From the NCBI GenBank assembly GCA_030682495.1, contig JAUXOC010000044.1, positions 1 through 35,070 on the forward strand: 35,070 bases of DNA, given 5' to 3'. This document shows positions 1-35,070 of the stretch, piece after piece. The stretch is from Alphaproteobacteria bacterium (lineage in GTDB: Bacteria > Pseudomonadota > Alphaproteobacteria > Micavibrionales > UBA2020). Made by a program: the position numbers and the translations under genes. Under the pieces are notes generated by a model. It did no database searches. It was not told the DNA's origin and saw only the letters and a list, made by a program, of their open reading frames with translations. Numbering within the stretch: position 1 is the first letter of the stretch; each line of letters starts with the position of its first letter.

Positions 1-112
1 GCACTTTCTGCTCGTCTTCCGGCTTTGAAAAGCGGACGAAATATTTTTTCGGCTTCGCTTCGCCGCCGTCTTGTGCAGGCGCGGTGTGGGGAGGCTTATT
101 GTCGTTGCTCAT
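1..112 (-). CDS. Hypothetical protein, 5' end only (runs off the window)
   Basis: The first 37 codons of a minus-strand gene are present. It starts at the ATG complementary to 110-112, and GAAGGA sits 7 nt upstream as a good ribosome binding site. The visible part is a hydrophilic Pro/Ala/Asp/Lys-rich leader followed by KKYFVRFSKPEDEQKV, which looks like the first strand of a folded domain. There is no signal peptide or membrane segment in what can be seen. The KYFVRFSKPEDE stretch would fit the start of a GNAT acetyltransferase, but this is too little to assign a function. Confidence 0.6.
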   Translation of the reverse strand, partial: MSNDNKPPHTAPAQDGGEAKPKKYFVRFSKPEDEQKV

Positions 113-299
113 TTGCGTGTCCTTCAATTTCCAAAAACAAAATAATTTCTTGGGTTCGAGACACACACACTATTCGCTCTGGTTGCGCATCCGTTTTCGG
201 AATACGCACTCGCCCCGGCAATTCGGGATTGTTTTTATAATGCCTTGCGATAAAGCATTTATACCCAAATTTCAGGGCAAAAACCAGAGGCGGTTTAGT

Positions 300-851
300 T
301 TACGTATTGCAGCAGGCTTTAGCCGGTCCAGCGGCCTTGTTCCACGGCGCGCGCGCCAGCAGCATGGCCATGCCGCACCATTCCGTGACCCCCGCCATAA
401 TCAGCCCCGCCCCGCAAAACGCGGGCAACATGTAAAACCACGGGTTGGCAAACGCGCCCAGCATAACGCCCAGCAGCACGGTGCTGCCGACCGCAATGCG
501 CACCTGACGCTCCAGCGAGATGACCTCGCCTTTGTTCACAGGCACGCCGCAGGTTTCACAGTTCATAATCCCGCCATCGATGACATGCACATTGTCAAAC
601 CCCGCCTGCCGGAAAGATTCCGCCGCCTTGGCCGCACGGCCACCGGCACGGCAGAGGATATAAAGCGGACGGTTTCCGTCAAGCTTTTGCGCTTTGATAA
701 AATCCGCTGCATCCAGCTTGTCGAGGGGCAAGTGGATATGCGGCATTTTCAAAGCCGCCGCGCTATGTTCAATATCTGTGCGCACATCCAGAATGACGCA
801 GGCCTGGTCTGACGCGGCATCCTGCGGCGATATTTTGCGAATGTCTTGCAT
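300..851 (-). CDS. Rhodanese-like membrane protein (YgaP type)
   Basis: This 183-residue protein has a rhodanese domain at about residues 5-100 with the active-site loop CRAGGRA (Cys67). DVRT (residues 22-25) and a short linker CETCG (98-102) are also visible. A DUF2892-type pair of hydrophobic helices follows at about 117-165. This is the layout of E. coli YgaP, a membrane sulfurtransferase that handles sulfane sulfur. The ATG at 849-851 is chosen because AGGGAGAAAG precedes it; longer readings would run into the upstream gene. It lies 22 nt downstream of the AhpD-like gene in the same direction, so the two are probably cotranscribed. A CC pair near the C-terminus (180-181) might bind metal or persulfide. 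Function is from family knowledge; regulation by the facing ArsR gene is inference. Confidence 0.85.
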   Translation of the reverse strand: MQDIRKISPQDAASDQACVILDVRTDIEHSAAALKMPHIHLPLDKLDAADFIKAQKLDGNRPLYILCRAGGRAAKAAESFRQAGFDNVHVIDGGIMNCETCGVPVNKGEVISLERQVRIAVGSTVLLGVMLGAFANPWFYMLPAFCGAGLIMAGVTEWCGMAMLLARAPWNKAAGPAKACCNT

Positions 852-873
852 GATCTTTCTCCCTGTTTTTAGT

Positions 874-1224
874 TTACGCTTTGCCTGCGGCGAATTGGTC
901 ATAGGCACGCAGCGCGTCTGCTGCATACATCAGCGACGGCCCGCCGCCCATATAAATGGCCATCCCCAGCACTTCGGCCACTTCCTGACGCGTCGCGCCC
1001 AGTTCGTGCAGCGCCTTGGCATGAAAACCGATGCAGCCGTCGCAGCGGGTCGATACGCCGATGGCAAGGGCGATATATTCCTTGGTCTTTTTATCGAGCG
1101 CGCCATCTTTTGTTGCAGCGCCCGCCATATCGTAAAATCCCTTGAGCGTATCAGGGATGACCGGTTTGAGCTGGCGGATGTATTCAACAATATCGCCGGT
1201 GACGTTATGATAGTTCTTGGACAT
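874..1224 (-). CDS. AhpD-like carboxymuconolactone decarboxylase family protein
   Basis: The protein has 116 residues and a single CMD/AhpD fold. The redox motif is C61-D-G-C64 followed by H68, the CxxC...H arrangement of AhpD-type peroxidase or disulfide-reductase proteins. The ending EVAEVLGMAIYMGGGPSLMY is typical of the single-domain YnjE/AhpD-like group. It is expected to be cytosolic and trimeric or hexameric and to reduce peroxides or persulfides. The ATG at 1222-1224 has GAGGGG just upstream. It is the first gene after the shared intergenic palindrome and is followed by the rhodanese gene, which suggests a thiol or reactive-sulfur detoxification role. The physiological substrate is not visible from sequence. 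Confidence 0.88.
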   Translation of the reverse strand: MSKNYHNVTGDIVEYIRQLKPVIPDTLKGFYDMAGAATKDGALDKKTKEYIALAIGVSTRCDGCIGFHAKALHELGATRQEVAEVLGMAIYMGGGPSLMYAADALRAYDQFAAGKA

Positions 1225-1252
1225 GGGAACCCCCTCGTTTATTTATATGGGT

Positions 1253-1267
1253 GGCTCGTTACGAGCC
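1253..1267. other. Short hairpin in the leader of the rhodanese/AhpD operon
   Basis: GGCTCG-TTA-CGAGCC forms a 6-bp perfect inverted repeat (7 bp with the flanking T/A pair). It lies between the AhpD-like start codon and the large palindrome. It could be a secondary operator half or a leader hairpin. No T-run follows, so it is not a terminator. Confidence 0.4.
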
Positions 1268-1278
1268 ATTAAGTTGCA

Positions 1279-1300
1279 TATATTCTAATATTAGAATATA
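1279..1300. promoter_or_regulatory. Perfect 22-bp palindrome, probable SqrR/BigR-type operator
   Basis: A perfect palindrome sits between the divergent AhpD/rhodanese genes and the ArsR-type gene. Its core is ATTC (1282-1285), eight bases (1286-1293), GAAT (1294-1297). ATTC-N8-GAAT is the site described for the persulfide sensor SqrR, and BigR boxes have the same AT-rich form. TATACT at 1297-1302 overlaps its right end and could be the -10 box of the regulator gene, so binding would block transcription. The palindrome is seen directly; operator function is inferred. Confidence 0.75.
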
Positions 1301-1346
1301 CTAAACTTATAGTCAAGAGGTTTAAAGACCTCAAGAGGAAAAGCAG

Positions 1347-1676
1347 ATGCCCGCAAACGCAGCAAAATCCGTGCAGGACATGAAAAAGAACGCCGAAGAA
1401 GCGGCGGCTTTTCTGAAGAGCATCGCCAACCCCAGCCGCCTGACCATCCTCTGCCTGCTGACACAGGGGGAAATGCACGTGACCGATATTCTTTCCCACC
1501 TCGACATCAGCCAGACCGCCCTGTCACAGCATCTGGCGCGGCTGCGGGCCGAGGGAATCGTCGGTTTCCGGCGCGAACACCGCACGCTTTACTATTTCAT
1601 CCAGAACCAGAACGTGGCGGCGATTATCGCGGCGCTGTACGATATCTATTGCGCTCCCGGCAAAGGCCGGAAATAA
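1347..1676 (+). CDS. ArsR-family persulfide-sensing repressor (BigR/SqrR/YgaV type)
   Basis: This 109-residue winged-helix regulator is of the ArsR class. The recognition helix region is ISQTALSQHLARLRAEGIV (about 54-72) and the wing is FRREHRTLYYF. It has only two cysteines, C36 in the helix after the PSRL motif and C102 in the last helix. Their spacing of 66 residues equals that of SqrR (C41/C107) and BigR (C42/C108), where the pair forms a tetrasulfide bridge and releases DNA. The metal-binding ELCVCD motif of ArsR/SmtB is absent. The start follows GAGGAAAAGCAG. It faces a rhodanese gene, as ygaV accompanies ygaP in E. coli. It most likely represses itself and the divergent operon through the palindrome at 1279-1300 until reactive sulfur appears. 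Confidence 0.87.
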   Translation: MPANAAKSVQDMKKNAEEAAAFLKSIANPSRLTILCLLTQGEMHVTDILSHLDISQTALSQHLARLRAEGIVGFRREHRTLYYFIQNQNVAAIIAALYDIYCAPGKGRK

Positions 1677-1758
1677 CAGTAAAATCAGCACGTTCCCCGC
1701 GCAGCCTGTTTTCCCCCTCTTCCCATAAGCTGGTGTGGGGTATTATTTGCGGTATTTG

Positions 1759-1787
1759 TTGACATTTCAGGACGCTATGCGTAATTT
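1759..1787 (+). promoter_or_regulatory. Candidate sigma70 promoter of the Fo operon
   Basis: A perfect TTGACA (1759-1764) is followed by a 17-nt spacer and TAATTT (1782-1787). The -10 box is weak (3 of 6), but the position, about 50 nt before atpI, is right. The rest of the gap after the regulator stop at 1676 shows no other gene. Confidence 0.5.
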
Positions 1788-1839
1788 TCCGTTGCCTTAA
1801 AGGCGCTGCTGCACAGAGTTTTTTTCGGGTGTTTTGACG

Positions 1840-2205
1840 ATGAACGACAAATCGAACGAACTCGCAAAAAAAATCCGCGCCGCGCAAGAAAGGCAACGCC
1901 AGATCGCCACCGACGGCAACGACGGCAGCGGAGAACCCGGCAAGGACGAAAAAAGCAAAGCCTTGCGTGCGGGAACAGATCTGGTGGCGGCACTGGTGGT
2001 TGGCATCTTTATCGGATACTGGGTCGACCGCTGGCTGGATACAAAACCTTGGGGAACCATTTTCTTCGTCTTCGTCGGTTTTGCTGCGGGATTTTTGAAT
2101 ATCTACCGGTCACAAACCGGACAGGACTACAAGGTCGGCTTCAAGCCCTCCGCGCCGGATAAAAAAACCGGCAGCCCGGACGGCGGAAACGGCAAAACGG
2201 ATTAA
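1840..2205 (+). CDS. atpI: ATP synthase protein I (AtpI)
   Basis: A 121-residue protein has a charged N-terminus (KKIRAAQERQRQ) and two hydrophobic helices: about 50-68 (LVAALVVGIFIGYWVDRWL) and 75-92 (IFFVFVGFAAGFLNIYR). A hydrophilic Gly/Lys/Asp tail follows. This is the AtpI/F1Fo_AtpI family, a c-ring assembly factor encoded first in atp operons. The ATG at 1840 is preferred to an in-frame TTG at 1834; neither has a strong ribosome binding site. atpB starts 17 nt downstream, so it is the first gene of the Fo operon. Confidence 0.88.
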   Translation: MNDKSNELAKKIRAAQERQRQIATDGNDGSGEPGKDEKSKALRAGTDLVAALVVGIFIGYWVDRWLDTKPWGTIFFVFVGFAAGFLNIYRSQTGQDYKVGFKPSAPDKKTGSPDGGNGKTD

Positions 2206-2222
2206 CAAAGGAAAACACACGC

Positions 2223-2969
2223 GTGGCCACCAATCCGCTCGAGCAGTTTGTCATCAAGCCCCTCATCCCTCTCCACATCGGCGGCTATGATGTTTCCTTT
2301 ACGCAATCTTCCCTCTGGATGGCTTTTGCCGTTATCGCGGCGACGCTCTTGATGACCCTCAGCATGCGCAGCAAATCGGTCATCCCCACCCGCTGGCAGA
2401 ACATGACCGAGATGACCTATGAGTTCATCGCCGGTATGGTACACGAAGCGCTTGGCCACGAAGGCCGCAAATATTTCGCTTTTGTCTTCTCGGTCTTCAT
2501 GATTGTGCTGATGGGTAACATGCTCGGCATGATCCCTTATTCCTTTACCTTCACCAGCCATATCGTTGTCACCGGCACGCTGGCGCTGATGGTCTTTTTG
2601 ACCGCAACGCTGATTGGCATTATCCGCCACGGTCTGCACTTTTTTACGCTGTTCATGCCCGCCGGCCTGCCGCTCGTGCTGGCACCGCTGATTATCCTGA
2701 TCGAAATCGTGTCCTATCTGTCGCGTCCGATCAGCCTTTCTGTCCGTCTTTTCGCCAACATGGTGGCCGGTCACACGATGATGAAAGTCTTCGCGGGTTT
2801 TTCGGTCATGATGGCGGCAAGCTCCGGTATCGGTATGGCGGGTGCGGTTCTACCGCTCGTCATCAATACCGCACTGGTCGGTCTCGAAATCCTGATCGCC
2901 TTTATTCAGGCTTATGTTTTCGCGATCCTGACCTGCATGTACCTGAAAGACGCGATTGAACTGCACTAA
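2223..2969 (+). CDS. atpB: ATP synthase Fo subunit a
   Basis: Subunit a is 248 residues long, the normal size. It starts at GTG, with AAAGGAAAA about 8 nt upstream. Hydrophobic helices are seen along the length. The essential arginine lies in SRPISLSVRLFANMVAGH, the helix that contacts the c-ring, and the C-terminal helix pair LVGLEILIAFIQAYVFAIL has the conserved Gln. It forms the two proton half-channels of the membrane motor. Its place between atpI and atpE is the standard alphaproteobacterial Fo order. Confidence 0.96.
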   Translation: MATNPLEQFVIKPLIPLHIGGYDVSFTQSSLWMAFAVIAATLLMTLSMRSKSVIPTRWQNMTEMTYEFIAGMVHEALGHEGRKYFAFVFSVFMIVLMGNMLGMIPYSFTFTSHIVVTGTLALMVFLTATLIGIIRHGLHFFTLFMPAGLPLVLAPLIILIEIVSYLSRPISLSVRLFANMVAGHTMMKVFAGFSVMMAASSGIGMAGAVLPLVINTALVGLEILIAFIQAYVFAILTCMYLKDAIELH

Positions 2970-3019
2970 CAAAAACCGTTTCCAACAACCACTAACGTAA
3001 AAAAAGAAGGAATAAGACT

Positions 3020-3244
3020 ATGGAACTCGAATCTGCAAAAATGATCGGCGCCGCCCTTGCTGTTCTGCCGCTCTTCGGTGTCGGTCTGGGCCTCGGTATG
3101 CTGTTCTCCAGCATCATCAACGCCATCGGCCGCAACCCTTCGGTTGCCGGTACGGTTAAAGGCGCTGGCCTGCTGTACTTCGCGCTGATCGAAGCAACCG
3201 GCCTCTTCGCCCTGCTGATCGCGCTCATCATCCTGCTGGGCTAA
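3020..3244 (+). CDS. atpE: ATP synthase Fo subunit c
   Basis: This 74-residue helical hairpin has the glycine-rich first helix (GVGLGLG, 20-26), the polar loop R38-N39-P40 and the ion-binding carboxylate E58 in ALIEATG. The residues that mark sodium-binding c-rings (Gln in helix 1, Ser after the Glu) are absent, so the ring should translocate protons. AAGAAGGAATAAG precedes the start. It is the rotor ring subunit, and the sequence shows nothing unusual. Confidence 0.97.
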   Translation: MELESAKMIGAALAVLPLFGVGLGLGMLFSSIINAIGRNPSVAGTVKGAGLLYFALIEATGLFALLIALIILLG

Positions 3245-3268
3245 TCGCAGACCGAGAGGAATTAAGTT

Positions 3269-4078
3269 ATGGCCATACGCCGACCGCCGTTTACATCATC
3301 CCCCCTCGCCACGCTGGCGCTGGCCGTGCTGCTTGTCGCAGCATCGCCTGCCCTGCCGTCATGGGCGGAAGACGCAGCGGTCGGCGTGGCTGACGCAAAT
3401 ACCTCTGAATATACCTATGAAGACGCCGTTGAGCGCACCGCTGGCGGTGCTTTGCAAGACAGCGAGGCCGCAGTAGCCACCGCCGCAGAAGAAGTCTCCG
3501 AAGCAGCGCATGGGCATGCCTTGTCGAATACAACCGAAGAAGCTTTCGACGTCGATCCGGCCGCAGCCGCTACCAAAAAGAAATCCGGCCTGCCGCAGCT
3601 GGACCCGTCCAGCTATCCGAGCCAGATTTTCTGGCTGCTGGTGTCTTTCGTTGTGCTCTATACCCTGATGTCCCGCGTGGCGCTGCCCCGTGTGACCGAA
3701 GTGCTGGACATGCGCCAGACGCAGCGCGACAACAACCTGAACCGTGCCGAGCACCTGCAGGAAGATGCCGCAAAAATCCGCCAGACACTGGATGCCGCCA
3801 TGGCCGCCGCGCAAGCGGAAGCCCAAGCCACCGTCAGCGCGCGCGAGCAGGAAAACGCCAAGAAAACCGCGGCAGAGAACGCCCGTTTTCTGGAGCATGC
3901 CCGCAACCGCATCGCCAGTGCCGAGCAAAACATTGCCAAGGCGAAGGAAGAGGCACTGCAATCCCTCTCCGACATCTCCGCCGAAGTTGCCGCCGACATC
4001 GTACAAAAGATTTCCGGCACTGCCGCCAATAAAAACGACGCCAAGAAAATCGTCGTCAAACTGATGCAGGAAGGATAA
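3269..4078 (+). CDS. atpF': ATP synthase Fo subunit b' with long exported N-terminal extension
   Basis: The protein has 269 residues. From about residue 107 it is a normal b' subunit: GLPQLDPSSYPSQIFWLLVS, a membrane anchor (118-136), SRVALPRV, then a long charged helix ending near KLMQEG. In front lie about 105 extra residues. A signal-peptide-like stretch (LATLALAVLLVAASPALPSWA, probable cleavage after A33) is followed by an acidic Ala/Glu/Asp-rich segment (34-100). Other alphaproteobacterial b' proteins often carry a shorter Ala/Glu-rich leader, so the extension is unusual mainly in length. The start follows GAGAGGAATTAAGTT. It works with subunit b as the peripheral stalk, and atpF begins 4 nt after its stop. 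Confidence 0.93.
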   Translation: MAIRRPPFTSSPLATLALAVLLVAASPALPSWAEDAAVGVADANTSEYTYEDAVERTAGGALQDSEAAVATAAEEVSEAAHGHALSNTTEEAFDVDPAAAATKKKSGLPQLDPSSYPSQIFWLLVSFVVLYTLMSRVALPRVTEVLDMRQTQRDNNLNRAEHLQEDAAKIRQTLDAAMAAAQAEAQATVSAREQENAKKTAAENARFLEHARNRIASAEQNIAKAKEEALQSLSDISAEVAADIVQKISGTAANKNDAKKIVVKLMQEG

Positions 4079-4082
4079 GAAC

Positions 4083-4583
4083 ATGGCTGCCGAAAACGCC
4101 GGCCTTCTCGCCGACAGCAATTTCTGGGTTCTGCTTTCCACCATCGCCTTTGCTGCTGTGGTCTGGAAAAAAGGCCGCAAGCCCCTCACCGACCTGCTTG
4201 ACGCCCGCACCGCCCGCATCCGCAGCGAGCTGGAAGAAGCCGAGCGCCTGCGCATCGAAGCGCAGGATCTTTTGTCTGAAACGCAAAAGAAGCACCGCGA
4301 CGCCCTGCAAACCGCACAAAAGATCATCGATAACGCCCAGAAAAACGCGCAAGCACTGGAATCCGAGACGCACAAACGCCTTGAAGAAAGCCTGAAGCGC
4401 CGCGAAGAACAGCTGCTGGATCGCATCAAACGCGCTGAAACCGCCGCCGTGCAGGAACTCCGCAATCAGGCCGCCGACATCGCCACACGCGCCGCCGAAA
4501 TCATGCTGGAAGACACGCTCAGCAAACGCGGCGCGAAACTGGTAGACGACGCCATCGACGACCTGCCCGCGCGTTTGAACTAG
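4083..4583 (+). CDS. atpF: ATP synthase Fo subunit b
   Basis: Subunit b has 166 residues: an N-terminal anchor (about 12-28, FWVLLSTIAFAAVVW), then KKGRKPLTDLLDARTARI and a long heptad-rich helix to the C-terminus. It forms the peripheral stalk with b'. AAGGATAAGAAC overlaps the end of the b' gene and provides the ribosome binding site, so the two are translationally close. It is the last gene of the operon. The F1 genes are not in the window, as usual in Alphaproteobacteria. Confidence 0.94.
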   Translation: MAAENAGLLADSNFWVLLSTIAFAAVVWKKGRKPLTDLLDARTARIRSELEEAERLRIEAQDLLSETQKKHRDALQTAQKIIDNAQKNAQALESETHKRLEESLKRREEQLLDRIKRAETAAVQELRNQAADIATRAAEIMLEDTLSKRGAKLVDDAIDDLPARLN

Positions 4584-4615
4584 ACGATCCCTTTATTCAA
4601 GATAAAAAATTCTCC

Positions 4616-4650
4616 GCCAGAATCTTCTACATTCTGGCAGGTGCTTTTTG
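4616..4650. terminator. Probable bidirectional terminator between atpF and the metallopeptidase gene
   Basis: GCCAGAAT (4616-4623) pairs with ATTCTGGC (4631-4638) over a 7-nt loop. T-rich DNA follows on the plus strand (TTTTTGTCTTTTT) and a T6 run follows on the minus strand. It lies between two converging genes. The T-runs start a few bases from the stem, so efficiency is uncertain. Confidence 0.55.
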
Positions 4651-4655
4651 TCTTT

Positions 4656-5912
4656 TTATATTTTCATTTTTGTCGTGGCAGGCGCGCCGGTTTTTGCAGC
4701 AGGCGGCGCGGCGCCAGCGATTTTTGGTGACATCACTGACAGGCCACGCTGATCGTTGCTGAATTTAATCAGGCCTTGCGTCGATTCAAGCGCCGATTTG
4801 CGCTCGGGGTTGTTGCGCTCGGAAAACTTGCTCTGATAGGCGACGTGTTCGCGGGCGACCCATTCGGCTTCGTACTTGTTAAAGGTATTGCGCCGATAAT
4901 GGGCATCATCCACAGGCCGCGCACCGGCAAGGTCGAGATAATTCACGCCAGTTCCAGACAGCGCGCCGACTTTTTTGATATCCTGCGGATCAAGCGGCTG
5001 AATTGGCGTTTTATCCAGATAGCCTTTTTGCAGCGCGCCGCCAACGGAGGAATAATTTGCAAAGCCCTGACTGTTGTAAATTTCGGCGAATTCGCGGTTC
5101 AGGGCGCCCCGCGCCTCGAACCAGCCGTCATAGGCAGCGCGCTTTGCGGTGCCGTCTTCGACCGCTTGGGGGTTTTTCTGAACTGCCGCTTCATAAGCAG
5201 CCGCGATATTCGTCGGCCCGCTGCGGTCACGCTGCAACTCTTTCCAGCTATCCGAATGGCCTGCCTTGTGAAGTTTATAGGCGATATCCGTTGCCGTTGC
5301 CGAAGCATCTGCTTCAATCACACGATTATACCATATGGATTCAAGGGGAGAGACGGCCTTGGTCACCGTAGGATCAAGCACATTTCCTACTGCTTGCTCA
5401 AGATGTCGCAGTTCATGAGTCAGATGTGCCACAAGGCGTCCATGGTTGGAGAAAGCCGGTAAGAATATTTGGCCAGGATCGATATTCAGCTTACCGTCTT
5501 GGCTCCTTTTTCTGCTCGAGAATGAGGCGCCTACGCTACCGAACTGTTTTTCCATTTTTACAGGAACGCCGCTCTGTTTAAGCAGATCGACAAGCACCTT
5601 GCCTTCCGGCACTTTTGAAATTGTTTCAAGCGCGCGGTTGATACGCAACCTTTCAACCAGCGGCACGGCGCTGGCCAAGGCCAGCGGGTTTTCCATCGTA
5701 ATTTCGGTTTGCTGCAGGCGTATTTTTGCGTTATGCAACGTCGCCTTCGCGTCCCAGACCAGATAGTCTTTGACCCTTTGGACAAGATTTTTTTCAGGGT
5801 AGTTTTCGGGCGCCAGTTGCTGCAGCCCTTCGGCCAGATAACGCGATGTGCCGCCGCTGGTATCGACCAGCTTTGCAGCGGCGGGCGCGTTGGCCTGCGT
5901 TTGTACGGACAT
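4656..5912 (-). CDS. Putative zinc metallopeptidase (HExxH, DUF6782-like)
   Basis: This 418-residue protein has no signal peptide. Its clear feature is H166-E-L-R-H170 in the hydrophobic helix VAHLTHELRHLEQ, a gluzincin-type HExxH. RVIEADASATATDIAYKL (from 197) could supply the third zinc ligand through E200. The spacing and the helix resemble the DUF6782 putative metallopeptidases of Alphaproteobacteria; that assignment is from memory and moderate. The C-terminus is a low-complexity Ala/Pro/Lys tail. ATG at 5910-5912 is chosen because GGGGGAG lies 3 nt before it; a longer TTG start would bury that site. Substrate is unknown. The gene sits downstream of the coiled-coil gene (6017-7447), separated by a terminator-like hairpin, so it may be expressed partly by read-through. 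Confidence 0.7.
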   Translation of the reverse strand: MSVQTQANAPAAAKLVDTSGGTSRYLAEGLQQLAPENYPEKNLVQRVKDYLVWDAKATLHNAKIRLQQTEITMENPLALASAVPLVERLRINRALETISKVPEGKVLVDLLKQSGVPVKMEKQFGSVGASFSSRKRSQDGKLNIDPGQIFLPAFSNHGRLVAHLTHELRHLEQAVGNVLDPTVTKAVSPLESIWYNRVIEADASATATDIAYKLHKAGHSDSWKELQRDRSGPTNIAAAYEAAVQKNPQAVEDGTAKRAAYDGWFEARGALNREFAEIYNSQGFANYSSVGGALQKGYLDKTPIQPLDPQDIKKVGALSGTGVNYLDLAGARPVDDAHYRRNTFNKYEAEWVAREHVAYQSKFSERNNPERKSALESTQGLIKFSNDQRGLSVMSPKIAGAAPPAAKTGAPATTKMKI

Positions 5913-5922
5913 GCGCTCCCCC

Positions 5923-5965
5923 AAAAAAGGAATATGGCCTGATACATGATATATCAGACCATATT
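5923..5965 (-). terminator. Terminator-like hairpin directly upstream of the metallopeptidase gene
   Basis: On the minus strand, arms of 14 nt (5965-5952 and 5944-5931, 13 of 14 paired) flank a 7-nt loop. They are followed by CC and T6. This is a good intrinsic terminator for the upstream coiled-coil gene. It ends only about 4 nt before the GGGGGAG ribosome binding site of the next gene, so it could also act as an attenuator or, folded as DNA, as an operator. Confidence 0.6.
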
Positions 5966-6016
5966 AACACATTCTTAATTTTTACGGAAACTTCAAATCG
6001 TAAGTGCTTGTTTTAT

Positions 6017-7447
6017 CTAAAACCCGCCTCCATCAAAGCCGCCACTAAATCCGCCGCCGTCGAAACCGCCGGAGGAGATGGAAACATCCGGCACAGAAAT
6101 ATCGGGCACGCTGACGGCAATATCCGGCACGGCGATGTCGATATTCGGCACACTCACCGCATCAAGCGCGGCGCCGTTGAAACTGTCGCCGATATTGCCG
6201 GGCACAGAGACGTCGGGCACGGTCACGCTATGGTTGATATCGCTCATCATGATAACCGCCATAAAGAAAACAGGATCCATGCCGCCGGCAGGCGCGGCGC
6301 TGGCCGCTGCGGGCGATGAGGATGCACCGAATTTATAGTCACGTACGGCGGCGCTGGTCTGGCGCAGCTGCACGGCTTGTGCTTTCACGCCTTTCTGCAT
6401 ACCGCCAAAGCTTGTCTTGATGCCGTTCAAATCGATTGTCATCTGTGTGCTGCCAGAGCGGCTGGCGGCAGTGCGTAGCTTGGGCATATGTTTGCTCAGC
6501 TTGCCATCGGCCTGCTGCACAGCCTGTTTCGATTTCTGTGCGCCGTCCAGAATTTTGCGCAGGTTTTCCAGCTTGGCGCGCTGTTCGGTCACAAAAACCG
6601 GAAACGTGCTTCCCAGCGTCTTGGCCGCACGGTTGAAAAATGTCACGTCGTCAAAGGCCGTGACGATATCTTTTTTCAGACGTTCGCGCAGGGTTTCCGT
6701 GCTGACGGCCTTTGCGGTGGTATCACGTATATCCTTCAAAACCGGCTCAATCCGGCCCGCTTCGGCGGCCATTTCACCTAAGCGCGCTTTTTTCTCTGCC
6801 TGATTGGCCGCGTTTTCGCCCAGCGATTTCTGCGTATCGGGAATAGTCGTGCCCTGCGCCGCGAAATCGCGGATCAGCGCGCGGCCATGCCGGTAATGGG
6901 TATCGAATATAAACGCCCACACATGCGAAAAACCTTTTTTGGAAGAGAAGTAATCAATAGTTCCCGCTTCCAGCTTGGGTTTTCCGATGCGCTCCGCGTA
7001 GGTATTGAAGCTTCCCACGGGGCGTAGCGCGCTTTGCAATCTGCCCATGACACCGGCCAGCTTCAGGCTTTCGCTTCCCAGCTTGTTGCTTTCATCCGAG
7101 AGCGCTTGTAGCTTGTATTTCAACTTGCTCTCGCTGCCGTGCGTCGTAACAAGGCCGTTCAGGCGGATTTCCGCCGTGCGGGCGGCGGTGACGCCATCGT
7201 TAAATTCCTGTTCAAAATCGCGCGTACCGGCAATGTCCGAAAGTTTTTTCAAAACATCGCTGTTCATCGGGCGGATTTGCGCCGTGATGAATTTATCGAG
7301 CGCGCGGGCATAAAGCGCATCAACGCCTGCGATATCCGATGTTGTCTGGCTGATTGTTTTGTCGATTTCGCGGAGTGCTTCGGCGTTATCGCCAAGGATT
7401 TGCTCGAATGTATTCTTTACGTCGCGGACACTGTGTCTTGTCGTCAT
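6017..7447 (-). CDS. Coiled-coil protein with VPD repeats and Gly/Phe-rich tail, function unknown
   Basis: The protein has 476 residues, no signal peptide and no family I recognise. Residues 1-380 are mostly charged helix with coiled-coil character. Around 400-459 comes a periodic stretch of short valine-proline-aspartate units (VTVPDVSVP, VSVPNIDIAVPDI, VSVPDISVPDVS), which could form stacked strands. It ends in GGFDGGGFSGGFDGGGF, a glycine/phenylalanine tail seen in surface or low-complexity adhesive proteins. A hydrophobic patch FFMAVIMM lies before the VPD units. ATG at 7445-7447 follows GGGAAGG. A promoter at 7494-7522 points into it. It precedes the metallopeptidase gene in the same direction and might be its partner or substrate; that is speculation. 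Confidence 0.8.
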   Translation of the reverse strand: MTTRHSVRDVKNTFEQILGDNAEALREIDKTISQTTSDIAGVDALYARALDKFITAQIRPMNSDVLKKLSDIAGTRDFEQEFNDGVTAARTAEIRLNGLVTTHGSESKLKYKLQALSDESNKLGSESLKLAGVMGRLQSALRPVGSFNTYAERIGKPKLEAGTIDYFSSKKGFSHVWAFIFDTHYRHGRALIRDFAAQGTTIPDTQKSLGENAANQAEKKARLGEMAAEAGRIEPVLKDIRDTTAKAVSTETLRERLKKDIVTAFDDVTFFNRAAKTLGSTFPVFVTEQRAKLENLRKILDGAQKSKQAVQQADGKLSKHMPKLRTAASRSGSTQMTIDLNGIKTSFGGMQKGVKAQAVQLRQTSAAVRDYKFGASSSPAAASAAPAGGMDPVFFMAVIMMSDINHSVTVPDVSVPGNIGDSFNGAALDAVSVPNIDIAVPDIAVSVPDISVPDVSISSGGFDGGGFSGGFDGGGF

Positions 7448-7493
7448 CAGGGACCTTCCCTTTCTTTTTTCTACTACTGTTTGATACAAGCAA

Positions 7494-7522
7494 ATCCTAG
7501 CTTTTTCGCCGCGACTCGTCAA
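7494..7522 (-). promoter_or_regulatory. Sigma70-like promoter for the coiled-coil gene
   Basis: On the minus strand, TTGACG (complement of 7517-7522), a 17-nt spacer and TAGGAT (complement of 7494-7499) stand about 40 nt before the ribosome binding site of the gene starting at 7447. The remainder of the 7448-7671 gap holds a GGTGC-ATAA-GCACC hairpin at 7567-7580 in the putA leader. No clear putA promoter was found. Confidence 0.55.
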
Positions 7523-7671
7523 TTTTATGTTAATTTATTATTGTATATCAAAGAATTAGAGAAAACGGTGCATAAGCACCACAAGCTAGAATTTGAAAAA
7601 TTTGCCCCATGCAAAGCCGCGCCGAAAGGGGTAAATTAAAGCCCTCTTCCAGCCGCCAAAGGTGACAGACG

Positions 7672-10600
7672 ATGCAAAACGCTGCCAAGCCCCTGCCGAT
7701 GAAGCCAAACGGACGCACCGGCCTCCCCGCGCTGCCGCTCAACGATGCCTATCATCTGGATGAAAACGCATCGGTGGCAGAACATCTGGCGCTGATCCCG
7801 CTTGATGATGCGGCGACGCTGCGTATCAAAGGCAAGGCGCGGCAATTGATACAGACCGTGCGCGACAACCGCCGCCGCTTTGGCGGTATCGACCGCTTCC
7901 TCAACGAATTCGGCCTGACGACGCGCGAGGGTATTGCGCTGATGTGCCTGGCCGAAGCGCTTTTGCGTATCCCCGACAGCGATACCGCCGACAAGATGAT
8001 CCGCGATAAAATCGGCGGCGCGGAATGGGACAAACATATCGGAAAAACCGACAGCCTTTTCGTCAATGCATCGACATGGGCGCTGATGCTGACCGGCAAA
8101 GTGATTGCGGATGTGGAGGAAGAAAAATCCCTCTCCGTCTCCGCCATTGCGGGCAAGCTGGTATCGCGCGTGGGCGAACCCGTGGTACGGCAGGCCATGC
8201 TGCATGCCATGAAAATCATGGGGCAGCAATTTGTCATGGGCCGCACGATTGGCGAGGCACTTGTCCGCGCGGAAGACGCCGAAAAAACCGGCTCCCGCCA
8301 TTCTTACGATATGCTGGGTGAAGGCGCGCGCACGGCGGCCGATGCACAGCGGTATTTTGACGCCTATGACAGCGCCATTCACGCCATCGGCAAAGCGGCG
8401 GCAGGCCGCGGCTGCATTGAAGCCCCCGGCATTTCCGTCAAGCTTTCGGCCATTCATCCGCGCTATGAATACGCCAAGCGCGAAACCTGCGTGCCGGAGC
8501 TAACCGAAAAGCTGCTCAGACTCGCGCAGAAATGCGCTGGGTACGATATCGGCCTGACGGTAGATGCGGAAGAAGCACACCGGCTTGAAATCTCGCTCGA
8601 GATCATCGCCAATGTGTTTCGTGACCCGTCACTGAAAGGCTGGAACGGTTTCGGTCTTGCCATCCAGTCCTATCAAAAACGCTGCACCCGCGTGATCGAT
8701 ATTCTCGCCGCGCTCTGCGCCGAAACTGGCGGGCGCATGATGGTGCGCCTCGTCAAAGGCGCGTATTGGGACAGCGAAATTAAATACGCGCAGACGGGCG
8801 GCCTTGCGGGCTATCCCGTATTCACACGCAAAAATGCCACCGATGTGGCCTATCTGGCCAATGCGGCGAAACTGCTTGCGCGCCGTGATGTGTTTTATCC
8901 GATGTTCGCCACGCATAACGCCTATACCGTCGCGGCGATCATGGAACTGGCCGGTGCCGATCAGACCGGTTTTGAATTCCAGCGGCTGCACGGCATGGGC
9001 GAGCCTCTCTATCATCAAATCGTCGGACGTGGCGAAGGCAAATATCCCTGCCGCATCTACGCCCCCGTCGGCAGCCATCAGGATTTGCTGCCCTATCTGG
9101 TGCGGCGCCTGCTGGAAAACGGCGCGAATACCAATTTCGTCAACCGCCTGCAAAACGACGCCGTGCCGATTGACGATATGTTGCAAGACCCCCTTGCCTA
9201 TATGCAGGCGCAGCACAGCAAGCCGCACCCGAAAATCCCGCTGCCCGCCGATCTTTATGGGGACAGCCGTAAAAATTCGCGCGGTATCGAATTCGCCAAT
9301 GGCGCGGTCAGCGCAAAAATGCTGACCGACATCGCAGGGCATGCGCAAAAAACATGGACAGCCGCGCCGCTGCTGAACGGCGAGACGCGCAAAGGCACGG
9401 CAGAAGATGTCTTCGACCCCGCCGATACATCGCGCCGCGTCGGCAGCGTTGTTTTCGCCACCAAAGAAGACTGCGGTACTGCACTACATACGGCGCAGGA
9501 AGCCTTTGCAGCATGGAACGCCACGCCCGCCGAGACGCGCGCCGATGCACTGTGCCGCATGGCTGATCTGATGGAAGAAAACATGGCGGAGCTGATGGCG
9601 CTCTGCGTGCGCGAAGCAGGAAAGACGCTGCCCGATGCGGTGGCCGAAGTGCGCGAAGCGGTCGATTTCTGCCGCTATTACGCCGCCGAAGGCCGCAAGC
9701 ATTTCAGCGCACCCGACGTTCTGCCCGGCCCGACGGGCGAGAGCAATACGTTGCAGATGGAAGGCCGCGGTGTTTTCCTCTGCATCAGTCCGTGGAATTT
9801 TCCGCTGGCGATTTTTGTCGGACAAGTCACAGCTGCGCTGATGGCGGGCAATACCGTTATTGCGAAACCGGCGGAACAAACCTGCCTGATCGCGCAATAT
9901 GCGGTGGAATTGCTGCACAAAGCGGGCATTCCCAAAAACGTGCTGTCACTGCTGCCCGCCACGGGCGAGATGACAGGTCAGTATCTGGTACCTGACCCGC
10001 GTATCGCCGGCGTCTGCTTTACCGGATCGACCGAAGTCGCGCAGATCATCAACCGCACGCTGGCCGCGCGCGACGGCGCGATTGTGCCTTTGATCGCAGA
10101 GACCGGAGGGCAGAACGCGATGATCGCGGATTCAACCGCCTTGCCCGAACAGATTGTCGATGATGTGATTACCAGCGCATTTCGCTCTGCGGGGCAGCGC
10201 TGTTCCGCCTTGCGTGTGCTTTTCGTGCAGGACGGCATCGCCGATAAAGTCATCGAGATGCTTGCGGGCGCTTGCCGCGAACTTTCGCTTGGCGACCCGC
10301 TTGATCTGGCAACCGACATCGGCCCCGTCATCGACAAGGCCGCGCTGGAAATACTGGAATCACACGCGGCGCGCATGGAAAGCGCCGGTAAAAAAACCGC
10401 CGAAGTGCCGCTGCCCGCAAATCTGCCCAAAGGCTATTTCTTTGCGCCGCGCGCTTTTGAAATCAGCGATATGTCTTCGCTGAAACGCGAAGTTTTCGGC
10501 CCCGTGCTGCATATCATCCGCTTCAAAGGCGAAGACCTCGACGGCGTTGTCAAACAAATCAACCAAAGCGGTTACGGCCTGACCTTTGGCGTGCATACGC

Positions 10601-10842
10601 GTATTGATCATACGATGGCCGATCTCTGCCGCCGCGTGCGCGCGGGCAATTGCTACGTCAACCGCTCCATGATCGGCGCGGTGGTCGGCGTGCAGCCCTT
10701 CGGCGGGATGGGCATTTCCGGCACAGGGCCCAAGGCAGGCGGGCCGCATTACCTGCCCCGCTTTGCAACCGAACGCACCGTCACGGTCAACACAACAGCA
10801 TCGGGCGGCAATACCACGCTGGTATCGCTGAGCGAGGAATAA
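7672..10842 (+). CDS. putA: Bifunctional proline dehydrogenase / delta-1-pyrroline-5-carboxylate dehydrogenase
   Basis: This 1056-residue enzyme oxidises proline to glutamate in two steps. The proline dehydrogenase barrel covers about 180-500, with FAD/substrate segments RLVKGAYWDSEIKYAQ, ATHNAYTVA, FEFQRLHGMGEPLY and PVGSHQDLLPYLVRRLLENG (R478/R479 bind the proline carboxylate). The aldehyde dehydrogenase half covers about 540-1040, with FTGSTEVA (NAD site), E810 in AETGGQNA and the catalytic C844 in SAGQRCSALR. The N-terminal ribbon-helix-helix DNA-binding domain of E. coli PutA is absent, so it is the shorter, non-repressor type without autoregulation. AAAGGTGA precedes the ATG. nadD follows 5 nt after the stop; the link is NAD use only in the broadest sense. 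Confidence 0.97.
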   Translation: MQNAAKPLPMKPNGRTGLPALPLNDAYHLDENASVAEHLALIPLDDAATLRIKGKARQLIQTVRDNRRRFGGIDRFLNEFGLTTREGIALMCLAEALLRIPDSDTADKMIRDKIGGAEWDKHIGKTDSLFVNASTWALMLTGKVIADVEEEKSLSVSAIAGKLVSRVGEPVVRQAMLHAMKIMGQQFVMGRTIGEALVRAEDAEKTGSRHSYDMLGEGARTAADAQRYFDAYDSAIHAIGKAAAGRGCIEAPGISVKLSAIHPRYEYAKRETCVPELTEKLLRLAQKCAGYDIGLTVDAEEAHRLEISLEIIANVFRDPSLKGWNGFGLAIQSYQKRCTRVIDILAALCAETGGRMMVRLVKGAYWDSEIKYAQTGGLAGYPVFTRKNATDVAYLANAAKLLARRDVFYPMFATHNAYTVAAIMELAGADQTGFEFQRLHGMGEPLYHQIVGRGEGKYPCRIYAPVGSHQDLLPYLVRRLLENGANTNFVNRLQNDAVPIDDMLQDPLAYMQAQHSKPHPKIPLPADLYGDSRKNSRGIEFANGAVSAKMLTDIAGHAQKTWTAAPLLNGETRKGTAEDVFDPADTSRRVGSVVFATKEDCGTALHTAQEAFAAWNATPAETRADALCRMADLMEENMAELMALCVREAGKTLPDAVAEVREAVDFCRYYAAEGRKHFSAPDVLPGPTGESNTLQMEGRGVFLCISPWNFPLAIFVGQVTAALMAGNTVIAKPAEQTCLIAQYAVELLHKAGIPKNVLSLLPATGEMTGQYLVPDPRIAGVCFTGSTEVAQIINRTLAARDGAIVPLIAETGGQNAMIADSTALPEQIVDDVITSAFRSAGQRCSALRVLFVQDGIADKVIEMLAGACRELSLGDPLDLATDIGPVIDKAALEILESHAARMESAGKKTAEVPLPANLPKGYFFAPRAFEISDMSSLKREVFGPVLHIIRFKGEDLDGVVKQINQSGYGLTFGVHTRIDHTMADLCRRVRAGNCYVNRSMIGAVVGVQPFGGMGISGTGPKAGGPHYLPRFATERTVTVNTTASGGNTTLVSLSEE

Positions 10843-10847
10843 GCAGC

Positions 10848-11465
10848 ATGCGCAGCGCGCCGTCATTGTTCAGCAGCGGGCTGTGGTCTGGCCGCACGGT
10901 CGGGCTTTTGGGCGGGTCGTTCAACCCCGCGCATGACGGTCACCGGCATATCAGCCTGATGGCGCTGAAACATCTTGGCCTTGATGCGGTGTGGTGGATG
11001 GTCAGCCCGCAGAACCCGCTGAAATCGACGCGTGATATGGCACCGCTGGAACAGCGCATGCAAAGCGCCCGCCGCGCCGCGCGACACCCGCAAATTGTTG
11101 TGACCGATATCGAAACGCAGATGAACACGCAGTACACCGCCGATACGCTGGCGAAACTGCGGCAGTATTTTCCGCGCACAAATTTTATCTGGCTGATGGG
11201 CACGGATAATTTACGGCAGGTGCACCGCTGGCAAGACTGGCAGGATATTTTCAGCCGTCATGCCGTCTGCGTCCTTGACCGCCCGCCGCGCGGCAACAGC
11301 CTGAAATCCTGCCCCGCGCTGGAGCGTTACCGCCACCGGTTGATCCCCGAAAGCGCGGCGGCAGACCTTAAAAACCGCAATCTGCCGGCCTGGACGATTC
11401 TACATATTCCGCTGAATAACCTCTCCGCCACCGCCCTCCGCGCGGCGCAAAAAGACGGTAAATAA
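10848..11465 (+). CDS. nadD: Nicotinate-nucleotide adenylyltransferase
   Basis: A 205-residue NadD makes deamido-NAD from nicotinate mononucleotide and ATP. It shows the nucleotidyltransferase signature GGSFNPAHDGHRHIS (23-37), VWWMVSPQNPLK, MGTDNLRQVHRWQDW and the C-terminal LSATALR, the equivalent of the ISSTxIR motif. The ATG at 10848 is preferred because it lies 5 nt after the putA stop and gives the standard length; GAGGAATAAGC at the end of putA is the ribosome binding site. In many alphaproteobacteria nadD is followed by rsfS, as here. Confidence 0.95.
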   Translation: MRSAPSLFSSGLWSGRTVGLLGGSFNPAHDGHRHISLMALKHLGLDAVWWMVSPQNPLKSTRDMAPLEQRMQSARRAARHPQIVVTDIETQMNTQYTADTLAKLRQYFPRTNFIWLMGTDNLRQVHRWQDWQDIFSRHAVCVLDRPPRGNSLKSCPALERYRHRLIPESAAADLKNRNLPAWTILHIPLNNLSATALRAAQKDGK

Positions 11466-11502
11466 AGGTTTTCGCACGATTTAATGCGGTTTTTCTGCCT
11501 TA

Positions 11503-11531
11503 TTGCCCCTTATTTCGGTTGGCGGTATAAT
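11503..11531 (+). promoter_or_regulatory. Strong sigma70-type promoter upstream of rsfS
   Basis: TTGCCC (11503-11508), a 17-nt spacer and a perfect TATAAT (11526-11531) predict a transcript starting near 11538. It lies in the 198-nt gap between nadD and rsfS and drives a leader containing an intrinsic terminator. This is the best-scoring promoter by eye in the window. Confidence 0.65.
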
Positions 11532-11562
11532 AAAAGCAGGATCAACAAGTCTGGAGCCGCCT

Positions 11563-11598
11563 TTGTGCGCACAAGAATTGTTTTATAACCGTATTTGA
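11563..11598 (+). other. Possible leader peptide in the rsfS leader
   Basis: A TTG codon at 11563 lies 6 nt after TGGAG and opens 11 codons (CAQELFYNRI after the start). They end in TGA at 11596-11598, exactly at the foot of the terminator stem. An overlapping GTG-started reading at 11565 is equally short. TTGTGCGCACAA (11563-11574) is itself a 12-bp palindrome, so the signal may be structural rather than coding. Confidence 0.25.
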
Positions 11599-11632
11599 CG
11601 CAAGGCGTTGAAACCGCGCTTGCGTCTTTTTT
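11597..11632 (+). terminator. Intrinsic terminator inside the rsfS leader
   Basis: GACGCAAG (11597-11604) pairs perfectly with CTTGCGTC (11619-11626), with further GCG/CGC pairing inside, and T6 follows at once. It ends about 20 nt before the rsfS ribosome binding site and about 95 nt after the predicted transcription start. CGCCTT at 11558-11563 can pair instead with AAGGCG at 11602-11607, a possible antiterminator. Confidence 0.8.
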
Positions 11633-11663
11633 GTTTGCTGACGAACCTTAAAGGGAGGCGATC

Positions 11664-12155
11664 ATCGCTACCACACCGAAAAAACCGGCCAAGAAAACCG
11701 CTGCCAAAAAACCCGCGCTGAAGGCCGTAAAATCCGCGCCCGCCAAAAAGCCCGCCGCTGCGAAAAAGACTCCTGCCCCCGCTCCTGCCGCTTCCACCGG
11801 CAGAGGCGTCGCGCTGCACGAGATGATCGTCAAGGCGCTGGATCAGGACAAGGGCGACAATATCGTCTCCATCGACCTTGCGGGCAAAAGCGCGCTGGCC
11901 GATTTTATGGTGATTGCCACCGGCACCTCTTCCCGCCATGTGACAGGTATGTCCGAAAAGCTGAAACAGCGCCTGTCCAAAGAAGGCATCATCGCCCGTA
12001 TCGAGGGTGCCAGCACCGGCGACTGGGTGATTGTGGATGCGGGCGACGTGATCGTCCATCTGTTCCGCGCCGAGGTTCGTACTTTCTATAACCTTGAAAA
12101 GCTCTGGGCCTCCGACTTCGCGACCATCGACTATACGCTTTACAAGTCGGTTTAA
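11664..12155 (+). CDS. rsfS: Ribosomal silencing factor RsfS, apparent ATC start
   Basis: RsfS binds ribosomal protein L14 (uL14) and blocks subunit joining. The conserved domain covers about residues 50-160, with the signatures ATGTSSRHV, GDWVIVDAGDVIVHLF and YNLEKLW. The reading frame opens after TAA at 11649-11651 and contains no ATG, GTG or TTG until 11823. That internal ATG would cut into the first helix (GVALHEMIVKAL) and has no ribosome binding site. Upstream, GGGAGG (11653-11658) stands 5 nt before ATC at 11664. The frame then continues as ATTPKKPAKKTAAKKPA, a Lys/Ala/Pro-rich extension with the codon bias of the gene. I therefore set the start at ATC, giving 163 residues; a sequencing error in an original ATG cannot be excluded. 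rlmH follows 26 nt on. Confidence 0.88.
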   Translation: MATTPKKPAKKTAAKKPALKAVKSAPAKKPAAAKKTPAPAPAASTGRGVALHEMIVKALDQDKGDNIVSIDLAGKSALADFMVIATGTSSRHVTGMSEKLKQRLSKEGIIARIEGASTGDWVIVDAGDVIVHLFRAEVRTFYNLEKLWASDFATIDYTLYKSV

Positions 12156-12181
12156 TTTTTTCGCCAAACAGACTGAATAAT

Positions 12182-12631
12182 ATGAAGATAAAAATCATCG
12201 CCGTCGGGCGGCTCAAAAATTCGCCGCTGCGCGACCTCTGCGATGAATATATCAAACGGCTGGGCTGGCCGGTGCGCATCGAAGAAATCGACAGCCCCAA
12301 GGCCGCCACCTCGGCCATCGAAGCGCCGCTGATTTTAAAACACATTCCGGAAAACGCTTTCGTTGTCGCGCTTGATGAACGGGGCGAAAGTTTTTCCAGC
12401 CCCGCCTTTGCCGAAAAACTTTCCCGCTGGCGCGATATGGCGCCGGGCAACGAGATTATCCTGCTCATCGGCGGTGCGGACGGTTTCGATAAAACGGTGC
12501 GGGACAAAGCCAAGTTTTTGCTCTCGTTCGGCAAACAAACATGGCCACATATGCTGGTTCGGGTTATGCTGTTAGAGCAGATTTACCGTGCCCAGCAAAT
12601 CCTTGCCGGGCATCCGTACCACAGGGCATAA
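12182..12631 (+). CDS. rlmH: 23S rRNA (pseudouridine1915-N3)-methyltransferase
   Basis: RlmH has 149 residues, near the usual 155. It is a SPOUT methyltransferase that modifies pseudouridine 1915 in helix 69 of 23S rRNA in the assembled ribosome. Seen here: the start MKIKIIAVGRLKN, ALDERGESFSSPAFA, the S-adenosylmethionine loop LIGGADGF and the C-terminal knot segment HMLVRVMLLEQIYRAQQILA ending HPYHRA. It has no strong ribosome binding site. The envC gene starts 1 nt after its stop, so they are translationally coupled. Confidence 0.97.
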   Translation: MKIKIIAVGRLKNSPLRDLCDEYIKRLGWPVRIEEIDSPKAATSAIEAPLILKHIPENAFVVALDERGESFSSPAFAEKLSRWRDMAPGNEIILLIGGADGFDKTVRDKAKFLLSFGKQTWPHMLVRVMLLEQIYRAQQILAGHPYHRA

Positions 12632-12632
12632 G

Positions 12633-13808
12633 ATGCCGCGTTTGACCGCCGCACATATACCGTTCCTGATCCTTTTCATGACGCTGGCAATCTGGCCGCG
12701 CCCTGCCGATGCGGGCGACAAAAACAAGGTCAAGGCCGCGCTGGAAGCAAAACAGGCCGCGCAGGTCAAACTTCTCAAAAAATCGCAGACGCTGGAACAG
12801 GAAACCACCGCCCTGCAAGCCAAGCTGATCGATATGTCAAAAGGTCTGCGCAAACTGGAGGACTCCCTTGCCGACGGCAAGACGCGGCTCTCGACCCTGC
12901 AAAAAGACAAATCACAGCTGGAACACAAATTGTTTGCCGAACAAGACACTGTCGGCGGCCTGGTCACAGCGGCGCAGCGTTTCAGCCGCACATCGACCCC
13001 GACAATGATGGTGCAATCCGACCCGCTGGAAGCCGCGCGCGCCGCAAGGCTGATGAAAACGCTGATACCCGTCCTGCACGAAAAATCCGCTGCTCTGCGC
13101 GCCGAAATTGCCGCGCTCGACAGCCTTGAAAAAGATATCGCCGCGCAGCAGGACAAGCAACAGCGCGCCCTCGCCGCTATCAACGCCGAAGAAGACAAGC
13201 TCGGCAAGCTGCTCGAAGAACGCCGCAAAGACCTGCACCAGACCGAAGCCGAAAAGACCGCCAATAACGCCGAAGTCGCGCGGCTGGCGCGTGAAGCCAA
13301 AAACCTTGACGAACTGGTTGAAAAAGTCGAACAGATCGACCGCCCGCGCGCCAAACCCGCGCGCAGCGATGCCGAAAAAACACGCACCGCTGGCGTATCC
13401 GCCGCCGCGCCTGTCGGGTCGGCACATTCGCCCGTCCCCGGCACGGTGCGCACGGGCTTTGGCGAGACGGACGATCTGGGCGCACCCAGCAAGGGCATCA
13501 CCTATAACGCGCGCAGCAACGCCCGCGTGGTCACCCCCCTTGCGGGAACCGTCCGCTTTGCCGGACCGTTTCACAAATACAAGCATATCTTGATCGTCGA
13601 GCATGCGGGGGGGTATCATAGCCTTATCGCCGGACTCGGCCGCGTCGATACCGTTGTCGGTGCCCGCGTCGCCGCCGGAGAGCCGGTCGGCACGGTTGAC
13701 CGCACCGACAGTGATAACCATCCCGTTTACTACGAACTGCGCCGCAACGGCACACCCATCAATCCCCAGAAAATTCTGGTCGCCCAACGCAAACAGGACA
13801 AAATTTAG
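12633..13808 (+). CDS. envC: Murein hydrolase activator EnvC (degenerate LytM)
   Basis: This 391-residue exported protein has a signal peptide (1-27, ending PADA), two long coiled-coil segments (about 30-120 and 150-250) and a C-terminal LytM/M23 domain (about 280-385). The zinc ligands are lost: the first His region reads KGITYNARSNA, and the HxH position reads YYELRRNG. That matches EnvC, which does not cut peptidoglycan but activates AmiA/AmiB-type amidases at the septum. It is placed between rlmH and ctpA as in many alphaproteobacteria. The ATG at 12633 gives a clean signal peptide; an upstream in-frame ATG would lie inside rlmH. Confidence 0.92.
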   Translation: MPRLTAAHIPFLILFMTLAIWPRPADAGDKNKVKAALEAKQAAQVKLLKKSQTLEQETTALQAKLIDMSKGLRKLEDSLADGKTRLSTLQKDKSQLEHKLFAEQDTVGGLVTAAQRFSRTSTPTMMVQSDPLEAARAARLMKTLIPVLHEKSAALRAEIAALDSLEKDIAAQQDKQQRALAAINAEEDKLGKLLEERRKDLHQTEAEKTANNAEVARLAREAKNLDELVEKVEQIDRPRAKPARSDAEKTRTAGVSAAAPVGSAHSPVPGTVRTGFGETDDLGAPSKGITYNARSNARVVTPLAGTVRFAGPFHKYKHILIVEHAGGYHSLIAGLGRVDTVVGARVAAGEPVGTVDRTDSDNHPVYYELRRNGTPINPQKILVAQRKQDKI

Positions 13809-13810
13809 CC

Positions 13811-15217
13811 ATGACCACGAGAAAAAAACTGACCGCCGCCGCAAGCGCTCTCGCTATTGCCGTTGTTATATCGACATCCTATTCGGTGTTTGCAGGATCG
13901 GGCGCGCCGCGCACGGCGGGCAAGTCGGTACCGGCCAGCACCTACCGCGCGCTTGACCTCTTCGGCGATGTGTTTGAACGCGTCCGCGCCGATTACGTTG
14001 ATCCGGTTGAAGACCGCAAACTGCTGGAATACGCGCTGAACGGCATGCTGTCGAACCTCGACCCCCACTCGTCCTATATGTCCGAAGAAGAAGCCAAGGC
14101 GATGTCGGTACAAAACCGCGGCGAATTCGGCGGGCTTGGTATCGAAGTCACGATGGAAAACGGCGTTGTCAAAGTCGTATCCCCCATTGACGAAACCCCT
14201 GCCGCGCGCGCCGGTGTGCAATCGGGCGACCTGATCGTCGAAATCGACGGCCAACAAGTCATGGGCTTGTCGCTGAACGAAGCCGTAGACAAAATGCGCG
14301 GCCGCGTCGGCACCAACATCATCCTGACCATCGTGCGCGCAGGCACGCCCGAGCCGCTGCGCCTGACGCTGACACGCGACATCATCCAGATCAAATCGGT
14401 GCGCTCCCGCATCGAATCTGGCAACGTCGGCTACATCCGCATGTCCGCGTTTAACGGCCAGACGTACCCCGGCCTGCAAAAAGCGTTTCAGGATATCGAA
14501 AAAGAAGCCGGTAACAAGCTGATCGGCTACGTGCTCGACCTGCGCAACAATCCTGGCGGCTTGCTGGATCAGGCGATTGCCGTTTCGGACGCATTCCTCG
14601 ACAAAGGTGAAATCGTCTCCACCCGTGGCCGCAAAGCCGAAGACACCCGCCGCGACAACGCAACGCCGGGCGACCTTGCCCGCGGCCTGCCTGTCGTTGT
14701 CATCATCAACGGCGGTTCGGCTTCGGCGTCGGAAATCGTCGCCGGCGCGCTGCAAGACCACAAACGCGGCATCATCATGGGCACGCAAAGCTTCGGCAAG
14801 GGATCGGTGCAGACGCTGATCGACGTGCCGGGTGGCGGGTCGATCAAGCTGACCACGGCACGCTACTACACGCCGTCCGGCAATTCCATTCAGGGCACCG
14901 GCATCACGCCGGATATCATGGTTGAACGCGCCAAGATCGTCGAAGAAAAGAGCACCTTCGGTGAAGTGCATGAAGCCGATCTCAAAGGCTCGCTGAAAAA
15001 TCAGGCCACAACACCTGAAAAAGTCAACGACCCGACCCTGCAACCCGAAAACAAAAAACCGGAAGATGGCGCGGCAAAACCCGACGATAAAAAACCCGCA
15101 GGCAAAGATGGCAAAGCCGCCGAGACGGAAAAATCGGACGACTATCAGCTGATCCGCGCGATTGACGTGCTGCAGGGCATCGCGCTCTACCGCGCGACCG
15201 GCGCTGCGAAACCCTGA
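13811..15217 (+). CDS. ctpA: C-terminal processing protease CtpA (S41 family)
   Basis: The 468-residue periplasmic protease has a signal peptide (1-28, SYSVFA), a PDZ domain (about 105-190, GLGIEV...GLSLNEAV) and the S41 catalytic core. The Ser-Lys dyad is S305 in GGSASASE and K330 in SFGKGSVQT, with D316 at the spacing known from Prc. A charged Lys/Asp/Glu/Pro tail (about 395-440) precedes the last helix. It trims C-termini of periplasmic proteins and in several bacteria degrades cell-wall hydrolases, which fits the envC neighbour. The start is 2 nt after the envC stop. Confidence 0.96.
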   Translation: MTTRKKLTAAASALAIAVVISTSYSVFAGSGAPRTAGKSVPASTYRALDLFGDVFERVRADYVDPVEDRKLLEYALNGMLSNLDPHSSYMSEEEAKAMSVQNRGEFGGLGIEVTMENGVVKVVSPIDETPAARAGVQSGDLIVEIDGQQVMGLSLNEAVDKMRGRVGTNIILTIVRAGTPEPLRLTLTRDIIQIKSVRSRIESGNVGYIRMSAFNGQTYPGLQKAFQDIEKEAGNKLIGYVLDLRNNPGGLLDQAIAVSDAFLDKGEIVSTRGRKAEDTRRDNATPGDLARGLPVVVIINGGSASASEIVAGALQDHKRGIIMGTQSFGKGSVQTLIDVPGGGSIKLTTARYYTPSGNSIQGTGITPDIMVERAKIVEEKSTFGEVHEADLKGSLKNQATTPEKVNDPTLQPENKKPEDGAAKPDDKKPAGKDGKAAETEKSDDYQLIRAIDVLQGIALYRATGAAKP

Positions 15218-15228
15218 TAGATCACGCG

Positions 15229-16239
15229 ATGCGCGAAGACAACTCATCTGCATCGGATCACGGCACGGCGGGCTCTCTTTGGGCCCGCCTGTCGCCGCTT
15301 TACAAGAAGCGGCTGTTGCAGGGCGTTCTCGCATGGCTGCTGCTGACGGGCGTTGTCGGGCTCTGGCTTTTTCTGCGCGCAGAGACAACCGTGCAGGCGT
15401 GGAACGCCCGTATCCCGCAGGCCATCATCGCGCTTGAAAGCGATATCGCCGCCGTACCGCCCCTGAACGGCGATACAGATGCGCCCGCAGATACATCTGT
15501 GAACGGCATGGACGATCCCGTCGCTGTTGCGCTGCCCGCCGGAAAGACCGCGCGCATTGCGATTATTTTAAGCGATGCCGGTTTATCCGAAGCCCCCACG
15601 CTGCGCGCCATGCAAGTCTTGCCGCCGCAGGTTGCTTTTGCTTTTTCACCCTACAGTCCACGCCTGAAGCCGTGGCTGGAACAGGCCGCAGCTGCGGGCC
15701 GCGAGACGTTTATGCTGCTGCCGATGGAGCCGCTGACCTATCCGAAAGACGACCCCGGGCCGCGCGCACTGCTGTCGCGCAAAAGCGAAAATGAAAACCA
15801 CGCCAATCTGCAATGGTTGCTGTCGCACGGTACAACGACCGGCGTGATGAATTTTATGGGGTCGCGCTTTATGGCCGACCGGCGCAACATGCTGCCGGCG
15901 TTCGACCAGATCAAACGGCGCGGGCTTATTTTTGTCGAAAACCCGTCGATGGCCGGTTTGCAATCCGCGGCGAGTTTTGCCGAGGAAGCGGGCGTCCCCT
16001 ATCTCTCCGCCGAAGTGCAGATTGACCAGCAAGCAGATGAAACCGCCCTGCGCCGCCAGCTGTTCCTGCTTGAAAAGGCCGCTGGCGAAAAAGGCTTTGC
16101 CATCGGCGTCGCCGCCCCCTACCCCGTCACGCTGGACGTTCTGCCCAAATGGGCGGAGAGCCTTGCGGCGCGCGGATTTACCCTGACCGCACCGTCCGCC
16201 CTGCTGAAAAACGGCGCACCCAAAACAAGGACGCCCTGA
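15229..16239 (+). CDS. Divergent polysaccharide deacetylase family protein (YibQ-like)
   Basis: This 336-residue protein has one N-terminal membrane anchor (about 29-49, GVLAWLLLTGVVGLWLFL) and a periplasmic divergent polysaccharide deacetylase domain (PF04748 type). Seen are IAIILSDAGLS, VAFAFSPYSP, ETFMLLPMEPLTYPKDDPGP, GVMNFMGSRFMADRR, GLIFVENPS and FAIGVAAPYPVTLDVL. Most relatives have DDxG where this reads SDAG, so a metal-binding position is weakened. The substrate of the family is not established. It is fixed in the envC-ctpA-yibQ-rppH string, so a cell-wall role is likely. There is no clear ribosome binding site; translation probably follows from ctpA, 11 nt upstream. Confidence 0.88.
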   Translation: MREDNSSASDHGTAGSLWARLSPLYKKRLLQGVLAWLLLTGVVGLWLFLRAETTVQAWNARIPQAIIALESDIAAVPPLNGDTDAPADTSVNGMDDPVAVALPAGKTARIAIILSDAGLSEAPTLRAMQVLPPQVAFAFSPYSPRLKPWLEQAAAAGRETFMLLPMEPLTYPKDDPGPRALLSRKSENENHANLQWLLSHGTTTGVMNFMGSRFMADRRNMLPAFDQIKRRGLIFVENPSMAGLQSAASFAEEAGVPYLSAEVQIDQQADETALRRQLFLLEKAAGEKGFAIGVAAPYPVTLDVLPKWAESLAARGFTLTAPSALLKNGAPKTRTP

Positions 16240-16240
16240 C

Positions 16241-16738
16241 ATGAACCAGATTTCGTCCGAACGCGACGATGCGCTTTACCGCCCTTGCGTCGGGATTACG
16301 CTGTTCAACCCCGCCGGTCTGGTTTTCGTAGGTGAACGTCTCGACAACCGCGGCGCATGGCAAATGCCGCAAGGCGGGATTGATGCGGGCGAAGACATCG
16401 ACATCGCCGCTTTCCGTGAAATGGAAGAAGAAATCGGCACCCGCAGCGCCCGCCTGCTCGGCATGATCGACGACTGGATTTACTACGACATTCCCGCCCC
16501 CACCGCGCAAAAACTGTGGAACAACCGTTATCGCGGCCAGCGGCAGAAATGGGTGGCGATGGCGTTTACCGGCACGGATGCCGACATCCGCCTCGATGCT
16601 TTTTCGCATCCGGAATTCGCACAGTGGAAATGGGTGCCGCTCACTGCGCTGCTCGACCACGTTGTGCCGTTCAAGCGCGATGTTTACAGCCGTGTGATTG
16701 CCGAATTTGAGCCCTTCGCCCGCAATTTCGGCGCATAA
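16241..16738 (+). CDS. rppH: RNA 5'-pyrophosphohydrolase
   Basis: RppH removes pyrophosphate from 5'-triphosphate mRNA and so starts 5'-end-dependent decay. The 165-residue protein begins YRPCVGITLFNPAGLVFVG and has a full Nudix box: GGIDAGE, then REMEEEIG, matching Gx5Ex7REUxEExGU. WNNRYRGQRQKW and EFAQWKWVPL are RppH/IalA family signatures. The start codon comes 1 nt after the previous stop (TGACATG), so translation is coupled. Confidence 0.96.
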   Translation: MNQISSERDDALYRPCVGITLFNPAGLVFVGERLDNRGAWQMPQGGIDAGEDIDIAAFREMEEEIGTRSARLLGMIDDWIYYDIPAPTAQKLWNNRYRGQRQKWVAMAFTGTDADIRLDAFSHPEFAQWKWVPLTALLDHVVPFKRDVYSRVIAEFEPFARNFGA

Positions 16739-16755
16739 GCGCAACGGAGACTTTT

Positions 16756-17502
16756 ATGCCGCTAATCCCGCTTGGCGATGACAACCATCACCGTGACAAC
16801 CACTGGCTGAACTGGACGTTTATCATCGCGGCGGTGGGCGTGATGGCCTATGCCCTTTACAAAGATCATGGCTTCACGCTTGCGGCGCTGGAGCCGTGGA
16901 TGCTCCATGCAGGCGCAGATGTCGCCGCGAACAAGGCGGACATGCAGCGCCTTGGCGCAAGTCTTTTCATGCATCAAAATCCGTTCTTGCTCGGGCTTTA
17001 TCTCTATATGCTCTGGATGCTGGGCGATAACGTCGAATACATCATGGGGCATCTGCGCTATCTGGTTTTCTTTCTGCTGATGGGCGCGGGCGCGCTGGTG
17101 GCACAATTAAAATGGGGTATGGATGGTGACACCCTGCCCGCCATCGGCATTGGCGGCGCTGCCTTTGCCGTGATGGGCGCCTATATCGCCTGCTTTCCCA
17201 AGATCAAAGTCGATATGATCTATTGGTTTCAGGAAACCACGATGAGCGTCAAATGGCTGCCGGCGATTTATCTTGCCGCCGATCTTGGTTTTGGCCTGTG
17301 GTGGAGCGTCGAGACATGGCCCGCCTATTACGATATCCCCGACCTGCAATATCTGCGCATTTCGGCCACCCACTTCGGTGCTTTCTGGGTCGGATATATT
17401 CTGTATTTCATTTTCCGCGACCGCAGCGTCATCATCGACCTGCCTCTGCACAAACGCCAGCTGGATCGCAGCGGCGAAGGCCATGAATGGGATCATAGCT
17501 AA
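16756..17502 (+). CDS. Rhomboid-family membrane protein lacking catalytic residues (pseudoprotease)
   Basis: This 248-residue polytopic protein has the rhomboid framework: the start PLIPLGDDN, WMLGDNVEYIMGHLRYLVFF, GAAFAVMGAYIACFPKIKV and the late helix ISATHFGAFWVGYILYF. The nucleophile motif GxSG reads G131-I-G133-G134, so the serine is glycine. The His and Asn of the HxxxN oxyanion segment are replaced by Leu and Tyr (FLLGLYLYMLWMLGDN). H206, matching the dyad histidine, remains. It should therefore bind, but not cut, membrane proteins, like other rhomboid pseudoproteases. ACGGAGA precedes the start. It ends the rsfS-to-rppH run and is followed by a strong terminator. Confidence 0.82.
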   Translation: MPLIPLGDDNHHRDNHWLNWTFIIAAVGVMAYALYKDHGFTLAALEPWMLHAGADVAANKADMQRLGASLFMHQNPFLLGLYLYMLWMLGDNVEYIMGHLRYLVFFLLMGAGALVAQLKWGMDGDTLPAIGIGGAAFAVMGAYIACFPKIKVDMIYWFQETTMSVKWLPAIYLAADLGFGLWWSVETWPAYYDIPDLQYLRISATHFGAFWVGYILYFIFRDRSVIIDLPLHKRQLDRSGEGHEWDHS

Positions 17503-17541
17503 AATTTTATCTCGCCGCGGGATGACTGAAATAACCTCTGC

Positions 17542-17578
17542 AAAAAAAACGGCTCCAAATATCGGAGCCGTTTTTTTT
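17542..17578. terminator. Strong bidirectional intrinsic terminator
   Basis: CGGCTCC (17550-17556) and GGAGCCG (17564-17570) form a 7-bp stem over a 7-nt loop. A8 stands on one side and T8 on the other, so it works in both directions. It ends the rhomboid transcript on the plus strand and the tolB transcript on the minus strand. Confidence 0.93.
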
Positions 17579-17594
17579 GACTTATTGAAGTCGA

Positions 17595-18920
17595 TTACTT
17601 GTTCAGCGGCGACCATGCGGGGTCGGAGCCGTCTTGCGGCGTGACCACGCGCTGTTCGTTAAAGCCGGTCAGATCGATGGTATAGACCTGTGCGCTGCGG
17701 CCGGTGCGGCGCGCGCCGGTCGGGCTTTCCTTGAAGTACGCAAGGACGCGGCCGTTGGGCGACCATGTCGGGCCTTCGACGTGGAAGGCCTGCGTAATCA
17801 GACGCTCGCCCGAGCCATCGGGGCGGATGACGCCGATATAAAACTGCCCCTTGAGCATTTTGGTGAAAGCAATCAAATCGCCGCGTGGCGACCAGACGGG
17901 GTTGGCATAGCGCCCTTCACCGAAAGTAATGCGCTTGGCAGCGCCGCCGCTTGCGCTCATGACGTAAATCTGCTGCGTGCCGCCACGATCGGATTCAAAC
18001 GCCACCTGCGCGCCGTCGGGGGCGAAGCTGGGGCTGGTATTGATCGAGCTATCGTTGGTCAGCTGGCGCACCGCGCGCGATGACAGATCCAGCGTGTAAA
18101 TATCGCTGTTGCCGTTTTTGGACAGCGACATGATCACGCGGCGGCCATCGGGCGAGAAACGCGGCGCAAAGGTCATACCGGGGAAATCGCCCAGCAGTTC
18201 CTGCTTGCCGGTGTCGATATTATATACATACACACGCGGCTTGTTGTTGTAGTACGCCATGTAGGTGATTTTCTGCTCGGTCGGCGAAAAACGCGGGGTC
18301 AGCACCAGCGTGCGGCCATCGGTCAGAAAGCGGTGGTTTTCGCCGTCCTGATCCATGATGGCGAGGCGTTTTTCACGCGCATTCGCAGGCCCGCTTTCGG
18401 CGATATACACAAGGCGGCTGTCGAAATAGCCTTCTTCGCCCGTGATGCGTTTATAAATGGCATCGGAAATGATATGCGCAATGCGGCGCCAGTTGGCGGG
18501 CGTCGTCATATAGGCCGTGCCGACCATCTGCTGTTCGGCAAAAACATCCCACAGGCGGAATTCAACGCGGGTTTTACCATCCGGCGTTTTGCTGAGAACG
18601 CCGGTCACCAGCGCCTGCGCGTTGATGGTGCGCCATTCGCCGAAACGCGGCCCCGCCTGCGCCGAGGCGGCATCCTGAATGAAAGAGCGCTGATCCAGCG
18701 TACGAAACAAGCCCGAGCGGTTGAGGTTGGCTGAAATCACCTGCGTCATCTTGCGGCCAAGCTCGTCATCTGTTCCCTTGAAGTCGGGAATGGCGATGGG
18801 CATCGGCTTTGCCTGTCCGCGCGTGACGTCAATCTTCAATTCCGCCGCAGCGGGAGCCGCAAAACCAGCCAAGCCCAGCATCAAAACCAGCGCCAGAAAA
18901 ATACCATAAGATTTTTGCAT
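17595..18920 (-). CDS. tolB: Tol-Pal system beta-propeller protein TolB
   Basis: TolB has 441 residues: a signal peptide (to about 27, ending PAAA), an N-terminal domain (about 28-160, [18 protein letters not shown]) and a six-bladed propeller with WD-like repeats such as [21 protein letters not shown] and PAWSPLNK at the end. It is a periplasmic protein that cycles between TolA and Pal during constriction. Two ATG codons stand in tandem (18921-18923 and 18918-18920); the second has the better distance from AGAGG. It is the last gene of the operon: the terminator at 17542-17578 follows and no pal gene is present. Confidence 0.95.
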
Positions 18921-18946
18921 CATTGACCTCTGTGTGTTCAATATAA

Positions 18947-19789
18947 CTAGAACATCTCGCGCGGATTAAAGTTCACGGTTGTTGTCTTCCAGACATCATA
19001 TTTATCAGCCGGAAGTTCAAAAGGCGAGCACAAAGGGTTGCGCACAGCCCGAAGCGCGCTGTCTGCCGCCGCGCGGAAGAAGGTATCGCGGTTATACCGC
19101 GCCATATCCACGACCCGTGCGTCACGCAAGGTGCGGTCGGGATTGATAACCATAAAAATCTCGACGTCCAAGTCCTGTGCATCCTTGGCGCCGAAAGGCA
19201 CGTTCCAGCACCGCTCCAGCTGGCTGCGCAGGGCGTCTTCTTCGCGCATGGTCATTTTCTGGCCGAGCGGTGCCTGCGCGCCATCCACGGGGGTTGCGGT
19301 CTTCAGCCCCATATCCGGCTGATCGGTCGCGCTGGGCGGCGTCCGTTTCGGGTCGGCAAGGTTTTTGAGCAGGGAATTGAAATCACGTTCCGGCTCTTTC
19401 GGCTTGGCGGTTTCTTTTTTCTCGTCCTTTTTGGGCGGCGGTTTTTTATCCGGCTTGGCGAGCGGGTCTACCTCCGGCTTGGTATCCTTTTTCGGCTCTT
19501 CTTTTTTGGGCACGGGCTCGGGCTTTTTGGGTGCGGGCGGCACCGCCTCCTTGGCCGTGTTTTTCGGCGCGGGCGGTGGCGGTTCTTCCTTTTTCTCTTC
19601 TTTCTTGTCCGGCTTGGGCGCGGGCGGCGCAACCTTGGTGGTTTCGGTCACTTTGCCGATTTCGACGAATTCAACCATCATCGGCGCGGGGATCGCGAGG
19701 TCTTTTTTGATCCACGGCAAGCTGACCATCGCAGCCAGAACGACCGCGGCGTGAAAGCCTGTTGAAATGGTAAGCGACGATAGACGCAT
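18947..19789 (-). CDS. tolA: Tol-Pal system protein TolA
   Basis: The 280-residue protein has an N-terminal anchor (about 5-25, [19 protein letters not shown]), a long Pro/Lys/Glu-rich spacer (about 50-150, including runs like [13 protein letters not shown]) and a C-terminal domain with [39 protein letters not shown] and a second Cys in NPLCSPF. It spans the periplasm and couples TolQR energy to the outer membrane. The ATG at 19787-19789 is selected because AGGAGG stands 4 nt upstream; longer readings have no such site. A palindromic element separates it from tolR. Confidence 0.93.
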
Positions 19790-19812
19790 ACCCCTCCTGC
19801 CCGTCTGACAAT

Positions 19813-19959
19813 TAAGGCGTGTCCGCAAATGCGCTGGAACGTCGCAAAGGCGCGGTTTTTCGAGAACCGGCGCGCAGCGTACCGGAGGTACGTGAGCACC
19901 GGAAGCACAGAAAAGCCGCGATCTTGCAAGTTCCAGTTAGCATTTGAGGACACGCCTTA
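19813..19959. mobile_element. MITE-like palindromic element inserted between tolR and tolA
   Basis: A 143-bp sequence (19815-19957) is flanked by TA on both sides and has perfect ends AGGCGTGTCC / GGACACGCCT. The two halves are near-complete inverted copies along their whole length (CAAATGC, TGGAAC, TTGCAA/GTCGCAA, CGCGG, CTTTTC/TTTTTC, CGTACC), meeting at GTACC-GGA-GGTAC. Removing the element and one TA rejoins the tolR stop TAA to a 22-nt spacer with AGGAGG and the tolA ATG. TA duplication is typical of IS630/Tc1-mariner elements, so this is probably a non-autonomous relative. It carries no gene. Transcribed, it would fold into a very long hairpin. Confidence 0.75.
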
Positions 19960-20406
19960 CTTTTTGCCCGATGCCGTCGGGTCGGTAACCAGCGCGATTT
20001 TGGTGAAGCCCATACGGCTGACCGCCGCCATGACTTCCATCACCTTGCCGTAGTCAAGACGCTGGTCAGCCTTGATATAGACGCGGCGGTCGGTGGTTTC
20101 GGCGGCCAGTGCCTGCATCATGCCCGCCATGCGATCCATCGTAACCTTGGTTTCGCCGATAAAAATATTGCCGTTGCGGTCAAGCGCAATTTCAAGCGGC
20201 GCGTTGTCTTGCTGGCCAATCGCTTTCGCATCGGTCTTGGGCAGATCGATCTGCACACCCGCGGTCAGCAGCGGCGCGGTAATCATAAAAATCACCAGCA
20301 GCACCAGCATCACGTCCACAAACGGCGTGACGTTGATCTCTGACATCACGCCGTGCGCGCGTCTGCGCCGGCCGACGCCGCCCGCATTGCCGAGCTTGGC
20401 GCCCAT
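19957..20406 (-). CDS. tolR: Tol-Pal system protein TolR
   Basis: The 149-residue ExbD/TolR protein has a short basic N-terminus (GRRRRAHG), then [20 protein letters not shown] with the ion-path aspartate (D32) in the single membrane helix. The periplasmic domain includes the hallmark [17 protein letters not shown] and ends [11 protein letters not shown]. It forms the proton-driven motor with TolQ. Its start overlaps the tolQ stop (TGATG). Its stop codon TAA is made from the TA target and the first base of the inserted element, and the same codon would be restored if the element were removed. Confidence 0.96.
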
Positions 20407-21143
20407 CAGCGCTTCCCCTGCTGTTCAAAGTGGCGGCCGAGAATGGCGCTGAATTCAGTCGAAAAAGCATCCATCCGGTCATTATAGCGATTGAGATCGG
20501 TCGAAAATTTGTTATAGGCCACCACCGCCGGAATAGCCGCGACAAGGCCGATGGCGGTTGCGAACAAAGCCTCGGCAATACCGGGGGCAACAACGGCAAG
20601 GCTGGTGTTTTGCGTGTTCGCGATGGCGGCAAAGCTGTTCATGATCCCCCAGACCGTACCGAACAGGCCGATAAACGGCGCCGTCGAACCAACGGTGGCG
20701 AGAAAGGTCATGTTGCGCTCGAGCTTGTTAAGCTCTTTACCGATCGCTGTCACCATGGCGCGGTCGATACGCTGCTGCAACCCCGCGCGCAAATCGCCGT
20801 CGAAATGCACGGTGCTGTCGGCAGAAAGTTTCCATTCATTCATGCCCGTGCAAAAGATGGATGCCATCGGATCATCCGCTTTGTTCTGGAGCTTTTTATA
20901 CAGCTTTTCGAGCGCTTCGCCCGACCAGAATGCGGCTTCGAATTTATTGGCCTTGTAGTTAATGGTCTTGAAGCTGATCCATTTGTCGAAAATAATCGCC
21001 CAGCACCAAATGGACGATGCGGACAAGACCAGCATGACCGATTTGACGATGATGTCGGCCTGCAGGAACAAACCCCAGACAGACATATCATGATGAACAG
21101 TACCGGCAAGCTGCGTGGCCTGAATAGCGGTGGTCGGATCCAT
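20406..21143 (-). CDS. tolQ: Tol-Pal system protein TolQ
   Basis: TolQ has 245 residues and three membrane helices: about 23-50, then a pair at about 145-170 ([20 protein letters not shown]) and 180-210 ([20 protein letters not shown]). These two contain the conserved proton-path Thr/Gly residues. A cytoplasmic domain with an RIDRAM helix lies between. GGGGAG precedes the ATG. It follows ybgC by 9 nt and overlaps tolR, so these genes form one transcript. Confidence 0.96.
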
Positions 21144-21152
21144 AATCTCCCC

Positions 21153-21557
21153 TTAAACCTCTGATTTAAATAAATCTCGAACGACTTGCGGTAATCTAAC
21201 AGCTTTCAGGGCGTTATCAATACAGACCAGCGTCACTTTTATTTCACATATCAACAAATCACCGAAATAAATATCCTGCTGCATGTCCATACTCGCCCCG
21301 CCCAGGCGGCTGATACAGGTTTTGACGACCAAAAGATCGTCCAGCTTGGCGGGGGCACGAAAATTTATGGTCATAGAGACAACGGCGAAGGCGATGCCTT
21401 GTTCCCTGAACAGCCGGGCATGTTCGAACCCCGCATCGCGCAGCATTTCGGTACGCCCCCGCTCGGCAAAGCGGATATAGCTGGCGTGGTAGACAATCCC
21501 GCCGGCATCGGTGTCTTCATAATAGACGCGGACAGGAAGTTCGTGGATTTTGCTCAT
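21153..21557 (-). CDS. ybgC: Tol-Pal-associated acyl-CoA thioesterase YbgC
   Basis: The 134-residue hot-dog thioesterase has the active-site segment YYEDTDAGGIVYHASYIRFA, with the catalytic aspartate in DTDAGG and the H of VYH. ERGRTEMLRDAG follows. YbgC hydrolyses acyl-CoA or acyl-ACP and is bound to phospholipid synthesis at the inner membrane. It is the usual first gene of the tol operon. The ribosome binding site is weak (AAGAAG). Upstream lies the transporter/GIY-YIG island rather than ruvB, which often neighbours it. Confidence 0.95.
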   Translation of the reverse strand: MSKIHELPVRVYYEDTDAGGIVYHASYIRFAERGRTEMLRDAGFEHARLFREQGIAFAVVSMTINFRAPAKLDDLLVVKTCISRLGGASMDMQQDIYFGDLLICEIKVTLVCIDNALKAVRLPQVVRDLFKSEV

Positions 21558-21620
21558 TTTTTTCTTCTTTTGGGGGCGGTTTTCCGGATTTTACCGGATT
21601 CCCCCGCCCTGTCGAGCGAA

Positions 21621-21648
21621 TTGCAAAGTGCCGTGCTTATACTATACT
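21621..21648 (+). promoter_or_regulatory. Candidate promoter of the membrane transporter gene
   Basis: TTGCAA (21621-21626), a 16-nt spacer and TATACT (21643-21648) stand about 160 nt before the transporter start. They predict a leader of about 150 nt that holds three hairpins. Confidence 0.45.
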
Positions 21649-21684
21649 TTCTTTTTCCGAACCTGCCATGCCGCCGAAGGGCCG

Positions 21685-21754
21685 CAGCGTAAAGCGCTGT
21701 TTATATGAAGGTGCGCGCAAAGCGCACACGGCCAGCCCCCGCCCTTCGGCGGGG
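21685..21754 (+). other. Structured leader: three consecutive hairpins
   Basis: Three perfect hairpins follow one another in the predicted leader: CAGCG-TAAAG-CGCTG (21685-21699), GTGCGC-GCAAA-GCGCAC (21711-21727) and CCCCGCC-CTTC-GGCGGGG (21737-21754). None has a T-run. An open frame crosses the region from an ATG at 21705 in phase with the transporter, but it lacks a ribosome binding site and reads as a basic, low-quality peptide. I take it as non-coding leader. Confidence 0.4.
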
Positions 21755-21806
21755 TGGAAAGACGCGGTTAAGAAAGAAATCTATTGGTGCTGTCAGAAAG
21801 GCTGCC

Positions 21807-22661
21807 ATGTTCGCCCATTTTCTTTTGCTGTTGTTGTTCCTGCTCACCATCGCGCATCTGGTGACGCTGAAAATTTGCAGCGTCCGGCTCGACCACCGCA
21901 CCGCGCCGGTCTTTGTCAGCCTCTGGGTGCTGGCAGGGCTGGCCGCCACCGCGCCCGCTTTTATGCCGCTCTGGGCGGAGGGATACGCATTTCTCCTCGC
22001 CCATCCCGTCATGGCTGCACTGGCGGCGGGCAAGGGCGTGATGCTCTATGTCCTTCTGGTCGTCAGCCAGCAATTGATGCAGATCAGCCTGTCGTCGCGG
22101 CATTACGTGACGCCGCTGGCGGTGGGGATTTTGTCGGTCAGCAATGCGTTTCTGGGCGAACAGCTCTCGGCAGGGCAATGGGCTTCGGCGCTGGGGCTTT
22201 GCGCGCTCGCCGCCGCGTTTTTCTTCAAGGGGCATCTGGCCGATCTCGACCGCAGATCGCGCATTCATTACGCAACGCTGGTCGGCATTTCTGTTCTGCT
22301 CGGTTCGCTTGACCATGTGCTGCTGTCGAAAGGGATGAACTGGTGCACGCTGCTCGCCGTATCTCATATCGTTTTGCTGCTGCTCGCCATCGTGCTGTTG
22401 CACCGGCAGGCGGCGGTATGGAAGACCGCCCTCTTCGCTCTCCCCGCCGTGCTGGCAGGGCTGACCTATGCGGCGACGGAGCTGGTGAAATTCTATCAAC
22501 AAGTCACCATCAACCCCGTGACCGCCGTTGTCACCGTGCAGGCCTCGACCAAGCCCGTCATCATGCTCCTCGCCGCCCTCGTCTGGAAAGAACGCACCGC
22601 GCGCGAACAACTGGTTTGGGGTGTGCTGGCGTTATTGGTGATGTTGCCGTTGTTTTTATAA
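21807..22661 (+). CDS. Multi-spanning membrane protein, EamA/DMT-like transporter
   Basis: This 284-residue protein has about nine or ten hydrophobic helices with short loops, matching the two-times-five-helix EamA (drug/metabolite transporter) design. The second half shows the usual close: AVVTVQASTKPVIMLLAALV, then WKERTAREQLVWGVLALLVM. The first half includes LAVGILSVSNAFLGEQLSAGQW, the same kind of segment. Substrate cannot be told. The ATG at 21807 is preferred to the one at 21705 because AGAAAGG lies 6 nt upstream and the protein then begins in a membrane helix. It sits on the opposite strand to its neighbours, in an island between ybgC and ruvB. Confidence 0.75.
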   Translation: MFAHFLLLLLFLLTIAHLVTLKICSVRLDHRTAPVFVSLWVLAGLAATAPAFMPLWAEGYAFLLAHPVMAALAAGKGVMLYVLLVVSQQLMQISLSSRHYVTPLAVGILSVSNAFLGEQLSAGQWASALGLCALAAAFFFKGHLADLDRRSRIHYATLVGISVLLGSLDHVLLSKGMNWCTLLAVSHIVLLLLAIVLLHRQAAVWKTALFALPAVLAGLTYAATELVKFYQQVTINPVTAVVTVQASTKPVIMLLAALVWKERTAREQLVWGVLALLVMLPLFL

Positions 22662-22669
22662 ACCTATCT

Positions 22670-22754
22670 CGTCACACTGGCGCAGGCCGGTGTCCAGTTC
22701 CAACGATTGCGCTTGCGGCTGTTTTTCTGGATTCCGGCCTTCGCGGGAATGACG
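22670..22754. repeat. Intergenic repeat copy A (paired 28-nt units)
   Basis: Two inverted 28-nt units (22670-22697 and 22727-22754) share the ends CGTCA...TCCAG and the core AGGCCGG, with a 29-nt spacer. Each unit is itself a small hairpin whose outer bases change in a compensating way (CACTGG/CCGGTG versus TTCC/GGAA). It begins 8 nt after the transporter stop. Confidence 0.85.
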
Positions 22755-22782
22755 GGAACAGGATAACGGACACAAAACCGGC

Positions 22783-22867
22783 CGTCACACCGGCGAAGGC
22801 CGGTGTCCAGCTCTCACCGCTGAACTTGCGGATGGTTTTCTGGATTCCGGCCTGCTCCGGAATGACG
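22783..22867. repeat. Intergenic repeat copy B (paired 28-nt units)
   Basis: This has the same structure as copy A: units at 22783-22810 and 22840-22867 with a 29-nt spacer that resembles that of A (CTTGCGG and TTTTCTGG shared). Its right unit ends 2 nt before the stop codon of the minus-strand GIY-YIG gene. Confidence 0.85.
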
Positions 22868-22869
22868 GG

Positions 22870-23160
22870 TTATTGGCAAATGTCCGTGTATAAATCACGC
22901 CAGTCGGGGTTGGATTTTTCGATCAGTCGTATCTTCCACTCCCGCTGCCACTCTTTGATCTGCTTTTCCCGCTGGATGGCCGTCTCGGCTGTGTCATGCA
23001 ATTCAAAATAAACCAGCGCGTTCACACTATACTTTTTTGTGAAGCCGGGAATCGTCTTGGCTTTATGTTCATACACACGCTTGACCAGATCAGACGTCAC
23101 GCCCGCATAAAGTGTTCCGTTACGCCGACTGGCAAGGATATAAACAAAAAACCGTTTCAC
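22870..23160 (-). CDS. GIY-YIG domain protein (URI-type putative endonuclease)
   Basis: The 96-residue single-domain protein has the GIY-YIG elements VYILA (6-10) and LYAGVT (17-22), R28 and H32 in LVKRVYEH, and the metal-binding E65 in IQREKQIKEW. The usual ending WKIRLIEKSNPDWRDLY follows. Such stand-alone proteins are annotated as excinuclease-C-like nucleases of unknown role. It starts at GTG with no clear ribosome binding site; the 28-nt unit C ends only 8 nt upstream. Copy B begins 2 nt after its stop. The gene is thus enclosed by the repeats, and its position between ruvB and ybgC looks inserted. Cleavage activity is inferred from the family. Confidence 0.9.
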   Translation of the reverse strand: MKRFFVYILASRRNGTLYAGVTSDLVKRVYEHKAKTIPGFTKKYSVNALVYFELHDTAETAIQREKQIKEWQREWKIRLIEKSNPDWRDLYTDICQ

Positions 23161-23168
23161 AAACTGAC

Positions 23169-23196
23169 CGTCACACTGGCGCAGGCCGGTGTCCAG
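23169..23196. repeat. Single 28-nt repeat unit (copy C)
   Basis: One unpaired unit is identical to the left unit of copy A over all 28 bases. It occupies most of the gap between the GIY-YIG start (23160) and the ruvB stop (23215). Confidence 0.85.
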
Positions 23197-23214
23197 AAAA
23201 CACGCCGCAAAAAA

Positions 23215-24285
23215 CTACAAATCCCCATCCACCGGCAAGTCAATTTCCAGTGCCATTTGTCTGTCGCGGGCATTGGGAGGCGGGGTGAGGCCGAGGTGTT
23301 TATAGCCGGCGTCCGAGATCATGCGGCCGCGCGGGGTGCGGATGATAAAGCCGGACTGGATGAGATACGGCTCGACGACTTCTTCGAGCACGTCGCGCTG
23401 TTCGGACAGGGCGGCGGCGATGGTCTCGACGCCAGCAGGCCCGCCCGCGTAGTTTTCGGCGATGCAGGCCATATAGCGGCGGTCCATGCTGTCGAGGCCT
23501 TTGGCATCGACTTCAAGGCGCAAGAGCGCGGCATCGGCGATTTTGGCATCGACGATTTTCACATCGGCGACCAGCGCAAAATCGCGCACGCGGCGCGTCA
23601 GACGTCCGGCGATACGCGGCGTGCCGCGGCTACGGCGGGCGATTTCAAAAGCCCCCTCGTCCGTGATCTCCATGCCGTGAATTTTCGCGCCGCGCGAGAC
23701 GATACCCGCGAGTTCTTCGGGCGTGTAAAATTCCAGCCGGATAGGAATGCCAAAACGCTCGCGCAGGGGCCGCGTAATCAAGCCGCTCCGTGTCGTCGCT
23801 GCCACCAGCGTAAAGGGCGGCAGGTCGATGCGCACGCTGCGCGCCGAAGGGCCTTCGCCGATAATCAAATCCAGCTGACGGTCTTCCATCGCAGGGTACA
23901 AAATCTCTTCGACCGCCGCATTAAGGCGGTGGATTTCGTCGATAAACAAAACATCGTTCGGCTGCAAGTTCGTCAAAATCGCCGCCAGATCACCCGCGCG
24001 CGAAATCACAGGGCCGGAAGTGGCGCGGAAACCGACGCCCAGCTCGCGCGACAAAATCTGCGCCAGCGTTGTCTTGCCAAGACCCGGCGGGCCAAAAAGA
24101 AGCACATGATCGAGCGCCTCCCCGCGTTTTTTGGCGGCGTCGATAAAAATGCGCAAATTCTCGCGCGCCCTTTTCTGGCCGATAAATTCTTCCAAAGACA
24201 AGGGGCGGATGGAGGTTTCGCCCGCATCGGCTGTGGTCTGGTATTCGCTCGATACGGCGCGCTGCGCAGTTACATCAACGGTCAT
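23215..24285 (-). CDS. ruvB: Holliday junction branch migration helicase RuvB
   Basis: RuvB has 356 residues with the AAA+ Walker A GPPGLGKT, Walker B DEIHRL, sensor 1 AATTRSG, and the C-terminal winged-helix start [10 protein letters not shown] plus [15 protein letters not shown]. It is the ATP-driven motor of branch migration. Its start overlaps the ruvA stop by 4 nt (ATGA), so it is translated with ruvA. The stop is followed by the repeat/GIY-YIG island. Confidence 0.98.
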
Positions 24286-24932
24286 GCGCTCAGCTCCTTC
24301 AGGCTTTCACGGATCAAATCGCCGAGCGCGATCGCATCGCCCCTGTCGCGGATCACATTGGCAACCGCACCGAAAGCTTCGGCACGGCCATAGCCCAAAT
24401 TAATCAACGCCGAAACAGCGTCATTACTGACGGTCTGCGGCACGTCAATCACAGCGGCGGAAGCCTTCGCACCGCTGGCCGTTTGCGCCTTGCCCGCTTT
24501 TTGCTGCGCGGCGGCGCCAAGCGCCATTTTGCCGGCTTTTTCTTTCAGCTCGGTCACAATCCGCAGCGCGAGTTTATCGCCCACGCCATCCGCGCGGCGC
24601 AGCGCGGCTTTGTCTTGCGAGGCAATGACCAGCGGCAGCTGTTCGACCTGCACCGTGCCCAGAATAACCTGCGCCACCTTCGCCCCCACGCCCTGCACGG
24701 TGCAAAGAATTTGAAACCAGTCTTTTTCCGCCGCATCGGCAAAGCCGTAGAGCGTGATTTGATCTTCGCGCACAATCGTTTCGATCAGCAGCGCAACCGG
24801 CGTGCCGCGCGCAGAGCCGATACGCGAGAGCGTGCGCGACGAGGCATAAACCAGATAGCCCACGCCGTTCACGTCGACAATGACGTAATTCAACCCGACG
24901 CTATCGATGATACCGGTCAGTTTTGCAATCAT
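24282..24932 (-). CDS. ruvA: Holliday junction DNA helicase subunit RuvA
   Basis: The 216-residue protein shows the OB-fold start [20 protein letters not shown], the helix-hairpin-helix motifs [13 protein letters not shown] and [16 protein letters not shown], and a C-terminal domain ([15 protein letters not shown]) that contacts RuvB, joined by an Ala/Lys linker. A tetramer clamps the four-way junction. The 4-nt overlaps with ruvC upstream and ruvB downstream show a tight operon. Confidence 0.97.
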
Positions 24933-25435
24933 CGCACGCCCCCCGACATAATGCCGCCCAGACGTTCGCGCGTCGCGCCGTGGTGGGCGTGGCAGATGGC
25001 AACGGCCAGCGCATCGGCCGCGTCATGCGAGGCCTCGACCCCCGGCAAAAGAACGCGGATCATCGCCTGCACCTGTTCTTTTTCCGCATGCCCTGCGCCG
25101 ACAACGGATTTTTTTACCAGATTGGCCGGATATTCCGCCACGCGCAGCCCTGCCTTGGCCGGTGCCATCATGGCGACGCCGCGGGCAAGACCAAGCTTGA
25201 GCGCGGATGCGGGGTTTTTATTCACAAATGTTTCCTCGATCGCGGCATGGGTCGGCTGCCACAGGGTAAGCATTTTCATGAGTTCTTCGAAAATATGCGT
25301 CAGACGGTCGGCGGTATCGGCCTTGGCGTCGGTTTTGATGACCCCGTGCGAGATATGCGTAAGCCGGTTGCCCGCCACATCGACCACGCCCCAGCCGGTG
25401 CGCTGTAGTCCCGGATCGATGCCGAAAATTCTCAC
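24929..25435 (-). CDS. ruvC: Holliday junction resolvase RuvC
   Basis: RuvC has 168 residues and all four catalytic acids at the E. coli positions: D7 (GIDPGL), E68 (AIEET), D138 and D141 (SHDAADALAVAICH). It cuts junctions symmetrically. It starts at GTG (25433-25435) with AAGGAG 7 nt upstream; an overlapping ATG is out of frame. It follows yebC by 31 nt, the common alphaproteobacterial order. Confidence 0.97.
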   Translation of the reverse strand: MRIFGIDPGLQRTGWGVVDVAGNRLTHISHGVIKTDAKADTADRLTHIFEELMKMLTLWQPTHAAIEETFVNKNPASALKLGLARGVAMMAPAKAGLRVAEYPANLVKKSVVGAGHAEKEQVQAMIRVLLPGVEASHDAADALAVAICHAHHGATRERLGGIMSGGVR

Positions 25436-25466
25436 ATCCGTCTCCTTTTTGCCGCGCGACCTTTTG

Positions 25467-26219
25467 TCAGGCCATCAACTTCGCCATTATATCTTCTGCG
25501 ACGTCAAAATTGGCAAAAACATTCTGCACATCGTCGCTGTCTTCCAGCGTTTCGATCATCGCGAAGAGGTCTTCGGCCTGTTCCTGCGTCACGGCGATGG
25601 TATTTGCCGGTTTCCAGATGATGTCGCTGGACTGCGGCGCGCCGAATTTTTTTTCGAGCACTTCCTTCACCGCGATGAAATCTTCGGGTCTGGTGGCGAT
25701 TTCATGCGTCTCCTGATCGCTCTCGACATTCTCCGCCCCCGCTTCAACGGCGGCTTCGAACATCGCATCGGCAGCGGCAATCGCCGCCGGATAGACGATC
25801 TGTCCGATTTTGGCGAACATAAAGCTGACCGAATTGCTTTCACCCAGCGCGCCGCCGTTTTTGGCAAAGGCCGCGCGGACTTCGGCTGCGGTGCGGTTGC
25901 GGTTGTCGGTCAAAGCTTCCACGATCACAGCAACCCCGCCGGGGCCATAGCCTTCATAGCGCACTTCGTCATAGTTATTTGCATCGGCGTTATTCGGGTT
26001 TGCGGAATCGAGGGCGCGTTTAATGCGGTCGTTCGGCATATTGGCCGCGCGGGCGGCGGTAATCGCGGCGCGCAATCTGGGATTGTTTTCCGGAACCGGT
26101 TGGCCTGATTTGGCGGCCACCATGATTTCACGCCCTAGCTTGTTGAAAAGCTTGGCGCGTTTTTTGTCCTGCGCACCTTTGCGGTGCATAATATTTTTAA
26201 ACTGTGAATGGCCGGCCAT
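25467..26219 (-). CDS. yebC: YebC/PmpR-family protein
   Basis: The 250-residue protein has the family start [20 protein letters not shown], then [20 protein letters not shown] and a C-terminal acidic domain. YebC/PmpR proteins were named as transcription regulators; one branch has been shown to aid translation of proline-rich stretches. Which applies here is unknown. GAGG lies 4 nt before the ATG. It heads the ruvCAB operon. The 177-nt gap upstream shows only weak promoter-like sequence. Confidence 0.96.
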
Positions 26220-26326
26220 TTGCCTCGTCCCTGGATTTAAAGCTCTTTTAATCGCTTCCCGCTAAGATAGGGATAGTCTCCTTTTGTTCTAGCATGCCGC
26301 GCAGAGGCAGAAAAGCGCGATTTTGC

Positions 26327-26354
26327 TTGAAAATTAAAGGTTTCAGGGTTAAAT
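26327..26354 (+). promoter_or_regulatory. Possible promoter of the response regulator gene
   Basis: TTGAAA (26327-26332), a 16-nt spacer and TTAAAT (26349-26354) stand about 40 nt before the start codon. The match is moderate. Confidence 0.35.
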
Positions 26355-26396
26355 CAGTGTTGTGCCATACCGCACATTTTTATTCATAAAGTAACC

Positions 26397-26993
26397 ATGG
26401 CTTATCAATTTAAAAACATGACCGTGCTGCTGGTGGAAAGCACCCGCGCCATGGCCGATTTGACCAAATCCATTCTTATCACCTTTGGCGTGACAGATAT
26501 TCACACGGCCTTCACTACGCAGGAAGGCTATGAGAAGTTTTGCACGGTCGAGCCCGATCTTGTCATCATCGACTGGCTGCAAGAGCCCGATAACGGGCTG
26601 GAGCTGACGCGCCGCATCCGCAGCGACCCGCAAAGCCCCAACCCTTTCACACCGATCATTCTGATGACCGGCTACAGCCAGAAAAAACGTGTGCTGATGG
26701 CGCGCGATTCAGGCATTACGGAATTTTTGGTCAAGCCCTTCACCGCGCGCGCGCTGTACCAGCGTATCGAACAGATCATCGAGATGCCGCGCTATTTTGT
26801 CGTGAGCGATAAATATTTTGGCCCCGACCGCCGCCGCAAGCGTGACTCCGGCTATGCTGGCCCCGACCGCCGCGGAGATACGCAACCCGAACCGTACAGC
26901 TCGCCCGAACGCATCAAGGCCACGCTCTCCGCCGCTGAAAAAGCAAAAGAAATCCTGCGTAAACATACGCAGGATACGGGCACGTCTTCTTAA
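26397..26993 (+). CDS. Single-domain response regulator with atypical acidic pocket
   Basis: The 198-residue protein has a CheY-like receiver domain (about 8-130) with the phosphorylation aspartate in LVIIDWLQE, the Thr in LMTGYS and the Lys in FLVKPF. The acidic pair that normally binds magnesium reads VES rather than VDD, so one acid is missing. The C-terminal 65 residues hold a repeated (F/A)GPDRR motif (YFGPDRRRKR, YAGPDRRGD) and a charged helix; there is no DNA-binding domain. Such proteins occur in Rhodospirillales next to the small protein encoded here 33 nt downstream, so the pair probably acts together. The ribosome binding site is weak. Confidence 0.82.
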   Translation: MAYQFKNMTVLLVESTRAMADLTKSILITFGVTDIHTAFTTQEGYEKFCTVEPDLVIIDWLQEPDNGLELTRRIRSDPQSPNPFTPIILMTGYSQKKRVLMARDSGITEFLVKPFTARALYQRIEQIIEMPRYFVVSDKYFGPDRRRKRDSGYAGPDRRGDTQPEPYSSPERIKATLSAAEKAKEILRKHTQDTGTSS

Positions 26994-27026
26994 ACAATAA
27001 CCTTCAATAAAAAGAAAAAATTACGC

Positions 27027-27542
27027 ATGTCACAGGATATTTTTCCCCAGCAGCAAAAAATCCGCAACGCCGAGCTGATCAGCCCGCCCAACCGGCTGAA
27101 AGAAAAAGTCGGTAGCGGCGGCATTGACGAAGCCGTGCTGATGAAAGCGCAGGAACTGCTGGAGCGCAATACCATCAACTTCGAGCCGATTGCAAACATG
27201 CTCATCGACCTGCTGGTCGAAGCCATCGCCGATGCGAAATCCGGCGACCTGAAGGGCGAAGAAGCGATTGAAGCCATGATCTACCCCGCCATGCAGATGA
27301 AGGCACAGGGCAGCATGTTTCACTATCCGCTTGTCAGCGATATCAGCCATATATTGGTGAATTTTCTTGAGACGGTTGAGAATACAGACCGCGATGTTCT
27401 CGATATCGTGATCGCGCATAAAATGTCGATCAAGGCCGTGCTGGCCAGCCACCTGAAAGGTGACGGCGGCAAGACCGGCAAAGAACTGCGTGAGGCTTTG
27501 ATGGAAGCCTGTGGCCGGTATTACCGCAGCAAAAAGATTTAG
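27027..27542 (+). CDS. Conserved helical protein paired with the response regulator, function unknown
   Basis: The 171-residue soluble, mostly helical protein has no signal peptide. Marked segments are INFEPIANMLIDLLVEAI (50-67), AIEAMIYPAMQMKAQGSMFH, PLVSDISHILVNFLETVE and IVIAHKMSIKAVLASHLKGD, the last with a His followed by Lys in a helix. I recall the same adjacency with single-domain receivers in other alphaproteobacteria, without a named function. A phosphotransfer or receiver-binding role is possible; no HPt signature (HxxKG) is present. The gene is followed by repeat copy D. Confidence 0.7.
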   Translation: MSQDIFPQQQKIRNAELISPPNRLKEKVGSGGIDEAVLMKAQELLERNTINFEPIANMLIDLLVEAIADAKSGDLKGEEAIEAMIYPAMQMKAQGSMFHYPLVSDISHILVNFLETVENTDRDVLDIVIAHKMSIKAVLASHLKGDGGKTGKELREALMEACGRYYRSKKI

Positions 27543-27577
27543 AGGATTATCTCCTTAAAGTCGCGTATTTCCCTTTG

Positions 27578-27677
27578 CGTCATACCGGCGCAGGCCGGTA
27601 TCCAGCCCAAGGCCGAAAGGCTTTGATTTTTAAAGGGCGCTATCGCGCACTGGATACCGGCCTGCGCCGGTATGACA
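27578..27677. repeat. Intergenic repeat copy D (nearly perfect inverted 28-nt units)
   Basis: Units at 27578-27605 and 27650-27677 are inverted copies, 27 of 28 bases. They belong to the same family as copies A-C (CGTCA...TCCAG, core AGGCCGG). The 44-nt spacer holds AAGGCC-GAAA-GGCTT and GGCGC-TAT-CGCGC hairpins, unlike the spacer of A and B. It lies 35 nt after the preceding stop and could also end transcription there. Confidence 0.85.
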
Positions 27678-27771
27678 GGGCCCCGTGCTAGGAGGATAAC
27701 CATTTAAATTTAAATAGATAGACTATAAAAATCAGATATAACTTGAGCTGTATATTTTTAATGTATCGCTT
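27678..27771. other. AT-rich gap with a 14-bp palindrome
   Basis: After repeat D the sequence becomes strongly AT-rich up to the stop of the minus-strand gene at 27772. It contains ATTTAAATTTAAAT (27702-27715), a perfect palindrome, just after AGGAGG with no reading frame behind it. No gene or convincing terminator is seen. Confidence 0.5.
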
Positions 27772-29181
27772 TTATCTTTGCAAATAAGCCGATGAAATCA
27801 AAAGGGCGCGCTGCGCCAGAGCTTCGCGCATGGTTTCCGTCGCGGTTTCATAGGTCACCACGGCCATCTCGGGCCCTTGCGAGAGAAAGACCAGACCGGC
27901 CGCTGCCTGCGCTTCCGCACCGATGCAGGCGACCTCCGCTGTTTGTAAAACCAGCCCCTCTGCTGCCGCTTGGGCGGGGGCGAGTTTGCGGGCGAAATCC
28001 CCCTCGCAGCGGCTTTGCAGAATATCCAGATAGGCTGCCGCAGCCGTTTGCGGCTTTTGCGCCGGCGTGACCGGCCAGGATTGCAGCGCCACCAGCACAT
28101 CGGCGGTTTGCCAGCGCCAGATATCAATACCGCCCGCCGTTTCGGGCGCAAGATCGTTCAGGTTCATCCAGCCCAGCACTTTTTCGGGCATCGACAGCGC
28201 GGCGGGTACAGCCGCCACAACAGCTGCGGCAGTGCCTGCTGCGGGTTGCACCGCCTGCACGATTTCGACTTGCGGGAGGGTTTCTTCGGTCGTTTGCGGC
28301 GCGCTCTGTACCGGCGGTTCAGGCGACAGCACCGATGTCACAGCGGATAGCGTCGCCTGTTCGGCGCGCAGCTGTTCTTTTTCGACTTGCAGGGCGCGCT
28401 GCTGGCGCTCCAGCTCTGCCAGCTGGGCAAGCTCGGCCTCGGCAGCGGCCATGTCGCCATCCTTGAGGCGCGCCGCGACAATCTGGTTTTCCTGCCGCAG
28501 CCGCTGGTTTTCTTCGCGCAGGCGGCGCACTTCATCGCCCAGACTGCTGGACAGCGCCTGTTCGCCCAGTTTCAAATCATCATTCTTGGCAATTTCTTGC
28601 GCTACCGCCTGTTGCTGCACGGCCTTGGCTGCTGCCTGTTCGGGCGTGGCGACTTTGGCCTGCGCATAGCCCTGCCCTTTGCCCATCGCCACGGCGCAGG
28701 TTTGCAGTTCGTCCAATGCCGTAGCGGAGCCTTTGAGCGAGAAGCTGAGGCGCGTGTTGTTAAAATCGGCCTCCAGCGTTTCGCGGCTGCGCATCATCAT
28801 AAAGAAATCGGGGTCATTGCCCATCTGCGAGATCAGCACTTCGGTCGTGGCGGCAATCGCAATCATGGTGCGGTGAACCGGGCCTACATAAAACGTCACA
28901 TAATATTGCGATCCGGCGCTGAGCGTTTTTTTGCCGAAATCAATCGCCAGCGAATGCGCGCCCTTGCTATCGCTGGCCACAACCAGCGACTGCCCGTTTG
29001 CGTAGCGGGTTTTCATGGAGCAAAAAGAAAGCCCGCTTGAGGATTTGATATTGATCGGGCCGACCACCCATTCGCCCGGCTCTCCGCGCAGCGCTTGCGC
29101 GGCAACCGGCGATGGCGCGGCAAAAATCGTCACAGCCAGAAAAGCGGCGGCGATCAGCGCAGGCAGGCGGCGGACTGACAT
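27772..29181 (-). CDS. Exported coiled-coil protein, smaller paralogue, function unknown
   Basis: The 469-residue protein has a signal peptide (1-28, ending SPVAA) and an N-terminal domain (about 30-165, WVVGPINIKSSSGLSFCSM ... LDELQTCAVAM) with two cysteines. A Gln/Ala/Glu-rich coiled coil follows (about 190-270), then an Ala/Pro/Thr linker and a C-terminal domain (about 335-465) with Cys in LQSRCEGDF and EVACIGAEA. Its N- and C-terminal domains resemble those of the next gene upstream (29203-32415), so the two are paralogues. The N-terminal domain faintly recalls invasion-associated locus B proteins, but I cannot assign it. It starts 21 nt after the upstream stop, so the two form one operon. 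Location is probably periplasmic. Confidence 0.8.
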   Translation of the reverse strand: MSVRRLPALIAAAFLAVTIFAAPSPVAAQALRGEPGEWVVGPINIKSSSGLSFCSMKTRYANGQSLVVASDSKGAHSLAIDFGKKTLSAGSQYYVTFYVGPVHRTMIAIAATTEVLISQMGNDPDFFMMMRSRETLEADFNNTRLSFSLKGSATALDELQTCAVAMGKGQGYAQAKVATPEQAAAKAVQQQAVAQEIAKNDDLKLGEQALSSSLGDEVRRLREENQRLRQENQIVAARLKDGDMAAAEAELAQLAELERQQRALQVEKEQLRAEQATLSAVTSVLSPEPPVQSAPQTTEETLPQVEIVQAVQPAAGTAAAVVAAVPAALSMPEKVLGWMNLNDLAPETAGGIDIWRWQTADVLVALQSWPVTPAQKPQTAAAAYLDILQSRCEGDFARKLAPAQAAAEGLVLQTAEVACIGAEAQAAAGLVFLSQGPEMAVVTYETATETMREALAQRALLISSAYLQR

Positions 29182-29202
29182 GATCTCTCCCCCGCTCTCG
29201 CT

Positions 29203-32200
29203 TTACTGGATAACGACCGTTTCAAATTCATCGGCGCCGGCGGCGGGTGCGCTGCCGATATTGAAGCGCGGTGTCGCCGTTGTTGGCGGTTCGGGTGACA
29301 TCACAGCGGGCGACATGACCGTGCGGCGCGCGGGCGCAACAGGCGCGGCAGGCACAGGCGCCGATGCCATCGACGGCAAAGGCGACAGACCGGCCGAAGA
29401 CGACAGCGCATAGAAAATATTATCGCCCAGCGATTTCACCTGCGCCGCATCGGACGGATTGCCCGAATGCAGCAGCGCGGCGAAATGCGCACCCGACTGT
29501 ACGAAGACCATAGACGTGTCATAGCTGTTGTCCGGCATTTTGCAAGACAGCGTACCCGCGGCAACCATGCCCGCTGGTGTCTGCTCGCTATTGCCCAGCT
29601 TCACCGACAGCTGGCCGGGGCAGTCTTCCTGATAGCGCGCAATATAGTCATGCGCCTGTGCATCGAAGGAGGCGCCGCGTGCGGGCATCTGTTCGTAAAG
29701 ACCGCTGAGACGACCTACCGACCATTGACGCGACAGCTCGCCGCCCGATTGCTGGACGGGCTGGAACACGGCGCCGCGCACACCTGATTGCTCCAGCAGC
29801 GTTTCCAGTGTGACCGCGCGTGCAGACATGCCCGGCTGTGCAGCCGGAACATTGCGCAGTGCGGGCGTTGCCACAGCCACCGGTTTTGGTGCCGCAGGGG
29901 CGGCAACAACGGGGGCAGCAGCCGGACGGTACGGCGCATTTTGCATGACAGGTTTGGCCGCAGGCGCCGCAGCGCCTTGCGGGCGGTGGTGCTGCATGAT
30001 GTTATCAAGGAAAGCCTCGGCGCGGTTGCTGCCAGACGACACCTGCGACGTGATCTGGCGCGGCGTTGCGGATCCGGATGCACGTGCCGGAGACATCGAC
30101 ACCGCGGGCGCGGGGAAAACATCGACGCTCTCGTTACTGCCGGCAGCGGTTTCAATCGCGGCAAGGCGCGCCGTATTCAAAACCGGCGCAGGCGGTACAG
30201 CACGGACGGTATCGACCGCATAGGTATTAACGGGCTGCAATTTACGTGTAGGCGCTTGTGCCACAGCGGCATCGGCGCGCGCGGCGAGTTTTTGTTCAAG
30301 CGCCGCTTTTTCTTCGCGCAGGCGGCTGATCTCTTGCTCTGCCTGCAGACGCGCAGCTTCACGTTCTGCTTTCAACTCGGCCGTGCGGCGTGTTTCGGAT
30401 GCACGTTCCTGCTCCAGTTTCGCGATGCGTTCGGCCTCGGCTTTGCGCTCTTGCTCCAGCTTCGCAACGCGTTCGGCCTCGGCTCTGCGTTCCTGTTCCA
30501 GCTTCGCGAGGCGTTCGGCCTCGGCGCTGCGTTCCTGTTCCAGCTTCGCAATGCGTTCTGCTTCCGCTTTGCGTTCCGCTTCGACACTGCTCAGACGGCT
30601 TTCCAGACGGGCTTTCTCTTCGGCCAGTTTCGGGTCGGGTGTCGCGGGGACTTCGACGGCGACTTCGACAGGCACTTCGACCGTGACGGGCGGTTTTGCT
30701 TTTTCAGTCGCCAGTGCCAGTTCAAGCACCTGCGCCTGACGCGCTCTTTCTTCCAGCTCTGCTTGCAACAGGGCAATCTGGCGCACGGCATCATCGGCGC
30801 GCTGGCGTTCTTCCTGCTGCGCTTTCAGGCTTTCCTGCAGCGCCTTGTTGGATTCTTCGGCTTTTGCCAGTTCGGTGCGCAGTTGGCCGCGCGCTTTTTC
30901 GGCATCGCCCAGCTGTGCTTCAAGTGCCGTGATTTTCAGCGCGCCTTCACGCTTGGCGGTTTCCAAAGCAGGCTCGACAGCATTGTTGAACAGCAGCGCC
31001 TGATCGAGCTGCTTTTTGAGGATGTCACGTTCCGTTTCAATCGCGGCGACGCGTGCGCTGAAAGCAGATTCGGTATTTGACAGTGTCTCGGCCAGCTGGC
31101 GCGCTTCGGCTTCACGCGCGGCGTTCAGCTTTTCCATCTCGGCCTGTTTTTTGGCCAGTTCTTCGGCGCGCTGTTTGGCGGCGCGGGCATCGGCGATTTT
31201 TTGCGGCTCGGCCACAACCTCGGCGGAGACGCCGGTGACGGGTGCAGCTGCAACAGCGGGACCTTCCACTGTTTTGGCAGCAACTTGCGCAGAAGCCGCA
31301 GCGGCTTTTTCAAGCGCGGCAATCTGCTGTTGCAGGTCTTTGGCCTGTACCATCATGGCGTCCTGACGGCGGCCGGATTCTTCGACCTGCTGGCGGGCGG
31401 CTTCGGTTGTTTGCACGGCAAGGGCTGCGATTTCTTTTTGCTTGCGCGCCATATCGCGCTCCAGCTTGGCGGCCTGGATTTTTTCCATCTCGCGCGCATC
31501 CATGCCGACGCTTTCGGCGGTCACGGCATGACCGGTCACGGCCATGGACGCCAGCAGCTTACGTTCGGGCGGCATGTTGACGATTTCCGCCGCTGCCGTA
31601 GTGGCGGCACGGGCAGAGGGTTTCGGCAGCGGCAGGGTTACGGCTGCGGTTTCAGCGTCTGATTTTTTTTTGCCAGCCGCGGCGGTTTTGGCTGGGGCTG
31701 TTTTTTCATCGTTCCAGACGATGTCTTTTTCAGCATATTGCAAAGGCGATGCCGTGTTGTCTGTCGCGGCGGTTTCCGCATCGGCAGGTTTCGCTTTCAG
31801 CTTTTGCAAGATATTGCGGATAGGGGCGAGCAGTTTTCCCTGACCATCCGGCACTTGAGCCTTTGCCATTTCGTTTGCCGGCAGTTCGATCTGTTCGGGC
31901 GGGCCGGCCAGCACATTGGCGCAGGTCAGCAGCTTTTTGTAATGCGTCTGGAATTTGTCGATACCGAAACGCACATCGATCGCCGAGGTTGTGACGCGCA
32001 GGGTGTCGCTGCGGCTCAGGCTTTCATACAGCGCATCGTCTTCGCCGATTTGCAGGACGAGAGAGCGCGCCGTGCTCGCCTCCCCGCTAAAGGTGCGCGG
32101 GGCGAGGTTTTCGAGCGCGAGGCTGACTTCGTATTTTTTGCCGGTCTTGAAAAGATCGTCGTGGAATTCGATACCGAGGGATCCGAAACCATCCGGGCTG

Positions 32201-32415
32201 CGCGCGAAGGCCAACGTACTGGCTTGATCGAATTTGCCGACCATCGCGCAATAGGGTGCGCCGCTGGCATCAACCGTGCCGACCTTCCATTGTTCCTTCG
32301 GCTTGAGCACGCCCAGCATCTGTACGGCGGGCTGCATGGCTTCGGTCACAGTTGCCAAGGCCATCAGAGCCGCCAGAGAAACACTCGTCAGGACGTAAAA
32401 AGAAGGACGGCGCAT
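29203..32415 (-). CDS. Large exported coiled-coil protein with 14-residue repeats, function unknown
   Basis: This 1070-residue protein begins with a signal peptide (1-26, VTEA). The N-terminal domain (about 30-190) has WKVGTVDASGAPYCAM and, near its end, LLTCANVLAG, matching the smaller paralogue downstream. A very long charged helical region (about 390-760) follows, including four 14-residue repeats of the form AEAERxAKLEQER (about 615-670), then a Pro/Ala-rich linker. The C-terminal domain (about 905-1050) contains RQWSVGRLSGLYEQMP, YIARYQEDCPGQLSVKL and GTLSCKM. It could span the periplasm as a rod. The ATG at 32413-32415 has GAGGAT upstream; a longer reading lacks a signal peptide. No enzyme motif was found. 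Confidence 0.8.
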   Translation of the reverse strand: MRRPSFYVLTSVSLAALMALATVTEAMQPAVQMLGVLKPKEQWKVGTVDASGAPYCAMVGKFDQASTLAFARSPDGFGSLGIEFHDDLFKTGKKYEVSLALENLAPRTFSGEASTARSLVLQIGEDDALYESLSRSDTLRVTTSAIDVRFGIDKFQTHYKKLLTCANVLAGPPEQIELPANEMAKAQVPDGQGKLLAPIRNILQKLKAKPADAETAATDNTASPLQYAEKDIVWNDEKTAPAKTAAAGKKKSDAETAAVTLPLPKPSARAATTAAAEIVNMPPERKLLASMAVTGHAVTAESVGMDAREMEKIQAAKLERDMARKQKEIAALAVQTTEAARQQVEESGRRQDAMMVQAKDLQQQIAALEKAAAASAQVAAKTVEGPAVAAAPVTGVSAEVVAEPQKIADARAAKQRAEELAKKQAEMEKLNAAREAEARQLAETLSNTESAFSARVAAIETERDILKKQLDQALLFNNAVEPALETAKREGALKITALEAQLGDAEKARGQLRTELAKAEESNKALQESLKAQQEERQRADDAVRQIALLQAELEERARQAQVLELALATEKAKPPVTVEVPVEVAVEVPATPDPKLAEEKARLESRLSSVEAERKAEAERIAKLEQERSAEAERLAKLEQERRAEAERVAKLEQERKAEAERIAKLEQERASETRRTAELKAEREAARLQAEQEISRLREEKAALEQKLAARADAAVAQAPTRKLQPVNTYAVDTVRAVPPAPVLNTARLAAIETAAGSNESVDVFPAPAVSMSPARASGSATPRQITSQVSSGSNRAEAFLDNIMQHHRPQGAAAPAAKPVMQNAPYRPAAAPVVAAPAAPKPVAVATPALRNVPAAQPGMSARAVTLETLLEQSGVRGAVFQPVQQSGGELSRQWSVGRLSGLYEQMPARGASFDAQAHDYIARYQEDCPGQLSVKLGNSEQTPAGMVAAGTLSCKMPDNSYDTSMVFVQSGAHFAALLHSGNPSDAAQVKSLGDNIFYALSSSAGLSPLPSMASAPVPAAPVAPARRTVMSPAVMSPEPPTTATPRFNIGSAPAAGADEFETVVIQ
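30404..30571 (-). repeat. 42-bp tandem repeat, four copies, within the large coiled-coil gene
   Basis: Four in-phase copies of 42 bp (30404, 30446, 30488, 30530) each encode the 14-residue unit ending AKLEQER. Copies differ at a few bases only. The number of copies may vary among strains by slippage without breaking the frame. Confidence 0.9.
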
Positions 32416-32545
32416 GGGAAATCCTCGTCGGTAGCTTCGTTTGAAAATAAGGCTATTTATTAGGTGTTTCATCATAAGGATTCGGCGCGGTTTTACCAGC
32501 AGTTTTTCGGAAAAAGATCGCCCCGCCCCGCCCCGCGCGGGAGGG

Positions 32546-32574
32546 TTGACAGCAGGGGATTTTATTAATATTAT
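32546..32574 (+). promoter_or_regulatory. Near-consensus sigma70 promoter of the ankyrin gene
   Basis: TTGACA (32546-32551), a 17-nt spacer and TATTAT (32569-32574) give a start near 32581. The -10 box covers the ATG at 32573, so that codon would not be in the message; translation must begin at 32606. Upstream (32519-32540) is a run of repeated CCCCG, otherwise empty. Confidence 0.7.
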
Positions 32575-32605
32575 GAAAAAACTTATTTTTTCAGGAACAG
32601 GCCGG

Positions 32606-33175
32606 ATGCCCGCAAACGCCACATCGCTCGAAAATGCTTTTGACCGCGCCCAAGGCGGAAACGCCGCTATCCGCAAAGCGTTTTTTGACGCAATCCGCGC
32701 CGGTGATGTGGCCGCAGTGACCGGGACGCTGCAAAACCACGCCGGTGCTGCCACATGGCAGGAGCCTTTCGCCCCCGAAGACAAGCCCTATGCCGCCGAT
32801 GACACCCCCTTGATGACGGCAGCACACGCAAAAAAAGCCGATATTGTCAGGATTTTGCTGCAACATGGCGGCGAGCAGACACTGGATGCGCGCAACAGCC
32901 GCGGCTATACCGCGCTGATGTACGCCGCATGGCAGGGCGCCGAGGGCGTTGCCGAGGTGTTGCTCTGGCATGGCGCGAATACCTGGATAAAGAGCGAACA
33001 CGATCAGGACGCCGACATGCTGGCGCGGACGCGCGGGCATAACGACATCAGCCGCCAAATCCAGAACCACCGCGCCAAGGTCGACGGCCCCGCCGCCTTT
33101 ATGAACGGCCTCAGCAAAGACGTGCCGCTGCCCAAGCCCATCACCGTGCACAAACGCCCGCCCCCCGCCGCCTGA
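32606..33175 (+). CDS. Ankyrin-repeat protein
   Basis: The 189-residue protein has about three ankyrin repeats: DDTPLMTAAHAKKADIVRIL, RGYTALMYAAWQGAEGVAEV and a weaker DADMLARTRGHNDISRQIQ. A helical start (NAAIRKAFFDAIRAGDVAAV) caps the array. The Pro/Lys-rich tail ends PPPAA. There is no signal peptide, so it is probably a cytosolic protein-binding module of unknown partner. The start at 32606 has AGGAACAGG upstream and is compatible with the promoter at 32546-32574; ATG 32573 is not. Confidence 0.85.
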   Translation: MPANATSLENAFDRAQGGNAAIRKAFFDAIRAGDVAAVTGTLQNHAGAATWQEPFAPEDKPYAADDTPLMTAAHAKKADIVRILLQHGGEQTLDARNSRGYTALMYAAWQGAEGVAEVLLWHGANTWIKSEHDQDADMLARTRGHNDISRQIQNHRAKVDGPAAFMNGLSKDVPLPKPITVHKRPPPAA

Positions 33176-33221
33176 CCCGCCTGCCCTTTTCTTTTGAGAT
33201 GAAATGTCGTAGTGATCGGGT

Positions 33222-33812
33222 ATGAAAACGCATATCAAATTTTCCCTCTGGGCCGCCCTTTTCGCGCTTGTTGCTTTTTATATCGCGACGCCCTATCTGG
33301 CCATGCAGCGGCTTTATGACGGCGTGATGCGGATGGATGCCGATGTGATCGAACGGCATGTCGAATTCCCCGCCCTGCGTGAATCGCTGAAAGAACAGGC
33401 CAATGCCTATCTGGCCACGCGCCTGCCCAAGGCGCAGAACGGCCGCCCGAGTCTTTTTGGTGCGGCGGGTCTGGTGATGCTGCCCAAGGTTGTCGAGGCG
33501 CTGGTCGATGCCTATGTCACGCCGACCGGCATGCGGCAGGTACTGAATGACGCTGTGGTGAAAGTCGATGGCAAAGACGCCGCAGGAAAAGAACCCAGAC
33601 CCCTGCGCCGCGAAGATATCCAATACGCCTTTTTTGAAAACCCCGATACGTTTCGCATCGAGGCGAAAAACATGGTTTTCATCCTGCGTCTGAAAGACTG
33701 GAAATGGAAACTGACCGAAGCGCGCCTGCCGTCCGAGGTTTTCCTGCAAAGCAAAAAAGCACCCGCACCCGCCGCGCCAGAAGACGCACCGGCTGAAACA
33801 GCTATTCCCTGA
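33222..33812 (+). CDS. DUF2939 family membrane-anchored protein
   Basis: The 196-residue protein has a single N-terminal anchor (about 7-24, FSLWAALFALVAFYIATPYL), then a periplasmic DUF2939 domain: AMQRLYDGVMRMDADVIERH, VEFPALRESLKEQ, TPTGMRQVLND, and the end KDWKWKLTEARLP. A short Pro/Ala tail follows. The family role is unknown. It lies 46 nt after the ankyrin gene in the same direction. Its stop directly abuts the stop of the converging gene, with no terminator between them. Confidence 0.85.
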   Translation: MKTHIKFSLWAALFALVAFYIATPYLAMQRLYDGVMRMDADVIERHVEFPALRESLKEQANAYLATRLPKAQNGRPSLFGAAGLVMLPKVVEALVDAYVTPTGMRQVLNDAVVKVDGKDAAGKEPRPLRREDIQYAFFENPDTFRIEAKNMVFILRLKDWKWKLTEARLPSEVFLQSKKAPAPAAPEDAPAETAIP

Positions 33813-34316
33813 TTAGATACGGCGTTCGATCAGGCTGCGGATTTTTGCGGTATCGAGCGGTTTGTCTGCGCCTGCGGCATCTGCCATCGAAAAACCGTTG
33901 CCGCGCCACAGGCCATCGGCCACGCGGTCGTAAACACGCAGCGACAAGGCGGCCGCCTGTTTGTCAGACGACAGTTTGAAGGCTTTGCGGATATCCGACA
34001 GTTTTTGCGTATCTTGTGCCGAAAGGGTCAGACCGACATCGCCGGTCAGATAGGCGATACGTGATTTCTCGCGCGCAATATCAACTGCTGCGGCTTTGTC
34101 CAGAAACACATCAGGCCCCGACCATGCGCTGCCGCTTTCGATTTTTGCGCCCGTGGCAACGTCTTTTGCAAATCCGTGCACAAAACCGATGGCGTCTTTC
34201 AGCACCGCTTTGACGCGGCGGTTGGGGCGTGCGGCGGCGCGGACATTGAAAGCCTCGGCCAGTTTCAGGGCGCGGCCGTAATCTTCTTTGGGCAGTTTCG
34301 CGTTATGGGCGGTCAT
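33813..34316 (-). CDS. Hypothetical protein downstream of prfB
   Basis: The 167-residue soluble, largely helical protein has a basic N-terminal half (RAAARPNRRVKAVLKD) and no cysteine, signal peptide or known motif. GGAGAT stands about 6 nt before the ATG at 34314-34316. It starts 31 nt after the prfB stop in the same direction and may be read from the prfB transcript. I do not recognise the family. Segments such as SMADAAGADKPLDTAKIRSL suggest a folded protein, and its codon use is like its neighbours. Confidence 0.7.
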   Translation of the reverse strand: MTAHNAKLPKEDYGRALKLAEAFNVRAAARPNRRVKAVLKDAIGFVHGFAKDVATGAKIESGSAWSGPDVFLDKAAAVDIAREKSRIAYLTGDVGLTLSAQDTQKLSDIRKAFKLSSDKQAAALSLRVYDRVADGLWRGNGFSMADAAGADKPLDTAKIRSLIERRI

Positions 34317-34347
34317 GAGGATATCTCCGTATCAAAAAATAAAAAAA

Positions 34348-35070
34348 TTAATCGAGGTCTTCGTAGGCGACCTTGGGCGACGCACCGCCGTTGTTGACGG
34401 CATTGAGCTTATAGGCCAGCGAGGCTTCGAGGAAAGCATCCAGATCGCCGTCCAGCACGCCCTGCGTGTCCGAGGTTTCATGACCCGTGCGCAAATCCTT
34501 GACCATCTGATACGGATGCAAAACATAAGAGCGGATTTGGTGGCCAAAACCGATATCGGTCTTTTCGTCTTCGCGCTGCTGCTTTTCGGCATCGCGCATT
34601 TGCTGTTCGCGTTCGTACATTTTTGCTTTCAGCATCTTCATCGCCTGATCGCGGTTTTTGTGCTGGGAGCGTTCATTCTGGCACGCGACCACAATACCTG
34701 TCGGCAGGTGCGTCAGACGCACGGCGGAATCGGTTTTGTTGACGTGCTGGCCGCCCGCGCCGCCGGAGCGGTAGGTATCAACGCGCAGGTCTTTGGGGTC
34801 GATGGTGATTTCGATGTCGTCATCGACAACGGGCGTCACGGCAACCGAACAAAAACTGGTATGCCGCCGTGCGTTTGAATCATACGGCGAGATGCGCACA
34901 AGGCGGTGCACGCCGGATTCAGACTTCATCCAGCCGTAAGCGTTCGGCCCGCTGATTTCGAGCGTTGCGGATTTGATACCCGCCACATCGGCATCCTGTT
35001 TGTCGAGCAGCGCGAGTTTATAGCCGTGCTGTTCTGCCCAGCGCATATACATGCGGAAGATAATCCCCGC
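34348..35070 (-). CDS. prfB: Peptide chain release factor 2, 3' part (start lies outside the window)
   Basis: The visible 241 C-terminal codons begin in [14 protein letters not shown]. The GGQ peptidyl-hydrolysis motif is in [19 protein letters not shown]. The stop-codon recognition loop reads [20 protein letters not shown], that is SPY where E. coli RF2 has SPF. The ending [11 protein letters not shown] is typical of RF2. It releases peptides at UGA and UAA. The region with the programmed frameshift, if there is one, is not in the window. The downstream gap is T-rich without a stem. Confidence 0.95.

Follow-up and report, generated by a model that had tools for sequence, protein, structure and literature searches.

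Within the window (the whole 35,070-nucleotide stretch of DNA that was analysed), a short leader with its own predicted promoter and terminator lies between rsfS and an upstream gene whose product we take, from family knowledge, to be NadD; rsfS is followed by rlmH. Features of this region are listed by position, with the basis for each call given last.

10848..11465, + strand: nadD, gene upstream of the leader (presumed product name); reading frame, predicted start codon
11503..11531, + strand: rsfS-leader promoter, TTGCCC-N17-TATAAT; kept as TTGCC-N17-TATAAT in relatives
11538..11632, + strand: predicted leader RNA, ~95 nt if terminated; 5' end inferred from the -10 box, 3' end from the T run
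11553..11556, + strand: GGAG, possible Shine-Dalgarno site for ORF1, 6 nt ahead of its TTG; sequence
11558..11607, + strand: proposed antiterminator, arms 11558-11563 and 11602-11607; pairing possible in the window, not conserved
11563..11598, + strand: putative ORF1, 11 codons from TTG to TGA, its stop overlapping the start of ORF2 (TTGA); order-like layout, sequence unlike genus-mates
11595..11651, + strand: putative ORF2, 18 codons from TTG to TAA, spanning the terminator; order-wide counterparts reach the rsfS start above chance
11597..11626, + strand: intrinsic terminator hairpin, -15.8 kcal/mol; covariation in relatives
11627..11632, + strand: terminator T6 tract; sequence
11653..11658, + strand: GGGAGG, rsfS Shine-Dalgarno site; aligned sites in relatives
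11664..12155, + strand: rsfS, predicted AUC start 11664-11666 (alternative AUC 11661); K/A/P-rich extension, then RsfS domain
12182..12631, + strand: rlmH, gene after rsfS; reading frame with ATG start

The promoter boxes (TTGCCC, 11503-11508; TATAAT, 11526-11531) are separated by a 17-nt spacer and match the consensus at 10 of 12 positions, and the terminator stem is formed by GACGCAAG (11597-11604) and CTTGCGTC (11619-11626). ORF1 (11563-11598) reads TTG TGC GCA CAA GAA TTG TTT TAT AAC CGT ATT TGA, with the palindrome TTGTGCGCACAA at 11563-11574 within its start, and ORF2 ends at 11651, 12 nt ahead of the AUC at 11664. The promoter with its 17-nt spacer, the short frame, the palindrome and the 8-bp terminator with T6 were all found where the original prediction had placed them, and the promoter and terminator are conserved in the order. 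Folded alone, the 95-nt leader RNA reached -26.1 kcal/mol (z -1.33, a mild stability) and gave no match to Rfam at gathering thresholds; since this stability is unconvincing and no Rfam family was matched, the case rests on comparison.

The rsfS frame opens after the TAA at 11649-11651, and the first ATG, GTG or TTG in it is the ATG at 11823, which lies on the border of the RsfS domain. A start at this ATG was rejected because it would cut the domain edge and drop an extension that is conserved in relatives. The ATC codons at 11661/11664 behind GGGAGG mark the beginning of a K/A/P-rich extension that the family conserves. In alignments with the genus-mates and with genus g2 it is the second ATC that matches, and the Shine-Dalgarno sites are aligned as well. 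Judged by these alignments, the most likely start of rsfS is the AUC at 11664 behind GGGAGG, a non-standard codon that went unremarked in the original prediction. The N-terminal extension itself (11664-11822) comprises ~53 residues, and its character is conserved in the family. The beginning of infC in the same genome (ATC GCT behind GGAG) is nearly identical to that of rsfS (ATC GCT behind GGGAGG).

Start codons were surveyed in the order Micavibrionales, where 92 of 94 genomes yielded an RsfS and 90 upstream regions were scored. Starts were called by Shine-Dalgarno scoring with arbitrary cut-offs, draft genomes were included, and about a dozen order start codons were corrected by hand after inspection. 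The best-supported start was AUU, AUC or AUA (AUH) in 64 of the 90 regions, AUG in 12, UUG in 11 and GUG in 3, all counts coming from related genomes and not from independent events. Across the class, one genome was taken per alphaproteobacterial family and 103 were scored. In 44 of these families a good Shine-Dalgarno site precedes AUA, AUC, AUU or CUG in rsfS and no standard start is comparable (8 of the 44 lack any standard start), in 17 the start is standard, and the remainder are mixed or ambiguous. As controls, rlmH gave 1 non-standard start in 78 with a caller of the same form, and infC in the same order gave AUH in 25 of 30 with an earlier, slightly different version of the caller; neither control run was tuned further. 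The likely start is CUG, not AUH, in several other alphaproteobacterial families (L176, L177, L191, L194, L198, L200). Outside the Proteobacteria, rsfS of three Vagococcus genomes (L124, L144, L162) has an apparent AUA or AUC start behind AGGAGG. No published report of rsfS with a non-AUG start or an attenuator was found among open-licence papers.

Promoter and terminator occur in the same places in 46 of the 64 order genomes with an AUH start versus none of the 12 with an AUG start, and a comparable terminator arose in 4 of 320 shuffled upstream regions of the same base composition. In family f3, 6 of the 9 stem pairs have changed on both sides while 93% of cells are paired, and in either percentage paired or covariation score none of 500 shuffles equalled the observed value; the six sequences of the window's own family point in the same direction, more weakly. 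Between promoter and terminator the leader sequence shows little conservation, even among members of the genus, while its distance to rsfS is kept. The original prediction had offered two outcomes, attenuation or release of a ~95-nt RNA. Attenuation is the better supported of these, given that the order conserves the promoter, the terminator and their spacing from rsfS and that the terminator stem covaries; the RNA may still arise as the terminated product. Attenuation is not essential, as 18 of the 64 AUH genomes have no recognisable terminator and some of them keep only ORF2.

Many AUG-start genomes carry a -10-like box directly ahead of the AUG. In genus g3 (L011, L014, L016, L018, L019) rsfS lies close behind nadD and its ATG is preceded within a few bases by a -10-like box; a leaderless rsfS mRNA has probably replaced the attenuator there. 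Among 37 rsfS genes with non-standard starts outside the order, a terminator was found in 1 and a leaderless frame in none; these counts suggest an attenuator confined to the order and an unusual start of greater age.

Small frames recur in leaders of the order. Of 80 leaders scored, 46 have an ATG exactly 6 nt downstream of the -10 box, as do most f3 leaders; ORF1 of most order members is predicted to be leaderless, beginning at the predicted 5' end, and such frames are mostly 13-20 codons long. In 27 of 50 leaders the ORF1 stop and a second start share bases (NTGA). The second frame crosses the terminator in most of the order, and in 31 of 50 leaders it reaches to within 25 nt of the rsfS start or past it, versus 10.05 ± 2.7 (maximum 17) in 200 shuffles of the intervening bases that kept only base composition. 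Because ORF2 is short and lies across the hairpin, its coding content is difficult to tell apart from constraint on the stem itself. In one genome (G005, locus L012), a leaderless ATG frame of 187 codons continues across the terminator and joins rsfS in the same reading frame, which could give a longer RsfS product.

At the predicted 5' end, the window and its genus-mates lack an AUG, and ORF1 of the window is led by GGAG instead of being leaderless. By this comparison, the window leader is a derived version that lacks the leaderless AUG and has only partly kept the order layout. The 11-codon leader peptide of the original prediction exists as a frame, and its TTGA overlap matches the order layout, but no counterpart of the same sequence was found in either genus-mate (G001, G002); a conserved 11-codon peptide was rejected on that ground. 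G001 has a frame that passes through the terminator and ends 17 nt before the rsfS start. Neither ORF1 nor ORF2 contains a run of one residue.

We consider it probable, though by no means assured, that the leader is a translation-coupled attenuator feeding an IF3-sensitive, non-AUG start of rsfS. The promoter, the terminator, the missing standard start, the two-frame layout and the conservation across the order are shown at the level of sequence; what we infer is where transcription starts, that both frames are translated, that ribosomes antiterminate and that IF3 exerts control. RNA polymerase would start near 11538. With the leader untranslated, the hairpin at 11597-11626 would form and transcription would stop at 11632, giving the ~95-nt RNA. 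Ribosomes that translate ORF1 and then, by way of the overlapping stop and start (TTGA), ORF2 could cover the hairpin when close behind polymerase, leading to read-through; one study (PMC4824070) reports that a ribosome near an intrinsic terminator, close behind polymerase, suppresses termination. Translation of ORF2 would also bring ribosomes to the rsfS start, where the AUC at 11664 behind a strong Shine-Dalgarno site is, as in infC, of the codon type that IF3 discriminates against. IF3 acts on unusual start codons and, when abundant, inhibits some leaderless mRNAs (PMC13009471; PMC9031893). RsfS binds uL14 and prevents association of the ribosomal subunits. Given the AUC start and the leader relay, RsfS output would track the state of translation initiation, which RsfS itself blocks. 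The arrangement suggests that rsfS may be made when translation of the leader does not lag and initiation permits AUH codons.

If the main effect were translational coupling, ORF2 would deliver ribosomes to a poor rsfS start and the hairpin would be incidental or a secondary damper. Some genomes in which no terminator is recognisable (for example G035, G054 and G069) do keep an ORF2 that extends to the rsfS start; the hairpin, however, covaries and stands at the same position in most of the order, and we regard coupling as the main effect as unlikely. That a functional ~95-nt small RNA is released and rsfS is read by leakage seems improbable. Such an RNA could come from a promoter with a terminator behind it, and a new RNA family would be compatible with the data, but the lack of an Rfam match at gathering thresholds speaks against it, as does a leader sequence that drifts within the genus while its distance to rsfS is kept. 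A small RNA as the main product was rejected because of that drift.

Two further readings concern the hairpin and its proposed competitor. CGCCTT (11558-11563) and AAGGCG (11602-11607), which the original prediction paired as an antiterminator, are reverse complements in the window, and their duplex (-12.4 kcal/mol) was equalled in 24 of 1000 shuffles; in both genus-mates the pairing is not conserved and reaches only -7.0 kcal/mol. Covariation had been proposed as a check on both pairings; the terminator stem covaries, but the antiterminator duplex is weaker in the genus-mates. A conserved antiterminator was rejected for this weakness, and a genuine ligand- or peptide-controlled one confined to this species, for which the duplex energy in the window speaks and the genus-mates do not, is highly improbable. 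Least probable of all is that the hairpin terminates nadD and the internal rsfS promoter is coincidental. nadD does lie just upstream in the window and many relatives, with nadD-like frames in most (tblastn); yet leader and terminator are retained at two loci (L009, L012) where no nadD was found in the 1.5 kb upstream, and relatives with nadD directly upstream and an AUG rsfS start lack the terminator.

Returning to the translation-coupled attenuator, a more elaborate dual sensor can be put forward tentatively, as a possibility that we doubt. A leaderless ORF1 read by undissociated 70S ribosomes would open the terminator by relay, the AUH start would be used when IF3 is limiting, and RsfS, by blocking subunit joining, would lower its own synthesis. 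On this view the infC principle would have a second example in the non-AUG starts of rsfS, one that extends across the class.

Little has been described of how cells control the level of RsfS, a conserved factor that blocks subunit joining. If rsfS starts with non-AUG codons across the Alphaproteobacteria, its translation would fall under the same discrimination as that of IF3, and annotation pipelines limited to AUG, GUG and UUG would misplace the RsfS start. The cell probably makes RsfS only according to how its ribosomes start translation, and the order-specific relay of frames through the terminator offers a testable link from ribosome state to synthesis of the ribosome-silencing factor.

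The closest likeness for the start codon is the autoregulated infC (IF3) of E. coli and others, in which a strong Shine-Dalgarno site precedes AUU, AUC or AUA in a gene of the translation-initiation machinery, and which has an AUC start in the genome studied here; in the window no AUG, GUG or UUG lies ahead of the conserved RsfS protein. The differences are that the gene here is rsfS, that its start is predicted, that other families have CUG and that the order adds an attenuator leader. That leader has the marks of an attenuator, with a promoter and a Rho-independent terminator before the gene and a terminator structure under selection, as its covariation indicates. In attenuation of the pyrBI type, the leader frame runs through the terminator. 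The rsfS leader is alike in that a frame (ORF2, 11595-11651) spans the terminator and stops close to the structural gene, so that a translating ribosome would block the hairpin; it differs in having two overlapping frames, the first often leaderless, a non-AUG structural start and no known nucleotide signal. An amino-acid attenuator of the trp/his type was rejected, there being no regulatory run of residues and no conserved alternative stem.

The E. coli rsfS gene also has a weak start codon, UUG (PMC10917681); it differs in that no leader attenuator is described for it in the papers searched. Leaderless mRNAs are familiar in the Alphaproteobacteria, with 375 in Caulobacter (PMC4117421), and ORF1 of most order members appears to be of this kind, although here it would be a regulatory upstream frame and the window itself is without the AUG. 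Compared with these systems, the rsfS arrangement appears to combine known kinds, an attenuator and an infC-type start, in a new form.
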